From assembly GCF_000153225.1 (NCBI RefSeq), contig NZ_CH724148.1, forward strand, positions 872,640 to 936,639: a stretch of 64,000 nt of DNA, given 5' to 3'. The stretch is from Polaribacter irgensii 23-P. GTDB taxonomy: Bacteria; Bacteroidota; Bacteroidia; Flavobacteriales; Flavobacteriaceae. Of this stretch, positions 1 to 64,000 are shown piece after piece; the first letter of the stretch is position 1, and each line of letters begins with the position of its first letter. The position numbers were made by a program, and so were the translations under genes. The notes under the pieces are model-generated. The model was given only the letters and a program-made list of their open reading frames with translations. It was not told the origin of the DNA and searched no databases.

Positions 1-579
1 TCTAATCACACCAGAGTCTACCTTTGGCGGAGGGTTGAAAACATCTGGCGGTACTGTAAAGAGATATTCTACGTCAAAAAAAGCTTGTGTTAAGACAGAC
101 ATAATTCCGTAGACCTTACTTCCTTCCTTTTCTGCAATTCTCTTAGCGACTTCTTTTTGAAACATTCCTGCAAACTCTGGCACAAATTCTCGGTTTTCTA
201 TTGCTTTAAAAACAATTTGTGTGGAGATATTATAAGGGAAATTACCAATAATCGCGACTTGTTTTTTATGAAAGATGTCTTGAATATTTTTTTTTAAAAA
301 GTCCCCTTCTAAAACAGAAAAATGGGCCGCTGAAGTGTCTAGTGTTAGATGCTCTAAAGGAAACGTGTCGTGCAAATAGGCAACAGACTCTCGGTCTAAT
401 TCCATCACCGTAATTTTTGCTTTTTGAGGCAGTAAATATTTTGTTAAAATACCCATTCCTGGGCCGATTTCGAGTACATCGTCATATCCGTTGCCGCTTA
501 AAGCATCTGCAATATTTTTTGCAATACTTTCGTCCGTTAAAAAATGCTGTCCTAAATGTTTTTTTGCTTTTACAAACAC
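1..579 (-). CDS. rsmA: 16S rRNA dimethyladenosine transferase, C-terminus cut by window edge
   Basis: Dimethylates the two adjacent adenines in the 3' terminal hairpin of 16S rRNA during small-subunit maturation. The frame is open from a GTG at 579 to base 1, giving 193 residues of an enzyme usually near 260-280. The N-terminus reads [14 protein letters not shown], the family's hallmark opening (KKHLGQHFL), and near the window edge comes [18 protein letters not shown], the conserved segment that follows the Rossmann methyltransferase core. The SAM-binding G-G-P/N-rich motifs lie between. No ATG is available upstream in frame, so the GTG is the likely start. A TATCTTTG promoter box lies 27 bases before it. 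The remaining 70-80 residues lie outside the window. Confidence 0.95.
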
Positions 580-605
580 AATTTTTGATTTTATTCTTCT
601 AAAAA

Positions 606-613
606 CAAAGATA
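606..613 (-). promoter_or_regulatory. -7 promoter box of rsmA
   Basis: Reads TATCTTTG on the minus strand, an exact match to the Bacteroidetes TAnnTTTG box, 27 bases ahead of the GTG of rsmA. I see no TTG at the expected -33 distance. Confidence 0.55.
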
Positions 614-663
614 CAGTTAAATTTTGCATCATTTTTTGTTCAAGAAAGTTTTAAAAGTTGATT

Positions 664-993
664 TTAATTTTGAACGTTTGGTGGATAAAATTCTTTTATA
701 ATTTTTAATTCAGTTCTAAAAGTTAACATTTTATCGGCGAATTTTTTTACACTTTCCAACTGCAACGTAGGTGCGTCAAACTGATAATAGTTGTCTAAGT
801 CTGCTCTTGTTTTTGCTGAATATTGAATAGAATACGTCTTTCCTCCCATTTCTTCGTCTACTAAAACTTCAGAAAATTTTGCAGAAGTAAACCGTCCAGT
901 GTTTAGAATTGTGGTGATATGAGATTCAATCCAAGTGATCCATTCATTGTGAGCGGCATCGTCAATATTTATAGTTTCGTTAAAGATATACAT
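664..993 (-). CDS. DUF4286 family protein
   Basis: A 109-residue soluble protein that I recognise as the DUF4286 family, common in Bacteroidetes and of unknown function. It opens MYIFNETINIDD, typical for the family, and continues with a WITWIESHI helix and the segment YSIQYSAKTRADLDNY. No signal peptide or membrane helix is present. The length is that of the family (about 100). It lies between rsmA and the TPR gene, all on the minus strand. The spacers on both sides are 50-85 bases, so it may be cotranscribed with the TPR gene upstream. No promoter box is obvious before it. Confidence 0.85.
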   Translation of the reverse strand: MYIFNETINIDDAAHNEWITWIESHITTILNTGRFTSAKFSEVLVDEEMGGKTYSIQYSAKTRADLDNYYQFDAPTLQLESVKKFADKMLTFRTELKIIKEFYPPNVQN

Positions 994-1046
994 TGGTTTT
1001 GTGGGTTTTAAATATCGGATATGGTTTGTTTTCGAAAAAAGGGATG

Positions 1047-2864
1047 TTAAAGTTTATCCCCTCTAACAGAGCGGTATTTTTCCCGAGCATCTATAACATA
1101 GATACTTCCGGGGTATTCAAAGATTATTTTTTGATAATATTCTTGGGCTTTAGAAGTCTTTTTTAAGTCATTATAATAGGTTTCTGCAATCATAAAATAA
1201 ATTGTATCTGCTAAAAAAAATTGAGAATCTCCACGAATAATATGCGATAAAGCAGCAATGGCCTCCTCGTGTTTTTTTTGTTTTAACAATAGTTTTGCCT
1301 GCAGAAAAAGCACATCACTATAGATAACCTCACTGGGGATCAGACCGTTTGGAAAAATATCTTTTCTAGTAAATAAATTTTCGAGTGAAGTCAATGCTTC
1401 TTTATTTTTATTTTGAAACTCCAGTAATTCTGCATGTGCGAATTCAGTTAATCCCGATGGAATGGAGTCTATAGGTTCATTGTCTAAAATTTTTAAATAC
1501 AAGGCAGCAGCATCGTTTGCAATCAATTGCGTGGCAGCACCTTTCAATACTTTTAATTGTGCTTTGGCCCAATCAAAATCTCCCTTAAAATAGCTTGTTT
1601 GTGCTGCTTTAAAGCGCGCTTCTTGCGCCAGCACGTGGTCTGTTAGTTGGATTTGAATTTGCGAAAAATAAAGAAGCGCTTTGTTAAATTCACCAGTGAA
1701 CACCAAAACATCTCCAAGTTTTAATTTAATGCGAGCTTCTTCAAATTTAGAAGTAGCATAGGAAAGTGCCTCTTCTAAAATAGCACGCGCAATGTTGGGT
1801 TTGTTCTTTTGAAAGGTGAGGTAATCTGCATAGGCTACTTGTAATTGAATTGTTGCCGAACTTTTACCAAAGATGTTAAAAAGGCTTTGGAAGAACACGG
1901 CAGTTGTTGGATCTTTAGTATCGACAGCAATTTTAGCTAAATAAAAGTGAGCTTGAATCCGTTCATTTTTATTCAATGATTTCTCAATTATAAAATTAAA
2001 ACATTTTTTGGACGCACTGTAAGAGGTGTTATCAAAGGCTATTTTGCCCAAGATAAAAAAAGCATCTAAATTGTTTGAGCCTCGAGAAAACAAAGCTTTC
2101 TCTTGAATTAATGCCTTTGTATATTCTTTTTGTTGCGCAAAGAACCAACTTAACAGAACATTCCAAATCGCTTTCGGCTGGCTCGCAGATTTCTTTAACA
2201 GCGCCTTTTTAAATAAAATATTTGTCTCGTTTTCAGGATCTTTTGAGATGTATTTGCCACTATACCTTTGAACAATATTAAGGTATTTTTCATTTTTGTC
2301 TACTAAGTCAATATAGGCTTCAAACATTTTCTGATAGTCTCCTTTTTCGCCAAATATTTGAGCAATTTGTAAGTTATAATTTGTGTTTTTATTAAGGAGC
2401 ATGGTTTTTTCGTAGGCTAATATTGCAAGGTCTAATAAATTATATTCTCTGAAAAGCTGTCCAATCAAACCTCCATAAGACGCGTTTTTTTCTAAAGCGT
2501 TTATAGCAAGAGCATAGTTTTCATTTGCTTTATCTAGTTGTAATTGCTTTTGATAATTATAGCCCAAATACACATAAAAATGTGCGTGATTTTTGTTTTG
2601 TTTGAGATTATTTACAAGTAGTTTCTCAACCATCATAAATTTGGAAGTTTCTTGATAGCAAGAAATTAGGCGTCCTAAATAATTTGTATTAAAGGTGTTA
2701 GATTCATATAGTTTTTGAAAAAGCTGTGTAGCTTTTTCAAAAGCACCTTCTCGATAGTAATCTTCTGCCAGGCGGTAGTCGTTTATAGTTCTTTGTGGAG
2801 CATTATTTTGAGCAACAATGAAATTACTGAAGGACAAAGAAATAAATAGAAATAGTTTCATCAT
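1047..2864 (-). CDS. Exported tetratricopeptide-repeat protein
   Basis: About 605 residues: a short signal peptide (MMKLFLFISLSFSNFIVAQ) and then helical repeats almost to the end. TPR-like signatures include A-x-x-Y-x-x-A with the helix pairs YYREGAFEKATQLFQKLY near the start and AEYYQKIIFEYPGS-like pairs at the C-terminus (YYQKIIFEYPGSIYVIDARE). The repeats suggest a periplasmic scaffold or a YfgC/BamD-like adaptor, but no partner is visible, so the function is unknown. The frame is open up to 2873, but a TATCTTTG promoter box covers that first ATG, so the start should be the ATG at 2864 or 2861. Transcription therefore begins almost at the start codon. The gene sits downstream of serS on the same strand, 185 bases away, with its own promoter. 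Confidence 0.85.
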   Translation of the reverse strand: MMKLFLFISLSFSNFIVAQNNAPQRTINDYRLAEDYYREGAFEKATQLFQKLYESNTFNTNYLGRLISCYQETSKFMMVEKLLVNNLKQNKNHAHFYVYLGYNYQKQLQLDKANENYALAINALEKNASYGGLIGQLFREYNLLDLAILAYEKTMLLNKNTNYNLQIAQIFGEKGDYQKMFEAYIDLVDKNEKYLNIVQRYSGKYISKDPENETNILFKKALLKKSASQPKAIWNVLLSWFFAQQKEYTKALIQEKALFSRGSNNLDAFFILGKIAFDNTSYSASKKCFNFIIEKSLNKNERIQAHFYLAKIAVDTKDPTTAVFFQSLFNIFGKSSATIQLQVAYADYLTFQKNKPNIARAILEEALSYATSKFEEARIKLKLGDVLVFTGEFNKALLYFSQIQIQLTDHVLAQEARFKAAQTSYFKGDFDWAKAQLKVLKGAATQLIANDAAALYLKILDNEPIDSIPSGLTEFAHAELLEFQNKNKEALTSLENLFTRKDIFPNGLIPSEVIYSDVLFLQAKLLLKQKKHEEAIAALSHIIRGDSQFFLADTIYFMIAETYYNDLKKTSKAQEYYQKIIFEYPGSIYVIDAREKYRSVRGDKL

Positions 2865-2870
2865 CGGATT

Positions 2871-2878
2871 CAAAGATA
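2871..2878 (-). promoter_or_regulatory. -7 promoter box of the TPR gene
   Basis: Minus-strand TATCTTTG ends only 6 bases before the ATG at 2864. This rules out the upstream ATG at 2873 and predicts a nearly leaderless mRNA. Confidence 0.55.
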
Positions 2879-3058
2879 CTTGAGTAAATTTTTATTTTCA
2901 GCTAACAATGGGGTTGTAATCTTCCAATATATAAAAAATTAATATGATTGGTAGCTCAAAAATAAAAAGAGGACAACTTAATGCCGTGTTCTTTTTGTTT
3001 AAAAGCTTCCAGACATTTTGGGGTATTCGATTTGTTTTAAAAATAGTTGCAATAGCGA

Positions 3059-4333
3059 TTATTTAATATAATCGAATCCGCAATATGGAACCAGTACTTC
3101 AGGTATTTTGATACCTTCGGCTGTTTGGTAGTTTTCTAGAATGCCCGCTAAAACGCGAGGCAGGGCTAAAGAACTTCCATTTAAAGTATGTGCATATTCA
3201 CTTTTTCCTTCTTTATTTTTAAAACGAAGTTTTAATCTGTTCGCTTGGAAAGTCTCAAAGTTGGAAGCAGAGCTAATTTCTAACCATCTGTTTTGCGCTG
3301 TTGAAAACAATTCGAAATCAAAAGTTAAAGCGGCAGTAAAACCAGTGTCACCACCACACAAGCGCAAAATTCTATAGGGCAATTCTAATTCACGGAGTAT
3401 GCCTTTGATATGTTCCACCATTCCATCTAAAGCAGCGTAAGAGTTTTTTGGATGCTCAATTCTAACAATTTCTACTTTGTCAAATTGATGTAATCTATTT
3501 AGACCCCTAACATGCGCACCGTAACTACCTGCTTCTCTTCTAAAACAAGGGGTATATCCAGTGCAGCAGATAGGAAAATCGGATTCTTGCACTATATTAT
3601 TGCGGAACATATTGGTAATTGGGACTTCCCCTGTTGGGATTAAATACAAATCATCTTCATTCGAGTGGTACATTTGCCCTTCTTTATCCGGTAACTGGCC
3701 AGTCGCTGTCGCAGATTCAACATTTACCAAATGCGGAACTTGGAATTCTTTGTACCCTGCTTCAATATTTTTGTCTAAAAAATAATTGATTAGTGCACGT
3801 TGTAATTTTGCCCCTTTTCCTTTGTACACAGGAAAGCCTGCTCCTGTTATTTTTGTACCTAATTCAAAATCGATAATGTCATATTTTTTTGCTAATTCCC
3901 AATGGGGAAGGGCGTTTTCTCCTAAGTTAGGAATAGATCCTTCGCTAAAAATATTTTCGTTGTCGTCCTCAGATTTTCCGGGTTTTACAGATTCGTGCGG
4001 CACGTTAGGTATGAGGTATAACAATGTTTGCAAACTTTCAGAAAGTGCATTTAAGTTCTCAGAGAGTTGTTTGGACTGCTCTTTTAGCTGCACTGTTTTT
4101 TCTTTTAAAATAGTTGCTTTTTGCCGCTCTCCAGATTGAAAAAACGCACCAATTTCTTTCGATAATTTATTGGATTCAGCCAGAATAGCGTCAAGAGAAG
4201 TCTGTGTTGCTCTTCTGTTTTCGTCTGTATTTAAAACGTTGTCTATGAGTGTTTCTGCATTGACAAAATTTCGTTTAGCCAAACCATTTAAAACAATTTG
4301 TTTATTTTCTCTAATAAATTGAACCTGTAGCAT
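3059..4333 (-). CDS. serS: Seryl-tRNA synthetase
   Basis: Charges tRNA-Ser with serine (class II, cytoplasmic). The 424 residues match the family length. Residues 1-110 form the N-terminal coiled-coil arm that binds the long variable arm of the tRNA (many K/E/Q/L heptads). The catalytic core follows with motif 2 around CFRREAGSYGAHVRGLNR, the LHQFDKVEI segment, and motif 3 around HTLNGSSLALPRVLAGILEN. The C-terminus ends PEVLVPYCGFDYIK, as usual. The start ATG is the first in frame and lies 22 bases after a clear promoter. The gene is monocistronic or leads into the TPR gene. Confidence 0.97.
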   Translation of the reverse strand: MLQVQFIRENKQIVLNGLAKRNFVNAETLIDNVLNTDENRRATQTSLDAILAESNKLSKEIGAFFQSGERQKATILKEKTVQLKEQSKQLSENLNALSESLQTLLYLIPNVPHESVKPGKSEDDNENIFSEGSIPNLGENALPHWELAKKYDIIDFELGTKITGAGFPVYKGKGAKLQRALINYFLDKNIEAGYKEFQVPHLVNVESATATGQLPDKEGQMYHSNEDDLYLIPTGEVPITNMFRNNIVQESDFPICCTGYTPCFRREAGSYGAHVRGLNRLHQFDKVEIVRIEHPKNSYAALDGMVEHIKGILRELELPYRILRLCGGDTGFTAALTFDFELFSTAQNRWLEISSASNFETFQANRLKLRFKNKEGKSEYAHTLNGSSLALPRVLAGILENYQTAEGIKIPEVLVPYCGFDYIK

Positions 4334-4355
4334 TTCTTGTAAGGATTGTGAGCTG

Positions 4356-4387
4356 CAAAGATATAATTTGTGAAGTAGTTACTTCAA
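4356..4387 (-). promoter_or_regulatory. serS promoter with -33 and -7 elements
   Basis: On the minus strand: TTG at 4387-4385, a 21-base spacer, then TATCTTTG at 4363-4356. Both match the Bacteroidetes housekeeping promoter. The spacer carries the perfect palindrome GAAGTAGTTACTTC (4372-4385), which could be an operator or chance. Confidence 0.6.
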
Positions 4388-4470
4388 CAATTAAGGAATA
4401 AATAATTGAAAGAGCAATGCTCTTTAATAAAGAGAAAACTACCTGTAGTAATTTTAGTCTTTAGGAGAGT

Positions 4471-5403
4471 TTAGCAGTTGTCCTTAATATAGTCTCGTGC
4501 GGTATCTTCGTCTTTTTTAAGCTGCGCAATTAACAATGGTATTGCGTCAAATTTGTGTTCATCACGCAAAAAATAAAGGAGCTCTACAGTGAGGTGTTTT
4601 CCATACAAATCTTGATTAAAATCAAAAAAATGGACTTCAATAGTCTGATGATTTCCGTCCACTGTTGGACGACATCCAATGTTCATCATTCCAAAAATTA
4701 TTTTATTTTGGATATTTGATTTTACAACATAGACCCCAGCTTTAGGGATTAACTTATATGTTTCTTTAATATCTATGTTGGCTGTTGGGTATCCAATTTT
4801 TCCACCTAATTGCTTTCCGTTAACAACAATACCATTGAGCATAAAAGGATAGCCTAAATATTTGTTGGCTGTTTTTAGACTTCCAGAGATCAGCGCTTGC
4901 CTAATTTTAGTAGAACTTATGGAAACATCATCAATATCTTGCGCTAGTATTTCCTCCACAGTAAAATTATATACAAGACTGTGTTCTGTTAATTGCGTAA
5001 TATTTCCTTCCCTATTTTTTCCAAAATGATGGTCATATCCAATGATTAATTTCGAAATATTAAGCTTGTTTACTAAGGTATCTCTTACAAATTCTAATGC
5101 GGTTGTTTTTGAAAAAGCTTTGCTAAAAGGGTGAATAATTAAATAATCTAAACCTGTTTTTTCTAGAAGAGCAGAACGCTCATGAATGGTATTGATCATT
5201 TCAATTTTGGCGTCTTTCTGCAAAACCATCCTTGGGTGTGGAAAAAAAGTAAGCAACACGGATTTCTTACCTGCTTGTTTAGCTTCAAAAACCAGTTTTT
5301 CTAGTATCTTTTGATGACCAAAATGAACCCCGTCAAAAGTGCCGATAGTTACAAAAGTCTTTTCTTCTGTAAAAAAATTAGAAATGTTTTGAAAGGTATT
5401 CAA
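4471..5403 (-). CDS. ribF: Bifunctional riboflavin kinase / FAD synthetase
   Basis: Converts riboflavin to FMN and then FAD. The N-terminal adenylyltransferase domain shows TIGTFDGVHFGHQKIL (nucleotide-binding GxFDGxHxGH), the FFPHP segment, and IIGYDHHFGKNREG. The C-terminal flavokinase domain shows GGKIGYPTANI and the closing RDEHKFD segment. With a TTG start at 5403 the protein is 310 residues, the normal family size, and begins MNTFQNISNFF, as flavobacterial RibF proteins do. The frame is open to an ATG at 5505, but a TACCTTTG promoter box at 5427-5434 lies inside that extension, so the extra 34 residues are very unlikely to be made. The gene diverges from the TonB receptor. Confidence 0.93.
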   Translation of the reverse strand: MNTFQNISNFFTEEKTFVTIGTFDGVHFGHQKILEKLVFEAKQAGKKSVLLTFFPHPRMVLQKDAKIEMINTIHERSALLEKTGLDYLIIHPFSKAFSKTTALEFVRDTLVNKLNISKLIIGYDHHFGKNREGNITQLTEHSLVYNFTVEEILAQDIDDVSISSTKIRQALISGSLKTANKYLGYPFMLNGIVVNGKQLGGKIGYPTANIDIKETYKLIPKAGVYVVKSNIQNKIIFGMMNIGCRPTVDGNHQTIEVHFFDFNQDLYGKHLTVELLYFLRDEHKFDAIPLLIAQLKKDEDTARDYIKDNC

Positions 5404-5426
5404 AAAAGTAAAATTAATGATCTCGG

Positions 5427-5434
5427 CAAAGGTA
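5427..5434 (-). promoter_or_regulatory. -7 promoter box of ribF
   Basis: TACCTTTG on the minus strand, 23 bases before the TTG start. It decides the start of ribF. Confidence 0.55.
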
Positions 5435-5596
5435 CGATAACTATTGGTTTTTTTAAAAATCACGATAAGCTTTTGTGCTTTTTGATATCGTAAAAAAGGG
5501 ACCAAATATTAGGAAAAATATAAAAATTAATGTTAAATATTCAATTATTGAAAAAAAATTGTATTTTGCATTATCGTTAACAAATTAATTTATATT

Positions 5597-8446
5597 ATGA
5601 TAAAAAAAATGTTATTATTCGCGTTCTTGGTCTTTGGCAGTGCAACAATGCTTGCACAAACCATAATTACAGGAACAGTTAAAGACGCAAAAACAGGCGA
5701 AACTTTGCCTGGAGCGAACATTAAAGTGGAAAGAAAAGCCGTAGGGACGAACACTGATTTTGACGGAAAATTTACGTTAAACGTCTCAGATGTTCCACCA
5801 TTTGTCTTAGAGATTTCGGTCTTAGGGTATAAAACTGAAAAAGTAGAAGTCAAGAAGAATAATCAGAATATTGCTGTTTTGTTGTCAGAAAATGAAACAT
5901 TTCTTGATGAAATTATAGTTTCTGCATCTCGAACTCCAGAACGAATAATGGAGTCTCCAGTTACAGTAGAGCGCTTAGACGCCAGAGCTATTAAAAACAC
6001 ATCTTCTCCCTCCTTTTACGACGGATTAGAAAATTTAAAAGGAGTCGATATTAATTCGAATAGTTTGACTTTTAAGTCTGTAAATACGCGTGGTTTTGCA
6101 ACTTTTGCAAACGAACGTTTTATGCAATTGGTAGACGGAATGGATAATTCTGCTCCAGGGTTGAACTTTGCAGTCGGTAATTTATTAGGAATATCTGAGT
6201 TAGACGTGAAATCTGTAGAGATTTTACCAGGAGCTTCTTCCGCTTTGTATGGCGCAAACGCCTTCAATGGAATTATGTTTATGAGGAGTAAAAGTGCTTT
6301 TGATGACCAAGGAGTTAGCTTTTCATTGAAATCAGGGATTACAAGTCAGAAAGCTGCTGGGGATAATGAGTTCAAAGATTTAAATATAAGAATGGCTTAT
6401 GTTTTTTCAAATTATTTTGCTGCGAAAGCGACTTTATCATATTTAAAAGGTACAGATTGGTACGCTACGGACTACAGAGATGAAGTGGATGCCAGCTCAA
6501 CGAGTCACTTTAACAACACTGCCTATAACGGACTGAACGTTTATGGAGATGAGGTTGGGACTATCTTAGATTTCGACGCAATTTCAGGAGCACCAGTGGG
6601 TACTTTTGGAGCGACGAGAGTAACAAGAACAGGATATACAGATACCGATTTCATGAACAACGAGGCGAAGAGTGTTAAGTTTGGAGCCTCTTTAAATTAT
6701 CGTCCACTTGGAGATGACAGGGTTGAGGTTATTTTCAATTCTAAATTTGGTACAGGAAATACAATCTATCAAGGACAAAATAGGTACAACATTAAGAACT
6801 TTACTTTGGCACAGCACAGGTTAGAAGTAAAAGGTAAAAACTTTTTTGTAAGAGCATATACAACGGCAGAAGATGCTGGTGACTCTTATGATACTCGTTT
6901 TGCTGCAATTAATGTGAATAGAATGTGGAGTACAGATTCAAATTGGTTTACGGAATATGCAGGTGCATATTTAGGAGCTGCAGCTTCTTTTGGAGTTCCT
7001 GGAATGAATCATGACGCGGCAAGAGCCTTTGCTGATAGAGCTCGTTTGAGTCCAGGGTCACCAGAATTTAATGCGGCGAAAGAAATTGTTGTGAATGATC
7101 CAAATTTGTTGACTGGTGCTAAGTTTCAAGATCAAACAAAATTGTATCACGGAGACGCGAACCTAAATTTAAGAGATTATATTAATTTTGCAGAGATACA
7201 AATAGGTGGGTCTATGAGGGAATACAGGTTAAACTCTCAAGGAACTATTTTTACAGATTATGATGGACCAATTTCGTATACGGAGGCAGGTGCTTATATT
7301 CAAGGTCAAAAAAGAATGTTGGATGATCGATTAAAAGTAACTGCTTCTGCAAGATATGACAAAGCAATTAACTTTAAAGGAAACGTTTCTCCAAGAATTT
7401 CTTTATCATATGCAGTTGGAGAGGACAAGAGACATAATTTTAGAGCTTCTCTTCAAACAGGTTTTAGAAATCCAACGGCCCAAGATCAATATATTGGTTT
7501 AGATGCAGGTTCAGGGATTTTAGTAGGTACTGCTCCCGATAATATTGAAAGATATAGATCTTTACCATATGAATTAGGGATCAATCCTGCGTTAGCTGGA
7601 TATATTAATGCAGTTGCAGGCACTACAATTGGCGCTACGCAAGTGTTAACAGGAGATATGGCGTATAATAATTCTTGGACAGTTAGCTCTTTACAAGCGT
7701 TTGCTGCTAGTAGAAATCCAGCAGATTTAAAGAAATCCAATATTGATTTTGTGGCACCAGAATACGTAACCGCTTATGATATTGGCTATAGAGGTGTGCT
7801 CGCTGGAGTTACAATTGATATAAATGCATATTACAACAAGTATGAGGACTTTATAGCAAGCAAAAATGCAGCAGCACCATTATATGGAAACGTAAATTTT
7901 TCTGATGCTGTAGATTTAGGCCCAGCAACAGGAGGTGCTCAAGGAATAACGCCACTTGCTTTAATTGCAGTAGCTAACGGAGATTACAAAGGAATCGCTT
8001 TTGATTCAAACTCGGACTCTGATATTAGTTCTTATGGTTTAGGAATAGGACTTTCTAAAAAAGTAATGAATGGTTTTGATCTAGGGTTCAATTATTCTTT
8101 TGCTAAATTTGAAGAAGCAGGAGGAACAGATCCAGATTTTGAGGCAGGATTTAACACACCAGAGCATAAAATAAAAGTGCAGTTTGGAAAAACAGATCTC
8201 TTTGAAAATTTTGGTTTTAATGTAAACTATAGATGGCAAGATGAGTTTCTATGGCAATCTTCTTTCTACGATGGAATGGTAGATGCAAGATCAGTAGTAG
8301 ATGCTCAAATAAATTATACAATTCCAAGCTTAAGTTCTGTGATTAAGCTAGGGGGTGCTAATTTAGGCGGAAAAGAATACTTTAGTGCACCCGGTGTTGG
8401 AGCTACAGGTTCTCAATTTTATCTATCTTGGACAATTGGTAACTAA
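5597..8446 (+). CDS. TonB-dependent outer-membrane receptor
   Basis: A 949-residue outer-membrane transporter driven by TonB. A signal peptide (about residues 1-20, ending MLAQT) is followed by a carboxypeptidase-regulatory-like domain (about 22-105; TGTVKDAKTGETLPGANI and TDFDGKFTL). Then comes a plug domain starting near DEIIVSASRTPERIMESP with VEILPGASSALYGANAFNG, and a beta-barrel of about 700 residues. The C-terminus is SQFYLSWTIGN. No SusD-like partner lies beside it, so the substrate cannot be read from context. Receptors of this shape transport siderophores, peptides or sugars. It is a single-gene unit followed by a strong terminator. Confidence 0.92.
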   Translation: MIKKMLLFAFLVFGSATMLAQTIITGTVKDAKTGETLPGANIKVERKAVGTNTDFDGKFTLNVSDVPPFVLEISVLGYKTEKVEVKKNNQNIAVLLSENETFLDEIIVSASRTPERIMESPVTVERLDARAIKNTSSPSFYDGLENLKGVDINSNSLTFKSVNTRGFATFANERFMQLVDGMDNSAPGLNFAVGNLLGISELDVKSVEILPGASSALYGANAFNGIMFMRSKSAFDDQGVSFSLKSGITSQKAAGDNEFKDLNIRMAYVFSNYFAAKATLSYLKGTDWYATDYRDEVDASSTSHFNNTAYNGLNVYGDEVGTILDFDAISGAPVGTFGATRVTRTGYTDTDFMNNEAKSVKFGASLNYRPLGDDRVEVIFNSKFGTGNTIYQGQNRYNIKNFTLAQHRLEVKGKNFFVRAYTTAEDAGDSYDTRFAAINVNRMWSTDSNWFTEYAGAYLGAAASFGVPGMNHDAARAFADRARLSPGSPEFNAAKEIVVNDPNLLTGAKFQDQTKLYHGDANLNLRDYINFAEIQIGGSMREYRLNSQGTIFTDYDGPISYTEAGAYIQGQKRMLDDRLKVTASARYDKAINFKGNVSPRISLSYAVGEDKRHNFRASLQTGFRNPTAQDQYIGLDAGSGILVGTAPDNIERYRSLPYELGINPALAGYINAVAGTTIGATQVLTGDMAYNNSWTVSSLQAFAASRNPADLKKSNIDFVAPEYVTAYDIGYRGVLAGVTIDINAYYNKYEDFIASKNAAAPLYGNVNFSDAVDLGPATGGAQGITPLALIAVANGDYKGIAFDSNSDSDISSYGLGIGLSKKVMNGFDLGFNYSFAKFEEAGGTDPDFEAGFNTPEHKIKVQFGKTDLFENFGFNVNYRWQDEFLWQSSFYDGMVDARSVVDAQINYTIPSLSSVIKLGGANLGGKEYFSAPGVGATGSQFYLSWTIGN

Positions 8447-8466
8447 ATACTCTGTAATTTTAGAAT

Positions 8467-8501
8467 AAAAAAAGGTTGCGCAATTTGCGCAACCTTTTTT
8501 T
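8467..8501. terminator. Bidirectional terminator between TonB receptor and sufS
   Basis: A-tract, stem GGTTGCGCA, loop ATT, stem TGCGCAACC, T-tract. The A/T flanks make it work on both strands for the two convergent genes. Confidence 0.85.
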
Positions 8502-8523
8502 ATTACTACTATTTTTTTAAGTT

Positions 8524-9738
8524 TTAAGAAAGCATGCGCACCGCTCTTTTTACGCCGCTTACTAAAATATCTATTTCTTCTTTTGTATTGTAAAAAGAGA
8601 AAGATGCTCTTACAGTTCCTGGAATTTGGTAAAAATCCATGATAGGTTGCGCGCAGTGATGCCCTGTTCTTACCGCTATGCCAAGCTTGTCTAAAATAGC
8701 TCCAATATCATAGGGGTGAATTTCACCGACGTTAAAAGAGATTACAGCTGTTTTTTTAGTGGTAGTTCCGTAGATCTTAAGCCCTTCAATTTTTAACAAT
8801 TCTGCGGTACCATATGTTAGCAATTCATGCTCATATTTTGCAATATTGTCAAAGCCTACAGCGTTCATATAATCCAAACCAGCACCAAAAGCAATACCTC
8901 CACAAATATTCGGAGTTCCAGCTTCAAACTTGTGAGGTAATCCAGCGTAGGTTGTTTTTTTAAACGAAACGGTAGCAATCATCTCACCACCTCCTTGATA
9001 TGGCGGTAATTTTTGTAACCATTCTTCTTTTCCATACAACAAACCAACTCCAGTTGGACCACATAATTTGTGAGCTGATGCCACGTAAAAATCTGCATCT
9101 AATGCTTGTACATCTGGTTTTATATGAGGTGTTGCTTGTGCACCATCCACCATTACAGCGGCATTGAACTCGTGTGCTTTTTTAATAATTTCTTCAATAG
9201 GGTTTAAAGTCCCAAGGGCATTAGAGACATGATTACAAAAAACTAACTTTGTTTTTTCATTGACTAATGCATGATAGGTATCCATATCTAAAGAACCATC
9301 CTCAAACATTGGGATTACTTTTAAAATTGCCCCTGTTTTTTCACACATCATTTGCCAAGGAACAATATTAGAGTGGTGCTCTAGCGCAGAAACGATTACT
9401 TCATCTCCTTTTTTTATTAAGGATGTAAAGCCAGCAGCTACAATGTTAATACTATGAGTAGTACCTGCGGTTAAAATAATTTCATAAGCTTCTTTTGCAT
9501 TAAAATGCTTTTGGACCTTAATCCTTGCTTCTTCATATTTGTCAGTGGCCTCTTGGCTTAAAGTGTGCACACCTCTGTGGATGTTAGAGTTGTAATTGCT
9601 GTAGTAATCTACAATCGTATCAATCACCGCCTGCGGTGTTTGAGAGGTTGCAGCATTGTCAAAATATACTAGTGGCTTTCCGTGCACTGTCCTTTTCAAA
9701 ATAGGAAAGTCTTCACGGATTTTATCAACATTAATCAT
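8524..9738 (-). CDS. sufS: Cysteine desulfurase of the SUF system
   Basis: PLP enzyme that takes sulfur from cysteine for Fe-S cluster assembly. The 404 residues match SufS. Motifs: VYFDNAATSQTP near the N-terminus, the LEHHSNIVPWQ segment, VDGAQATPH, the PLP lysine in ASAHKLCGPTGVG, and the mobile active-site cysteine loop in RTGHHCAQP. The frame runs upstream to 9789, but the promoter box at 9757-9764 lies within it. I therefore start at 9738 (MINVDKIREDFPIL, the usual SufS opening); 9744 is also possible. It is separated from sufABCD by a gene on the other strand, so it needs its own promoter. No sufE is found next to it. Confidence 0.95.
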   Translation of the reverse strand: MINVDKIREDFPILKRTVHGKPLVYFDNAATSQTPQAVIDTIVDYYSNYNSNIHRGVHTLSQEATDKYEEARIKVQKHFNAKEAYEIILTAGTTHSINIVAAGFTSLIKKGDEVIVSALEHHSNIVPWQMMCEKTGAILKVIPMFEDGSLDMDTYHALVNEKTKLVFCNHVSNALGTLNPIEEIIKKAHEFNAAVMVDGAQATPHIKPDVQALDADFYVASAHKLCGPTGVGLLYGKEEWLQKLPPYQGGGEMIATVSFKKTTYAGLPHKFEAGTPNICGGIAFGAGLDYMNAVGFDNIAKYEHELLTYGTAELLKIEGLKIYGTTTKKTAVISFNVGEIHPYDIGAILDKLGIAVRTGHHCAQPIMDFYQIPGTVRASFSFYNTKEEIDILVSGVKRAVRMLS

Positions 9739-9756
9739 ATACATTATATTTAAATA

Positions 9757-9764
9757 CAAAGATA
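9757..9764 (-). promoter_or_regulatory. -7 promoter box of sufS
   Basis: TATCTTTG on the minus strand, 12-18 bases before the two candidate start codons. It shows that sufS can be expressed apart from the other suf genes. Confidence 0.55.
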
Positions 9765-9837
9765 AAGCAAGAAGACTTAAAGTTTTCACAAACTGAAGAT
9801 GATTTCCTTATTTTTACATCAATAAATGATATTCCCT

Positions 9838-11154
9838 ATGAAAATAATGAAACGATTTTTACTGATTACAGTAGTAGCTATTTTAATTTTAGTGATTTAT
9901 AACTATCCGAAATTGAATATTTTAGCTGGTTATTCAGCAAAAAATACAGCATCCTCTATTTTTATTGGAGGTAGATCTTTAATTTTTACGGATACTACAG
10001 ATAATAATTTTTCACCGGTAGACTTGGCCACTGATAAAGTTGACTTTGAAAGTAAGGTTGCGAGCTCCTCTGCGTTTGGTCTTTTAACGAGAAGGGCTAT
10101 TTATAGGGAAGGATTAGGTGCTGTATTAACTTTAAATAAAAGTGATGAAAATGCCTCTTACTTGATTCCTAAAAGAACTGCGGTAGACCATAACATTTCT
10201 TTTCCGTTTGGAAATGCAGCGCAAAAAGATACGGTATTTAAAAATATAGACTATGAAAAATTGAAGCAGACGGTGAGTTCAATTTTTGGGGTAGATCAAT
10301 CAAGAGCAGTTCTGGTGTTGTATAAAGATCAAATTATCGCAGAGAAATACGCGGATGGTTTTGATAAAGAGTCTCGTCTTTTGGGATGGTCTATGACAAA
10401 AAGTGTAATGAGCACCGTTTTCGGAGTTTTACAGCATCAAAATAAGATAAACATATCGAACAGAGCACCTATTGCTTCGTGGCAAAAAGATGTACGCAAG
10501 AATATTACAATTCATAATTTATTGCAAATGAACTCGGGCTTGGAATGGGACGAAAATTATGACGAAATTTCTGATGCTACAAAAATGTTGTTCTTAGAAA
10601 GAGACATGACCAAGATGCAAGAGGAGAAACCACTTACCGGCACAACAAATGCTTCTTGGAATTATTCTTCGGGGACTTCGAACTTATTGTCTAAAATTTT
10701 AAGAAAGCAGTTTGTTTCGCATCAGGCGTATTTAGACTTTTGGTATTCTGATTTTATCGATAAAATTGGAATGAATTCTATGGTTGTAGAGGCAGACTTG
10801 TCAGGCAATTATGTGGCTTCTTCTTATGCGTGGGCAACAGCTAGAGATTGGGCAAAATTTGGGTTGCTATATCTACACAATGGAAGTTGGAATGGTGAGC
10901 AGCTTTTTACGAAAGATTGGGTAACCTATATCACGACTCCTACCCCAGGTTCTAACGGAACGTATGGTGCTCAGTTTTGGTTAAATTCGCAGCAGCAGTT
11001 AAAAGATGTTCCAAAAAACATGTATTTTGCAGACGGCTATCAGGGGCAGCGCGTATATGTTTTACCAGATCAGGATGTGGTAGTCGTTCGTTTTGGATTG
11101 GCAGGTTTTGAGGAAAATAGATTCTTAAAGGGTATTCTTGAAAGTATTCAATAA
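9838..11154 (+). CDS. Membrane-anchored serine hydrolase, class C beta-lactamase-like
   Basis: About 438 residues: a short cytoplasmic start, one membrane helix or signal anchor (about residues 5-22, FLLITVVAILILVI), then a periplasmic penicillin-binding/beta-lactamase fold. The nucleophile motif SxxK is SMTKS, in the context LLGWSMTKSVMSTV. The second motif is probably YSS in WNYSSGTSNLLS, and a late glycine-rich segment YFADGYQGQRVYV takes the place of the KTG strand. Such proteins can be peptidases, esterases or D-aminopeptidases; substrate unknown. ATGs at 9826, 9838 and 9847 are in frame; a near-consensus box TATTTTTA (9809-9816) lies 21 bases before the one chosen. It lies between sufD and sufS in opposite orientation. 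Confidence 0.85.
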   Translation: MKIMKRFLLITVVAILILVIYNYPKLNILAGYSAKNTASSIFIGGRSLIFTDTTDNNFSPVDLATDKVDFESKVASSSAFGLLTRRAIYREGLGAVLTLNKSDENASYLIPKRTAVDHNISFPFGNAAQKDTVFKNIDYEKLKQTVSSIFGVDQSRAVLVLYKDQIIAEKYADGFDKESRLLGWSMTKSVMSTVFGVLQHQNKINISNRAPIASWQKDVRKNITIHNLLQMNSGLEWDENYDEISDATKMLFLERDMTKMQEEKPLTGTTNASWNYSSGTSNLLSKILRKQFVSHQAYLDFWYSDFIDKIGMNSMVVEADLSGNYVASSYAWATARDWAKFGLLYLHNGSWNGEQLFTKDWVTYITTPTPGSNGTYGAQFWLNSQQQLKDVPKNMYFADGYQGQRVYVLPDQDVVVVRFGLAGFEENRFLKGILESIQ

Positions 11155-11156
11155 AA

Positions 11157-11181
11157 AAACCACGCAAGGAAGCGTGGTTTG
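11157..11181. terminator. Terminator between serine hydrolase and sufD
   Basis: Stem AAACCACGC, loop AAGGAA, stem GCGTGGTTT. It is preceded by an A-run but lacks a long T-tract, so it is stronger for minus-strand (sufD) transcripts than for the plus strand. Confidence 0.7.
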
Positions 11182-11208
11182 TACTGAATGTCCAAAGAAG
11201 CTATTTTG

Positions 11209-12522
11209 TTATAGTTCGAATCCCATTTTTACATTTAGTTTGTTTGCAATAATTTTAGCGATGCGTTGTTTTACCTCCGGTATTTTCACACTTTCTAAAA
11301 CGGTATTGGCAAAGGCGAACATCAACAGTGCTTTTCCTTCTTTTTCAGGAATACCCCGCTGTTGCATGTAAAATAAGGCCTCATCATCTAATTGACCAAT
11401 TGTACATCCGTGAGAACATTTTACGTCATCAGCAAAAATTTCAAGCTGAGGTTTTGCATTGATTGTTGCACGATCACTTACCAAAATATTGTTATTTTTC
11501 TGGTATGCATTTGTTTTTTGAGCCTCTTTATTTACAATTACTTTTCCATTAAAAACACCTGTAGAACGTTCGTCAAAAATACCTTTGTAGTCTTGGTGAC
11601 TTTCGCAGTTTGGCTCAATGTGTTGTACCATGGTGTGGTGATCTACATGTTGTTTTCCTTCAATAATAGTAATTCCTTTTAAAATTGAATCAATGTGCTC
11701 CCCTCTTTGATAAAAGTTTAAATTGTTTCTAGTGATATTTCCTCCGAAAGAGAAAGTATGCACAGAAACAACACTGTTTGATTTTTGTTCGATGTAAGAA
11801 TTATCTATTAATGAAGCTGTTTTGTGGTCATTCTGAATCTTATAAATGTCTACCGTAGCATCTTTTGCAGCAAAAATTTCAGTAACTGCATTTGTCAAAA
11901 CAGGGTTTGACGTTAAACTTTGGTGACGTTCTATAATCTGAACATGTGCATTTTGTTCGACTACAATCAAGTTTCTTGGTTGCAGCATGGTTGCAGCTTC
12001 AGAACCAGTAGTAAAGTTGATAATTTGGATAGGCTTTTCTACCTCTACATTTCTAGGAATATAGATGTAAGCCCCTTCATTTGCAAATGCAGTGTTTAAA
12101 GACGTTAAATTGTCTTTTCTCGCTATTTTATTGAAGTAGTTTTCAATAACAGCCTTGTATTTTGGTTTTGCTAATGCTGAAGACATTAAGCAAACATCAA
12201 AAGTATCGTGTGTAGTTTCCGAAAGAAAAGAACTGTATTTTCCATCAATAAAAACGAGCTTGTAGGTATCTATATCGTGTATAAAATACTTTTGTACGTC
12301 TGCTAATTGAATTGAATTTTCTTTGTTAGGAAATAGACTGTAGTCTTGCTTTAAAATTGAGTTTAAAGAAGTGTATTTCCAAGCTTCTAGTTTTTTCGTA
12401 GGAAAACCTAAACCTTCAAAATTTTGAAAGGCTTTTGAACGGATTTCATGTATATCAGAACTTGTATCTATATCGTTTTCAAACGCTACGTATGATGCTA
12501 TTAATTTATCTTTTAATTCCAT
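11209..12522 (-). CDS. sufD: SUF scaffold subunit SufD
   Basis: Part of the SufBC2D Fe-S scaffold; forms the heterodimer with SufB. About 437 residues from the ATG at 12522 (MELKDKLIASYV), a better start than the one 21 codons upstream, whose extension (MIKLRKSKLSK...) is not family-like. It has the beta-helix core and the SufB/SufD C-terminal motifs: KGIFDERSTGVFNGKV, NAYQKNNNILVS, and SHGCTIGQLDDEALFYMQQRGI, which carries the histidine and cysteine near the SufB interface. It lies 84 bases after sufC in the same operon. The end is shared with a convergent serine hydrolase gene. Confidence 0.96.
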   Translation of the reverse strand: MELKDKLIASYVAFENDIDTSSDIHEIRSKAFQNFEGLGFPTKKLEAWKYTSLNSILKQDYSLFPNKENSIQLADVQKYFIHDIDTYKLVFIDGKYSSFLSETTHDTFDVCLMSSALAKPKYKAVIENYFNKIARKDNLTSLNTAFANEGAYIYIPRNVEVEKPIQIINFTTGSEAATMLQPRNLIVVEQNAHVQIIERHQSLTSNPVLTNAVTEIFAAKDATVDIYKIQNDHKTASLIDNSYIEQKSNSVVSVHTFSFGGNITRNNLNFYQRGEHIDSILKGITIIEGKQHVDHHTMVQHIEPNCESHQDYKGIFDERSTGVFNGKVIVNKEAQKTNAYQKNNNILVSDRATINAKPQLEIFADDVKCSHGCTIGQLDDEALFYMQQRGIPEKEGKALLMFAFANTVLESVKIPEVKQRIAKIIANKLNVKMGFEL

Positions 12523-12606
12523 TTTTTTTGTTTTAAAGTTTAAAATCGCAAGTTTTGAAAGTTTGCTTTTACGCAGCTTTATCACTGGTTCAATTGTTAA
12601 ACTTCT

Positions 12607-13359
12607 TTACTGAACTAACTCTTCTTTAATCCAATCATATCCTTTTGCTTCTAATTCAAGCGCTAGAGAGGCATCACCAGTTTTTACGATTTTTCCATCG
12701 TATAAAACATGTACAAAATCTGGTACAATATATTCCAGTAATCGTTGATAATGCGTGATTACTATTACTGCATTGTCTTTAGACTTTAGTTTGTTAACGC
12801 CGTTTGCAACAATACGCAAAGCATCAATATCCAAACCAGAATCAGTTTCGTCAAGAATTGCTAGTTTTGGTTCTAGCATGGCCATTTGAAATATTTCGTT
12901 ACGTTTTTTTTCTCCTCCAGAAAAACCTTCGTTTAGAGAACGGGACAAGAATTTACGATCTATTTCTAATAATTCAGATTTCTCACGAATCATTTTTAAC
13001 ATCTCTTTTGCAGGCATATCTTCTAAGCCTTTTGCTTTACGAGTTTGGTTAATCGCTGTTTTTATAAAGTTAGTTACAGAAACTCCAGGAATTTCTACAG
13101 GGTATTGGAAAGATAAAAACACGCCATTATGTGCTCTTTCCTCAGGAGCCAGTTCGCTTAAATCTTCGCCATTTAACTCAATAGTTCCAGATGAAATTTC
13201 GTAATCATCTTTACCAGCAATAATATTTGCTAAAGTACTTTTTCCAGCACCGTTAGGTCCCATAATTGCGTGAACTTCACCAGCTTTTACTTCTAAATTT
13301 AATCCTTTTAAGATTAATTTATTATCTATACTTGCTTGTAAATTTTCTATTTTTAACAT
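12607..13359 (-). CDS. sufC: SUF ATPase SufC
   Basis: ABC-type ATPase that powers the SufBCD scaffold. The 250 residues are standard. Walker A is GPNGAGKSTLAN, the Q-loop is SFQYPVEIPGVS, the signature is FSGGEKKRNE, and Walker B is LAILDETDSGLDIDA, with the H-loop at VITHYQRLL. It starts MLKIENLQA with no alternative upstream. It lies 104 bases after sufB and 84 before sufD. Confidence 0.97.
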   Translation of the reverse strand: MLKIENLQASIDNKLILKGLNLEVKAGEVHAIMGPNGAGKSTLANIIAGKDDYEISSGTIELNGEDLSELAPEERAHNGVFLSFQYPVEIPGVSVTNFIKTAINQTRKAKGLEDMPAKEMLKMIREKSELLEIDRKFLSRSLNEGFSGGEKKRNEIFQMAMLEPKLAILDETDSGLDIDALRIVANGVNKLKSKDNAVIVITHYQRLLEYIVPDFVHVLYDGKIVKTGDASLALELEAKGYDWIKEELVQ

Positions 13360-13463
13360 TGTCTTTTGCTATTTTCTCTTCGTTTTTACGCGATTCGCTT
13401 TTAATATTCTATCTACTTTTTCTTTGTTGGCTCAGCAATTATACAGTTAAAATTCTAGGAACT

Positions 13464-14912
13464 TTATCCAACACTTCCTTCTAAACTAATTTCCAATAGT
13501 TTTTGAGCTTCTACAGCAAACTCCATCGGTAAATTATTTAAAACCTCTTTACTAAATCCGTTTACAATTAACGCAATTGCTTTTTCAGTGTCAATTCCAC
13601 GTTGATTACAGTAAAATAGCTGCTCTTCTCCAATTTTACTGGTAGTTGCCTCATGTTCTATTTGTGCTGTTTTATTCTTCACTTCGATATAAGGGAAAGT
13701 ATGTGCGCCACAATCATTTCCCATTAGTAAGGAATCACATTGAGAGAAATTACGTGCGTTTTCTGCTCTTGGACTTATTTGTACCAATCCTCGATATGAG
13801 TTTTGTGATTTTCCTGCAGAAATTCCTTTAGAAATAATGGTAGATCTAGTGTTTTTTCCTAAATGAATCATTTTTGTTCCAGTATCTGCTTGCTGATGAT
13901 TGTTTGTTACTGCAATTGAGTAAAATTCACCCACAGAGTTATTTCCTTTTAAAATACAAGAAGGATACTTCCAAGTAATAGCAGAGCCCGTTTCTACTTG
14001 TGTCCATGAAACCTTTGCATTGGTTTCACAAAGAGCTCTCTTAGTTACAAAATTGTAAACACCACCTTTTCCTTCTTTATTTCCAGGATACCAGTTTTGT
14101 ACGGTAGAATATTTAATTTCTGCATCATCCATTGCAATTAATTCTACAACGGCTGCGTGCAACTGATTTTCATCTCTACTTGGTGCGGTACAACCTTCCA
14201 AATATGACACATAACTTCCTTTGTCTGCAACTACTAAAGTTCTTTCAAACTGTCCTGTTCCACCTTCATTAATTCTAAAATAAGTAGATAATTCCATTGG
14301 ACATCGCACTCCTTTTGGAATGTAACAAAAAGATCCATCGGAGAAGACCGCTGAATTTAATGCTGCGTAAAAGTTGTCTGTGGTAGGTATTACCGTTCCT
14401 AAATATTTTCTTACTAGTTCTGGGTGTTCTTGAATTGCTTCAGAAATTGGCATAAAAATAATACCTTTTTCACCCAAAGATTTCTTAAATGTAGTCGCAA
14501 CAGAAACAGAGTCTATTACAATGTCTACGGCAACATTTGCTAATTTTTTCTGTTCATCTAAGGAAATACCTAAACGTTTAAACGTATCCAATAATTCTGG
14601 ATCTACCTCGTCTAAAGAGTTTAACTTTGGTTTTGCTTTTGGCGCTGAATAATAGGCGATCTCTTGAAATTTTGGTTTTTCATAGTGAACATTGGCCCAT
14701 TCTGGCTCTTTCATTGTTTTCCAAACGCGGTACGCTTCCAAACGCCAGTCAGTCATCCAGTCTGGCTCATTTTTTTTCTTAGAAATTGCAATAACAACTT
14801 CTTCGCTTAGCCCTTTTGCAAAGGTTTCGCTTTCTATTTCTGTGTAAAAACCATACTTATATTCTTTGGTTTTTAATTCTTGCTCTAAATCGTCTTCGGT
14901 ATATTTTGACAT
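13464..14912 (-). CDS. sufB: SUF scaffold subunit SufB
   Basis: Main Fe-S cluster scaffold of the SUF pathway. The 482 residues match the long SufB form. Recognisable segments are [39 protein letters not shown] (the sulfur-transfer region), [29 protein letters not shown]-like [19 protein letters not shown], and the conserved [18 protein letters not shown], which includes the C-terminal cysteine implicated in cluster assembly. It follows sufA by 13 bases, so the two are surely one operon. Highly conserved family; call is certain. Confidence 0.98.
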
Positions 14913-14925
14913 CTTTTTCTAAATT

Positions 14926-15255
14926 TTAAAGTGAAAATGATTCTCCACAACCACAAGTTCTGCTTGCGTTTGGGTTATTAAAAACAAAACCTTTTCCGTT
15001 TAATCCTCCGGAATACTCTAAGGTTGTTCCAACTAAATATAAAAAACTTTTTTTGTCGATAATAATTTTTACGTCATTCTCTTCAAAAACTTTATCGTTT
15101 TCTTCTTTTTTATTGTCGAAAGTTAAATCGTAAGATAGGCCTGAACAGCCGCCACTCTTTACGCCAACTCTAACATAATCTGTAGCTGCGTTAAAGCCAT
15201 CGTCAGTCATCAACTCTACGACCTTCTTCTTCGCTATGTCTGAAACTTTTATCAT
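14926..15255 (-). CDS. sufA: A-type Fe-S carrier protein (HesB/IscA/SufA family)
   Basis: Carrier that delivers Fe-S clusters to apo-proteins. It has 109 residues from the ATG at 15255 (MIKVSDIAKKKV). The three cluster-binding cysteines are present: GGCSGLSYDL and the C-terminal RTCGCGESFSL. A longer frame begins at 15297, but the promoter box at 15287-15294 lies inside it, and the extra 14 residues are not family-like. It is the first gene of the suf operon. The exact paralog name (SufA, IscA or ErpA) cannot be fixed from sequence alone; SufA is chosen from context. Confidence 0.93.
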   Translation of the reverse strand: MIKVSDIAKKKVVELMTDDGFNAATDYVRVGVKSGGCSGLSYDLTFDNKKEENDKVFEENDVKIIIDKKSFLYLVGTTLEYSGGLNGKGFVFNNPNASRTCGCGESFSL

Positions 15256-15286
15256 ATGATTAAGTAGATTAAAACTAAATTGTTTA

Positions 15287-15294
15287 CAAATATA
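15287..15294 (-). promoter_or_regulatory. -7 promoter box of the sufABCD operon
   Basis: TATATTTG on the minus strand, 31 bases before the ATG of sufA. No clear -33 TTG. Confidence 0.55.
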
Positions 15295-15361
15295 CAATAT
15301 AAGTAGATGAAAAACGAAGAACCCTCATTACGAAACACAATATGTCAATTGGTTTTATTGA

Positions 15362-16420
15362 TCACTTTTTAAAGTCAGGATTTTGCACAAATTCAGAGTC
15401 TGATAAGCTCCGTAAAAAGGCTTTTAAGTTTGTTTTTTCCTGAGGAGATAATTGAACGCCTCCCTCGTTCACTTGTTTCATAAGCGGGTCTATTGTAAGC
15501 GATTTTTTCAGGCCTTCAGAATAATGATTGATCACTTCTTCTAAGGTTGCAAATCTACCGTCATGCATGTAGGGTGCTGTAAAATTTAAATTGCGAATAG
15601 AGGGTGTTTTAAATTTTCCATTGTCATTAGGATCTCCTGTAACAGCTCCCAGGCCAAGATCACTAAAATGAGTATCTAAGCCGTTATTGTGAAATTTATT
15701 ATCTGTCCAAAGTGGGTTATTATTACTTCCATGGCAATGAAAACAGTCTCCTTTTGATTCGTCCATGAAAACGTCGAATCCATTTTGTTCTTCTATTGTT
15801 AGCGTTGTTTCGCCACGTACATATTTATCGAATTTAGCATTGCCAGAGATCAGTGTTCTTTCAAATTGTGCAATGGCTTTTGTAATTAAAGTAGAATCAA
15901 TTTTTGAGGAGCCAAACGCGTTAAGAAAAAGATCTTTGTATATCGCATTATTTTCCAATTTTTCTCCAATATTTTGCCAGTTTGAATGCAATTCTATCGG
16001 GTTTGAAACAGGTTCTAAAGCTTGTCTTTCAAGGCCGAATTCTTTTCCGTCCCAAGCAAAGCGTTCATCAAAATTCCAAGCTAAATTAAATAAAGGCATG
16101 GCATTTCTCGATCCTAAATTACCTTCAATTCCCGTGCTAAACGGCTGTTGGTCTGTAAATGATTTTTGTGGATTGTGACAAGAAGCACAAGATTGTGTTT
16201 CGTCTCCAGACAAAATGGGGTCAAAAAATAACTTTTTACCTAAGGCAACTCCTTCAATGGTTAATGGATTGTCTGCTGGAATTATTGGTGGAATTAATTT
16301 GTCTGAAAAAAGGGTTGGAATTTTTAAACGATACGGAGTGGGCGCGTAGCGTTCGTCTTCTTTTGATGTGCAGTGCATCAAAAGGAAAAAACAGGAGAGG
16401 AATACATATTTTTGTACCAT
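15362..16420 (-). CDS. Di-heme MauG/cytochrome c peroxidase family enzyme, MbnH-like
   Basis: A 352-residue exported lipoprotein with two c-type heme sites, CASCH (78-82) and CFHCH (226-230), the pattern of bacterial di-heme peroxidases and MauG. The C-terminal half carries GKFKTPSIRNLNFTAPYMHDGRF, conserved in the family (split here: KTPSIRNL and APYMHDG). The signal peptide ends at Cys17 with an unusual LMHC lipobox. The mature start is C-TSKEDE, which fits the Bacteroidetes surface-export rule (lysine followed by acidic residues). It is the last gene of an operon, 16 bases after an MbnP-like gene. Such pairs are known as MbnH-MbnP, where the di-heme enzyme oxidises a tryptophan of the partner. 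A plain peroxidase role is the alternative. Confidence 0.88.
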   Translation of the reverse strand: MVQKYVFLSCFFLLMHCTSKEDERYAPTPYRLKIPTLFSDKLIPPIIPADNPLTIEGVALGKKLFFDPILSGDETQSCASCHNPQKSFTDQQPFSTGIEGNLGSRNAMPLFNLAWNFDERFAWDGKEFGLERQALEPVSNPIELHSNWQNIGEKLENNAIYKDLFLNAFGSSKIDSTLITKAIAQFERTLISGNAKFDKYVRGETTLTIEEQNGFDVFMDESKGDCFHCHGSNNNPLWTDNKFHNNGLDTHFSDLGLGAVTGDPNDNGKFKTPSIRNLNFTAPYMHDGRFATLEEVINHYSEGLKKSLTIDPLMKQVNEGGVQLSPQEKTNLKAFLRSLSDSEFVQNPDFKK

Positions 16421-16436
16421 TTTTAAGTTTTTGGTG

Positions 16437-17168
16437 TTAGTTTACGATACCCAAAGAAAACACCGTTTTTCCATTGTCTCGCATTATTTTTTGCGCTTGA
16501 AAATTTGGCATTAAAACAGTGTTTAGTTCGTTTAAGTTCCAAGTATTTGGATTTTTAAACCATTCTGCTAAGTTCATTTTTATTTCAATCTTGGCATTAT
16601 TTGTAATAAGTACAGAACCTAAATCTACTTCAAACGAAGTATCTTCAAATTTTAAATTGTCAGGGTCAGTATTGTCAACAGCTCTAATGGCGTGGTAATT
16701 AAAGCCAAGTGCGTCGTTGTTATCGTTCCGGTATTTTCCATCAAACTGCATGTAATGGTAACCACCGCCTAGCATTGTAGGAACCCCAAAACTTACAGAA
16801 TTTAAATCTTTGTAAATTCCATCTGTATTGTCTTGATCGGAAAAACCAAATCTAAAAGTGAGGTGGTATCGATTTTCGGCAAGTCCGGAAATAGAGAGGG
16901 AAGTACCCGTGTTTTCATGAAAATTTATCAAATGATAGTTTTTGAAATCAGTCAGACTCAGGTCGGAAATAAGATAACGCAATTTTTCAACACTTATATT
17001 TTCACCATTTTCTGTCGTGAATTTCAATTGGTTGAGGTCTTGATTGGAAAGAACCTTGCCGTTCCAATGGTGAGTGAAATTAACGACCACACTGATATCC
17101 TCTTCTTTAGGGCTACAAGACGAAAAAAGAAGCATTAAGAAACATAAAAAAGCAATGTTGTTTTTCAT
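16437..17168 (-). CDS. MbnP-like copper-associated lipoprotein
   Basis: A 243-residue lipoprotein (Cys18, FSSC lipobox). The mature start C-SPKEED has the lysine-acidic signal expected for surface display. I recognise the MbnP fold from VVVNFTHHWNGK near the N-terminus, KLRYLISDLSLTD, GGYHYMQFDGKY and NYHAIRAVD. In characterised MbnP a tryptophan is oxidised to kynurenine by the neighbouring di-heme enzyme and helps bind copper. Tryptophans here are in HHWNG, LAEWFK and NTWNLN, and I cannot tell which is equivalent. It overlaps the preceding propeller gene by 4 bases, indicating coupled translation, and lies 16 bases before the MauG-like gene. No methanobactin genes are present, so the role here is not methanobactin handling. 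Confidence 0.85.
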   Translation of the reverse strand: MKNNIAFLCFLMLLFSSCSPKEEDISVVVNFTHHWNGKVLSNQDLNQLKFTTENGENISVEKLRYLISDLSLTDFKNYHLINFHENTGTSLSISGLAENRYHLTFRFGFSDQDNTDGIYKDLNSVSFGVPTMLGGGYHYMQFDGKYRNDNNDALGFNYHAIRAVDNTDPDNLKFEDTSFEVDLGSVLITNNAKIEIKMNLAEWFKNPNTWNLNELNTVLMPNFQAQKIMRDNGKTVFSLGIVN

Positions 17169-18493
17169 TTAAGTTGAAGTATTAAGGCATCTGTAAATCC
17201 TTTGTTTTCAGAAATATCTTGATCGGAACTGCTACTCTCTCCAACAGCGATAATCGATTTATTGTTGAGTTCTACAACATCATATAAAAAGTCTATTTCG
17301 GAACCGCCAATTGTTTTTTGCCATAAAAGATTTCCGTTTTCATCAATTTTTAAAATGAGGGCATCATTCTGACCTTTATTTTCAAAGCGATTGTCTAAAC
17401 TTCGGGAACTTCCTGCAATTAAAAAACCAGGGTCTTGTGTTTTAAAAATAGCGCGTCCAACATCAAAATTGGACCCTCCAATTGTTTTTTCCCAAATTGC
17501 GTTTCCTTCTGCCGAAAATTTTACAATCCAAATATCTGCAGCACCGTAATTTAGTGCAACATCAACGTCTGAGCTTCTGGTATCTCCAACAACAATGAAG
17601 TTGCCATCGCTGGTTGCTGTAATTGCATAGGCTTGGTCAATTGCAGACCCTCCAAAACTTTTTTCTAAAAGCAAATTTCCTATTGGACTTATTTTTGTTA
17701 CCCAAAAATCGTAACTTCCTTTATTGTTAGAAATATTAAAGTCGTTGCTGTCTGAAGAGCCAGCAATTATAAAATTATGATCGTCAGTTTCTATGACGCC
17801 TGCTGGGATTTCTGTAAACGATCCACCAAAAAACCGACGCCATTCTAAGGTGCCCACATGGTTTGTTTTTATTGCCCAATAATCTCCACCTGCATGCTGT
17901 ATTGCTGTAGATTTTGCATTTCCTTGGCCGCCAGAACTAGAGACATCTAGCACACCAGTAATTAGAAAACCACCGTCTTTCGTTTCTAGCAAAGCAGTTC
18001 CAAAATCTGCGCCAGAAAAGCCGAAGGTTTTTTCCCAGAGAAGATTTCCTTCAGTAGAGATTTTTAACAACCAAAAGTCTTTATTTCCAGCATTTTCTGA
18101 AACGTTGCTGTCTGAACTTTTACGGTACCCCAAGACTGCGAAATTACCATCTAGCGTCTGTATCACATCTGCCGCTCTATCGTCCTCTGTGCCTCCAAAA
18201 GTTTTTTGCCACTCTAAAGTGTTTTCCGAAGAAAATTTTGAGACTAGAAAATCAAAAGAGGCGTTTGTTTTTGCAGTCATATCAAAGTCGTTACTTTGCG
18301 TAAAACCAGCGACAATATATCCACCGTCTGTGGTCTTTGTCACAGATGAAAGAGCTTCGTTTTTAGAGCCTCCAAAAGTTTTTACAAGAGAAACATTGGC
18401 ACCAACTTGGATAATTTCAGGAATTTCAAACACGTCTTTTTTTGAGCAACTGCTTAAAAAAGCTAAGGTAAATATGAGCACATATTGTTTCAT
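17165..18493 (-). CDS. Seven-repeat beta-propeller-like lipoprotein
   Basis: 442 residues; lipobox LSSC with Cys16 and mature start C-SKKD. The rest is seven copies of a 50-60-residue unit with the pattern W-x-K-T-x-GGS near its start, then TxDGGFIVAG, then SxDxD, then D-x-W-x-x-K. The copies start at VKTFGGS, WQKTFGGT, WEKTFGFS, WRRFFGGS, LEKSFGGS, WEKTIGGS and WQKTIGGS. Seven copies fit one closed propeller on the cell surface or in the periplasm. No enzyme motif is seen; a binding scaffold is likely. It sits between the choice-of-anchor B gene (13 bases) and the MbnP-like gene (4-base overlap). Confidence 0.8.
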   Translation of the reverse strand: MKQYVLIFTLAFLSSCSKKDVFEIPEIIQVGANVSLVKTFGGSKNEALSSVTKTTDGGYIVAGFTQSNDFDMTAKTNASFDFLVSKFSSENTLEWQKTFGGTEDDRAADVIQTLDGNFAVLGYRKSSDSNVSENAGNKDFWLLKISTEGNLLWEKTFGFSGADFGTALLETKDGGFLITGVLDVSSSGGQGNAKSTAIQHAGGDYWAIKTNHVGTLEWRRFFGGSFTEIPAGVIETDDHNFIIAGSSDSNDFNISNNKGSYDFWVTKISPIGNLLLEKSFGGSAIDQAYAITATSDGNFIVVGDTRSSDVDVALNYGAADIWIVKFSAEGNAIWEKTIGGSNFDVGRAIFKTQDPGFLIAGSSRSLDNRFENKGQNDALILKIDENGNLLWQKTIGGSEIDFLYDVVELNNKSIIAVGESSSSDQDISENKGFTDALILQLK

Positions 18494-18506
18494 TTGTAGT
18501 GCGTAA

Positions 18507-19730
18507 TTATTTTTTTCTAATTATAAAAAAACCATTATTAATGTCGCTAATGATAATATTACCACTTGGGAAATATGGATAGACGTTCCAAACACCATTA
18601 AAATTTGCATTATTATTTTCGGGGTACGTGTCAAAAAAACCAACTTCTGAAAATACTTTGTTTGCAACGTTGGATACATCAATCATTCGCACACCCGCCG
18701 TATAATTGGCTTGGTAATAAATATTGTCTTTTACATATCCGTTGTGATCTATGGCATTTGTACTTCCAAGGTAATCAAAATGATAAACAGGAGTGTCCAA
18801 ATCGGTAAAGTCGAAAATAATAGATCGGGTTTTGTTTCCCACTTGCAATTCATCCAGTTCATCTCCGAGAATAAAATATTTTAAATCTTCAGTAAACCAG
18901 CCTTGATGCGCATATTTTACATTGGCGTAACTTATGGTAGAAATTATTATCGGATTTTTTTTATCACTAACATCTGCAAGTACTACCTCGTTTTCATTAC
19001 TGCCAATTAAGATTTCTTTTCCGGTGTATGCTTTATCTGGACCAGTGTATATAAGTACTTGTGCATCGTGTGAATATCCCCCTTCGCGAAATCCTCCCTC
19101 AATTATCGGGTTTAAAGGGTTTTTAATATTTATAAATATAGGACCACCGCCAAAGGTTGAGTTTCTAGCAGCTCCAACAATGTATGCGTAGCCACTATCT
19201 TCGTTAATTATAATATTATGAGCGCTTCCAAATTCGGTGAAATGGGTATCTGCTGTAAAATTTACTGGAGTGTTTGAAACATCTCTTAAGCGTTTCAGGT
19301 CAAAAACTTGCATACCATGGTTTCTAGCTTCACTTACAATAAATGCGTGAGAATTAAATACTTTTACATCTCTCCAAGCACTATTTACTGTGGCCGTTTT
19401 TAAAATACCTAAAATTACAGTGTTTGAAGTATCTGTAATATCAATAAATACAATGCCTTTGTTGGTGCCCATTAAGGCATATTCTTTGTTCGTTTCTTTA
19501 TCTGTCCATCCCCAAGAATCATTGCCCTCAGTGCCAGGGCCTGCTAATTCTGCTAAGCTGTAATGGTTTAGTAAATCATAGTCATTGCAAGGGTACTCTC
19601 CTGCAAATCCGTTTTCACAAGCAGCAATAGGGACGTAAGTTGGCTGAGAGTGTATACTTAAAGTATCATTGTTATTGCTGCAATTAAGAATAATTAAGCA
19701 GCAGCAAAATAAAATTGTCTTTTTAAACAT
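18507..19730 (-). CDS. Choice-of-anchor B family lipoprotein (LVIVD repeats)
   Basis: About 407 residues from the ATG at 19730 (MFKKTILFCCCLIILNC), a lipoprotein signal ending at Cys17. The body has LVIVD-type propeller repeats: GIVFIDITDTSNTVILG, MQVFDLKRLRDVSN, VVLADVSDKKNP, VRMIDVSNVANK. These are typical of the choice-of-anchor B family found with varied cell-surface anchors in Bacteroidetes. The frame extends to 19757, but a promoter box at 19746-19753 lies within that stretch and decides the start. First gene of a four-gene operon with the propeller, MbnP and MauG-like proteins. Function unknown; probably a surface binding or scaffolding partner. Confidence 0.85.
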   Translation of the reverse strand: MFKKTILFCCCLIILNCSNNNDTLSIHSQPTYVPIAACENGFAGEYPCNDYDLLNHYSLAELAGPGTEGNDSWGWTDKETNKEYALMGTNKGIVFIDITDTSNTVILGILKTATVNSAWRDVKVFNSHAFIVSEARNHGMQVFDLKRLRDVSNTPVNFTADTHFTEFGSAHNIIINEDSGYAYIVGAARNSTFGGGPIFINIKNPLNPIIEGGFREGGYSHDAQVLIYTGPDKAYTGKEILIGSNENEVVLADVSDKKNPIIISTISYANVKYAHQGWFTEDLKYFILGDELDELQVGNKTRSIIFDFTDLDTPVYHFDYLGSTNAIDHNGYVKDNIYYQANYTAGVRMIDVSNVANKVFSEVGFFDTYPENNNANFNGVWNVYPYFPSGNIIISDINNGFFIIRKK

Positions 19731-19745
19731 CAGAATAAATTTATT

Positions 19746-19753
19746 CAAAAATA
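19746..19753 (-). promoter_or_regulatory. -7 promoter box of the MbnP/MauG operon
   Basis: TATTTTTG on the minus strand, 15 bases before the ATG at 19730. This is the only convincing box upstream of the four genes. Confidence 0.5.
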
Positions 19754-19757
19754 CCAA

Positions 19758-20147
19758 ATTAAAAACGAAGTATTCACAGCGAGATCTTTAAGTGGTTTTG
19801 TCTTTTTTAGCCGTGTCCATTAAGTTTTTGTAAACTTTTTTTTGATTTCTCCCGCTTTAAAAAGCGAAGTCATATAGGTTGTTTATTCTCAAATACCCGG
19901 TTGTGATAGGTCTTTATGTTTGTTAGTACTGATATAAGTAACCTTGATATTAAATACTTAGCAGTGTAAGTGCATTCTCCAATATTATTTATATTTTTTG
20001 AGAGTAGCAAAAGTATTGGTTGTGCTAAGAATAGAAAAGGAAGCGAATTTTCTACACATAAATTAGGGTTTTTCACAGAACGCATAAAAAAACGTTCGGT
20101 GAGATACATCTCTGCGAAATCTATTCTGTAACCTTCAAGAATGTGCT
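19758..20147. other. Divergent intergenic region, no gene seen
   Basis: About 390 bases between the MbnP operon and thiL. I see no credible gene. An open frame on the minus strand (19870-20190) runs across the thiL promoter and start and looks accidental. A weak AT-rich hairpin with T-tract (AAGTTT, loop TTGT, AAACTT, at 19822-19843, plus strand) has no gene upstream that would need it. Confidence 0.5.
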
Positions 20148-20155
20148 TATATTTG
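20148..20155 (+). promoter_or_regulatory. -7 promoter box of thiL
   Basis: TATATTTG ends 4 bases before the ATG of thiL at 20160, which predicts a leaderless mRNA. Confidence 0.55.
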
Positions 20156-20159
20156 CAAC

Positions 20160-21209
20160 ATGTTAGAAGATAAAAACACACAAAAAACATCCTTAGCGGA
20201 TCTTGGCGAATTTGGTTTGATAAATCATATTACACAATATTTTAATATTGAAAATAGCTCTACAATCAAAGCAATTGGAGATGATGCTGCAGTTTTAGGG
20301 GCTTCCGAAAAACAAACACTAGTTACTACAGATTTGTTGATTGAAGGAGTGCATTTTAATCTAGGCTATATGCCGTTGAAGCATTTAGGGTATAAAGCAG
20401 TGATGGTAAACTTGTCTGATGTGTACGCAATGAATGGTGTTGCAGAGCAAATTACAGTTTCAATTGCGGTTTCTAATCGTTTTTCTTTGGAGGCAATTGA
20501 AGAATTATACGCAGGAATTCAATTGGCTTGTGAAACCTATAAAGTTGATTTAGTTGGGGGAGATACAACTTCTTCTACGAAAGGAATGTTAATTTCTATT
20601 ACGGCAATTGGAAAAGTAGAGAAAGAAGACATTGTATACAGAAGTGGTGCAAAAGAAACAGACTTAGTGGTTGTCTCTGGAGATTTAGGAGCTGCATATT
20701 TAGGATTACAAGTTCTAGAAAGAGAAAAACAAGTTTTTCAGGTAGATCCTAATAACCAACCAGATCTTGAAAATTATACTTATTTAATAGAGCGTCAGTT
20801 AAAACCAGAAGCAAGAAAAGATGTTGCAAGTTTGCTAAAGGGGATGGAAATAAAAGCTACATCAATGATTGATATTTCTGACGGACTTTCGTCAGAGCTT
20901 ATGCATATCTGTTCGCAATCTAAAGTTGGATGTAAAATTTATGAGGAGAAATTACCATTAGATCCGCAAGTAATTTCTGCTTGTGAAGAATTTGAGTTAG
21001 ATTCTACGATGGTTGCTTTAAGTGGTGGTGAAGACTATGAATTGCTTTTTACAGTGGCAATTGCAGATTTTGATAAAATTAAAGGAAATCCTAATTTTTC
21101 TGTTATTGGTCATATAACAGCAGAAAGTCAAGGGTTAAATTTGGTTACGAGAGCAGGTCAAGAAATTGAATTAAAAGCACAGGGCTGGAATACAAAAAGA
21201 GAGCAGTAA
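20160..21209 (+). CDS. thiL: Thiamine-monophosphate kinase
   Basis: ATP-dependent last step to thiamine pyrophosphate. 349 residues, family length. Motifs: AIGDDAAVLG near residue 40 (metal/ATP site), MVNLSDVYAMNG, VGGDTTSS, MIDISDGLSSELMHI and GGEDYELLFT. It starts MLEDKNTQKTSLADLGEFGLI, where the LGEFGLI segment is the usual N-terminal helix, so the start fits. The promoter box is immediately upstream. The next gene, an MFS transporter, begins 37 bases downstream and is probably cotranscribed. Confidence 0.96.
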   Translation: MLEDKNTQKTSLADLGEFGLINHITQYFNIENSSTIKAIGDDAAVLGASEKQTLVTTDLLIEGVHFNLGYMPLKHLGYKAVMVNLSDVYAMNGVAEQITVSIAVSNRFSLEAIEELYAGIQLACETYKVDLVGGDTTSSTKGMLISITAIGKVEKEDIVYRSGAKETDLVVVSGDLGAAYLGLQVLEREKQVFQVDPNNQPDLENYTYLIERQLKPEARKDVASLLKGMEIKATSMIDISDGLSSELMHICSQSKVGCKIYEEKLPLDPQVISACEEFELDSTMVALSGGEDYELLFTVAIADFDKIKGNPNFSVIGHITAESQGLNLVTRAGQEIELKAQGWNTKREQ

Positions 21210-21246
21210 AAACACGAAAATTTAACACCTATACCAACTTTTTTTA

Positions 21247-22407
21247 ATGAAATCTTTGCGCTTAATACTCTCCAAAGCAACTTATTTTGCGCCTTCTTGG
21301 GTTTTTTTATCCATTAACATTCTTATTGGAACTTGGGTTCTATACCTGCCCTATATCAAAGCGAAATTTGATTTAAATGACGCCGAGATTGGTTTTTCGT
21401 TGTTTTTTGTTGCGCTAGGCCTGTTAATTTCACTTCCATTTGTGCCAGTAACCAATAGAAAAATAGGGGTTGGAAAATCAACAAAAATTGGCATTATTTT
21501 ACTTGCGATCGCCTATAATTTGCCATTAATTGCCCCTACGTATGTGTTTCTTTGTGGTGCCTTATTTTGTGTGGGTGTTTTTTCAGGATTTACAAGTACT
21601 TCTTTAAATACCTTAACTGCAGTTATAGAGCGGAAAGAAGCACAAAACTTTATGTCTGCTGCACACGGTTTTTTTAGTTTGGGTGGTTTTATTGGAGCAG
21701 GTATTGGGAGTATATACATTAGCCAGTTTTCGAACCCATACATACATATGTTAGGAGTGTCTTCTTTTATTATTCTTACCACCTTTTTTTTAGCTAAAAA
21801 TTATGAAAAAGTAAAAGGGGCGGATGCAGAGAAACTGAAGAATGACCTTGGATTTTTAAAAACGATAAAACCCTTATTAGTGATTTCTGTAATTGCCTTT
21901 ATTATTATGTTTAATGAAGGTGCTGTAGAGCATTGGAGTAATTTATTTCTTTTTGAGATTGTGAAGGTTTCAGAAAGTAAGGCGGGTCTTGGTTTTATTA
22001 TCTTTTCTTTAACGATGACTATTGGAAGGTTTCTTGGAGACGGTCTTAGCAACAAAATAGGGTCCATGAAAACGATTATTTACGGGTGTGTAGTGGCACT
22101 TATCTCCTATATGTTCGTGGTATCAGCAAACTTATATCTAACGGTGTTAGGATTTGGATTCCTCGGATTTGGATTGTCAGTAATTGTTCCAGAGATATAT
22201 AGAGTGGCAGGTAAAACAAAAGATTTAGAAACTTCACTTGCAATTTCTATTGTTTCGGGAATTGGCTTTGTTGGGTTTTTAGTAGGCCCCGTCATCTTAG
22301 GTACAATTTCAACATGGAGTTCCTTAGTGACGAGTTATGTTTTTTTAGCGGTGCTTATTTGTGTCGCTTTTTGCTTGGCTTTGTTGGTGTCAAGAAAGAG
22401 GGTTTAA
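21247..22407 (+). CDS. MFS transporter
   Basis: A 386-residue inner-membrane protein with about 12 hydrophobic helices in two halves. The N-terminal half contains the loop GVGKSTKIGI and the central helix HGFFSLGGFIGAGIGS; the second half begins near FLKTIKPLLVIS. It resembles the YbjJ/FucP-like branch of sugar and drug MFS carriers, but I cannot name a substrate. It lies 37 bases after thiL with no box of its own, so it may share the thiL promoter. This could hint at a role with thiamine or its precursors, but that is only inference. It converges with the hydrolase gene, 17 bases apart, with no clear hairpin. Confidence 0.85.
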   Translation: MKSLRLILSKATYFAPSWVFLSINILIGTWVLYLPYIKAKFDLNDAEIGFSLFFVALGLLISLPFVPVTNRKIGVGKSTKIGIILLAIAYNLPLIAPTYVFLCGALFCVGVFSGFTSTSLNTLTAVIERKEAQNFMSAAHGFFSLGGFIGAGIGSIYISQFSNPYIHMLGVSSFIILTTFFLAKNYEKVKGADAEKLKNDLGFLKTIKPLLVISVIAFIIMFNEGAVEHWSNLFLFEIVKVSESKAGLGFIIFSLTMTIGRFLGDGLSNKIGSMKTIIYGCVVALISYMFVVSANLYLTVLGFGFLGFGLSVIVPEIYRVAGKTKDLETSLAISIVSGIGFVGFLVGPVILGTISTWSSLVTSYVFLAVLICVAFCLALLVSRKRV

Positions 22408-22424
22408 TTTTTTAAGTAATACAT

Positions 22425-23210
22425 TTAACACGTTCTTATAAAGCTTTTTAGAGTTTCCACAAGGATTGCTGAATTTTCAATGTGACTCATGTGTCCATCA
22501 GGGAAAATGATGAACTTAGAATCCGTTTCTTTCGCTTCTAGCAGTGCTGTTTTAAAATCTAAAACAGGATCTTTTTCACTAATGATAAGTAGTTTTCTAA
22601 AACTATTTCCTTTCAATACGTGATTTCGGTTTGGGCGAATTCGCATTCCTTCTTGTGCTGCAATATATCCTTGAAGAGGTGTTTTTAAAGCTTCGGTTAA
22701 AGCTTCTTCAAGTGCTTCTCTAAAAAGGATTTTATTTTGTGCACTAAACAAATTGGTAAAAGACATGCGTATTATGTTTAAAAAGTTGTTTGGAATCATT
22801 TTGTTTGCTCGCAGTCGCAGTGCTTTGCGTTCATCATCGTCGGCATTAGACGTTGCGTTCATCAAACACAGACCTTTTATTTTTTGAGGGTATTTTTCAG
22901 CAAAAGCCAAGGCAACATATCCCCCCAAAGAATGCCCGATTAAAACATATTTCCGAATTTGTAAATGTTTTAAAACAGCTTCAATTGGTTCTGCAAATAA
23001 GTTCATAGAATGCACGTATCCTAGGCAGTCTGTTTTTCCATGTCCTAACAAATCAATTGCAATGACTCTATTTCTCTGGGAAATGATGGGAATTATATGC
23101 TTCCACATAGTGCTATTCTCTAAAAACCCATGCAGCAAAATAATGGCAGTTCCTTTTCCTTGATCAGAAAAAAAAATGTTAGCATTTTTAAAAGTAATTG
23201 ATTTTTGCAT
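22425..23210 (-). CDS. Alpha/beta-fold hydrolase
   Basis: 261 residues from the ATG at 23210. Fold signs: LLHGFLENSTMWKHII (oxyanion-hole HG), VIAIDLLGHGKTD, nucleophile elbow GHSLGGYVALAFAE with Ser in GHSLG, and an acid plus a late histidine in FPDGHMSHIENS. The family includes esterases, haloperoxidase-like enzymes and MhpC/BioH types; substrate unknown. No signal peptide. A TATTTTTG box ends 4 bases before the ATG, so the mRNA is predicted to be leaderless, and the GTG just upstream (23213) is unlikely to be used. It diverges from brnQ. Confidence 0.88.
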   Translation of the reverse strand: MQKSITFKNANIFFSDQGKGTAIILLHGFLENSTMWKHIIPIISQRNRVIAIDLLGHGKTDCLGYVHSMNLFAEPIEAVLKHLQIRKYVLIGHSLGGYVALAFAEKYPQKIKGLCLMNATSNADDDERKALRLRANKMIPNNFLNIIRMSFTNLFSAQNKILFREALEEALTEALKTPLQGYIAAQEGMRIRPNRNHVLKGNSFRKLLIISEKDPVLDFKTALLEAKETDSKFIIFPDGHMSHIENSAILVETLKSFIRTC

Positions 23211-23214
23211 CACA

Positions 23215-23222
23215 CAAAAATA
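23215..23222 (-). promoter_or_regulatory. -7 promoter box of the alpha/beta hydrolase
   Basis: TATTTTTG on the minus strand, 4 bases before the ATG at 23210. A second case of a predicted leaderless start. Confidence 0.5.
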
Positions 23223-23254
23223 TGTATATTTCTAATACTTAGACAAGAATTATT

Positions 23255-24535
23255 ATGAACAAAAAAAAAGATATTTGGGTTGCAGGATTTGCATTATTTT
23301 CACTTTTTTTTGGTGCAGGAAACCTGATTTTACCACCAACATTAGGCCTTAAAGCTGGAATAGATTGGTGGATTGTGGTTTTGGGGTTTGCAGTAACAGC
23401 TGTTGTTATTCCAATTTTAGCAATTTTTGCACACGCAAAACTGCAGGGTACTTTATACGATTTTGGAAAAAAAGTGTCTCCTACTTTTAGCACGGTATTT
23501 TGTTTTTTAATCTACGGGATTGCAGTGGCAATTCCTTCTCCTAGAACTGCGGCGGTAACCCACGAAATGGCAATTCAGCCGTTTTTTGATACGCCTCCCA
23601 TTTTAACAAGTATTTTTTATTTTCTTTTTGTCTTTTTATTTGCGATAAATCGTTCTAAAATTGTCAGTCTCATTGGTAGTTTTTTAACGCCAATCATTGT
23701 TTTTATTTTATTGGCAATTATAGGCCTTTCATTTTTTGTAGCACCAGCAAGTGTGGGCCTTTCTTCGTTTAAAAATCCATTTGTAGACGGTATTTTGGAA
23801 GGGTACCAGACTTTTGATGCCATTGCGGGTGTGGTGGTTGGCGCTGTAATTCTCATTTCGTTAAACTATCGCAACGATAGTACCTTTGATGCTAAAAAAG
23901 CTCTTATCAGGAAAGCTGGTTTTATTGCCGGAACGGGTCTTTTGCTCATCTACGGAGGTTTAATTTTAAGTGGTGCATTGTTCGCTTCAATATTTGCTCA
24001 AAACCCAACGCGAACAGAAGTGCTGTCTGGAATAAGTACGCAGACTTTAGGCTTTTTTGGAACCACCTTTTTAAGTATTTTAGTTTCGTTGGCCTGTTTT
24101 ACGACGGCTGTGGGTATTGTTACAGGAACCGCTGATTACATGAAAGGAATTTGTAATAATTCTAAAAAAGCGTATATAATTACGGCGGCAGTTGCTGCTG
24201 TCATTGGAGTTGCTATCGGAAGTTATCAGGTAGCGGCCATTATTACATTGGCAGTTCCAGCGCTGATGTTTTTGTATCCGATCACCATCGTGCTAATTGT
24301 CTTGAATAATATTTCCGACCGCTATGCTTCAAAACTAGTTTTTAGGGGGGTTGTTTTGGTTACTTTTATTTTCAGTATTCCTGACTTTTTAGGGTTTATT
24401 GTTCCAGGAGAGAATTTAACAAGTATAAAAAATAGCATTCCTTTGGCAAATAGTAGTTTGGGGTGGGTGTTTCCAGCAATATTGGTGTTTATTTTGATTA
24501 ACTTTGGAATCCGTAACAAGAAACAGAATGCATAA
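23255..24535 (+). CDS. brnQ: Branched-chain amino acid transporter, LIVCS family
   Basis: A 426-residue inner-membrane carrier taking up leucine, isoleucine and valine with sodium or protons. About 12 hydrophobic helices. Family segments are FALFSLFFGAGNLILPPTLG near the N-terminus, YGIAVAIPSPRTAAVTHEM, and the AGVVVGAVILISLNYRN segment in the middle. It starts MNKKKDIWVAGFALFS. It diverges from the hydrolase gene and is followed 75 bases later by an AraC-type regulator on the same strand. Confidence 0.93.
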   Translation: MNKKKDIWVAGFALFSLFFGAGNLILPPTLGLKAGIDWWIVVLGFAVTAVVIPILAIFAHAKLQGTLYDFGKKVSPTFSTVFCFLIYGIAVAIPSPRTAAVTHEMAIQPFFDTPPILTSIFYFLFVFLFAINRSKIVSLIGSFLTPIIVFILLAIIGLSFFVAPASVGLSSFKNPFVDGILEGYQTFDAIAGVVVGAVILISLNYRNDSTFDAKKALIRKAGFIAGTGLLLIYGGLILSGALFASIFAQNPTRTEVLSGISTQTLGFFGTTFLSILVSLACFTTAVGIVTGTADYMKGICNNSKKAYIITAAVAAVIGVAIGSYQVAAIITLAVPALMFLYPITIVLIVLNNISDRYASKLVFRGVVLVTFIFSIPDFLGFIVPGENLTSIKNSIPLANSSLGWVFPAILVFILINFGIRNKKQNA

Positions 24536-24610
24536 AAGCACATCGGAAACACCTTCGTTTTTAGCTTTTAATAACGGCTTTCAATACTATTAAATCACAG
24601 CAAACAAATA

Positions 24611-25450
24611 ATGGCAGTTCAAGAGATTGTAAAATATACATTTAAAGAATCTTTTTCGTTAAGTATTGTAGACTTTGAAAAAGGCTGCATTATGCCGCAT
24701 GAAAAGCAACAAAATGCATATACTATTTATTGGATTGAGAAAGGAAAAGGTGTTTATAACATCGATTTTGAACAGCACGCTTTTAGTGATAATGTCTTGT
24801 TTTTTTTATCTCCAGGTCAAGTCTTTACAGTGGATTCAGAACAGATAAGTACAGCTTATAAACTGACATTTCAAAAAGATTTTTACTGCATACAGACGCA
24901 TGACAAAGAAGTAGCTTGCAATGGTGTGCTCTTTAATAATATTTACGAAACACCTTTTATAACACCTTGTGAAAAGGATGTTGTAAAATTGAATTTTATT
25001 TTAGAACAGCTTATTGAGGAGTTTCAGCAAAGCGAAACGGCCCAATACGATATGTTGCAGTCTTATCTCAAGCAATTTATGATTTGTGCAGTGCGTGTGA
25101 AGAAAGAGAAATATCCCACACGAGAAGACATAGAAACACGCCTTTTTAAGGACTTTAGTTTGTTGGTTGAACAAAATTTTAAAACGTTGCACACGGTAAC
25201 GTCTTACGCAGATAGATTGGGGATTTCGCCAAAGTCAGTGGCCAAACATTTTCAAAAGTTAGGAGCAGTAAAGCCTTCTAGCTTTATAAAAAACCGCATT
25301 CTTTTAGAAGCAAAGCGTTTGCTTATTTATAGCGATAAATCGGTGAAAGAAATTGCTTTTGAACTTGGGTTCAATGATCCTGCTTATTTTACGCGTCTCT
25401 TTACTAAAGCAACTTTAAAATCCCCTTTGCAGTTTAAAAAGCAATATTAA
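24611..25450 (+). CDS. AraC family transcriptional regulator
   Basis: 279 residues. The N-terminal part (about 1-140) has a cupin-like sensing domain (MPHEKQQNAYTIYWIEKGKG). The C-terminal 100 residues are the double helix-turn-helix domain: VTSYADRLGISPKSVAKHF is the first helix pair, and KEIAFELGFNDPAYFTRLF the second, ending SPLQFKKQY. Ligand unknown. It is placed after brnQ and before a small zinc-ribbon gene; regulation of either is possible but not shown. Confidence 0.9.
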   Translation: MAVQEIVKYTFKESFSLSIVDFEKGCIMPHEKQQNAYTIYWIEKGKGVYNIDFEQHAFSDNVLFFLSPGQVFTVDSEQISTAYKLTFQKDFYCIQTHDKEVACNGVLFNNIYETPFITPCEKDVVKLNFILEQLIEEFQQSETAQYDMLQSYLKQFMICAVRVKKEKYPTREDIETRLFKDFSLLVEQNFKTLHTVTSYADRLGISPKSVAKHFQKLGAVKPSSFIKNRILLEAKRLLIYSDKSVKEIAFELGFNDPAYFTRLFTKATLKSPLQFKKQY

Positions 25451-25537
25451 AACGGGTAGATATACGGGTTTTTGTTTCGTAAGTTTTCAGTAGCTTTAAA
25501 TTTTGTTAACTGCTGATAACTAAAACATTAATGCACC

Positions 25538-25693
25538 ATGAAAGCATGTCCGAAATGTAAATCTCTCTCGAGGAAAAGGATGATAAGAAAAGGGTTTGCT
25601 AGACTAATACCAGGAGCAAAAGCGTATGCTTGCGATAAATGTAATACACGATATGCTTGGTTTCCTTACATCAATTGTTCTTTAAAAATGTAA
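25538..25693 (+). CDS. Small zinc-ribbon protein, 51 residues
   Basis: A short gene starting ATG at 25538. It encodes MKACPKCKSLSRKRMIRKG..., with CPKC at residues 4-7 and CDKC at 32-35, so a four-cysteine zinc ribbon. Between them is a basic stretch (KSLSRKRMIRKG) and a hydrophobic GFARLIPG segment; the end is YAWFPYINCSLKM. It could bind nucleic acid or be a small regulator, but I do not recognise the family. A strong terminator begins right after the stop. There is a second ATG eight bases upstream in another frame with a quick stop. The cysteine spacing makes a chance frame unlikely. Confidence 0.65.
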   Translation: MKACPKCKSLSRKRMIRKGFARLIPGAKAYACDKCNTRYAWFPYINCSLKM

Positions 25694-25731
25694 AACTAGC
25701 GGCACAATTAATATTTGTGCCGTTAGTTTTT
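25694..25731. terminator. Terminator after the zinc-ribbon gene
   Basis: Inverted repeat AACTAGCGGCACAA / TTGTGCCGTTAGTT with a short loop and a T-tract. One G-T pair in the stem. It may also stop the convergent rseP transcript, which ends at 25745. Confidence 0.85.
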
Positions 25732-25744
25732 GTAGCATTCCTAT

Positions 25745-27091
25745 TTAATTAAAAAGTCTGAAAATATCATTTCCGTTTGCAAAAAGTAATAGGGTTATTA
25801 ATAGAACAAAGCCAACCACCTGCGCATATTCTAGAAACTTATCTCCTGGCTTTCTACCGGTAATCATTTCCCAAAGCGTAAAAACTACATGTCCACCGTC
25901 TAATGCTGGAATTGGTAATAAGTTCATAAAACCAAGTACAATTGATAAGAAGGCAGTAATGTTCCAGAAAGATTCTGCGCTCCATTCTTCAGGAAAAACA
26001 CTTCCAATAGAGATAAAGCCACCCAGGCCTTTATAGGCTCCGGTGCTGGGGTTAAAGATCTTTTTTAATTGCTTTGCGTAATCAGTAAGGGTTTTCCAAG
26101 ATTTATTTAAACCTGCAGGCACTGCCTCTGCAAACGAATATTCATTATCCGCTAATTTGTAATAGCCTAATTTCTCTAAATCACTAAAAGGTAATTGTAA
26201 AGTAGCAACACCTAATTTTCCGTCATCTGTAATTTTTACAAGAATTTCTTTTATTTTGTCACCTCTTTTTACGGTCACCTGAATCTCTTGATTTTTAAAG
26301 ATATTCAATTGCGCCTTTGCTTCATCAAAATATTTTATTGCATTTCCATTGATCGCGACAACGATATCTTTTGTTTGTAAATCGGACCCCTTGTTTGGAG
26401 AGTCTTCAGAAACTGCAGCAATGACGAAAGGGTATCTCGGAGCTAAAAAAGCACCCGCTTCTTTTCCACGATCCATCAATTGGGAGATAAAATCTTCTGG
26501 AATTTCTTTGTCTATTACTTGGCCATCTCTTTCAATTTGATATCTATTTCCATTGATAAACTCTAAGGAAAGGCTTCCAAATTTTTTCACCTTTTCACCG
26601 TCAACGGTTAATACTTTGTCTCCAGTCTGTAAGCCTAAATTTTCTGCAAGCTTATTGGTAACCCAAATACCATCTTTTACATTTTCATTGGGTAAATAGC
26701 GCTCACCATAGACCCACATTAACATGACATAAATAAAGATTCCCAAAACGAAGTTTACAAAAACGCCACCAAGCATGATAATAAGCCTTTGCCAAGCTGG
26801 TTTTGAGCGAAACTCCCAAGGTTGTGGAGGTAAAGCCATTTGCTCAGTATCCATACTTTCATCGATCATTCCAGAGATTTTCACATAACCTCCTAAAGGA
26901 ATCCAACCAATACCATATACGGTGTCTCCAATTTTTTTCTTAAATATTGAAAACTTATAATCGAAAAAGAGGTAGAATTTTTCTACTTTAATTTTAAATA
27001 ATTTTGCAGGGATAAAGTGTCCCAGTTCGTGTAAAACAATGAGCAAAGATAAACTTAGTATAAACTGAGAAGCTTTTATTAATATTTCCAT
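25745..27091 (-). CDS. rseP: Site-2 zinc metalloprotease RseP
   Basis: Intramembrane protease that cleaves anti-sigma factors and signal-peptide remnants. 448 residues. The zinc motif HELGH is at residues 21-25 in the first membrane helix, and the second metal-binding segment is NLLPIPALDGGH near the C-terminus. Two PDZ-like regions lie between (LQTGDKVLTVDGEKV and LQTKDIVVAINGNAI), as in RseP. The length and order fit. A TACATTTG box lies 29 bases upstream of the ATG. No anti-sigma gene is next to it. Confidence 0.95.
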   Translation of the reverse strand: MEILIKASQFILSLSLLIVLHELGHFIPAKLFKIKVEKFYLFFDYKFSIFKKKIGDTVYGIGWIPLGGYVKISGMIDESMDTEQMALPPQPWEFRSKPAWQRLIIMLGGVFVNFVLGIFIYVMLMWVYGERYLPNENVKDGIWVTNKLAENLGLQTGDKVLTVDGEKVKKFGSLSLEFINGNRYQIERDGQVIDKEIPEDFISQLMDRGKEAGAFLAPRYPFVIAAVSEDSPNKGSDLQTKDIVVAINGNAIKYFDEAKAQLNIFKNQEIQVTVKRGDKIKEILVKITDDGKLGVATLQLPFSDLEKLGYYKLADNEYSFAEAVPAGLNKSWKTLTDYAKQLKKIFNPSTGAYKGLGGFISIGSVFPEEWSAESFWNITAFLSIVLGFMNLLPIPALDGGHVVFTLWEMITGRKPGDKFLEYAQVVGFVLLITLLLFANGNDIFRLFN

Positions 27092-27120
27092 TCGAGGTCT
27101 AATCTTAATTAAAAAAGGAA

Positions 27121-27128
27121 CAAATGTA
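27121..27128 (-). promoter_or_regulatory. -7 promoter box of rseP
   Basis: TACATTTG on the minus strand, 29 bases before the ATG at 27091. No clear -33 TTG. Confidence 0.5.
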
Positions 27129-27236
27129 CAATTTTCAAGAGAGTTGTAAAAGAACTATTGTTCCTTGCTTTTTATTTTAACAAAGATTTTGGGTACGTAT
27201 TATTTTTGTTTGCTTCTCTCGGGTATTATTAAGTCG

Positions 27237-27244
27237 TATTTTTG
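27237..27244 (+). promoter_or_regulatory. -7 promoter box of the SCO gene
   Basis: TATTTTTG, 16 bases before the ATG at 27261. It lies inside the longer open frame that begins at 27165, so that longer start is ruled out. Confidence 0.55.
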
Positions 27245-27260
27245 TAGAAAAAAGACGATT

Positions 27261-27941
27261 ATGGAGTCAAAGTTCTTTAGAAAATCACTTCCCACATTTA
27301 TTTTTTTAGTCATTTTTTCAGCGGTGGTCATCCCTATTTTTTACAATTTATTAAAAGTAGAGACCAAGTTGAAAGTATACAGTCCAGCAGATGTAAACCC
27401 GAGGTTGGTAGATTTTTCAGTGAAACACATTACAAAAGACCATACCATTGCAGATTTTAAACTAAGCAATCAGAACGGAGAAATTATTACGAATAAAACG
27501 TATGCCAATAAAATTTATGTCGCAGATTTCTTTTTTACACGCTGTCAAAGCATTTGTATTGCAATGGCCTATAATATGAGTGAATTGCAAGACTTTTATA
27601 AAAATGACGCCGATATCATGTTTCTTTCCCATTCTGTAACCCCTGTGATGGATAGTGTTTCTGTATTAAAGGACTATGCCGAGAGAAAGGGTGTTGTGGA
27701 TGGCAAGTGGAATGTTACTACAGGGTCTAAAAAACATATTTATGAGTTGGCAAGGAAAAGTTATTTTGCGGTATTAGATGAAGGAAACGGGGATGAAGAT
27801 GATTTTATTCATACAGAACAATTTGTGTTGGTAGACAAAGAGAGACGCATCCGTGGTTATTATGATGGTACTGAAAAAGAGGACATGGTAAAGTTGAAGA
27901 AAGATATTGCGTTGTTGAAGGATGAATATGCTTCTAAATAA
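27261..27941 (+). CDS. SCO1/SenC family copper/thioredoxin-like protein
   Basis: 226 residues. One N-terminal membrane helix (LPTFIFLVIFSAVVIPIFY) anchors a periplasmic thioredoxin-like domain. The copper-binding and redox motif CxxxC is CQSIC, in FFFTRCQSICIAM, and the distal histidine is in DDFIHTEQFVLVDKE. SCO proteins deliver copper to cytochrome c oxidase or keep its CuA cysteines reduced. I start at MESKFFRKSL because the promoter lies just upstream; the 32 residues before it are not family-like. The ferrous iron operon follows 52 bases later with its own promoter. Confidence 0.92.
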   Translation: MESKFFRKSLPTFIFLVIFSAVVIPIFYNLLKVETKLKVYSPADVNPRLVDFSVKHITKDHTIADFKLSNQNGEIITNKTYANKIYVADFFFTRCQSICIAMAYNMSELQDFYKNDADIMFLSHSVTPVMDSVSVLKDYAERKGVVDGKWNVTTGSKKHIYELARKSYFAVLDEGNGDEDDFIHTEQFVLVDKERRIRGYYDGTEKEDMVKLKKDIALLKDEYASK

Positions 27942-27950
27942 GCTGTTTAG

Positions 27951-27974
27951 AATCATTCTAAATGATTATCTTTG
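27951..27974 (+). promoter_or_regulatory. feoAB promoter with overlapping palindrome
   Basis: TATCTTTG box at 27967-27974, 19 bases before the TTG start of feoA. A perfect inverted repeat AATCATT-CTA-AATGATT (27951-27967) runs into its first base. On the other strand the sequence begins GATAATCATT, which resembles half of a classic iron-regulator (Fur) box. An iron-responsive operator is an inference. Confidence 0.5.
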
Positions 27975-27993
27975 GCCTTCAAAATAAAAAAAA

Positions 27994-28224
27994 TTGAGCA
28001 CAATTGCATCTTTACGTATTGGCGAAATGGGATATATTTCTGAAGAGTCTTTAGACGTGATTCCTTTAAAGTTGTTAGAAATGGGGTGTTTGCCAGGAGC
28101 GGAAGTGCGGCTGGTTCAGATAGCACCGCTAAAAGATCCTTTGTACATTTGTGTGAACGGAAGTCACTTGGCGATTAGGAAGGAAACTGCGGCACAAATA
28201 AAAATTCTAAAAGTAAATTTGTAA
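27994..28224 (+). CDS. feoA: Ferrous iron transport protein FeoA
   Basis: 76-residue SH3-like cytoplasmic partner of FeoB. It starts with TTG (MSTIASLRIGEMGYI) and contains LKLLEMGCLPGAEVRL and LYICVNGSHLAIRKETA, both standard in FeoA. The stop codon overlaps the ATG of feoB (TAATG), so translation is coupled. No in-frame ATG gives a full-length protein. Confidence 0.92.
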   Translation: MSTIASLRIGEMGYISEESLDVIPLKLLEMGCLPGAEVRLVQIAPLKDPLYICVNGSHLAIRKETAAQIKILKVNL

Positions 28225-30332
28225 TGTTTAAAAACAATATCAAAGTCGCTTTAATTGGAAACCCAAATACGGGGAAAACTTCACTCTTTAACCAATTAAC
28301 TGGGCTAACTCAAAAAGTTGGCAATTACCCTGGAGTAACGGTAGATAAAAAAGAAGGTACCTGTAGACTTTCTGCAACACAAAACGCCATTATAACAGAT
28401 TTACCTGGAACATATAGTATCAACCCTACTTCTGTAGACGAGAGCATTGTTTTAAAAACATTACTTAAAAAAGATATTAAAGAGTCTCCAGATGTTATTT
28501 TAGTTGTTGCAGATGTAGAAAACTTAAAGAGGAATTTACTGTTATTTTCTCAAATTAAAGATTTAGAAATTCCAACTGTCTTGGCTATAAATATGGTAGA
28601 CCAAATGAGTAGAAAAGGAATTTCTATAGATTTAACGGCATTAAAAGAAGAGTTAAATACAGAAGTTGTTTTAATCAGTGCTCGAAAAAATAGAGGAATT
28701 GACGCCGTAAAAGATGCAATCATAAAGTGTCATATTGCGGCGAAAGCGTCCCCTATGTGCGACAATAAAAAGATAGATCCTGCATATTTTGATCAGTTAA
28801 AAGCAATCAACCCAAACTATAGTTTGTACGAGTTGTGGTTAATGGTCACTCAGAAAAACTTCCCAGAGGGGATTTCAAAAGAAGAAAAGGAGCAACTTCT
28901 TTCTTTTAATAAAGATGTTTCTAAATTAAGGAGATATCAACACAAAGAAACCATTTATAGATATCAAGAAATAAATAAAGTTTTAAAGAAAACCTATATT
29001 GTTGATAAAAGTAAGGCAACGGATGTTCGGTCAAAGTTAGATAAAATATTTACGCATAAAATTTTTGGGTATTTTATTTTTTTGCTTGTGTTACTACTTA
29101 TTTTTCAGGCAATTTTCGATTGGTCTTCGCTGCCAATGGATTTGATTGACACTACGTTTGCACAGTTGTCAGATTTTGCGCGAAGCAATTTACCCGCAGG
29201 GGTGCTCTCTGATTTAATTGTGGAAGGAATTATTCCAGGTATTGGCGGCGTTATTATTTTCATTCCACAGATTGCAATTTTGTTTTTGTTTATTGCGGTG
29301 TTAGAGGAAACTGGATATATGAGTCGTGTTGTTTTTTTAATGGATAAGATTATGCGCCGATTTGGAATGAATGGGAAGTCGGTAATTCCTTTGATTTCTG
29401 GAACAGCTTGCGCAATCCCAGCCATTATGGCAACAAGAACGATTTCTAGTTGGAAAGAGCGGCTCATTACTATTTTAGTAGTTCCTTTCACTACTTGCTC
29501 TGCAAGATTACCGGTATATGCGATTTTAATTTCATTGATAATTCCAGAGACAAAAATATTTGGTTTTTATAATTTGCAGGCGTTTACGCTGTTAATGCTG
29601 TATGCTTTAGGTTTTGTAACGGCTATTTTAGCTGCGTATATACTGCAGAAAACATTAAAAACAGAAAGCAATTCTTTCTTTGTGGTAGAAATGCCTAATT
29701 ACAAACTCCCTTCTGTAAAAAATGTACTTTTTGATGTTTTAGAAAAAACAAAAGCATTTGTTTTAGGTGCAGGAAAAATTATTTTAGCACTTTCTGTTGT
29801 TTTGTGGTTTTTAGCTTCTAATGGTCCAGAATCCTATAAGGATGCTAAAAAAAATACGATATCGAAAGCTGAAAATTCCAATGTAAGTCCTGATGAGCTT
29901 TTGCAAAAAATAGCTTCAGCAAAGTTAGAGAACTCGTATATCGGTATTATGGGGAAATCTATAGCGCCCGTAATCAAGCCGCTTGGTTATGATTGGAAAA
30001 TTGGAATTGCTTTAATTACTTCTTTTGCTGCGCGGGAGGTTTTTGTTGGTACCTTAGCAACTATCTATAGTGTGGGATCAGATGATGAAAATACCACAAC
30101 AATTAAAGAAAAAATGCGTTCAGAAGTAAATCCAGCAACAGGTGAAAAAATATTTAATTTTCCCGCAGGGATGTCTTTACTTGTTTTTTATGCGTTCGCT
30201 ATGCAGTGTATGGCAACTTTAGCGATTGTAAAAAGAGAAACTAAAACATGGAAATGGCCTTTAATTCAGCTTTTTGGAATGACTGGATTGGCTTATGTTT
30301 GTTCATTAATAGTATTTCAAATTCTTAAATAA
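28224..30332 (+). CDS. feoB: Ferrous iron transporter FeoB
   Basis: Inner-membrane Fe(II) uptake protein, 702 residues. The N-terminal GTPase domain shows G1 GNPNTGKTS (residues 12-20), G3 DLPGTYS, and G4 NMVD. The helical insertion follows, then about eight membrane helices with gate-type motifs (GEDTGYMSR-like EETGYMSRVVFLMDKIMRRFG; PFTTCSARLPVYAILISL, CSARLPVY being diagnostic). The second Gate half has SFAAREVFVGTLAT. It overlaps feoA by one base on one side and the Cys-rich partner by one base on the other. All three are one operon. Confidence 0.97.
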   Translation: MFKNNIKVALIGNPNTGKTSLFNQLTGLTQKVGNYPGVTVDKKEGTCRLSATQNAIITDLPGTYSINPTSVDESIVLKTLLKKDIKESPDVILVVADVENLKRNLLLFSQIKDLEIPTVLAINMVDQMSRKGISIDLTALKEELNTEVVLISARKNRGIDAVKDAIIKCHIAAKASPMCDNKKIDPAYFDQLKAINPNYSLYELWLMVTQKNFPEGISKEEKEQLLSFNKDVSKLRRYQHKETIYRYQEINKVLKKTYIVDKSKATDVRSKLDKIFTHKIFGYFIFLLVLLLIFQAIFDWSSLPMDLIDTTFAQLSDFARSNLPAGVLSDLIVEGIIPGIGGVIIFIPQIAILFLFIAVLEETGYMSRVVFLMDKIMRRFGMNGKSVIPLISGTACAIPAIMATRTISSWKERLITILVVPFTTCSARLPVYAILISLIIPETKIFGFYNLQAFTLLMLYALGFVTAILAAYILQKTLKTESNSFFVVEMPNYKLPSVKNVLFDVLEKTKAFVLGAGKIILALSVVLWFLASNGPESYKDAKKNTISKAENSNVSPDELLQKIASAKLENSYIGIMGKSIAPVIKPLGYDWKIGIALITSFAAREVFVGTLATIYSVGSDDENTTTIKEKMRSEVNPATGEKIFNFPAGMSLLVFYAFAMQCMATLAIVKRETKTWKWPLIQLFGMTGLAYVCSLIVFQILK

Positions 30333-30448
30333 TGCAAGAAATATTCGTTTATATATTATTGACTTTTGCCTCCTTTTTTCTGGTAAAGAAATACCTGTTT
30401 CCATCGAAGTCAAAAGGAAGCTGTAATAAAGGTTGTGATTGTCATTAG
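30332..30448 (+). CDS. FeoB-associated Cys-rich membrane protein
   Basis: A 38-residue gene, ATG at 30332 overlapping the feoB stop by one base (TAATG). One membrane helix (residues 3-18, EIFVYILLTFASFFLV) is followed by a basic linker and the C-terminal tail CNKGCDCH with three cysteines and a histidine. This is the known small Bacteroidetes/Firmicutes Feo partner, thought to stand in for FeoC. The tail could bind iron. The start and overlap leave no doubt that it is translated with feoB. Confidence 0.88.
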   Translation: MQEIFVYILLTFASFFLVKKYLFPSKSKGSCNKGCDCH

Positions 30449-30473
30449 GAGTCTACACAAATTTAATATAATT

Positions 30474-30499
30474 TTCTAACAGTGATTTTATTGTTAGAA
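30474..30499. repeat. Inverted repeat upstream of the DUF2911 gene
   Basis: TTCTAACA and TGTTAGAA, perfect 8-base arms around a 10-base loop. No T-tract follows, so it is not a clear terminator of feoB. It lies 22 bases before the next gene's ATG, so it could be an operator or a 5' leader hairpin. Confidence 0.4.
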
Positions 30500-30520
30500 G
30501 CACTTTAAAAACAAAAAACA

Positions 30521-31069
30521 ATGAAAAGAGTCAATTTAGCCGTTATTATTTTTACAATTTTACTAGTAAGTACCACCCACACTTTTTCACAAAAATGGAA
30601 AAAAATGGATGCAAGTCCAATGGATGCTGCAACTTTCCCAGATAATTATAGAATTTCAGACAAGGTTTTAAAGGTTGTTTATGGTCGCCCGCAATTGAAA
30701 GGGAGAGACTTAACGAAGCTTGCGCCGCTAGATAAAGTTTGGAGAACAGGAGCCAATGAAGCTGCAGAGATTACATTTTATAAAGATGTGCTTTTTGGTG
30801 GGAAAGAGGTAAAGTCTGGAACCTATTCTTTGTTTACAATTCCATCAGCAGAGGACTGGATTGTTATTTTAAGTACAGCGAGAAATGTTTGGGGACATTA
30901 TAGTTACAAACAAGAAGAGGATGTTGTAAGGGTAGTAGGAGCTGTCTCTTCTTCAACAGAAAACATAGAAGCTTTTTCGATGCTTTTCGATGAGGATATG
31001 ACCTTAAAAATGGGTTGGGCGAATACTGTTATTTCTGTACCGATCACGCTAATGGGTTTAAAAGAGTAA
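30521..31069 (+). CDS. DUF2911 family exported protein
   Basis: 182 residues with a signal peptide (about 1-23, ending THTFSQK). I recognise DUF2911 from VVYGRPQLKGRD, VWRTGANEAAEITFYKDV and SGTYSLFTIP, followed by ARNVWGHYSYKQEEDVVRV. The family is common in Bacteroidetes and its function is not known. It is not part of the feo operon, as it is 72 bases downstream with an inverted repeat in between. A strong terminator follows. Confidence 0.88.
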   Translation: MKRVNLAVIIFTILLVSTTHTFSQKWKKMDASPMDAATFPDNYRISDKVLKVVYGRPQLKGRDLTKLAPLDKVWRTGANEAAEITFYKDVLFGGKEVKSGTYSLFTIPSAEDWIVILSTARNVWGHYSYKQEEDVVRVVGAVSSSTENIEAFSMLFDEDMTLKMGWANTVISVPITLMGLKE

Positions 31070-31098
31070 CGCTTTTAAGAACACAGAAATTAACTTTT

Positions 31099-31140
31099 AA
31101 GAGAGGCTTTCAAAACAATTTGAAAGCCTCTCTTATTTTA
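31099..31140. terminator. Terminator after the DUF2911 gene
   Basis: Perfect 16-base stem AAGAGAGGCTTTCAAA / TTTGAAAGCCTCTCTT with a 4-base loop (ACAA), followed by ATTTTA. Confidence 0.9.
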
Positions 31141-31175
31141 AATTAAATCAACTTTTCACTTAGAAAGAATAAACG

Positions 31176-31183
31176 TAAATTTG
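31176..31183 (+). promoter_or_regulatory. -7 promoter box of leuS
   Basis: TAAATTTG, 22 bases before the leuS ATG. No TTG at the usual -33 distance. Confidence 0.55.
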
Positions 31184-31205
31184 CGGCTTAATCAAGTATA
31201 TAGAA

Positions 31206-34200
31206 ATGCAATACAACCATCAAGAAATAGAAGAAAAATGGCAAAAATTTTGGGCAGAAAATCAAACTTTTAAAGCTGAAAATAATTCTAAAAAGCCAAA
31301 GTATTACGTGTTAGATATGTTTCCTTATCCAAGTGGGGCGGGGTTACATGTTGGGCATCCTTTGGGTTATATTGCAAGCGATATTTATGCACGTTACAAA
31401 CGTCACAAAGGTTTTAATGTATTGCATCCTCAAGGATACGATTCTTTTGGTTTGCCAGCAGAACAGTATGCGATTCAAACGGGTCAGCATCCAGCAAAAA
31501 CTACGGAAGCAAATATTGCAACGTATAGAAAACAATTAGATAAAATTGGTTTTTCTTTTGATTGGAGCAGAGAAGTTCGCACTTCAAATCCTGAATACTA
31601 TAAATGGACACAGTGGATTTTTACTGAGCTTTTTAATTCTTGGTATAACAGAGACACAGAAAAGGCGGAAGACATTGCTACGCTAGAAAAAACATTCAAT
31701 ATTTCGGGGAATACTGCAGTAAATGCAGTTTCCGATGAAGGCATACTTCTTTTTTCTGCAGTAGAATGGCAGGCGTTTTCAAAGACAACACAAGAAGAGA
31801 TTCTGCTGCAATATCGACTGACATATTTATCGGATACAGAGGTGAATTGGTGTCCTGGTTTAGGAACCGTTTTAGCAAATGATGAAATTGTAAACGGAGT
31901 TTCAGAGCGAGGAAGCCATCCGGTGGTGCGTAAAAAAATGACTCAATGGTCTATGCGAATCTCTGCATATGCACAACGTTTGTTAGATGGATTAGAGACC
32001 ATTGATTGGCCGCAGCCCTTGAAGGATTCTCAAACCAATTGGATTGGGAGAAGTCAGGGAGCAATGGTGTCTTTTCAGGTTGCGAACGGAGTTGAAAAAA
32101 CAACTGCTGAAATAAAGTTGTCATACAAAGAATTAGAGTCTTTAAAAGTGTTGAGACAAAATTTATCAAAGGCAGAAACCGTGCTTTGGGATGAATTAAA
32201 AAATAAAAAAGGAGCTGCAAAGTTTAGAAAAAAATACACAATAGGTTCTTTTCTTGTTGACTATGTTTGTTTGGCAAAGAATATTATTGTTGATTTTTCT
32301 GGTAAAGAAGACGAGGCAGCAAGAACTACTTATTTTGCAAATGAAGGTTTTAATGTGGTTCGTTTTTCAAACGAAGCCGTTATTGAAAATGTACTTCAGG
32401 TAGTTTCTAAAATTAATGCAGCAATTCAATTTCCAAAGGCGATTGAAAAATCAGCTACAATAGCAGCGGTTAAACTTGTAGCGGATCCGTTTAAGATAGA
32501 TGTATTTACAACAAGACCAGATACTATTTTTGGTGTTTCATTTATGACATTAGCTCCAGAACACGAGTTGGTGTCTAAAATTACGACCGCTGCTCAAAAA
32601 GGAGCGATTGAAACCTATATCAAAGCAACTGCAAAAAGATCTGAGCGCGATCGAATGGCAGACGTAAAAACCATTTCTGGTGCTTTTACAGGGGCTTATG
32701 CAATCCATCCTTTTTCGGGAGCGAAAGTCCAAATTTGGATTGGGGATTACGTTTTAGCAAACTATGGTACAGGGGCTGTGATGGCAGTTCCATGTGGAGA
32801 TCAGCGAGATTACGATTTTGCAAAACACTTTGACATTCCAATTCCTAATATTTTTGAAAATGTAGATATTTCTGAGGCTGCGCATGCAGGTAAGGATGGA
32901 ACAAAAATTGCAAATTCAGATTTTTTAAGTGGATTAAAATATAAGAAAGCGATAAAATTAGCCATTTTTGAAATGGAGAAGCGCGGTTTTGGTTATGGAA
33001 AAATAAACTACCGTTTGCGGGATGCTGTTTTTAGCAGACAACGGTACTGGGGAGAACCATTTCCCGTCTATTATAAAGACGGAATGCCTCAAATGATCGA
33101 CGTGAAATATTTGCCAGTTGTGCTGCCAGAAGTAGAGAAATACTTACCTACTGAAGACGGGAAGCCACCTTTAGGAAATGCAATTGCTTGGGCATGGGAT
33201 TCTAGAGCGAAGAAAGTTGTGGGGAATGAGAAACTTAAAAATAAAACTGTATACCCTTTAGAATTGAATACAATGCCAGGGTGGGCAGGAAGTTCGTGGT
33301 ATTTTAACAGGTACATGGATGCTACAAATACAGGAGCTTTTGCAAGTAAAGAATCTTTAGAGTATTGGAAAGAAGTAGATTTATATATCGGAGGTTCTGA
33401 ACACGCAACAGGGCACTTATTATATGCGCGTTTTTGGCAAAAGTTTTTGTTCGACAAAGGGATAGTGCCTGTTGACGAGTTTGCTAAAAAGTTGATCAAT
33501 CAAGGAATGATTTTAGGAACCTCTGCGTTTGTTTACAGAGCAACGGCTTTTGTTAAAAATGGCTGTTCTACAGAAAAATCCAATGATGATGTTTTGGATA
33601 AAATACCAACAGTGCTTGTTTCTAAAAATTTATTTAATTCTGACGATGAGTTTGAAGCAGTTGTTAAAAATTATTTATTAGATAAAGGGTTTTTGAATCC
33701 AAATTTTGCAGATTTAGTAATGCTGGTAAAGACTCCAATTCATGTAGATGTGTCTTTGGTAAATGCATCCGATGACTTGGCGATTGAAGCCTTTAAAAAT
33801 CATGCTTTAAATACAGAATATAAAAATGCCGAGTTTATTTTAGAAGCGGGTGTTTACAAGGTAGGGCGCGAGGTAGAAAAAATGTCTAAATCGAAATACA
33901 ATGTGGTAAATCCCGATGATATTGTTGCCGAATACGGTGCAGATGCATTGCGTTTGTTCGAAATGTTTTTAGGCCCACTAGAGCAAGCGAAACCTTGGAA
34001 AACTTCAGGGATTTCTGGAGTGTACTCTTTTTTAAAGAAGTTGTGGAAACTTTATTTTAACGAAGCTGTTTTTGAGGTTTCAAAAGAGAAAGCAACAAAA
34101 GAGGAGCTTAAGGTTTTACACAAAACAATTAAGAAAGTTCAAGAAGATATTGAGAGTTTTTCTTTCAATACATCGGTGTCTACTTTTATGATAGCTGTAA

Positions 34201-34559
34201 ATGAGCTCACTGCTTTAAAGTGTAATAAGCGGTCTATTTTAGAGCCGTTATTGTTATTATTATCTCCATATGCGCCTCATATTTCAGAAGAACTGTGGCG
34301 AAAATTAGGGAACAAGGAGTCTATTTCTGCAGCAGATTTCCCTGTGTTTGATGCAAAACACCTGGTAGAAAGCACAAAAAACTACCCCATTTCTTTTAAT
34401 GGGAAAATGCGTTTTACGTTAGAACTTTCTTTAGATTTGTCAAAAGAGGAGATCGAAAAGACGGTTTTGGAACATGAAAAAACAATTGCGCAATTAGCGG
34501 GTGCATCACTTAAAAAGGTAATTATTGTTCCAGGTAAAATTATAAATATTGTTGCATGA
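31206..34559 (+). CDS. leuS: Leucyl-tRNA synthetase with an inserted DUF559-like domain
   Basis: Charges tRNA-Leu (class I). HIGH motif HVGH is at residues 48-51 and KMSKS at 892-896. The zinc-region segment VNWCPGLGTVLANDE and the editing-domain TTRPDTIFG (about 435-443) are present. The protein has 1117 residues, above the usual 860-940. Between GRSQGAMVSFQV and FKIDVFTTRPDT, inside the start of the CP1 editing domain, residues about 305-405 read as a DUF559 (Vsr-like endonuclease) unit: LRQNLSKAETVLWDEL, AAKFRKKYTIGSFLVDYVC, then NIIVDFSGKEDEAARTTYF and NVVRFSNEAVIENV. The family's glutamate and aspartate in the central strand appear replaced (IIVDFSG instead of IIELDG), so nuclease activity is doubtful. 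Further Bacteroidetes-type inserts lie at about 145-205 and 770-880. Confidence 0.95.
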   Translation: MQYNHQEIEEKWQKFWAENQTFKAENNSKKPKYYVLDMFPYPSGAGLHVGHPLGYIASDIYARYKRHKGFNVLHPQGYDSFGLPAEQYAIQTGQHPAKTTEANIATYRKQLDKIGFSFDWSREVRTSNPEYYKWTQWIFTELFNSWYNRDTEKAEDIATLEKTFNISGNTAVNAVSDEGILLFSAVEWQAFSKTTQEEILLQYRLTYLSDTEVNWCPGLGTVLANDEIVNGVSERGSHPVVRKKMTQWSMRISAYAQRLLDGLETIDWPQPLKDSQTNWIGRSQGAMVSFQVANGVEKTTAEIKLSYKELESLKVLRQNLSKAETVLWDELKNKKGAAKFRKKYTIGSFLVDYVCLAKNIIVDFSGKEDEAARTTYFANEGFNVVRFSNEAVIENVLQVVSKINAAIQFPKAIEKSATIAAVKLVADPFKIDVFTTRPDTIFGVSFMTLAPEHELVSKITTAAQKGAIETYIKATAKRSERDRMADVKTISGAFTGAYAIHPFSGAKVQIWIGDYVLANYGTGAVMAVPCGDQRDYDFAKHFDIPIPNIFENVDISEAAHAGKDGTKIANSDFLSGLKYKKAIKLAIFEMEKRGFGYGKINYRLRDAVFSRQRYWGEPFPVYYKDGMPQMIDVKYLPVVLPEVEKYLPTEDGKPPLGNAIAWAWDSRAKKVVGNEKLKNKTVYPLELNTMPGWAGSSWYFNRYMDATNTGAFASKESLEYWKEVDLYIGGSEHATGHLLYARFWQKFLFDKGIVPVDEFAKKLINQGMILGTSAFVYRATAFVKNGCSTEKSNDDVLDKIPTVLVSKNLFNSDDEFEAVVKNYLLDKGFLNPNFADLVMLVKTPIHVDVSLVNASDDLAIEAFKNHALNTEYKNAEFILEAGVYKVGREVEKMSKSKYNVVNPDDIVAEYGADALRLFEMFLGPLEQAKPWKTSGISGVYSFLKKLWKLYFNEAVFEVSKEKATKEELKVLHKTIKKVQEDIESFSFNTSVSTFMIAVNELTALKCNKRSILEPLLLLLSPYAPHISEELWRKLGNKESISAADFPVFDAKHLVESTKNYPISFNGKMRFTLELSLDLSKEEIEKTVLEHEKTIAQLAGASLKKVIIVPGKIINIVA

Positions 34560-34566
34560 GAATCAT

Positions 34567-34590
34567 AGCACTGCAAAGTGCTTTTTTTTC
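34567..34590 (+). terminator. leuS terminator
   Basis: Stem AGCACT, loop GCAA, stem AGTGCT, then a run of T and C. Confidence 0.8.
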
Positions 34591-34924
34591 TTGCACTTGG
34601 CGTGAGAAAGCAGCGTTCTGTAGAAGAGAAGCTTTTTTCCATCCTTGTACTATAGGTTTGTAGGCGTTCATACTAAGAGTATAAAGTGGATGATGTCTGT
34701 GAAGAAACTTTAGGTACCTGATACATAAATTTACATCTTAACACTTTCGTGAAAATCGCATACAAACCAAAAGAGGGAAGTGTTGAAATTTCTTTTTTTT
34801 GAAACAGACTTGATAAGAAGAGAATTGCAGATATAAGGCGTTTAAAAGTAAAACTTGCGGCGTTACTTGTAATGGCTTTCTTATTTGGGTACCTTTAGCT
34901 AAATAATAAAAGAAGAAAATTACT
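34591..34924. other. Intergenic region, no gene seen
   Basis: About 330 bases between leuS and the sensor kinase. No gene I can support; the only short frame ending near the kinase (KLAALLVMAFLFGYL before a stop at 34900) lacks a credible start and family resemblance. No box of the TAnnTTTG type stands close before the kinase start. Confidence 0.4.
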
Positions 34925-36382
34925 TTGAGCCGTTTTAAAAATATTTCCTTAAAAATTCGTATTTTTTTATCCATGATATTGTTGGTGCTGTTGGCATCTG
35001 TTTTAATTCTGGTGGTCACCGTGTATCAATACGATGAGCAGACAAAAGATTATAATATCCAGCGGTTTGAGCGTAAAGAAGCGATCTCTATAAAGACGAT
35101 TGAATTAGAGCTTGCGAATAAGACAATATATGTAGCAAATACCGAAAATTTAGCAAAGATTTTTCAAAATAGAATTTATGAAATATCTTCTATAAATAAG
35201 TTAAATATTAGTCTTTACAATTTAGAGGGTACCTTGTTAAAAACTTCTTTTGGGAACGCTTTCGAAAAAATTGATAAAGTAGCTTTAACGGAGTATATCG
35301 TTTCTGAGTTATTGCAAAATTCCAACCATCGAATTTTAAAAAACAAACAAGTTGATGGCACGAGTTATCAAACTTCATACTCCTACATAAAGGACGCTAA
35401 ATTTAAAAGAATTGGTATTTTAGAGTTACAATTTACTCAAGACAACACCGAAATTGAGCAAGAACTTGAAGAATTTATGTACCGTTTAGGGGTGGTTTAT
35501 TTGTTGATGTTCTTGTTGGCAATTTCAATTGCTTATTTTTTGTCAAGTTATATCACACGTTCTATAAAAATAATTTCAGATAAAATGCAACTGACACGTT
35601 TAAATGAACAAAACGAAAAAATTATTTTAGTAGAGGCCAGCTCAGAAATTAAGATTTTAGTAGATGCCTATAACAATATGATCGATCAGCTAGAAGAAAG
35701 TGCTGCGAGATTGGCAAAAAGTGAGCGAGAACAGGCCTGGAGAGAAATGGCAAAACAAGTAGCGCATGAAATTAAAAACCCGCTTACACCAATGCGCTTA
35801 ACGGTTCAAAATTTTGAGCGAAAATTTGATCCAACAGACGAAAATATAAAAGGTAAACTGGCAGAGTATAGCCAGACTTTAATTCAACAGATAGATGTAA
35901 TGAGTTCTATTGCTTCTGCTTTCTCAGATTTCGCAATCATGCCAATTCAGAAAAAAGAGAAAATTGAAATTATAAGTGTTGTGAAATTAGCATTGGATAT
36001 TTTTAACGATAAATCGGTACGATATCAAACCGAGGAACATGAATTGTATGCTTTTTTAGACAAAACACAATTAATTAGGGTGGTAACAAATTTAGTTAAG
36101 AATGCACTTCAGGCCACAGAAAATGAAGAAAGTCCGTTTGTAAATGTAGATGTATTTTCTGAAGGGGATGCCATAAAAATAATTGTTTCAGATAATGGAA
36201 AAGGGGTTGCTAGTGAGGTAAAGGATTTAATCTTTGAGCCTAAATTTACCACAAAAACGAGTGGGATGGGTTTAGGCTTGCCAATGATTAAAAATATTAT
36301 AGAAGCGTATGATGGTGAAATTTATTTTACCTCTACAGAAGGTTATGGGACTGTTTTTACCGTAGTCTTACCAAAAAAATAA
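34925..36382 (+). CDS. Membrane sensor histidine kinase, NtrY-like
   Basis: 485 residues starting at a TTG (MSRFKNISLKIRIFLS). A first membrane helix (about 12-32), a periplasmic sensor region (about 33-185), a second helix (about 188-210), a HAMP linker, then the kinase core. The H-box is AKQVAHEIKNPLTPMRL with the phosphorylated histidine at residue 281. The N box is LVKNALQATENE, the G1 box is DNGKGVAS and the G2 box is TSGMGLGLPMI. The H-box is of the NtrY/NtrB class. No response regulator lies beside it, so its partner is elsewhere. The crotonase gene follows 76 bases later. Confidence 0.9.
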   Translation: MSRFKNISLKIRIFLSMILLVLLASVLILVVTVYQYDEQTKDYNIQRFERKEAISIKTIELELANKTIYVANTENLAKIFQNRIYEISSINKLNISLYNLEGTLLKTSFGNAFEKIDKVALTEYIVSELLQNSNHRILKNKQVDGTSYQTSYSYIKDAKFKRIGILELQFTQDNTEIEQELEEFMYRLGVVYLLMFLLAISIAYFLSSYITRSIKIISDKMQLTRLNEQNEKIILVEASSEIKILVDAYNNMIDQLEESAARLAKSEREQAWREMAKQVAHEIKNPLTPMRLTVQNFERKFDPTDENIKGKLAEYSQTLIQQIDVMSSIASAFSDFAIMPIQKKEKIEIISVVKLALDIFNDKSVRYQTEEHELYAFLDKTQLIRVVTNLVKNALQATENEESPFVNVDVFSEGDAIKIIVSDNGKGVASEVKDLIFEPKFTTKTSGMGLGLPMIKNIIEAYDGEIYFTSTEGYGTVFTVVLPKK

Positions 36383-36458
36383 GGAGATCATAGTACAAGA
36401 TTTGGGAATTTATAAAGCTGGGTTTTGGTTTATAGGAATAATTTTAAATAAATAAAAA

Positions 36459-37241
36459 ATGAATTTTGAGAATATTTTAGTTGAAAAAACTACAGGATTG
36501 GCTCGAATTACAATCAACAGGCCAAAAAAGTTAAATGCATTAAATAAGGCAACTATTGCAGAATTGCACATCGCTTTTGATCGTTTAGAAAGTGATTTGA
36601 ATATAAAATCAATAATTTTAACAGGTAGTGGAGAAAAAGCTTTTGTTGCGGGTGCAGACATTTCCGAGTTTTCAAACTTTTCTATTGAAGAAGGAAAACA
36701 ATTAGCACGTGAAGGGCAAGAAAAATTATTTAATTTTATTGAGCAGTTGGCAACACCCGTAATTGCAGCAATTAATGGTTTTGCTTTGGGTGGAGGTTTG
36801 GAATTAGCAATGGCTTGTCACTTTAGAGTTGCTTCAGAGAATGCAAAAATGGGTCTACCAGAAGTTTCTCTTGGGGTAATTCCTGGGTACGGAGGCACAC
36901 AGCGGTTGCCACAATTAGTAGGTAAAGGAAAAGCAATGGAGATGATTATGACTGCAGGAATGATTTCAGCTGAAGATGCAAAAGATTGTGGGTTGGTAAA
37001 CCATGTAACCACTTTAGAGGAGCTATTGCCTTTGGCAGAGAAAATTGCAAGTAAAATATCAAGGAATTCTGCTATCGCAATTAGTGCAGCGATTATGGCA
37101 ATCAATGCAAATTTTAAAGAGGGTGTAGATGGTTTTGACGCAGAAATTGAAGCTTTTGGGATCTGCTTTGGTACCGGGGACTTTAAAGAAGGAACGCGCG
37201 CTTTTTTAGAAAAAAGAAAGCCTATTTTTCCAGGAAATTAA
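36459..37241 (+). CDS. Enoyl-CoA hydratase/isomerase (crotonase) family protein
   Basis: 260 residues, cytoplasmic. Crotonase fold signs: ARITINRPKKLNALN, the oxyanion-hole segment FVAGADISEF (second half of the signature), GGGLELAMACHFRVA, and GLPEVSLGVIPGYGGTQRL. The glutamates in GGGLELA and LPEVSLG are the usual catalytic pair of hydratases (Glu in GLPEVSLG), so a 2-enoyl-CoA hydratase is likely. It probably acts in fatty-acid or amino-acid degradation. It follows the kinase gene and is closed by a terminator, so the two may form an operon, a pairing I cannot explain functionally. Confidence 0.92.
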   Translation: MNFENILVEKTTGLARITINRPKKLNALNKATIAELHIAFDRLESDLNIKSIILTGSGEKAFVAGADISEFSNFSIEEGKQLAREGQEKLFNFIEQLATPVIAAINGFALGGGLELAMACHFRVASENAKMGLPEVSLGVIPGYGGTQRLPQLVGKGKAMEMIMTAGMISAEDAKDCGLVNHVTTLEELLPLAEKIASKISRNSAIAISAAIMAINANFKEGVDGFDAEIEAFGICFGTGDFKEGTRAFLEKRKPIFPGN

Positions 37242-37246
37242 AACGC

Positions 37247-37280
37247 AAAAAAAAGCGAGCTAAACAAGCTCGCTTTTTTA
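37247..37280. terminator. Terminator after the crotonase gene
   Basis: A-tract, stem AGCGAGCT, loop AAACA, stem AGCTCGCT, T-tract. Works for both the crotonase gene and the convergent exported-protein gene. Confidence 0.85.
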
Positions 37281-37319
37281 AATATTTTTTGTGTTGATTT
37301 ATAAGAAAATTTTATATCC

Positions 37320-37907
37320 TTAAAAGATATTAAAGTTTTTTGTATAGTTTTTGTCATCACAATGCATCACAACGCTGTAGTTTCCTTTTTCTTTTTTAGA
37401 TAATTTATAAACTCTTTTCAATAGAGTATCACTATTTGTTATCGTTTCAGAAAATATTAGATCATTGTTATAATAGAGATTTATTTTAACAGTCTTCTTT
37501 TCAAAACTTAATTTAGAAATTAAGATCAGATCTTTTTCATTTCTAATTACGGGTTTAAAAATTGTTTTCTCTTTTCCAAAGGTAATATCTCCCTTAAGTA
37601 CAGAAAATGATTTTATAATAATTTCGAAATCTTTCTCTAGTTCTGTTGTATAATTTCCCTCCTTTAGTGAAGACAAATCAAAGATGCGTGCAAAACTTCC
37701 AGATTTTTTAATTTCTCCACTATAAATTATGGCTCCTTTTTCATTTTTAATAGATATAAGTTCCCCTTTTTTTACAGTTTTAAATTCAACCTTTATTTTT
37801 CTTTCTTTCAAAAGACTAAAACGGGTATCGTTTTCATTTGCATGACCTATCAATGTTCCGAACATTAATGTCGCGATTATCAGATACTTTTTAATGGATG
37901 TTTTCAT
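37320..37907 (-). CDS. Exported protein of unknown function
   Basis: 195 residues with a signal peptide (MKTSIKKYLIIATLMFGTLIGHANE, cleavage near Ala22/Asn23; split as MKTSIKKYLIIATLMFGTL and IGHANE). The rest is rich in K, E, S and beta-strand patterns. It has a doubled motif that looks like two copies of the same unit: KGELISIKNEKGAIIYSGEI with FDLSSLKEGNYT, and later KTVKINLYYNNDLIFSETI with YKLSKKEKGNYSVVM. Each copy closes with S-L/K-K-E-G/K-G-N-Y. This suggests two Ig-like or beta-sandwich repeats. No function can be named. It diverges from the AraC gene. Confidence 0.7.
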   Translation of the reverse strand: MKTSIKKYLIIATLMFGTLIGHANENDTRFSLLKERKIKVEFKTVKKGELISIKNEKGAIIYSGEIKKSGSFARIFDLSSLKEGNYTTELEKDFEIIIKSFSVLKGDITFGKEKTIFKPVIRNEKDLILISKLSFEKKTVKINLYYNNDLIFSETITNSDTLLKRVYKLSKKEKGNYSVVMHCDDKNYTKNFNIF

Positions 37908-38084
37908 GGTTTTATTTTAAGGGTTATCAACAACATAAAATTAGCCTAGAATTCAGTTTATAAAAACACCTAAATTGACGAGTATATGTGCTAAATTATC
38001 ACATTACTTAGAGTTAAATTATCGTTAAGTTAAAATAGCATATAATAAAGTTAATTTTATATATTTTATTACTTTGTAGTATTG

Positions 38085-38092
38085 TAATTTTG
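38085..38092 (+). promoter_or_regulatory. -7 promoter box of the second AraC gene
   Basis: TAATTTTG, 17 bases before the ATG at 38110. Confidence 0.5.
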
Positions 38093-38109
38093 CAGTAAAT
38101 GCTCCGCAA

Positions 38110-38979
38110 ATGAAAATGAAACCAACATTAGAAAAAGTTACACCAAGTTTTGGTAGTTCTTTGTTAGTTAAGAAACACGTTCAATTTTTAAAAACAAATA
38201 AAGCTTTTTGGCATTTTCATCCAGAAATTGAAATTGTATATGTGAATAAAGGAAAAGGAAAAAGACATATTGGCAATCATATCAGTTATTTTAACAACAG
38301 TCAATTAATTTTAATAGGTTCAAACTTGCCACATTTAGGTTTTATGGATCGCTTAACTACCAATGGTTCTGAAACATTAATACAGTTTACTCCAGAGTTT
38401 TTGGGGATAGATTTCTTTAAAATTCCCGAGATGTTGGCAATTAGCAACCTCTTTGAACGGGCGAAAAAAGGCATTCGGTTTAATATTGAAATAAAGCGAA
38501 GAATTGGAGCTAAAATCGAAGAGCTTGTGGAGTTGGAGGGCCCAAGTAGGATTATCTCTTTTTTACACATTTTAAAGGAGTTGGCACAGACAGATGATTA
38601 TACAATTTTAAATGCGGATGGTTTTGCTTTTGAGACTCAGCCGCAAGATAGCGGTAAGATTGATTTAATTTTTAAACATATAAATGAGAATTTTAAGCAA
38701 CATATAAGTTTAGATGAAATTGCCAATTTGGTAAGTATGACCGTTCCGGCTTTTTGTCGTTTTTTTAAAAAGACAACTTCAAAAACATTTACAAAGCTGG
38801 TAAATGAATACCGGGTAGTGCATGCCACTAAGTTGTTGACGGAAAGTAATATGAGTATTACCGATATTTGTTTTGAGTGTGGTTTTAATAATTTTTCTCA
38901 CTTTAATAAATTGTTCAAAGAATTTACAGGGAATCCCGCATCAAAGTATAGAAGTCAAATGTTAAACCTTGTTCAATAA
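38110..38979 (+). CDS. AraC family regulator with cupin domain
   Basis: 289 residues. Residues about 20-110 form a cupin with FWHFHPEIEIVYVNKGKGKRHIG (core HFHPEIEIVYV), followed by a linker. The C-terminal double helix-turn-helix is HISLDEIANLVSMTVPAFCRFFK and ITDICFECGFNNFSHFNKLFK, ending with TGNPASKYR. The cupin resembles that of sugar-responsive regulators in Bacteroidetes. Target unknown; it diverges from the exported-protein gene and sits before a small helical protein. Confidence 0.92.
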   Translation: MKMKPTLEKVTPSFGSSLLVKKHVQFLKTNKAFWHFHPEIEIVYVNKGKGKRHIGNHISYFNNSQLILIGSNLPHLGFMDRLTTNGSETLIQFTPEFLGIDFFKIPEMLAISNLFERAKKGIRFNIEIKRRIGAKIEELVELEGPSRIISFLHILKELAQTDDYTILNADGFAFETQPQDSGKIDLIFKHINENFKQHISLDEIANLVSMTVPAFCRFFKKTTSKTFTKLVNEYRVVHATKLLTESNMSITDICFECGFNNFSHFNKLFKEFTGNPASKYRSQMLNLVQ

Positions 38980-39004
38980 ATACAAATTCCAAAAAACGAA
39001 AACT

Positions 39005-39178
39005 ATGAGCGATAAGATTGAGGATGCACTGAGCTACTATAGGTTTAAAAGTTCAGAAATACACAATTATATGAATGCAAGCACAAATCTAACGGTAGAT
39101 GAAATTGTAGAGAAGGCAGCAGAGCTTTCTGCTCTTGAGTTTAAAATTACTGCGCTTGAGGCAGCGAATGATAATTAA
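39005..39178 (+). CDS. Small helical protein of unknown function
   Basis: 57 residues from the ATG at 39005 (MSDKIEDALSYYRFK); a longer frame begins at 38969 inside the end of the AraC gene, but the M at 39005 is the likelier start. The whole sequence is predicted helical and acidic (NLTVDEIVEKAAELSALEFK). It follows the AraC gene by 25 bases, so is likely cotranscribed. No family recognised. Confidence 0.5.
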   Translation: MSDKIEDALSYYRFKSSEIHNYMNASTNLTVDEIVEKAAELSALEFKITALEAANDN

Positions 39179-39226
39179 AAAGAAGAGGCCGTTTTGGCAT
39201 TAGGAAAGAAAATGTTGTTTTTAGTC

Positions 39227-39886
39227 TTACTTTACTCCATTCCATTCACCATAAAATTGCTGGAGGTATACTTCCATGAAATCGTGTCTTTGCGCAGCAA
39301 TCTTTGTTCCAGAAGTCGTATTCATTTGGTTTTTTAATAATAGTAACTTTTCATAAAAATGATTAATTGTTGGTGTTGTAGATTTTTTGTAGGCATCTTT
39401 TGTCATCTCTAAATTTGGAAGTATTTCAGGATCATATAACGTTCTGTTTTTGAATCCCCCATAATTAAAACAGCGTGCAATGCCAATAGCACCGATGGCG
39501 TCTAACCTGTCTGCATCTTGCACAATCTTTAGTTCTATGGAAGAAAATTTTTTAGCATCTTTTTCAAAAGAGTTTTTAAAAGAGATGTGTTTTATAATAT
39601 TTACAACATGGGTGATAATCAAAGTATCCACCTCTTGTTCTTTTAGAAATTGAGTAGCTATTTTTGGACCAACAGTTTCATCACCATTATAAAACTTAGG
39701 GTCTGCAATGTCATGTAAAAGTGCCCCTAAGGAAACGATAAAAGCATCTGCTTTTTCATCTTTAGAAATTAAAACAGCATTTTTAAAAACACGTTCTATA
39801 TGAAACCAGTCGTGTCCTCCTTCTGCATCCTTTAGTTCTCTTTTTACAAAGTTAATGGTAGCGGAAATGATTTTTTCTTTGTTCAT
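39227..39886 (-). CDS. HD-domain metal-dependent phosphohydrolase
   Basis: 219 residues. The HD signature is GHDWFHIERVF (first His) and LLHDIADPKFY (the HD pair), with a later D in QDADRLDAIGAIG, the order of the HD hydrolases similar to YedJ/YpgQ. It probably hydrolyses a nucleotide or phosphoester; substrate unknown. The ATG at 39886 overlaps the stop of the membrane-protein gene (TGATG), so the two genes are translated together. The GTG one codon earlier is an alternative start. Confidence 0.88.
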   Translation of the reverse strand: MNKEKIISATINFVKRELKDAEGGHDWFHIERVFKNAVLISKDEKADAFIVSLGALLHDIADPKFYNGDETVGPKIATQFLKEQEVDTLIITHVVNIIKHISFKNSFEKDAKKFSSIELKIVQDADRLDAIGAIGIARCFNYGGFKNRTLYDPEILPNLEMTKDAYKKSTTPTINHFYEKLLLLKNQMNTTSGTKIAAQRHDFMEVYLQQFYGEWNGVK

Positions 39887-40122
39887 CACTCTTTTTTTTG
39901 TGCTAATTCTTTTTCTATTTTTTTTAATTCTATAAACATGTAAACACCCATTGGAATAAAAAATAATGGCAGAAAAGTATGAAAAGAAATTCCTTTTTCC
40001 AGTGTAGAAAATACGGCAAAAACAACCATTGAAATAAGTATTACGCTTTTTACAGCGAACATTATTTTTTGATTTTTCAATTTTTTTAATAATTCTACTT
40101 TGGTATAGGTGGATAAAGCCAT
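39886..40122 (-). CDS. Small membrane protein
   Basis: 78 residues with two membrane helices (about residues 21-41 and 50-66: VKSVILISMVVFAVFS and TFLPLFFIPMGVYMFIEL). It has a basic N-terminus and a charged tail (KKIEKELAQKKE). No family recognised. First gene of a two-gene operon with the HD hydrolase. The terminator of the bacilliredoxin gene lies just upstream. Confidence 0.65.
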   Translation of the reverse strand: MALSTYTKVELLKKLKNQKIMFAVKSVILISMVVFAVFSTLEKGISFHTFLPLFFIPMGVYMFIELKKIEKELAQKKE

Positions 40123-40144
40123 GATGTTAATTTTAGTAAAAATA

Positions 40145-40176
40145 AAAAATCCACTCTAATTAGAGTGGATTTTTTA
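40145..40176. terminator. Terminator after the bacilliredoxin gene
   Basis: Perfect inverted repeat AAAAAATCCACTCTAA / TTAGAGTGGATTTTTT with no loop base; the turn is within the central TAATTA. It lies downstream of the minus-strand bacilliredoxin gene. Confidence 0.85.
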
Positions 40177-40199
40177 AAAAGTATTTATTTGAGATGCTA

Positions 40200-40610
40200 C
40201 TAACAAAACTCATCATACGCTTGCGCTAGGTTCTGAGCAATCATCTGTGCAGATCTACCTTCAATATGATGGCGCTCTAACATATGAACTAGATTCCCGT
40301 CTTTGAACAATGCAATTGCAGGTGAAGATGGAGGAAATGGTATCATAAACTCTCTTGCTTTTTGTGTAGATTCTTTCTCTACACCTGCAAAAACAGTTGT
40401 TAGGTTTGTAGGTGTTTTTTCAGCTCCTAAAGAAGCAATTGCTCCCGGTCTTGCAGTACCAGCAGCACAGCCACAAACTGAATTTACCATTACCAATGTT
40501 GTTCCTTCTTTAGCAATTGCGTTATCAACGTCCTCACTAGTATATAATGCCTTAAAACCTGCGTTAATTAACTCATCTCGCATTGGTTTTACTAATTCTT
40601 CTGGATACAT
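40200..40610 (-). CDS. Bacilliredoxin BrxA/BrxB family (YphP/YqiW)
   Basis: 136 residues. The redox motif CGC is in VNSVCGCAAGTARPGA, diagnostic of the BrxA/BrxB family (DUF1094) that removes bacillithiol from mixed disulfides in Firmicutes and is widespread in Bacteroidetes. Other family segments: FIPFPPSSPAIALFKDG-like MIPFPPSSPAIALFKDG and MLERHHIEGRSAQMIA. No signal peptide. A complete promoter precedes it and a terminator follows, so it is a single-gene unit. A companion thiol oxidoreductase is not visible nearby. Confidence 0.92.
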   Translation of the reverse strand: MYPEELVKPMRDELINAGFKALYTSEDVDNAIAKEGTTLVMVNSVCGCAAGTARPGAIASLGAEKTPTNLTTVFAGVEKESTQKAREFMIPFPPSSPAIALFKDGNLVHMLERHHIEGRSAQMIAQNLAQAYDEFC

Positions 40611-40629
40611 ATTTTCTAAATTTAAAATA

Positions 40630-40660
40630 CAAAGGTACTAATAAGTTCAAGAAAAGTCAA
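40630..40660 (-). promoter_or_regulatory. Bacilliredoxin promoter with -33 and -7 elements
   Basis: On the minus strand TTG at 40660-40658, a 20-base spacer, and TACCTTTG at 40637-40630, 19 bases before the ATG. One of the best full matches in the window. Confidence 0.6.
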
Positions 40661-40924
40661 CTTTATAGAAATACTTGTATCAATAGAAATATCAATAAAA
40701 CTTATAGAGATCTTGATTTTATTAACCCTTGTTTTTTTTGGTAATTTTATATCTGAATAGAATGATCCTGAGAGCTGACTAATTTAACTCGCAACGGCTT
40801 TAACCTTAATCTAGGAATATGAAATATTTTTCTTTGGTAATGAATACAGACAATAAGCTAGAAGCTAGTCTTTTAATCCTTTATGTAAAGCAGACGATTT
40901 TAAGCTTTGCAATACCAAAACGTG
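40661..40924. other. Intergenic region, no gene seen
   Basis: About 260 bases between the bacilliredoxin promoter and the TerB-J gene promoter. A frame at 40819-41043 runs into the TerB-J gene and has no family likeness. Nothing else found. Confidence 0.4.
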
Positions 40925-40932
40925 TATCTTTG
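40925..40932 (+). promoter_or_regulatory. -7 promoter box of the TerB-J gene
   Basis: TATCTTTG, 22 bases before the ATG at 40955. Confidence 0.55.
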
Positions 40933-40954
40933 TTTCCTTTAAAAATAAAGAGGT

Positions 40955-41713
40955 ATGGCAAGTTTCACAAAATGGTTAGGAGCGGGATTAGGGTTTACAT
41001 TTGGAGGTCCAATAGGAGCAGCATTGGGTTTTGCAATTGGTAGTTTTGTAGGAGGGTTATCGAATAATGATCTAAGCGAAGAACAACGGGCTTATCAGCA
41101 AAGAGTTGGTAGCGACGCAAATGCGACAAACACACAATCGGTAGATTTTGAAATGAGCTTATTGGTTCTTGCCGCTATTGTTATCAAGTCTGATGGGAAG
41201 GTAGATCAAAAAGAGTTGGATTTTGTGCGCATACAATTTATAGGTATGTATGGAGAAGAACGGGCGAACAATGCCTTTAAGCTTTTTAAAGGAATTGTAA
41301 AGAAAGAAATTTCAGCACGTCAGGTGTGTTTGCAGATACGAACGAATATGCCACACGCCTCGCGTTTACAGTTGTTACACTTCTTGTTTGGCATTGCTAA
41401 GGCAGATGGGTTTGTTGCGGAAAGTGAAATTGAAGAAATACGAAAAATAGCTGGATATCTTTATATAAATGAGCGCGATTACAGCTCTATAAAAGCCATG
41501 TTTCACGATGCCTCTGAGAGCGCATACCAAATTTTAGAGATCACAAAAGAGGCTTCTAATGAAGAGGTTAAAAAAGCGTACCGTAAGATGGTAAAAAAAT
41601 ACCATCCTGATAAGTTACAAGATTTGGGTGAAGAGCATTTGAAAGGAGCCAATGAAAAATTTCAAAGTATTCAAACGGCTAACGATAGAATTAAAAAAGA
41701 AAGAGGAATTTAA
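40955..41713 (+). CDS. TerB and J-domain protein, DjlA-like
   Basis: 252 residues in three parts. Residues 1-35 are a glycine-rich hydrophobic start (WLGAGLGFTFGGPIGAALGF) that could insert into a membrane. Residues about 60-175 form a TerB-like helical domain (VDQKELDFVRIQF, KADGFVAESEIEEIRKIAG). Residues about 185-252 are a J domain with the HPD motif (YHPDKLQDLG) and AYRKMVKKYHPDK. DjlA-type co-chaperones recruit DnaK at the membrane. The J domain lies at the C-terminus, as in DjlA. Gene partner not evident. Confidence 0.88.
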   Translation: MASFTKWLGAGLGFTFGGPIGAALGFAIGSFVGGLSNNDLSEEQRAYQQRVGSDANATNTQSVDFEMSLLVLAAIVIKSDGKVDQKELDFVRIQFIGMYGEERANNAFKLFKGIVKKEISARQVCLQIRTNMPHASRLQLLHFLFGIAKADGFVAESEIEEIRKIAGYLYINERDYSSIKAMFHDASESAYQILEITKEASNEEVKKAYRKMVKKYHPDKLQDLGEEHLKGANEKFQSIQTANDRIKKERGI

Positions 41714-41833
41714 AGCGCCTTTTAATGCCCTCCTTTCTCTACTTTTTATTTCTTGCAGTAACTTCTTGTAACACAAACTCAAAAAATCACAAGAAATTGA
41801 TTAATTTCGCCTTCTTATAAGAAAAGACAGATA

Positions 41834-44800
41834 ATGAGCGCGAAATTTCCTGAATATAAAGGCCTTGACTTACCAAAAGTTGCAGAAGAAATTCTAAATT
41901 ATTGGGAAGAGAACAACATATTTGAAAAAAGTGTCACAACAAGAGAGGGTGCAGAACCGTATGTTTTCTTTGAAGGGCCTCCTTCCGCAAACGGACTCCC
42001 GGGAGTACACCACGTTTTAGCACGCGCAATAAAAGATATTTTTCCACGCTACAAGACAATGAAAGGTTACCAAGTAAAGCGTAAAGCAGGCTGGGACACG
42101 CATGGTTTGCCAATAGAATTGGGAGTAGAAAAAGAATTGGGTATTACGAAGGAAGATATTGGGAACAAGATTTCTGTTGAAGATTACAATGCAGCCTGTA
42201 GGAAAGCAGTGATGCGGTATACAGATATTTGGAACGATTTGACTCAGAAAATGGGTTATTGGGTAGATATGGAAGACCCATATATTACCTATGAGCCTAA
42301 ATATATGGAATCTGTTTGGTGGCTATTAAAAGAAATTTACAATAAAAAATTAATTTACAAAGGTTATACAATTCAGCCGTATTCGCCAAAAGCAGGAACT
42401 GGATTGAGTTCTCACGAATTAAATCAGCCAGGAACGTATCAAGATGTAACGGATACCACGGTTGTTGCGCAATTTAAAGCGATAGAAAACACCCTTCCAG
42501 CATTTTTAAAAAACGAGGGAACTGTGTATTTCATTGCATGGACAACCACTCCTTGGACCTTGCCAAGTAATACAGCACTCACAGTAGGGCCTAAAATTGA
42601 ATATGCGTTAGTAGACACTTTCAATCAATATACATTTGAACCTTCAAAAGTAATTTTAGCTAAAAAACTAGTTGGAAAACAATTTGCAGGTAAAAATAAC
42701 TTTCAAGTAGAAGATGCATCCGCTTTAAAGGATTATCAGGCTGGAGATAAGAAAATTCCTTTTTACATTGTAAAAGATTTTATTGGTAAAGATTTAGTGG
42801 GTATTAAATATGAACAACTCTTAGACTATTGTCTTCCGAATGACAATCCAAAAGACGCTTTCAGAGTGATTTCTGGAGATTTTGTGACAACGGAAGATGG
42901 AACTGGAATTGTGCACACAGCTCCTACTTTTGGTGCAGATGACGCAATCGTTTGTAAACAGGCAACACCAGAAATTCCACCAATGCTGGTGAAAGACGAA
43001 AATGATAATTTAGTTCCGTTAGTAAATTTACAAGGAAAGTTTAGGCCAGAAATGGGCGAATTTGCTGGTAAATATGTAAAGAACGAGTATTACAATGAGG
43101 GTGAGGCTCCTGAAAGGTCTATAGATGTTGAGTTGGCCATTAAATTAAAAATAGAAAATAAAGCCTTTAAGGTTGAAAAATATAAGCACAGTTATCCGAA
43201 TTGTTGGAGAACAGACAAGCCTATTTTATACTATCCTTTAGACTCTTGGTTTATCAAAGTTACAGAGGTAAAAGACAGAATGCATTCCTTGAATAAAACC
43301 ATAAACTGGAAACCAGAATCTACAGGGACTGGACGTTTTGGAAACTGGTTAGCAAATGCGAACGATTGGAATTTATCCCGTTCTAGATACTGGGGGATTC
43401 CTCTACCAATATGGAGAACAGAGGATGGTAAAGAAGAAATTTGTATTGGTTCTGTAAAAGAGTTGAAAGCAGAGATGTCAAAAGCAGTGGAAGCTGGCGT
43501 TTTAGCAGCAGATATTTTTGAAGACTTCGAAGTTGGAAATATGTCTGAAGAAAATTATGCGAAAATAGATTTACATAAAAATATTGTAGATAAAATTGTT
43601 TTGGTATCCGCATCTGGGCAACCAATGAAACGTGAAAATGACTTGATTGATGTTTGGTTTGACTCAGGGTCTATGCCTTATGCACAGTGGCATTATCCTT
43701 TTGAAAACAAAGAAAAAATTGATAGTAACGAATCTTTTCCTGCAGATTTTATTGCGGAGGGCGTAGATCAAACGCGTGGGTGGTTTTATACTTTGCATGC
43801 AATTGCAACAATGGTTTTTGATTCGGTAGCTTATAAGAATGTTGTTTCTAATGGATTAGTTTTAGATAAGAATGGGCATAAAATGTCCAAACGTCTTGGA
43901 AATGCTACGGATCCTTTTACAACATTAGCAACCTACGGTGCAGACGCTACCCGTTGGTATATGATATCAAATGCAAACCCTTGGGATAATTTAAAATTTG
44001 ATTTGGAGGGTATTGAAGAGGTAAAACGAAAGTTTTTTGGAACTTTATACAATACGTATTCATTTTTTACTTTGTATACAAATATTGATGGTTTTTCTTA
44101 TAAAGAAGCAGACGTTCCTCTAGAGGAAAGACCAGAATTAGATCGTTGGGTTTTATCAGAACTGCACACGTTAATTCATAAAGTAGATACGTTCTACTCA
44201 GAATACGAGCCCACAAGGGCGGCAAGAGCAATTTCAGATTTTACGCAAGATTATTTAAGTAATTGGTATGTTCGATTGAGCAGAAGGCGGTTTTGGAAAG
44301 GGGACTACCAAGCGGATAAAATTTCTGCCTATCAAACATTGTATATCTGTATGAATACAATTGCTAAATTAGCGGCGCCTATTGCACCCTTTTTTATGGA
44401 TCGATTGTATCAAGATTTAAACTCGGTAACAAAAAAAGAAGCGTCAGAAAGTATTCATTTGTCTGATTTTCCTGTTTACAATGAAAGTTTTGTGGATAAA
44501 AATTTAGAGCGAAAAATGGAAAGCGCGCAAACAATAGCGTCTTTGGTGTTGTCTTTAAGAGCAAAAGAAAAAATAAAAGTAAGACAGCCACTTCAAAAAA
44601 TAATGATTCCTGTGGATACCGAGGAACAAAAAGAGGCAATCTTGGCGGTGCAAGAATTAATTAAGAATGAGGTAAATATTAAGGAAATTGAGATTTTAGA
44701 AGACGCTTCAGAAATTTTAATCAAGCAAATAAAGCCAAACTTTAAAACACTTGGGCCAAAGTTTGGCAAAGACATGCGTTTTATTGCAGCAGCAGTAAAA

Positions 44801-45241
44801 AATTTCACTCCAGAAGAGATTAGTAAAATTGAAAAAGATAAAAGCATTTTGCTCGATATTAACGGGAAAAATATTACTTTAGAACTTTCAGATGTAGAAA
44901 TATCATCGAAAGATATTGAAGGTTGGTTGGTTGCAAATGAAGGTTCGATAACGGTCGCTTTAGATGTGACCATAACAGAAGATTTACGCAAAGAAGGAGT
45001 GGCTAGAGAATTGGTGAACAGAATACAAAATGCACGTAAAGATACGGGCTTGGAAGTAACTGATAAAATCAAGTTAACAGTCTTGAATTTTGAAAATCTA
45101 CAACAGTCTATTTCAGAGAATAAAGCATACATTATGAGTGAAACACTTACCGAAGAATTGGTGTTTGTAGACGAATTAAGCAATGGTACAGAAATTGAAT
45201 TTGACACCATTAAAAGCAAAATATTAATAGAAAAAGTTTAA
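41834..45241 (+). CDS. ileS: Isoleucyl-tRNA synthetase, eukaryote-like type 2
   Basis: Charges tRNA-Ile; class I, 1135 residues. Editing-domain segment WTTTPWTLPSNTAL and KMSKS equivalent KMSKR (683-687) are present. The usual HxGH signature reads G57-V-H-H60 (GLPGVHHVLARAIKD), a swapped form described for some mupirocin-resistant type-2 enzymes. GWDTHGLPIE is conserved. The long C-terminal anticodon domain ends with an IleRS-type tail and there is no zinc-binding Cys cluster of the bacterial type 1 form at the end. Overall the type-2 look (length, sequence GLP) suggests a eukaryote-like lineage. The dksA-like gene follows 4 bases later and may be cotranscribed. Confidence 0.95.
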   Translation: MSAKFPEYKGLDLPKVAEEILNYWEENNIFEKSVTTREGAEPYVFFEGPPSANGLPGVHHVLARAIKDIFPRYKTMKGYQVKRKAGWDTHGLPIELGVEKELGITKEDIGNKISVEDYNAACRKAVMRYTDIWNDLTQKMGYWVDMEDPYITYEPKYMESVWWLLKEIYNKKLIYKGYTIQPYSPKAGTGLSSHELNQPGTYQDVTDTTVVAQFKAIENTLPAFLKNEGTVYFIAWTTTPWTLPSNTALTVGPKIEYALVDTFNQYTFEPSKVILAKKLVGKQFAGKNNFQVEDASALKDYQAGDKKIPFYIVKDFIGKDLVGIKYEQLLDYCLPNDNPKDAFRVISGDFVTTEDGTGIVHTAPTFGADDAIVCKQATPEIPPMLVKDENDNLVPLVNLQGKFRPEMGEFAGKYVKNEYYNEGEAPERSIDVELAIKLKIENKAFKVEKYKHSYPNCWRTDKPILYYPLDSWFIKVTEVKDRMHSLNKTINWKPESTGTGRFGNWLANANDWNLSRSRYWGIPLPIWRTEDGKEEICIGSVKELKAEMSKAVEAGVLAADIFEDFEVGNMSEENYAKIDLHKNIVDKIVLVSASGQPMKRENDLIDVWFDSGSMPYAQWHYPFENKEKIDSNESFPADFIAEGVDQTRGWFYTLHAIATMVFDSVAYKNVVSNGLVLDKNGHKMSKRLGNATDPFTTLATYGADATRWYMISNANPWDNLKFDLEGIEEVKRKFFGTLYNTYSFFTLYTNIDGFSYKEADVPLEERPELDRWVLSELHTLIHKVDTFYSEYEPTRAARAISDFTQDYLSNWYVRLSRRRFWKGDYQADKISAYQTLYICMNTIAKLAAPIAPFFMDRLYQDLNSVTKKEASESIHLSDFPVYNESFVDKNLERKMESAQTIASLVLSLRAKEKIKVRQPLQKIMIPVDTEEQKEAILAVQELIKNEVNIKEIEILEDASEILIKQIKPNFKTLGPKFGKDMRFIAAAVKNFTPEEISKIEKDKSILLDINGKNITLELSDVEISSKDIEGWLVANEGSITVALDVTITEDLRKEGVARELVNRIQNARKDTGLEVTDKIKLTVLNFENLQQSISENKAYIMSETLTEELVFVDELSNGTEIEFDTIKSKILIEKV

Positions 45242-45245
45242 GAAT

Positions 45246-45623
45246 ATGTCAGAGGTCAAATTAAGATATTCGGATGAAGATCTTCAAGAGTTTAAAGGAA
45301 TTATAGACAAGAAAATAGAAAGAGCACAGTCAGATTTGGCATTGTTGCAAAGCGCCTATAAGAACGATGCAAATAACGGGACAGAAGATACTTCACCTTC
45401 TTTTAAGTCTTTTGACGAAGGTTCTGACGTGATGAGTAAAGAGGCCAACGTACAATTGGCAATTCGACAAGAAAAGTTTATCAGAGACCTTAGAAATGCG
45501 CTAATGCGCATTGAAAATAAAACATATGGCTTTTGTAGAGTTACACGTAAGTTAATTCAAAAAGAGCGCTTAATTTTAGTTCCGCACGCTACTTTAAGTA
45601 TTGAAGCAAAGCGCAAACAATAA
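45246..45623 (+). CDS. TraR/DksA family protein with a reduced zinc finger
   Basis: 125 residues. A long helical coiled-coil start (residues 1-80, with LQEFKGIIDKKIERAQSD) and a C-terminal DksA-type segment YGFCRVTRKLI...ERLILVPHATLSIEAK. Only one cysteine (Cys in YGFCRVT) remains of the four of the usual zinc finger, as seen in other Bacteroidetes members. DksA acts with RNA polymerase and ppGpp, but the acidic tip residues cannot be confirmed here. It starts 4 bases after ileS and is closed by a terminator. Confidence 0.9.
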   Translation: MSEVKLRYSDEDLQEFKGIIDKKIERAQSDLALLQSAYKNDANNGTEDTSPSFKSFDEGSDVMSKEANVQLAIRQEKFIRDLRNALMRIENKTYGFCRVTRKLIQKERLILVPHATLSIEAKRKQ

Positions 45624-45631
45624 CAGTTTAG

Positions 45632-45657
45632 AAAGCTTCCATTCGGAAGCTTTTTTA
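45632..45657 (+). terminator. Terminator after the dksA-like gene
   Basis: Stem AAAGCTTCC, loop ATTC, stem GGAAGCTTT, then T-tract. Confidence 0.85.
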
Positions 45658-45670
45658 CGTTAAACAAAGA

Positions 45671-45847
45671 ATGGCAAAAGGTATTCAGTTCCGAAATACT
45701 TTAAAAAAGACAGCTCCAAGAAGCTCTATTTTGGTACTGTTTCCAGAGTGGGTATTGATTTCTTTCGAAAGAAAGATTAAAATCTATGCATCTAAAAAAT
45801 TATCAATTTTTACGGAAAATGGGAATATATTTTTAACTGGAGAATAA
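45671..45847 (+). CDS. Possible small protein, 58 residues
   Basis: Frame from ATG 45671 to TAA, MAKGIQFRNTLKKTAPRS..., basic N-terminus and a beta-strand-like core (SILVLFPEWVLISFERK, KLSIFTENGNIFLTG). It begins 14 bases after a terminator and ends 16 bases before the lspA promoter box, and no promoter of its own is clear. It could be real or chance. Confidence 0.35.
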   Translation: MAKGIQFRNTLKKTAPRSSILVLFPEWVLISFERKIKIYASKKLSIFTENGNIFLTGE

Positions 45848-45862
45848 ACGCAATAATAGTGC

Positions 45863-45870
45863 TATTTTTG
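45863..45870 (+). promoter_or_regulatory. -7 promoter box of lspA
   Basis: TATTTTTG, 20 bases before the ATG at 45891. Confidence 0.55.
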
Positions 45871-45890
45871 TCGCTATAAATTCGAAATAA

Positions 45891-46508
45891 ATGTCTAAAA
45901 AGAAGCTGGCAATTCTTACCATAATTACTGCAATACTCTTAGATCAAGTGATAAAAGTATATGTAAAGACACATTATGCTTTGGGAGACGGAATTGAGGT
46001 TTTTAGTTGGTTTCAAATCCATTTTACTGAGAACAATGGAATGGCAATGGGGTTTGAATTTGGAGGGAAAGCAGGGAAGCTTTTTTTAACTTTATTTAGA
46101 TTGGTTGCAGTATCAGCTATTATTTATTGGCTTGTAGGGATGTTAAAACGCAACGTACACAACGCCGTAATTGTAGCCATCTCTTTGATTTTTTCTGGGG
46201 CAGTTGGAAATATTATAGACTCAATTTTCTATGGTGTTCTTTTTGACGCATCCAATCACAGCGTTGCAACCTTATTTTCAGACACTCCTTACGGCACTTT
46301 ATTTCACGGGAAAGTAGTAGATATGTTCTATTTTCCAATGTGGCAGGGAAATTTGCCGGAATGGATTCCTTTTATTGGAGGAGATTTCTTTACTTTTTTT
46401 CAATATATATTTAATCCTGCAGACGCCTTTATAAGCATTGGCGTTGCCTTGCTATTTATATATAGCAAACAAGCGTTTCCTAAAGAAGAGGAAGTATTAA
46501 AAGAATAG
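45891..46508 (+). CDS. lspA: Lipoprotein signal peptidase
   Basis: Inner-membrane aspartyl protease that cuts lipoprotein signal peptides after diacylglyceryl transfer. 205 residues, slightly longer than the E. coli enzyme (164), with four membrane helices. Motifs: LLDQVIKVYVK, ENNGMAMG, the first catalytic Asp110 in GNIIDSIFYG, and Asp178 in FNPADAFISIG. The extra length lies between helices 3 and 4, as in other Bacteroidetes. Own promoter. Confidence 0.96.
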   Translation: MSKKKLAILTIITAILLDQVIKVYVKTHYALGDGIEVFSWFQIHFTENNGMAMGFEFGGKAGKLFLTLFRLVAVSAIIYWLVGMLKRNVHNAVIVAISLIFSGAVGNIIDSIFYGVLFDASNHSVATLFSDTPYGTLFHGKVVDMFYFPMWQGNLPEWIPFIGGDFFTFFQYIFNPADAFISIGVALLFIYSKQAFPKEEEVLKE

Positions 46509-46549
46509 TTGTAACCTCAGTAAAAGATCTTTTTTACGAAAGGCCTGTT

Positions 46550-47206
46550 TTAAATTTTAATCAAACTTTTTTCTATTCCGTAAAGGACGAGACCTGCGAT
46601 GTTTCTAGACTGTGTTTTTAGTAATAAGTTATTTCTATGACCATCCACTGTTCTCGGGCTAATAAAAAGCTTGTCAGCTACTTCAGAGGTGGTGTGTTGT
46701 GCACAAATAAGCGCTAAAACGTCAATTTCTCTTTTAGACAGTTGTGTGTGTGCTATTTTATTTAGGTCTCTTTTAGGGATTTTATGCGTTGCAGACTGCG
46801 TTTGTATTTCTTTTTCGTTGCAGAAAGTACTTTTTGTGTACGCTTCATTTATGGTGCGAATAAGTGTTTCAGGACTTGTGTTTTTAAGCAGGCAAGAAGA
46901 AATTCCTGCTCCTAACATATTTGAAATAACAGTACCACTTAGTGCGCTTGTTAATGCAATTATTTTTGCATTTGGAAGTGTTCTGTGAATTTCTTCAATT
47001 GCGGTGATGCCTTCTCTTTTAGGGATTCTTAAATCCAAAAGAATAATGTCTGGAATGCTTTTTGATTTTTGTAAAACAGCCAGTAGCTTTTTACCGTTTT
47101 CAGCTTCAGAAATAACATTAAAGTTGCTTTCTTTATTTAGTAAACTTCGAATTCCACTGCGAAAAAGTCTTTCGTGGTGGGCAATAACAATGTGAATAGT
47201 GTTCAT
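46550..47206 (-). CDS. NarL/FixJ-type response regulator
   Basis: 218 residues. Receiver domain (about 1-125) with the phosphorylated Asp in IILLDLRIPKREG, a conserved Thr/Ser in ALTSAL, and Lys in CLLKNTSPE. The LuxR-type helix-turn-helix is LSKREIDVLALICAQ and VADKLFISPRTVDGHRNNLL, then LVLYGIEKSLIKI. It presumably pairs with a kinase elsewhere. No kinase lies beside it; the sensor kinase at 34925 is of a different (NtrY) type. A short gene with its own promoter lies upstream on the same strand. Confidence 0.93.
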   Translation of the reverse strand: MNTIHIVIAHHERLFRSGIRSLLNKESNFNVISEAENGKKLLAVLQKSKSIPDIILLDLRIPKREGITAIEEIHRTLPNAKIIALTSALSGTVISNMLGAGISSCLLKNTSPETLIRTINEAYTKSTFCNEKEIQTQSATHKIPKRDLNKIAHTQLSKREIDVLALICAQHTTSEVADKLFISPRTVDGHRNNLLLKTQSRNIAGLVLYGIEKSLIKI

Positions 47207-47257
47207 AGATTTGGGGGATTTATGATACGATTGATTTTAAAATAGCATGTTTTTGTA

Positions 47258-47476
47258 TTAAAAAGGTACGGTTAGTTTTAAAAAATAACCCGTTTTTTTT
47301 GCGGCGAGGCCTGGTCGTTTTAAGTTTATACTAAAGTTTATAAAACTTATAATGTGGTGATTATTCTTTAATAAAGCTGTAGGTAGAGAGCGGTTAATTT
47401 CTGCAAAGAGCTGCAACAAAGTGTTTATTGCAGGCAGAGACCTTGTTCGGTTTTTTTTAATAAAGAGTTTTTCCAT
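47258..47476 (-). CDS. Possible small protein upstream of the response regulator
   Basis: 72 residues from the ATG at 47476 (MEKLFIKKNRTRSLPAINT), basic (many K and R), with SFINFSINLKRPGLAAKKTG toward the end. No family recognised. Supported by an exact TATATTTG box 20 bases before the ATG and by lying 51 bases before the response regulator gene. It may be a leader gene of that operon, or the promoter may serve the regulator alone. Confidence 0.4.
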   Translation of the reverse strand: MEKLFIKKNRTRSLPAINTLLQLFAEINRSLPTALLKNNHHIISFINFSINLKRPGLAAKKTGYFLKLTVPF

Positions 47477-47496
47477 TGGGGGTGGTAAATACAATT

Positions 47497-47504
47497 CAAA
47501 TATA
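47497..47504 (-). promoter_or_regulatory. -7 promoter box upstream of the response regulator operon
   Basis: TATATTTG on the minus strand, 20 bases before the ATG at 47476. The only box before the regulator gene. Confidence 0.5.
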
Positions 47505-48013
47505 GAAAAAATAGTATGATTTTAGAGAATTAAGAAGATATTTTATTGTTTGTGAGTATTTTAAGTGACAACAGGTTGTCTTTTCCTTTTAATGTCTGTT
47601 TATAAAAGAAGTAAATATCGTAGTATCGACAGCAGTTTTATTTTTTTGTATTGGGTACTGAAAGTTTGTTTAGACGCACAACAGGCCTATATATTAAAAA
47701 CTTCTCAAACTTCTTTTTAGGATCAAAAAAAGGCAAACCTCCCTTACATGAATATTTTAAAATGCATTAGGTTTTTGATAAAAGTTTAATAAAAAACGAG
47801 GTGGATTTAAATCCCTGTTTGATAACTTGGATAGCGGGATGTTTTGTTGGAACTACAAAAGGGATCAAAAAAATATTTTAATTACTTTTTTTAACTAGAA
47901 AGGCAAAAAAGAAAAGTCAGAAAAATCTTCAGAAAGGGATCGCATTTTTTTTGCTTAAAATAACGATTCCCTATCCTATCTTAAAAGAGCTACAATTTGC
48001 TTAAATTCGCAGT
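47505..48013. other. Intergenic region, no gene seen
   Basis: About 510 bases, AT-rich. Contains a short hairpin with a T-rich tail (GACAAC-AG-GTTGTC, 47567-47580, plus strand), the 12-base palindrome GGATTTAAATCC (47803-47814), and two copies of GGATCAAAAAA (47720 and 47872). No gene found. The uvrC promoter is probably near 47990-47999 (CTACAATTTG), one base off the consensus spacing. Confidence 0.4.
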
Positions 48014-49810
48014 ATGACTCCATCTTTAGAACTCCAAATAAAAACCTTACCAAATGAACCCGGTGTATATCAATATTTTGATAAAAATGAAGTTATTATT
48101 TACATCGGGAAAGCGAAGAACTTAAAGAAAAGAGTTGGTTCCTATTTTTCTAAGACCCATGAAAATGGTAAAACCAAAGTATTAGTCACAAAAATTGTCA
48201 GCATAAAACACATTGTCGTTGAGACAGAAACGGATGCTTTGTTATTAGAAAATAACCTTATAAAAAAGCACAAACCACGATACAATATTTTATTAAAAGA
48301 CGATAAAACGTATCCTTGGATCTGCATAAAAAAAGAACGCTTCCCCAGAATTTTTATGACGCGAAGGGTTATCAAAGATGGTTCAGAGTATTTTGGTCCT
48401 TTTACTTCTATAAAGACGGTAAGAGTGTTGTTAGATCTTATCAAGGAATTGTATCCACTAAGAACCTGTAATTTTGATTTAAGTTATCAAAATGTGAGTG
48501 AGGGCAAACACAAAGTATGTTTAGAATATCATTTAAAAAATTGCAAAGGAGCTTGTGAAGGTTTAGAAACTGAAAGTCACTATAATAATTCCATTAAAGA
48601 AATTCGGAACATTATCAAGGGTAACTTTAAAGAGAGTCTTGATAAGTTTCAAGAAATGATGTTTCTTTTTGCGGAAAAAATGGAATTTGAAGAAGCACAA
48701 AAAATTAAAGAGAAACTAAATCTTTTAGGCAATTACCAGTCAAAAAGCACCATTATAAATCCCGCGATAAACAACGTAGATGTTTTTTCTATAATTTCCG
48801 ATGAAACCCATGGCTATGCTAATTTTTTAAAGATTTCCAATGGTGCGATTATTCAGTCGCATACCACAGAGATAAAGAAAAAATTGGCTGAAACAGATAA
48901 GGAGTTATTAGAGCTTTTCATTGTTGAAGTAAGGCAGCGTTTTAATTCGATCTCTCCTGAGATTTATACGCCTTTTAAAGTAGATGTTGGCGAAAGTTTA
49001 AAAGTAACGGTTCCAATATTAGGCGACAAAAAACGCATTGTCGAACTTTCGGAAAGAAATGCAAAATACTATAAATTAGAACAGTTAAAACAAGTTCAAA
49101 TTGTAGATCCCGACAGGCATGTAAAAAGAATCATGGCACAAATGAAAAAGGATTTACGACTTACTGTAGAGCCTCGACATATTGAATGTTTTGATAATTC
49201 TAACATTCAAGGAACGCATCCTGTTGCTGCTTGTGTTGTGTTCAAAGACGGGAAGCCGAGTAAAAAAGAATACAGACATTACAATATAAAAACAGTGGTG
49301 GGTCCAGATGATTTTGGTTCTATGGAGGAAGTTGTTTTCAGGCGTTACAAGCGATTGTTGGAGGAAAAGCAGCCCTTGCCTCAATTGATTATTGTAGACG
49401 GTGGAAAAGGACAGTTGTCTTCCGGTTTAAAAAGTTTAGAACTTTTGGGCTTGCGAGGTAAAATAGCGATTATCGGAATTGCAAAAAGACTCGAAGAGAT
49501 TTATTACCCAGACGATCCGATTCCTTTATATTTAGATAAAAAATCAGAAACTTTAAAGATTACACAATATTTAAGAAACGAAGCGCACCGATTTGGAATT
49601 ACATTCCACAGAAATAAGCGCAGTAAAACAGCCGTAAAGTCAGAGTTAGAAGAAATTCCGAATGTTGGGGTGCAAACAATTACAACATTATTGCGTAAAT
49701 TCAAGTCTGCGAAGCGCGTTAAAGAGGCCTCTTTAGAGGATTTAAAAGTTGAAATTGGGCACGCGAGAGCAATGAAAGTCTATGATTACTATCATAAAAA
49801 ACCCGTATGA
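48014..49810 (+). CDS. uvrC: Excinuclease ABC subunit C
   Basis: Makes both incisions in nucleotide excision repair. 598 residues, family length. N-terminal GIY-YIG nuclease: GVYQYFDKNEVIIYIGKAKN and LKKRVGSYF. A UVR motif near residue 205-240 (EFEEAQKIKEKLNLLG). The C-terminal RNase H-like nuclease: IECFDNSNIQGTHPVAACVV and IVDGGKGQLSSG. Helix-hairpin-helix at the end (IPNVGVQTITTLLRKFKSA). Its last bases overlap the patatin gene start (ATGA). Confidence 0.97.
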   Translation: MTPSLELQIKTLPNEPGVYQYFDKNEVIIYIGKAKNLKKRVGSYFSKTHENGKTKVLVTKIVSIKHIVVETETDALLLENNLIKKHKPRYNILLKDDKTYPWICIKKERFPRIFMTRRVIKDGSEYFGPFTSIKTVRVLLDLIKELYPLRTCNFDLSYQNVSEGKHKVCLEYHLKNCKGACEGLETESHYNNSIKEIRNIIKGNFKESLDKFQEMMFLFAEKMEFEEAQKIKEKLNLLGNYQSKSTIINPAINNVDVFSIISDETHGYANFLKISNGAIIQSHTTEIKKKLAETDKELLELFIVEVRQRFNSISPEIYTPFKVDVGESLKVTVPILGDKKRIVELSERNAKYYKLEQLKQVQIVDPDRHVKRIMAQMKKDLRLTVEPRHIECFDNSNIQGTHPVAACVVFKDGKPSKKEYRHYNIKTVVGPDDFGSMEEVVFRRYKRLLEEKQPLPQLIIVDGGKGQLSSGLKSLELLGLRGKIAIIGIAKRLEEIYYPDDPIPLYLDKKSETLKITQYLRNEAHRFGITFHRNKRSKTAVKSELEEIPNVGVQTITTLLRKFKSAKRVKEASLEDLKVEIGHARAMKVYDYYHKKPV

Positions 49811-52005
49811 AATTTAAAATAACCATTCTCTTTTTCCTTTTTGCTTTGGGAGCTTCTTCACAAAAGAAGCAGCCTAAAGTAGGGCTAGTCTTAAGTGGTG
49901 GTGGTGCAAAAGGATTTGCGCATATTGGTGTTTTAAAGGAAATTGACAAGGCAGGTTTGCAACTGGATTATATTGGAGGTACGAGCATGGGGGCTATCAT
50001 TGGCGGACTCTATGCTGTCGGGTATTCTGGAAACCAGATAGAAGAGATAATGCTAAATACCAACTTTTTAGCTTTGTTACGGGATAAATTGCCAAGAAAA
50101 GCAGAAACTTTTTTTGAGAAAGAGTACGGAGAGAAAACGTTTTTTACACTGCCGGTAGATAAGGGTAAAATTGGACTTCCAAGGGCCATTTCTACAGGAC
50201 AAAACGTATTGAACTTTTTGTTAGAATTATTTGACACTACAGAAGCTTACCAAGACTTTTCGAAACTTCCAATTCCTTTTTTTTGTATTGCCACTGATTT
50301 AGAAAACGGTGCTCCTGTGCTCTTAGAAGAAGGTTCTTTGCCTCTGGCACTAAGGGCAAGTGGGTCATTTCCATCACTTTTAAATCCAGTAGCCATTGAT
50401 GGCAAACTACTAACAGATGGCGGAATTGCCAATAATTTACCTGCAAGTGTCATGAAAGACAAAGGGGTGGATATTGTAATCGGGGTGAATGTAGAAGGAA
50501 AGTTATTTCAAAAAGAAAAATTAAATTCTGTTGTGTCAGTGCTCAATCAAATTATGAGCTATCCAATGTATCGCAATACAGACGAGGAAATAAAAAAATT
50601 AGATGTTTATATTCATCCAGAAATATACAAGTATACAGTAGTCGATTTTGATAAGAAAGCTCAAATTTTAGAGAAAGGGGTGGTTGCAGCAAAAAAATTT
50701 ACCGCCGTTTTTGAAGAAATTGCCATGCGGCAAGTTGAAAAAAAGCGCCGTAAAATGAAGATATTTCCCATTAAAAAATTATTGATATCTGAAATTGGTG
50801 TCCAAGGCATTCAAAATTACACGCGGGCGTATATTCTAGGAAAGCTTAAAATGAAAGTAGGAGATCGTCTTTCTAGGAAAGAGATAACGGCAAAAATACA
50901 TTCGCTGTCCGCAACAAGGAACTACAACCGTATCGAATACTATTTAAGTGAAAACGTACATGGAAGTTACCGATTAGATTTCAAGGTAAAAGAAGCCAAT
51001 GAGAGTGCAAACTTGAAATTGGGAGTGCGCTATGATTTATTGTATAAATCTAGTATTTTGGCAACTTACAGTCAGAAACACCTCTTTAAAAAAAATGATT
51101 TGTTATCTGTAGATATGATTTTAGGTGACAATATAAGATACAATTTAAATTATTTTGTAGACAACGGTTTTTATATCAGCTATGGCTTTAGATCGAGATA
51201 CAATCACTTTAGAACCAACTCTAAGTTCAATCAAGTCTCTGATTTGCCAAAGGTAAATAGCATCAACCTTGGGTATTCAGACATTACCAATCAAGCTTTT
51301 TTCCAGACGACCTATAGCAGGAAATTTGCTTTGGGTATTGGGATAGAACATAAATGGATTAGAGCTTCTACCGCTACTTTAGCCGCTACAACGGCACCTG
51401 TAACAATTATAGACGAAAATAATTATTGGAGTGCTTTTGGGTATTTGAAATTAGACACCTATGATAAAAAGTATTTTCCCACAAAAGGGTATTTTGCCGA
51501 TTTTAATTTTAAGTGGTATACTGCATCTTCTCAGAATAATAACAGGTTTAAGATGTTTTCTCAGGTGCGAGGGACGCTTGGTTTTGCAACTACTTTCGTG
51601 GACAGGCTTACGTTTCAAAACACGAATGAGATAGGTTTTACTATTGAAAATCCAGCGTCTAATCTATTTGATTTTTATCTCGGTGGATACAATCAGAACT
51701 ATATAAACACTTTTGTATCTTTTTATGGATATGAGTTTGCGGAATTGTCTAACAGCTCTTTTATAAAGTCGCAATTTGATTTGAGATATAAGTTGGGCAC
51801 TGCACACTATTTTTCATTCATTGCAAACTATGCGCGGTTAGAAAACAACGTCTTTGAAGACTTACAGCTATTTGACAATATAAAGTCTGGGTATGCGGTA
51901 GGTTATAGTTACAACTCTTTTATTGGGCCTATAGAGTTAAAATATAGTTGGACACCCGATAATAAAAAAGGTTTTTGGTTGTTCAATTTAGGCTTTTGGT
52001 TTTAA
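49807..52005 (+). CDS. Patatin-like phospholipase with POTRA and beta-barrel (PlpD-like)
   Basis: 732 residues in the type Vd autotransporter order. Signal peptide (about 1-19, ending GASSQ). Patatin domain (about 23-260) with oxyanion GGGAKGFAHIG (31-36), nucleophile Ser60 in GGTSMGAI, and Asp204 in TDGGIANN. A POTRA-like segment (KLLISEIGVQGIQNYTRAY...DRLSRKEITAKIH; about 315-385). Then a beta-barrel of about 350 residues ending KGFWLFNLGFWF, with a terminal aromatic residue as outer-membrane proteins have. Catalytic Ser-Asp pair present, so a lipase is expected, outside or in the periplasm. It overlaps uvrC by 4 bases. Confidence 0.93.
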   Translation: MKFKITILFFLFALGASSQKKQPKVGLVLSGGGAKGFAHIGVLKEIDKAGLQLDYIGGTSMGAIIGGLYAVGYSGNQIEEIMLNTNFLALLRDKLPRKAETFFEKEYGEKTFFTLPVDKGKIGLPRAISTGQNVLNFLLELFDTTEAYQDFSKLPIPFFCIATDLENGAPVLLEEGSLPLALRASGSFPSLLNPVAIDGKLLTDGGIANNLPASVMKDKGVDIVIGVNVEGKLFQKEKLNSVVSVLNQIMSYPMYRNTDEEIKKLDVYIHPEIYKYTVVDFDKKAQILEKGVVAAKKFTAVFEEIAMRQVEKKRRKMKIFPIKKLLISEIGVQGIQNYTRAYILGKLKMKVGDRLSRKEITAKIHSLSATRNYNRIEYYLSENVHGSYRLDFKVKEANESANLKLGVRYDLLYKSSILATYSQKHLFKKNDLLSVDMILGDNIRYNLNYFVDNGFYISYGFRSRYNHFRTNSKFNQVSDLPKVNSINLGYSDITNQAFFQTTYSRKFALGIGIEHKWIRASTATLAATTAPVTIIDENNYWSAFGYLKLDTYDKKYFPTKGYFADFNFKWYTASSQNNNRFKMFSQVRGTLGFATTFVDRLTFQNTNEIGFTIENPASNLFDFYLGGYNQNYINTFVSFYGYEFAELSNSSFIKSQFDLRYKLGTAHYFSFIANYARLENNVFEDLQLFDNIKSGYAVGYSYNSFIGPIELKYSWTPDNKKGFWLFNLGFWF

Positions 52006-52010
52006 GCATA

Positions 52011-52042
52011 AAAAAACCATGAAGTTGTCCATGGTTTTTTTT
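52011..52042. terminator. Terminator between patatin and phosphate transporter genes
   Basis: Stem AAAAAACCATG, loop AAGTTGTC, stem CATGGTTTTTT, then T. Serves the two convergent genes. Confidence 0.85.
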
Positions 52043-52064
52043 AAAAGTGTGTGGCTTTAAATTT

Positions 52065-54317
52065 TTAATTGTTTTGTTTTGTACTGAGATAGAACTCTTC
52101 ATACGTATTTAAAAGACTCATTAAAGCAGAAATTAAATCTTTGGTCTCTAGCAGTAAGCTAAAATAAAGCGTGGTATTTTTTGGACTTGTTTCATCTGTT
52201 CTAATTCTTGAGACTTGATTTTCTATAGATAGAGAGACGTTTTTCAACAATTCTTGCTTTTCAACTAGAATTTCACTTAACGTATCAAAAGATCTCTTTT
52301 CAAAAACATCCGCAACCTTCAATAACAGATCAGACAATTCTTCATCTATTTGTTTTAGGTCATTTAATTGGCCTTTTTTTAGATTTTTATGATTGTTATT
52401 TACATGTTTGTAGCTTGCTCTGGAAATATAACTAATAGATTGTGCTACATCTTGTAAATGTCCTAACACCATTACATAGAACCTACTTGCTTGTACAGAT
52501 GTTTCATCCAAAGATTTAATAAAGTAAAAAACACCATCTTTTAAAGAGTCAATTTCATCATTTAATTTACCAACATGTTTGTCCGTTTTGCGCAGTTTGT
52601 TCAGATCGTGTTTTGCCAAATCATCTACCACATTGGTGTACAATTTGTTTACTCTATTTGCAACTCCAGAAATATGGTCAGCACTTTCTTCAATAACACC
52701 GTTAATAGTAATCAACTCGGCTCTTTCTATATACACTTGCTTTTTCTCTTCTTTTGTTTTTCTTCTGTGAATTAAAGTATTTCTACCGATTAAAAAAGCA
52801 ACTACTGCGAGAAGAATAGGAATCATAACCATGTCCCAACTAATTAAGTATGCAACCAGAGCGGCAGCTAAAAATGCGGTAATAGCCGTAAGAAACCAAC
52901 CTCCAATTACATTTAAAACACCAGCGACTCTGTATACAGCACTTTCTCTTCCCCAAGCTCTATCTGCTAAAGAAGTTCCCATGGCAACCATAAATGTTAC
53001 ATAGGTCGTAGATAGTGGTAGTTTCATTGATGTTGCAATAGAAATTAAGATACCAGCAACTATTAAATTTACCGCTGCTCTTACTAAATCAAAAGCGGGC
53101 AGTTCATATGTTTTGTCTTTTGGTAATGAAATTACTGGTTTGGTAAATTTAGAATCTATGTATGCTAAAGTAGGCGCTGGTACTAAAAACCGAATTCCAG
53201 TGTTTATGGTCATTGCAGCCCTTACGGTAACTCTAGACAGCGGATTTGGTTTAAATTTCTCATGTCCATCTCCTTGTCTAGACAAGTCGATCCCTGTTTT
53301 AATTACGTTTTTAGCTTTACTAGAAGTCCACAAGGTCACTACCATTACCGCACCAGCGATTAACAATAACCAAACATTAGAAGGTACTTTTTCGGCTAAA
53401 ATCTCCATAGAGAACGCATCTGCATTCACCCCAGAAACATTCCAAGCTTCATAAGAATTCCAAGCGGCGATAGGCACACCAACAAAGTTTACCAGGTCGT
53501 TTCCTGAAAATGCCATGGCTAAAGAAAAGGTACCAATTCCAATAATTAATTTTAAAACATTTACTTTAAAATATTTTATCAATACCTGCGATATGATACT
53601 CCAAGCTACAAAACTTCCTGCAATAATTAAAAGTGCTTTTCCTTCAATTAAGTGCTTAATATCTGTATAGAAAGGAGTTCCTTTCATTCCTTTTATAATG
53701 ATGAAATATGTAATTGCAGTAATTGCAAAACCACCAAATAGCGCGTTGATATAAACGGCTCTTTTTTCAAAATTAAATGAGTAAATTATCCTAGATGCAA
53801 ACTGAACAATTGCACCAACCGAAAATGCGACGACTACAGATAGCAATATTCCGTTTATAATTTCAACTGCTTTTTTATGATTGATATAGTTCCAGATTTC
53901 AGAAAAAGATTGCGAATCATTTGCAGATATTTTTAACAAAGAAATACATACAGCAGCGCCTAACAATTCAAATACAATGGAGACCGTTGTGGAGGTCGGC
54001 ATTCCTAGAGAGTTAAAGATGTCTAATAAAAGAATGTCTGTAATCATTACTGCCATAAAAATAATCATGATGTCTTGGAACATGAACATTCTAGGGTTAA
54101 AAATCCCTTTTCGCGCAACTTCCATCATTCCGCTAGAGGTAATTGCTCCAAAGAACACTCCTAAACTAGCAATGATCATAATATTTCTTACAGAAATTGC
54201 CTTAGAGCCAATTGCTGAATTTAAAAAGTTTACAGCATCGTTACTCACTCCTACGACTAAATCTACAATAGCTAATATTGCTAAAGCGACTAACATTAAA
54301 ATATATGGATCTCCCAT
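52065..54317 (-). CDS. PiT family inorganic phosphate transporter with PhoU-like tail
   Basis: 750 residues. The N-terminal and middle parts carry about 11-12 membrane helices with the PiT signatures GVSNDAVNFLNSAIGSKAI and, further on, SGNDLVNFVGVPIAAW. The C-terminal about 210 residues (after RRKTKEEKKQ) are a soluble helical PhoU-like domain, with heptad-rich helices that include LDETSVQASRF and LGHLQDVAQSISYISRASYK. Phosphate enters with sodium or protons. Own TAGATTTG box 25 bases upstream, although the porin gene lies 80 bases upstream on the same strand. Confidence 0.93.
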   Translation of the reverse strand: MGDPYILMLVALAILAIVDLVVGVSNDAVNFLNSAIGSKAISVRNIMIIASLGVFFGAITSSGMMEVARKGIFNPRMFMFQDIMIIFMAVMITDILLLDIFNSLGMPTSTTVSIVFELLGAAVCISLLKISANDSQSFSEIWNYINHKKAVEIINGILLSVVVAFSVGAIVQFASRIIYSFNFEKRAVYINALFGGFAITAITYFIIIKGMKGTPFYTDIKHLIEGKALLIIAGSFVAWSIISQVLIKYFKVNVLKLIIGIGTFSLAMAFSGNDLVNFVGVPIAAWNSYEAWNVSGVNADAFSMEILAEKVPSNVWLLLIAGAVMVVTLWTSSKAKNVIKTGIDLSRQGDGHEKFKPNPLSRVTVRAAMTINTGIRFLVPAPTLAYIDSKFTKPVISLPKDKTYELPAFDLVRAAVNLIVAGILISIATSMKLPLSTTYVTFMVAMGTSLADRAWGRESAVYRVAGVLNVIGGWFLTAITAFLAAALVAYLISWDMVMIPILLAVVAFLIGRNTLIHRRKTKEEKKQVYIERAELITINGVIEESADHISGVANRVNKLYTNVVDDLAKHDLNKLRKTDKHVGKLNDEIDSLKDGVFYFIKSLDETSVQASRFYVMVLGHLQDVAQSISYISRASYKHVNNNHKNLKKGQLNDLKQIDEELSDLLLKVADVFEKRSFDTLSEILVEKQELLKNVSLSIENQVSRIRTDETSPKNTTLYFSLLLETKDLISALMSLLNTYEEFYLSTKQNN

Positions 54318-54341
54318 TTCAGTTGATTAAATTAAGTTGCG

Positions 54342-54349
54342 CAAATCTA
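54342..54349 (-). promoter_or_regulatory. -7 promoter box of the phosphate transporter
   Basis: TAGATTTG on the minus strand, 24 bases before the ATG at 54317. Lies in the gap after the porin gene. Confidence 0.5.
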
Positions 54350-54397
54350 CAAACACCATTAGAGGTGAATGTTATGTTTATGTTATATTTCTTAGTA

Positions 54398-55606
54398 CTA
54401 AAAATGAATATCTACTTGCAATCTATAGAGCAGTTGATTCGTTTTAAAACCAATGTCTGTATAGCTTAGATCTGTTTGAACTTTTAATTGATGTCCTGAA
54501 ATATACTTAGACAATCCTAAAGTATATTGATTTTCGGCGCCTTTTCCAGTAATTACTTTGTCTAAAGAAATATTTGTGTACCGCCCAGAGATTTCGAGCG
54601 TTTTAGATAATAAATACCCTGTTTGTAGATTTAAACCATTTCCAACTTGCACGACATCTCCGGTTAAAGAGCCATCAGCATTTTTTGCAAAAGCATCTCC
54701 AGCAGTTCTATTTGCAAATTCTGCCATCAAAGAAAAGCCATTGTGCTTGTACATGGCATCTATAAACAAAGTAGCGATGTTCGTTACATAAAATCCCGTG
54801 TCATTGGTCATATAAGAACCTTGGTTGCTTCTTGTTTTAGAGGCATTGTTATTGAAGTCATACACAAAGCCTAAGGATAATTTTGGGGAAGGCTCAAACT
54901 TTAGGTCACTTCCTTTGTAGTCTCCTTTATTTGCAAAGTCACCGAAAGGGAAAAGTTCTATTCTTGTGGTATATTGATGGCCTCCAATATTTCCAGTGGT
55001 GATATTTCTTCCTTCACCTTGGGAGATCGAAAATACTTCTTTTACCAAAAAACGATTTGTAAGTTTGAAATGATGTCTTAGTTGCACCCCCATATCTCTA
55101 TCAATTGTAAACCGACTGTTTAATAAAGAGCGGTCTACTTGTTGTAAGTTGGCAGATGAGATTACTCGTTCTCGATTTCCTGGAAGTTTGGTTTGTCCAA
55201 ACCACACAACAAAGTTACCAGAGAAATTCCATTTTAAAACGGCATCTAAAATATACCTTGGGGCATTTCCTGTGTATTTTGAAGCTCCGGACAAATCTCT
55301 ATTAGACAAGCCAAGTTCTACTTTGTATTTTAGTTTTGGAGAATATGCAAATCCATCAAATTTCAAACGAGAACGTCGAATCATCATAGAGGACGCTGGA
55401 TTTGAGAGTCCGTGGTGTATTTCCCAATTACTAGTTGCAAGTGTTTGGAAGCGCAGCCCTATTTTCATTGACCATGTGCTGTCTTTTCCGATGAGATTGA
55501 AAAGCCCCTTACCAAATTTTTGAGTGTTGGTTTTTTGAGCGTTTGCACTTAGAAAAGCACAAATACACAGCAGTACTGCTGCTTTTTGCAGTGTAGTTGG
55601 TTTCAT
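54398..55606 (-). CDS. OprP/OprO-type phosphate-selective porin
   Basis: About 402 residues from the ATG at 55606 (MKPTTLQKAAVLLCICAF, signal peptide to about residue 23). The frame reaches 55672, but it then includes non-signal sequence and crosses a hairpin. The mature part is a 16-strand barrel-like sequence with LKFDGFAYSPKLKYKVELGL, WFGQTKLPGNRERVISSANL and RELGVQL-like IDRDMGVQLRH, which I recognise from phosphate-selective porin O/P proteins of Bacteroidetes. Ends QLLYRLQVDIHF with a terminal aromatic residue. Sits just upstream of the PiT transporter, so it likely brings phosphate across the outer membrane. Confidence 0.9.
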   Translation of the reverse strand: MKPTTLQKAAVLLCICAFLSANAQKTNTQKFGKGLFNLIGKDSTWSMKIGLRFQTLATSNWEIHHGLSNPASSMMIRRSRLKFDGFAYSPKLKYKVELGLSNRDLSGASKYTGNAPRYILDAVLKWNFSGNFVVWFGQTKLPGNRERVISSANLQQVDRSLLNSRFTIDRDMGVQLRHHFKLTNRFLVKEVFSISQGEGRNITTGNIGGHQYTTRIELFPFGDFANKGDYKGSDLKFEPSPKLSLGFVYDFNNNASKTRSNQGSYMTNDTGFYVTNIATLFIDAMYKHNGFSLMAEFANRTAGDAFAKNADGSLTGDVVQVGNGLNLQTGYLLSKTLEISGRYTNISLDKVITGKGAENQYTLGLSKYISGHQLKVQTDLSYTDIGFKTNQLLYRLQVDIHF

Positions 55607-55679
55607 TATTATTATTAGCTTTTGTCGCAGCAAATAAATAACAATAATGTCAGATAAACGGTATGAGAACATTAAAAAA

Positions 55680-55706
55680 CAAAAAACTGCCTTGGCCGAA
55701 GGCAGA
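55680..55706 (-). terminator. Hairpin with T-tract in the leader of the porin gene
   Basis: On the minus strand: stem CTGCCTT, loop CGGCC, stem AAGGCAG, then TTTTTTGTTTTTT. It is a typical intrinsic terminator but no gene ends upstream on this strand. It therefore lies between a possible promoter and the porin ATG. Confidence 0.75.
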
Positions 55707-55841
55707 ATGCCCTATAAAATAGTTGACAAAAACTAATATTTTTATAATGACGCTATCTCTTTAAAGATTACTACAAAGATGAAAGTATTCTATCGTTTTT
55801 TTGTTGAATTTAAATTAATAAAAGGTTAACAGTTTCTTCAA

Positions 55842-55859
55842 TTTAACCTTAAGTTAATG
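55842..55859 (+). promoter_or_regulatory. Possible Pho-type direct repeats before the TonB receptor
   Basis: TTTAACC at 55842-55848 and GTTAATG at 55853-55859, start-to-start 11 bases, the period of known Pho boxes. The sequence resembles the cyanobacterial-type TTAAC repeat more than the enteric one. No strong support beyond spacing and context. Confidence 0.3.
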
Positions 55860-55912
55860 TTTCTGTAATACAATCATAATTTACTCCTAACACAGAATTA
55901 ACAATAACACAA

Positions 55913-55920
55913 GACTTTTG
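55913..55920 (+). promoter_or_regulatory. Near-consensus -7 box of the second TonB receptor
   Basis: GACTTTTG, one mismatch (G for T at the first position), 22 bases before the ATG at 55943. The same sequence precedes the DMT gene near 61300. Confidence 0.35.
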
Positions 55921-55942
55921 CACTAGAAAATAATCAACAATA

Positions 55943-58693
55943 ATGAAGAAATTTTTATTTATAATTTTTATTATATTCAGTCAAATAGCTATCAGTCAGG
56001 ATAAAGGAATCTTGAAAGGATTGTTAACTGATAAGGAAGCAAATAATGAGACCTTGCCCTTTGCGAATGTGTTTGTGAAAGGGACTAATATAGGAGCAAC
56101 TACAGACTTTGACGGAAATTATTCTTTTCAAGTTCCCGAGGGTACCCATATAGTTTCATTTAGTTTTTTAGGATACAAAACAGTTGAAAAAACATTTACC
56201 ATCGCTTCAGGACAAACAATAATTCTGAATCAAATAATGTCTGCTGAAGAAGGCGTTGCTTTAGATGAGATTGTAATAAAGACATCGATAGGAAAGGAGT
56301 CTGCAAATGCACTTTTATTAGAGCAAAAGAAAGCATCTGTTATCATTGAGAGTATTGGAGCGCAAACATTGGCAAAAGTAGGGGTTTCAAATGCAGCAAA
56401 TGCGACCACTAAAATTGCGGGCGTTACCAAAAGTGAAGGTTCAGGGAGCATCTATATAAGGGGCTTAGGAGACCGCTATTTAGCAACCACGATGAATGGT
56501 CTTCCAATTCCCTCTGATGATGTTGAGAATAAAAATATCAATTTAAATTTATTTTCAACCAACATCATAGAAAATGTAGGAATTAGTAAGACGTATAGCA
56601 CAGGAGGGTATGCCGATCAAGCTTCGGGTAAAGTAAACATAAATTCTAAAGAGTATTCAAAAAAAGGAGTTTCAATCTCCATGTCAGGAGGAGCAAATAC
56701 AAATGTTGCTGGTCTTTCTGATGATTTTAGAACAACCATTACAAATCAAGATGTTACGATTGGTTTTCACCAAAAACAATTTGCACTGCAAAATCTAATC
56801 ACTTTACAAGGTTGGGATACGGAAACCCTAGCAACACCAATAAATTTTAATGGGTCTTTCTCAGCGGCAAAGAAATTTGAATTTTTTGGCAAAGAGGTTG
56901 CTGTTTTTTTTGCAGGTTCTCACGCTAAAACTTTTGAGTACCAAAAAGGAGTTTTTAGAGCCTATCGGTCTAATGTATTGGATAGGGAGTTTACAGATGT
57001 AGAACAATATGCATCCAATGCAAATACCACAGGGTATATCAATGTTCGCCTAAAGCTAAACGACTCTAATAACATCAAATACAATACGCTTTTTGTAAAT
57101 ACGGGTGTCGATAATTTATATGAGCAAGGTAGAAACGGTTTGGGATACGTTTTTGATCAAGACCCTCAAGAGACTGGAGCTTTTGTGCGAGATCAAAATT
57201 TTAGACAAACAACTTTGTTTGTCAATCAACTTTTAGGAGAACACAAGTGGAGTGAAAACAACACAGCAAACTGGGCAGGAGGCTTTAATTTCGTTTTGGC
57301 AGAAGAGCCAAATAGAATTAGAAATGAAGTAAATATTTTAGAAGTTGCTACGGCTCCAGAAATTCAATATGCACATGTAGGTGATTTTCAGCAACGAAAA
57401 TCTAGCCAGAAAATTCAGGATACAGAATACAACGCTACGTTCGAAAATAAATGGGCACTTGGTGCAAAAAACGAGAATGATGAGAAGCCGTTCTCCTTAA
57501 ATTATGGAGTTAACTACAGACATAAAGAGAGAACGTTTAAATCGTTATTTGTAGGTGTAAAGTCAAAAGATTACAGAGCAGCTTCCGTAGATGAATTGTC
57601 ATCAACATTTACAGCAACAAATTTCAACAATGGGCTTACTTTAAGGTTGAGAGAGGCAGATAGATATGAAGCGACATTAGATATTATGGCCAGTTTTATC
57701 AATTTTGATTTCCAAATAAAGGACAAATTTTCGGGTACTTTAGGATTTCGTTTTGAGAGAGATGAAATAAATGTTGTCTGGGATGTTGCTAATTTTGTAG
57801 GGAGATTGGGTACTTTAAATAGAACCTATGAAAGTCTCTATCCGAGTGTAAATTTAAAATACGAATTGGCGCAGAATAATTATTTGCGATTTGCAGCGAG
57901 TATTACGCAGACATTGCCAGAGTTTAAGGAATTAGCACCTTTTGAATATGTGTCTCCAACAGGGCGTGTTACCAAAGGAAATCCAGATTTACAAAAATCA
58001 GAAATTTATAATTTTGATTTAAAATACGAGCTTTTTCCTCAGAGAGGACAACTTTTTTCTCTAGCAGGTTTTTACAAGCAAATTAATGATCCCATTAACT
58101 TATCTCAGACAAGGGGTTCTTCGGGATATTTTATCTATTCAAATACTGGAGAAAAAGCAAATGTATATGGAGTTGAGTTCGAAGCAAAAACCGATTTATT
58201 AAAAAATTCAGAAGATGAAAGTATTTTTAATATTACGGGGAATATAACCAAGATGTGGCTTGAGCAGGATTTATTAGCAGATTTTCAATACAAAGACATT
58301 ACAAAATCGAGCTTGCAGGGAGCTTCTGATTTTATTGCAAATACTTCTTTAAGTTATTCCAATCAAAAACAAAAAGAGTTGACAGCAACTGTAACGGGAA
58401 ATTATTCGTCAGACAAAATTTTTGCGTTAGGGTCTCCCGAAGATTTTGCAAATAGTGCTGCTTTGTATAATGATGAGATTATAGAAAAAGGATTTGTATC
58501 CTTAGATTTTGTGGTTCGTAAAAAACTATCAGAAAACATATTGTTAAAGTTTGTAGGTAGAAACCTTTTGAACCCAGAAATAAGACAAACTCAAAAAGTA
58601 AGAAATCTAATTACAAACATAGAAACCAACGAGACAGTTTCTGCTTATCATAAAGGAAGCCAATTGACATTTAGTATTAAATATACATTCTAG
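55943..58693 (+). CDS. TonB-dependent outer-membrane receptor in the phosphate region
   Basis: 916 residues. Signal peptide (about 1-18, ending QIAISQ). Carboxypeptidase-regulatory-like domain (about 25-105: LTDKEANNETLPFANVFVKG, TTDFDGNYSF). Plug domain with GVTKSEGSGSIYIRGLGDRY and TGGYADQASGKVNI. Beta-barrel to the end (QLTFSIKYTF, terminal F). The plug lacks a clear substrate clue. The lipoprotein gene follows 129 bases downstream, and the divergent porin plus PiT genes suggest phosphate or organophosphate uptake. A TonB box cannot be picked out reliably. Confidence 0.92.
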   Translation: MKKFLFIIFIIFSQIAISQDKGILKGLLTDKEANNETLPFANVFVKGTNIGATTDFDGNYSFQVPEGTHIVSFSFLGYKTVEKTFTIASGQTIILNQIMSAEEGVALDEIVIKTSIGKESANALLLEQKKASVIIESIGAQTLAKVGVSNAANATTKIAGVTKSEGSGSIYIRGLGDRYLATTMNGLPIPSDDVENKNINLNLFSTNIIENVGISKTYSTGGYADQASGKVNINSKEYSKKGVSISMSGGANTNVAGLSDDFRTTITNQDVTIGFHQKQFALQNLITLQGWDTETLATPINFNGSFSAAKKFEFFGKEVAVFFAGSHAKTFEYQKGVFRAYRSNVLDREFTDVEQYASNANTTGYINVRLKLNDSNNIKYNTLFVNTGVDNLYEQGRNGLGYVFDQDPQETGAFVRDQNFRQTTLFVNQLLGEHKWSENNTANWAGGFNFVLAEEPNRIRNEVNILEVATAPEIQYAHVGDFQQRKSSQKIQDTEYNATFENKWALGAKNENDEKPFSLNYGVNYRHKERTFKSLFVGVKSKDYRAASVDELSSTFTATNFNNGLTLRLREADRYEATLDIMASFINFDFQIKDKFSGTLGFRFERDEINVVWDVANFVGRLGTLNRTYESLYPSVNLKYELAQNNYLRFAASITQTLPEFKELAPFEYVSPTGRVTKGNPDLQKSEIYNFDLKYELFPQRGQLFSLAGFYKQINDPINLSQTRGSSGYFIYSNTGEKANVYGVEFEAKTDLLKNSEDESIFNITGNITKMWLEQDLLADFQYKDITKSSLQGASDFIANTSLSYSNQKQKELTATVTGNYSSDKIFALGSPEDFANSAALYNDEIIEKGFVSLDFVVRKKLSENILLKFVGRNLLNPEIRQTQKVRNLITNIETNETVSAYHKGSQLTFSIKYTF

Positions 58694-58822
58694 GGAATTA
58701 ACGATTACTTAACAAAAGAGGGTAAAGTTGCTGAAACCTAACATACTATTAATATTTAGATAAAGAAGATTCAACAATAAGATAGCAACTTTGCTTGAAA
58801 TTAATAATCATACTAAACTAAA

Positions 58823-60787
58823 ATGAAAAAATCAGTTTCTAAAATTTTAAACATTGTAGCTTTTTCTTTAGCTATTGTATCATTCACAAATTGTGGTAGT
58901 GAAGAGCCTTCTATTATTATAGAAGAGCCTGCTTCGGAAGTAATAGGGAATTTAAATTCTGGAATTATGAATGGAAATCTCGATGAAGATTATACATTAA
59001 ATTCAAACCAAATTTATAATTTAAATGGTTCTTTTATTGTGGAGTCAGGAGCTACGTTAACAATCCCTGCGGGAACAACAATTCAAGCTCTTAACGGAGG
59101 AACAAGTGTTTATATCGCAGTTCTCAAGGGAGCTAAAATTAACATAGAAGGAACCGAATCTCGTCCGGTAAATATGTCATCTGCTGCGGGAGATTCAGGA
59201 GATTGGGGAGGGTTAACCATTTGTGGAGACGCATCAACAACTGCAGGCGCAAATGCAGAAGCAGAAGTTGGTGGATTCATTTATGGAGGTTCAAATGATG
59301 CAGACAATTCTGGAGCTATTAATTATTTAATAATTAAAGGAACAGGAGCACAAATAAATTCAGAATCACAGTACAATGGTATTTCTTTTTACGGAGTTGG
59401 TTCTGGAACGACAATTAGCAACATTGCTGTAATTAACGGTTCAGATGACGGTGTTGAATTTTTTGGAGGAACGGTATCCGCAACAAATTTATTCTTAGAA
59501 AATAATGAAGATGATTCTGTAGATTGGACAGAAGGCTGGAACGGAACCATAACAAATACATACATTACGCACACAAATTCAGGATTTTCAACAGTTTTTG
59601 AAGGAGATAAAGCAAATGGAAATCCCAAGTTTGACAATGTTACTGCAGTGTCAACTGTTGGAGGTACAGCGCTACAGTTTAAAAAACAATCTGGTGCTAC
59701 AATAACAGGGTTGTCTTTGACAGGTTATGATATATCTATCGACATGAAAGATGATGGAGCTTTAGCGAACGTTCTTATTGACGGTGCTGCTGCGAATCCT
59801 TTATTGTCTTACACAAATGCACAAACAGTGAGTGCCGCAGATTTTATGTGGGTAAATTCAAGTACAGCGATTCCAACATCGGTATTACAGGGCGCAATTA
59901 CTGGAAAAGTTACTTTAGATGCTGCTGTTAAATACAATTTGAATTCTTCTTATATTGTGGAAGCTGGAGGTGAATTAGTCATTCCTGCAGGAACAAAAAT
60001 TGAGGCGAGAGATGGAGGCACCGGTGTATTCATCGCGGTTTTAAAAGGTGGAAAAATTGACATTCAAGGGACCGAAAATAATCCTGTTGTAATTTCCTCG
60101 GCTTCAGCTATTTCTGGAGATTGGGGAGGTCTAACAATCTGTGGAGATGCAACAACAACTGCAGGTGAAGATGCAGTAGCAGAGGTTGGTGGTTTTATCT
60201 ACGGAGGAACCAATGATGCGGACAATTCTGGATCTGTTACTTATTTAGTGATTAAAGGAACAGGCGCACAAATTAATGCGGATTCTCAGTACAACGGAAT
60301 TTCGTTATACGGGGTTGGATCTGGAACTACCATAGAAAATATCTCGGTAATTAATGGTGCTGACGACGGTATAGAATTTTTTGGAGGCACGGTTTCTGCA
60401 ACAAATATCTATTTAGAAAATAACGAAGATGATGCTGTGGATTGGACCGAAGGATGGAATGGAACAGTAACGAATACTTATATTTCTCACACAGTTTCTG
60501 GTTTTTCTACTGCTTTTGAGGGGGACAAGAATAATGGGAATCCAAAATTTATAAACTTAACAGCTATTTCTACAGCAGGTGGTACTGGCTTGCAGTTTAA
60601 AAAGACTTCAGGTGCAACCATTACAAATATATGGTTGGAAGGGTATGAAAAGAACATCGATATGAAAGACGGAGGTCCTTTAGAAAATGTAATTATAGAC
60701 GGTGTTGCTGCTTCTACAACTGCAGAATATAAAACAGGAACTAAAGTTGCTGTTGCAGCTTGGACTTGGAAAAGTGCAGGTTTATAA
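58823..60787 (+). CDS. Surface lipoprotein with a doubled beta-helix-like domain
   Basis: 654 residues. Lipoprotein signal ending at Cys24 (FTNC); the mature start C-GSEEP has acidic residues that match the Bacteroidetes surface-export signal. Residues 65-370 and 371-654 are two copies of the same domain, each with YNLN...IPAGT, GDWGGLTICGDA, VGGFIYGG and VDWTEGWNG. The sequence is rich in G, N, D and T, and the motif GDWGGL is shared with Bacteroidetes proteins often found beside TonB receptors. Probably a right-handed beta-helix. Likely a surface partner of the TonB receptor just upstream; ligand unknown. Confidence 0.85.
   Translation: MKKSVSKILNIVAFSLAIVSFTNCGSEEPSIIIEEPASEVIGNLNSGIMNGNLDEDYTLNSNQIYNLNGSFIVESGATLTIPAGTTIQALNGGTSVYIAVLKGAKINIEGTESRPVNMSSAAGDSGDWGGLTICGDASTTAGANAEAEVGGFIYGGSNDADNSGAINYLIIKGTGAQINSESQYNGISFYGVGSGTTISNIAVINGSDDGVEFFGGTVSATNLFLENNEDDSVDWTEGWNGTITNTYITHTNSGFSTVFEGDKANGNPKFDNVTAVSTVGGTALQFKKQSGATITGLSLTGYDISIDMKDDGALANVLIDGAAANPLLSYTNAQTVSAADFMWVNSSTAIPTSVLQGAITGKVTLDAAVKYNLNSSYIVEAGGELVIPAGTKIEARDGGTGVFIAVLKGGKIDIQGTENNPVVISSASAISGDWGGLTICGDATTTAGEDAVAEVGGFIYGGTNDADNSGSVTYLVIKGTGAQINADSQYNGISLYGVGSGTTIENISVINGADDGIEFFGGTVSATNIYLENNEDDAVDWTEGWNGTVTNTYISHTVSGFSTAFEGDKNNGNPKFINLTAISTAGGTGLQFKKTSGATITNIWLEGYEKNIDMKDGGPLENVIIDGVAASTTAEYKTGTKVAVAAWTWKSAGL
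59015..60784 (+). repeat. Tandem in-gene duplication, 918-base period
   Basis: Four anchors (YNLN, GDWGGL, VDWTEGWNG and DMKD codons) are each exactly 918 bases apart, so about 284 codons align without a gap. The codons differ at many third positions, so the duplication is old but the proteins remain very similar. Confidence 0.9.
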
Positions 60788-60810
60788 CAGCACTCATCAT
60801 TGAGTAGGAA

Positions 60811-60850
60811 AAAGTAAAAAGCAGGCGATACGCCTGCTTTTTACTTTTGT
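60811..60850. terminator. Strong terminator after the lipoprotein gene
   Basis: Perfect 17-base stem AAAGTAAAAAGCAGGCG with loop ATA and the mirror arm ending in a T-tract. It serves both this gene and the convergent HMA gene. Confidence 0.9.
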
Positions 60851-60912
60851 ATTCTCTTTAAAATCGGTTTTATTTTACAAGTACTACAAAATAACTACAG
60901 ATCGAAATGCTA

Positions 60913-61230
60913 TTATTTCAATTGGTTTTCAGTTGCTTTGTATAAAGCACCGCCAGCAATTCCATTTATGTATCCAATTAATTCTTTTTTAGAGGTGGTG
61001 TTTGCATCAAAATCAATAGTGGCAATGCTGTCTTTAAAAACCACTTTTGCATCTAAAACACCTTCTTTTTTAGAGAGTTTCGCTTGAATTGTTTTTGCAC
61101 AGCCAATCTCGCAAGTCATGCCCGAAATAGCTAGGGAAACTTTTTCTTTTTTTGGTACTTTATTTTCTTTGCAACCTGTTAAGACGAAACAGGCAATTGC
61201 GACTGATAAAAATATTTTTTTAAGTGTCAT
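60913..61230 (-). CDS. Heavy-metal-associated domain lipoprotein
   Basis: 105 residues. Lipoprotein signal with Cys20 (LTGC) and then a lysine-rich linker. One HMA-type beta-alpha domain (about 30-97) with the metal motif GMTCEIGC (Cys40 and Cys44, a CxxxC variant of the usual CxxC) and the later VVFKDSIATIDFDAN strand. It may bind copper or another soft metal in the periplasm. A complete promoter lies upstream. The divergent partner is a DMT-type transporter. Confidence 0.88.
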   Translation of the reverse strand: MTLKKIFLSVAIACFVLTGCKENKVPKKEKVSLAISGMTCEIGCAKTIQAKLSKKEGVLDAKVVFKDSIATIDFDANTTSKKELIGYINGIAGGALYKATENQLK

Positions 61231-61255
61231 AATTTTGAACGATTAAATGATTGTA

Positions 61256-61287
61256 CAAATTTATTAATAATCGCGTTGATATTTCAA
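61256..61287 (-). promoter_or_regulatory. HMA gene promoter with -33 and -7 elements
   Basis: On the minus strand TTG at 61287-61285, a 21-base spacer, and TAAATTTG at 61263-61256, 25 bases before the ATG at 61230. Confidence 0.6.
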
Positions 61288-61322
61288 TAAATAGAAGACT
61301 TTTGCAATTCGAATTAATATCT

Positions 61323-62201
61323 ATGAAAGATCAGCAGGAAAAATGGCTCTATTTTACGATACTCTGCCTTGTTTGGGGGAGTTCTTTTATTTTAATGAAA
61401 AAGGCTTTATTGGGCGTGACCCCGATTCAATTAGGTGCGCTAAGAATGATATTTACTGCTGTTTTTTTACTCTTAGTGGCATTTCCCTCGTTAAAGAAAA
61501 TTAAAAAGAAACATTATAAATATATTTGTTACACTGCGATTTCTGGGACTTTTATTCCAGGGTTTTTATTTGCTTTTGCCATTACCAATATCGACAGCTC
61601 TATTGTGGCGATACTCAACTCACTGACACCTTTTAATACCTTGATTTTTGGTGCGTTAATTTTTGGATTTGCTTTTAAAAGAAGACAGTTATACGGTATA
61701 TTAGTTGGTTTGGTTGGAACTTTACTACTCATCTTAAAAGGTGCAGATTTAAATCCAAATCAGAACTATTGGTATGCTGTGTTTATAATTATAGGGTCTG
61801 TTGGGTATGCGCTTAATGCAAACATGATTAAAAAATATTTAAACGATTTAAATGCGCTTTCTATTGTAACGGGTAATTTTCTATTGTTGTTGGTTCCTGC
61901 AATTATTGTTCTAAGTTGCACAGATTTCTTTAGTACTTTCGACTTAAAAAATGAGGTATTTGTGCAATCTTTGGGATACATTGCAATTTTATCGATTGTT
62001 GGTACCAGCATTGCAAAGACCATTTATAATAAATTAGTACATATTTCAGATCCTGTTTTTTCATCTTCTGTAACCTATGTAATTCCATTAGTGGCTGTGT
62101 TTTGGGGAGTTCTAGATGGTGAAAAACTAAGTCTGCTTCAAATAATTGGAGGTCTTATTATTCTCCTTGGTGTTTACTTGGTGAATAAGAAAAAGAAGTA
62201 A
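61323..62201 (+). CDS. DMT superfamily transporter (EamA)
   Basis: About 292 residues from the ATG at 61323 (MKDQQEKWLYFTILCLVWG). Ten membrane helices in two EamA repeats; the first opens with LCLVWGSSFILMKKALLGV and has the loop LGALRMIFTAVFLL; the second has PVFSSSVTYVIPLVAVFWG, typical of this family, and YLVNKKKK at the end. It probably exports amino acids or metabolites; substrate unknown. The frame extends to 61251, but no promoter or family likeness supports that longer start. Near-consensus GACTTTTG is 18 bases upstream. Confidence 0.9.
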   Translation: MKDQQEKWLYFTILCLVWGSSFILMKKALLGVTPIQLGALRMIFTAVFLLLVAFPSLKKIKKKHYKYICYTAISGTFIPGFLFAFAITNIDSSIVAILNSLTPFNTLIFGALIFGFAFKRRQLYGILVGLVGTLLLILKGADLNPNQNYWYAVFIIIGSVGYALNANMIKKYLNDLNALSIVTGNFLLLLVPAIIVLSCTDFFSTFDLKNEVFVQSLGYIAILSIVGTSIAKTIYNKLVHISDPVFSSSVTYVIPLVAVFWGVLDGEKLSLLQIIGGLIILLGVYLVNKKKK

Positions 62202-62370
62202 AAGCAATGACCTATTTTTCGTGCTTCGTTTTCAGTAGTTCGGGGAATCTTCAACCGTTAAAACATACCCTATGGTGTATCGTTCCGATCGAGTTTTTTA
62301 CATGAATGAAACAGCGCGTCTAGTAGAGCATTCGTAAGCCGTGGTATTCTTATTCAAATTTATTGCAACA

Positions 62371-62406
62371 AAAAAAAGGGTCAAAACGTACTGTCTTGAC
62401 CCTTGA
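62371..62406 (-). terminator. Terminator of the M16 peptidase gene
   Basis: Minus strand: stem AAGGGTCAA, loop about GACAGTACGTT, stem TTGACCCTT, then T-tract. It lies 26 bases after the stop of the peptidase gene. Confidence 0.85.
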
Positions 62407-62431
62407 CTTTAAAAAAGTATTTTTATTTTAA

Positions 62432-64000
62432 TTATTCAAAATCTGCATCAGAAACTCCTTCATTCACTTTAATTTCTTTGACAACGAAATCTAAGTTCAT
62501 CGGACCTGATTTTATACCGATGGAGTAAGGAAACTTAACCCCATCGACTTCTTTATAATTTGAGAATACAGTGGGTATTTTTACTTCTTGGCCGTCTGGT
62601 GTTTTTTCGGTTTTCACTTCTTTCACTTTTAGCCCAGAAGTCATGTCATAATACACCTCGGTATCATTAAATTTTAAAACAATAGCATTCTTTCCTTCTA
62701 GAGGTTCAATTCGGAGCAATTCTCCAGAGCTGTATTCTAGGTCATTGAAAATCGCATTTCCCGATTTTGCTTCGTTCACCTGCGCTTCAGTCATGTCTTT
62801 CTTCTGACCTCTTGCATTGGTGTATCCTATAGATCCATTAAAAACAGTTTTTTGCATACTATTACCCATCACAGAAATCTCTTGCGAAGTTTTGTTCGGC
62901 GCAGCAGCTTTCATGGTCATTACTAAAGGAGTCCCTTGAATGGTAGCATTTGCTGTCATGATGGTAGTTTTAACTGCCATCACCTTATCCTTACCTCCAA
63001 TAGCAGCGATGTATTTATCAACAATAGAGGATGCCGTCATTCCCTCTGGAATTGGCAATGTCATTGCTGGCTTTTGCGTTGGGTTTCCTTCTACATCAAA
63101 ATAATTAATTACATAATCTGTTTTCTCTAGATTGGCAAGTACATCAATTCCTTTTCCAGTAATAATAATTCGAGCTTTATCGCTTGTAAAATAAGTAATA
63201 GCAGCATTTTGAACTTCTTCTAAGGTGACTGCTTTAATCTTTTGGATGTAGCTTTCGTAAAAGTTTGCTGGTAAATTATACCGTTCAATATTCAAAGCAA
63301 AATTAGCAACGGTTCTCGGCTTTTGAACATCCATTACAAAACTACCAATATAAGATTCTTTGGCGTTTTCAAGTTCCTCTGCACTTACTGTTTGGTACCT
63401 AATTTTATTAATTTCTTTTTGTAATTCTACAACAGAACTATCTGTTACCATATTTCGAACGCTAGCACTTGCTCTAAAGGTTCCTACATATTTACTTTGG
63501 CTAAGACTAGAGTAAGACCCATAAGTATATCCTTTGTCTTCTCTAAGATTCATAAACAAACGTGCTGTTCCACCGCCACCTAAAATTTTATTAGCTAACA
63601 AAGCAGCATAATAATCGGCATCTCCTAAAGTTATGTCTACTGTATTGATAATTGCAATTTCAGACTGCACAGCATTATCCATATTTATAAAGTCAATTTC
63701 TGCAGTTGCGATCGTTGTAATCTCAGGCATGGTATACGAAGGAATTTCTCCAGCTTTCCAATCTGCAAACAAGCTTTTTACAAGTTTTTTTGTTTCTTTA
63801 ATATCGATGTCTCCTTCGACTACTAAAATTGCGTTGTTCGGTTTTAAGTAAGTATTGTAATTATTTTCTACATCAGCTAAGGTGATTTTTTTCACACTCT
63901 CTTTTGAAGTAAATTCGCCAAAAGGGTGATTTCTACCATAGGTTAAAACATTTTCTACTCTTCTTGCAACACTGGTAACACTCTTTTCGTTAGATTTTAA
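62432..64000 (-). CDS. M16 family metallopeptidase with C-terminal extension, N-terminus outside the window
   Basis: Frame open to the window end; 522 residues seen. The N-terminal part here (SVARRVENVLTYGRNHPFGEF) continues the first M16 domain. The second inactive-type domain follows with NAILVVEGDIDIKETKKLV, GGGTARLFMNLREDKGYTYGSYSSL and PANFYESYIQKI. The zinc motif HxxEH lies beyond the window. After residue about 315 comes a 190-residue tail (IVDKYIAAIGGKDKVMAVKT, FNGSIGYTNARGQKKDMT, FPYSIGIKSGPMNLDFVVKE). It resembles a LolA/LolB-like lipoprotein-binding fold of the kind seen alone in Bacteroidetes. Exported in all likelihood. Confidence 0.88.
   Translation of the reverse strand, partial: LKSNEKSVTSVARRVENVLTYGRNHPFGEFTSKESVKKITLADVENNYNTYLKPNNAILVVEGDIDIKETKKLVKSLFADWKAGEIPSYTMPEITTIATAEIDFINMDNAVQSEIAIINTVDITLGDADYYAALLANKILGGGGTARLFMNLREDKGYTYGSYSSLSQSKYVGTFRASASVRNMVTDSSVVELQKEINKIRYQTVSAEELENAKESYIGSFVMDVQKPRTVANFALNIERYNLPANFYESYIQKIKAVTLEEVQNAAITYFTSDKARIIITGKGIDVLANLEKTDYVINYFDVEGNPTQKPAMTLPIPEGMTASSIVDKYIAAIGGKDKVMAVKTTIMTANATIQGTPLVMTMKAAAPNKTSQEISVMGNSMQKTVFNGSIGYTNARGQKKDMTEAQVNEAKSGNAIFNDLEYSSGELLRIEPLEGKNAIVLKFNDTEVYYDMTSGLKVKEVKTEKTPDGQEVKIPTVFSNYKEVDGVKFPYSIGIKSGPMNLDFVVKEIKVNEGVSDADFE

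Follow-up and report, generated by a model that had tools for sequence, protein, structure and literature searches.

A lipoprotein operon of Flavobacteriaceae in which an MbnH-like di-heme enzyme accompanies an MbnP-like protein without the canonical tryptophan

The occurrence of MbnP genes has been read as evidence that kynurenine-containing copper sites are widespread, and MauG is a di-heme enzyme that oxidizes a tryptophan of its partner protein at a distance. In the known MbnP, we take the first tryptophan of the WxW motif to be the residue converted. As far as the accessible text of one source goes, MbnP/MbnH pairs are conserved far beyond methanobactin producers, and CorA and MopE bear no marked sequence similarity to MbnP (PMC3621798). 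According to the accessible sections of another, the methanotroph CorA/CorB and MopE/SACCP operons each combine a surface protein with a di-heme MauG-like partner, and CorA and MopE hold a kynurenine copper site (PMC3912023); set against that description, CorA and MopE have the kynurenine precursor, whereas the MbnP-like protein studied here has a phenylalanine at the known site. In the literature on choice-of-anchor B proteins, flavobacterial SBBPs, Bacteroidetes MbnP and the metallo-mystery pair, we found no description of the marine flavobacterial surface operon reported below.

The window, a 64,000-nucleotide stretch of the Polaribacter irgensii 23-P genome, carries four lipoprotein genes which the ORF list places on the minus strand in the order ChB, SBBP, MbnP-like, MbnH-like (Table 1). 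The first two are 13 nt apart, the SBBP and MbnP-like genes overlap by 4 nt, and 16 nt separate the MbnP-like from the MbnH-like gene. In this Polaribacter-group genome the set sits between suf genes, the sufA-like gene following after 64 nt, and an AIRS-domain gene that is presumably thiL. That the four genes form one operon, as an earlier note on this DNA had suggested, is borne out by the tight spacing and by the recurrence of the arrangement across Flavobacteriaceae, far above chance. Among 72 upstream regions, the window's included, a Bacteroidetes promoter consensus matched only once, in L225.

Table 1. Features of the operon and its borders in window coordinates (ChB counted from ATG; an upstream TTG at 19757 is listed as an alternative start)
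Feature	Position	Strand	Basis
sufA-like gene (PF01521), usual downstream border	14926..15297	-	Pfam match, family loci
MbnH-like di-heme MauG-superfamily lipoprotein	15362..16420	-	TIGR04039, 6e1c, two conserved CxxCH, Trp123, Tyr300
Codon of Tyr300, aligned with Tyr of MbnH 6e1c	15521..15523	-	alignment
MbnP-like lipoprotein, GGGYH(Y/F)M subtype	16437..17168	-	PF20243, model, 7L6G fold match
Codon of Trp210 (98/103), candidate alternative oxidation site	16539..16541	-	alignment
Codon of Trp203 (93/103), candidate alternative oxidation site	16560..16562	-	alignment
Codon of His159, invariant in 103/103 operon-type and 37/37 other paired MbnPs	16692..16694	-	alignment
Codon of Phe127 (TTT), where MbnP has the first Trp of WxW	16788..16790	-	profile alignment of both MbnP types; WxW types aligned to 7L6G
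Codon of Trp35 (92/103), candidate alternative oxidation site	17064..17066	-	alignment
SBBP-repeat propeller lipoprotein	17165..18493	-	NF047494, CylK matches, ortholog adjoining ChB family-wide
ChB, beta-propeller lipoprotein of the choice-of-anchor B family; opens the operon	18507..19730	-	TIGR04312, AlphaFold model
thiL-like gene (AIRS domains), usual divergent upstream border	20160..21209	+	Pfam match, family loci

The window pair resembles MbnP/MbnH of Methylosinus trichosporium (7L6G, 6e1c) in being a gene pair, in the MbnP fold and in a conserved histidine of the partner protein. It differs from that pair in that both members are lipoproteins with loosely export-like N-termini, encoded beside two propellers and without an MbnB-type gene. 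No match to the MbnB family PF05114 was found in the whole genome, which agrees with the earlier remark that methanobactin genes are missing and rules out a methanobactin operon.

The di-heme protein scores 193 bits against PF03150 and, unlike MbnH of M. trichosporium, stays below the cut-off of TIGR04039 (262 versus 363 bits). Among the solved relatives listed as matches, MbnH 6e1c is the best with 187 bits, followed by peroxidases with at most 137 and MauG with at most 102. MauG is likewise di-heme but less similar, as also seen with TIGR03791 (195 bits, cut-off 444). By similarity, then, the protein is MbnH-like and closest to MbnH. Its heme sites, CASCH and CFHCH, are present, and the two CxxCH motifs, Trp123 and Tyr300 are conserved in 93/93 adjacent GGGYH-type MbnHs. 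Trp123, like Tyr300, aligns with its counterpart in 6e1c; we take these to be the position of the tryptophan between the hemes and the distal heme-ligand position, respectively, so that the window enzyme shares with 6e1c an inter-heme tryptophan and a tyrosine at the ligand position. The expectation of a MauG-type rather than a cytochrome c peroxidase ligand residue thus proved right, with tyrosine, not methionine, at that place.

For the MbnP-like protein, the match to PF20243 reaches 75 bits (cut-off 27), and its AlphaFold model (pLDDT 91.7) aligns with MbnP 7L6G over 207 residues (Z 15.4, rmsd 3.8), the next entry having a Z of 6.8. Foldseek gave three matches with E up to 0.001, all of them 7L6G chains, and CorA and MopE were not named among the listed structure matches. 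Sequence searches of the PDB with the window protein or a GGGYH-type profile found no match, nor did a search of the plasmid collection with the window protein. Together with the PF03150 match and 6e1c as best solved relative of the neighboring enzyme, these data uphold the identification of the two genes as an MbnP/MbnH pair.

At the position of WxW, however, where M. trichosporium MbnP has its two tryptophans, the window protein reads Phe127-Gly-Val129, and it has no match to TIGR04052, the WxW copper-binding MbnP type. Kynurenine at the known MbnP site, on which the earlier note had built, is excluded by sequence in the window protein because the first tryptophan is Phe127. In the operon-type MbnPs this first position is Trp in 68/103 and Phe in 35/103, and the second is Val in 87/103. 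The WxW-type MbnPs, in contrast, keep the motif in 37/37 cases and in 28/28 further short loci, two of which are repeats. Chance loss or misalignment is contradicted by the profile-profile alignment, by how the WxW types align with 7L6G, by a graded series from WxW through WxV to FxV within one clade, and by at least three W/F changes on the MbnP tree. One short row (L165) was left out of the trees, and at least three changes remain when the motif columns are omitted (99 rows). Tryptophan has probably been replaced by phenylalanine in the dedicated partner of MbnH more than once. Another canonical MbnP serving the window enzyme can be dismissed, the genome having one PF20243 match and one MbnH-like match (E 1e-30). 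In 31/31 adjoining partners of Phe127-type proteins the heme-site residues of MbnH are unchanged, and no MbnH change accompanying the loss of Trp127 was seen.

The tryptophans of the MbnP-like protein, whose conservation the earlier note had put forward as a test, fall into two groups: the canonical pair varies, while Trp35, Trp203 and Trp210 are nearly invariant, and fully so in 51/51 close relatives. These three could be purely structural. They are still present in the lone, decaying MbnPs of two genomes that lack both this MbnH and SBBP, in one of which His159 has become Tyr. Tyr137 and His159 are conserved in both MbnP types; conservation of His138 and Met140 is peculiar to operon-type proteins.

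Genus, family and order samples were evenly drawn subsets of species. Among the 199 genomes of the family sample (Flavobacteriaceae), 61 carry the GGGYH-type MbnP and exactly the same 61 carry its MbnH, type membership being taken from the loci read and, for G124, from scores alone. All 61 lie within the 99 genomes with SBBP, a co-occurrence for which the Fisher test ignores the relatedness of the genomes. In the genus sample, 70/97 genomes have SBBP, and all 70 also have MbnH and a PF20243 match. MbnH has moved away yet been retained in at least six genomes (G203, G207, G243, G244, G281, G282). The converse association is looser: 32 of the 99 SBBP genomes, 20 of whose loci were read, have no adjacent pair, which does not fit the idea that the propellers are accessories of the pair. 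Judged by gene content, the two propellers are the constant core and the MbnP/MbnH pair is a removable module, because the propellers are also found where no pair adjoins them; the pair would be gained or lost as one.

WxW-type pairs of other Flavobacteriaceae have the same MbnP-MbnH order and belong to the same superfamily but mostly have other neighbors. In the family sample, eight MbnP matches with high scores were read only as short loci, and all eight proved to be of this type; in six genomes a WxW-type pair lies inside the propeller operon. Outside Flavobacteriaceae, MbnP and MbnH stood side by side without SBBP in 7/7 related short loci, and six of these seven genomes had no SBBP match at E 1e-20.

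The sequences establish what the pair is, its fold, its place in an operon, its joint retention and the integrity of its heme-site residues. As to function, our leading but tentative reading, to which we give slightly less than an even chance, is that of a Flavobacteriaceae operon for outer-membrane lipoproteins in which MbnH still oxidizes MbnP, at a new residue, and thereby matures a metal site. The MbnH-like enzyme would, like MauG, use peroxide through a high-valent two-heme state and act at the cell's outer surface on the MbnP-like protein, oxidizing it and maturing a metal site that would probably serve copper. Since the known tryptophan is absent, the modified residue would most likely lie elsewhere in MbnP, at Trp35, Trp203, Trp210 or an aromatic residue of GGGYH(Y/F)M. 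We further propose, with considerable doubt, that heme sites kept intact while the target tryptophan became phenylalanine point to a MauG-family enzyme that makes another, so far undescribed kind of protein-derived cofactor, in a surface lipoprotein acting together with two propellers. Pair identity and fold would also suit the canonical scheme, conversion of the MbnP tryptophan to kynurenine followed by copper binding at the surface, and this could hold in the species with the first tryptophan (68/103). With Phe127 and Val129 it is already refuted for the window, and we regard it as extremely improbable. The methionine two residues ahead of the first tryptophan is also missing in 98/103 operon-type MbnPs, which weighs little because five WxW-type MbnPs have Leu there.

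An enzyme that persists where its canonical target is lost, and that belongs to the CCP/MauG superfamily (PF03150), might instead act at the surface as a peroxidase for hydrogen peroxide, with MbnP donating electrons or holding metal while staying covalently unchanged. Cytochrome c peroxidases have methionine at the ligand position and MauG-type enzymes are poor peroxidases; the tyrosine found here, as in 6e1c, makes this unlikely, although it is the alternative we take most seriously. Less likely still, MbnH would oxidize an operon propeller or an outside substrate instead of MbnP. The distances of MbnH, after correction for thiL and sufB, correlate with those of SBBP at least as well as with those of MbnP (0.555 versus 0.411), so MbnP need not be its sole partner, and the GGGYH-type pair was never found without SBBP in the 199 genomes. 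Against this stand the 32/99 SBBP genomes without the MbnH of this operon, the absence of any Trp column separating SBBPs with the pair from those without, and the extra-family loci that pair MbnP with MbnH in SBBP-free surroundings. It is more doubtful again that MbnP has dispensed with maturation, holding metal through His159 and the GGGYHYM residues while MbnH is kept for another role. The conservation of His159 and Tyr137 in both types, and of His138 and Met140 in the operon type, would fit, but MbnH and MbnP are co-present or co-absent in all 199 genomes. A large, common lineage strictly keeps the pair without the residue, so that kynurenine cannot be predicted just from finding the genes. 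The lineage is a natural setting in which to test which targets MbnH-type enzymes accept, in a marine flavobacterial operon that is directly testable.

Surface-exported lipoproteins of Bacteroidetes carry C-X-K-(D/E)2 as the optimal signal, or else an acidic run from +2 to +6 (PMC5080379). In column-based counts, used because a lipobox pattern count missed many proteins, SBBP N-termini have K or R at +3 in 57% and acidic residues at +4 and +5 in 59 and 70% (n=96), and MbnP N-termini are acidic in 78% at +4 and 80% at +6 (n=99). At family level the N-termini are export-like and the proposed surface export may apply; the window's MbnH-like and MbnP-like proteins match only loosely, with Lys at +4, one place late.

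Of the propellers, SBBP shows, on direct inspection of its sequence, seven 'GG'-type repeats; it has matches to CylK and scores 64 bits against NF047494 (LipL53 family), far below the cut-off of 400. ChB scores 568 bits against TIGR04312, and its AlphaFold model (pLDDT 89.8) gives propeller matches, with WD40 proteins and a Sphingobium phosphotriesterase tied (VIA-align), so no function follows; its profile found no convincing match in the PDB. Four histidines of ChB, one blade apart, show no variation among the 132 sequences that passed a length filter and were aligned, out of 148 ChB matches, and may form a candidate metal site of its own.

The operon (window at 872640-936639 on contig 1 of a 2.76-Mb genome) consists of four minus-strand ORFs in nearly gapless succession, and family scans agree with the four-gene MbnP/MbnH arrangement that the earlier note had proposed for this place. 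The closest named relatives found belong to Polaribacter. One neighbor of the operon is a sufA-like gene (PF01521), past which follow what we take to be sufB, sufC and sufD; the other is a divergent gene with AIRS domains, presumably thiL. Tandem ChB copies, two to four among the loci shown, are present in some operons (L036, L038, L053, L055, L058, L059, L077 and L082).

Genes of the propeller operon, in window positions
Gene	Position	Strand	Family evidence
Choice-of-anchor B (ChB)	18507-19730, counted from ATG	-	TIGR04312, 568 bits (family scan)
SBBP-repeat protein (SBBP)	17165-18493	-	weak LipL53-type SBBP match, 64 bits vs cut-off 400
MbnP-like	16437-17168	-	PF20243 MbnP, 75 bits vs cut-off 27
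MbnH-like	15362-16420	-	PF03150 and TIGR04039, 262 bits, below the 363-bit cut-off of TIGR04039

The di-heme protein is MbnH-like, its closest solved relative being Methylosinus MbnH (6e1c, 187 bits), which outranks the best peroxidase (137 bits) and the best MauG (102 bits) among the matches listed. In the 6e1c alignment, its Tyr300 and Trp123 pair with a Tyr and a Trp; we take the Tyr300 position to be the MauG-like ligand, where peroxidases carry Met. All 93 MbnHs of the GGGYH type (named after a motif of the partner MbnP) that adjoin an MbnP retain the two heme sites as well as Trp123, His286 and Tyr300; the adjoining MbnP is FxV in 31, WxV in 51 and WxW in 11 (MbnP residues 127 and 129).

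Because Foldseek (E up to 0.001) matched the model of the MbnP-like protein (pLDDT 91.7, built from an alignment of 51 sequences) solely to the three chains of MbnP 7L6G, and VIA-align placed 207 residues on that entry with a Z of 15.4 (next entry, 6.8), the protein has the MbnP fold. MbnH reportedly turns the first Trp of the WxW motif of MbnP into kynurenine, and a nearby His and Met are said to bind copper(I). The earlier note had expected this chemistry here, but kynurenine at the known site is refuted for the window protein, which has Phe127 and Val129 in place of WxW; Phe127 falls at the first Trp both in the 7L6G alignment of WxW types and in a profile-to-profile alignment of the two types.

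Among 142 MbnPs in 140 fetched Flavobacteriaceae loci, 103 adjoin SBBP, 37 are paired with MbnH without SBBP and 2 stand alone. WxW is invariant in the 37 and kept in 28/28 further short loci, two being repeats; in the SBBP-adjoining proteins the first position is Trp (68/103) or Phe (35/103) and the second Val (87/103) or Trp (16/103). In five of the 103 the operon slot is filled by a WxW-type pair, and these five form a branch of their own; the remaining 98 share a GGGYH(Y/F)M-like sequence. With one short row dropped, 97 of these 98 and the two lone proteins form one clade of 99 (SH-aLRT 99) in which WxW, WxV and FxV all occur, and W/F requires at least three changes on a tree with the motif columns left out. 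Seven relatives outside Flavobacteriaceae keep Met-x-Trp, though not the second Trp. That Met is no firm mark, Leu standing in its place, two residues ahead of the first Trp, in five WxW-type MbnPs from the genus of the window (L141, L142, L143, L145 and L150).

As the most likely mechanism we tentatively favor that MbnH oxidizes a different residue of MbnP. His159 is invariant in both the SBBP-adjoining (103/103) and the other MbnH-paired MbnPs (37/37), and Trp35, Trp203 and Trp210 are kept in 92, 93 and 98 of the 103, respectively, and in 51/51 close relatives. Two observations weigh against this reading. The two lone MbnPs keep these Trps, and with distances corrected for thiL and sufB (82 loci), MbnP correlates with MbnH at 0.41 (95% interval 0.30-0.51) and with SBBP at 0.42; since the MbnH-SBBP correlation is 0.56 (0.47-0.63), SBBP may be an additional partner of the enzyme.

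A third MbnP/MbnH type (L084, L086, L087, L089, L091 and L093-L096) has an MbnP that retains WxW, and its MbnHs have lost the Tyr300 and His286 positions in 9/9 cases; the sole upstream neighbor scanned (L086, 661 aa) gave no Pfam family match. Next after the MbnP-MbnH pair of L098 comes a YHYH-domain protein carrying a secretion-system C-terminal sorting domain.

In 199 sampled Flavobacteriaceae genomes from 198 genera (MbnH at 425 bits or more, SBBP at 220 bits or more), GGGYH-type MbnP and the matching MbnH are found in the identical 61, all within the 99 genomes with SBBP. Among the other 38, the slot holds a WxW-type pair in six and no pair in 32; the 20 of these 32 that were read all have ChB and SBBP and retain one or both bordering genes, and none has MbnP or MbnH beside the propeller genes. 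These 20 group as a single clade on the SBBP tree (84 rows), which requires at least four changes among the three slot states. Thus, the propellers are the constant part of the operon and the MbnP/MbnH pair the removable one; the tree being unrooted, gain of the pair cannot be told from loss.

In a genus sample of 97 genomes, all 70 with SBBP carry MbnH and a PF20243 match, and two more have MbnH without SBBP, one of the two with a stop codon. At least six genomes keep an MbnH sited elsewhere, while G215 and G290 have lost this MbnH and SBBP and hold a lone, decaying MbnP that retains its Trps. SBBP, MbnP and MbnH stand in a row in 74/80 named relatives. The SBBP ortholog is rare outside Flavobacteriaceae: at E 1e-60 it matched 11 of 196 genomes of an order sample, 6 in this family and 5, more weakly, in one genus of another. 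In one genome (G202, 3% contamination reported) SBBP, MbnP and MbnH each occur twice, on two contigs.

PMC5080379 gives C-X-K-(D/E)2-X as the optimal surface export signal and shows that its position matters. N-termini are export-like at family level; the window MbnH and MbnP, to which the earlier note assigned this signal, both have Lys at +4, one place late. Among operon-type loci the best fit is SBBP (K or R at +3 in 57%, acidic +4/+5 in 59/70%, n=96). In MbnP (n=99), +4 is acidic in 78% and +6 in 80%; MbnH (n=95) and ChB (n=75) fall in between. Surface exposure of the operon lipoproteins is likely.

According to PMC3621798, conservation of MbnP/MbnH pairs reaches well past the organisms that make methanobactin, and PMC3912023 shows CorA/CorB to be a surface analogue featuring kynurenine and copper(I). 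Three things appear to be new, as far as searches of an open literature library can tell: the operon with its propellers, the strict MbnP-MbnH pairing, and the retention of the enzyme where its target Trp has been lost.

In SBBP, His200 lies in a conserved loop and is invariant in 122/122, pair present or absent. The SBBPs of the 20 pairless loci (L282-L301) have three extra invariant His (20/20; window columns 138, 162 and 164), which are not conserved in pair-bearing loci; the 20 pairless loci belong to a single clade. ChB has His 171, 221, 275 and 329 (from ATG) about one propeller blade apart, invariant in the 132 operon-locus ChBs that were aligned out of 148 hits, and these four could form a central metal site. 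The best Foldseek match of ChB is a Sphingobium phosphotriesterase, which VIA-align ties with WD40 proteins.
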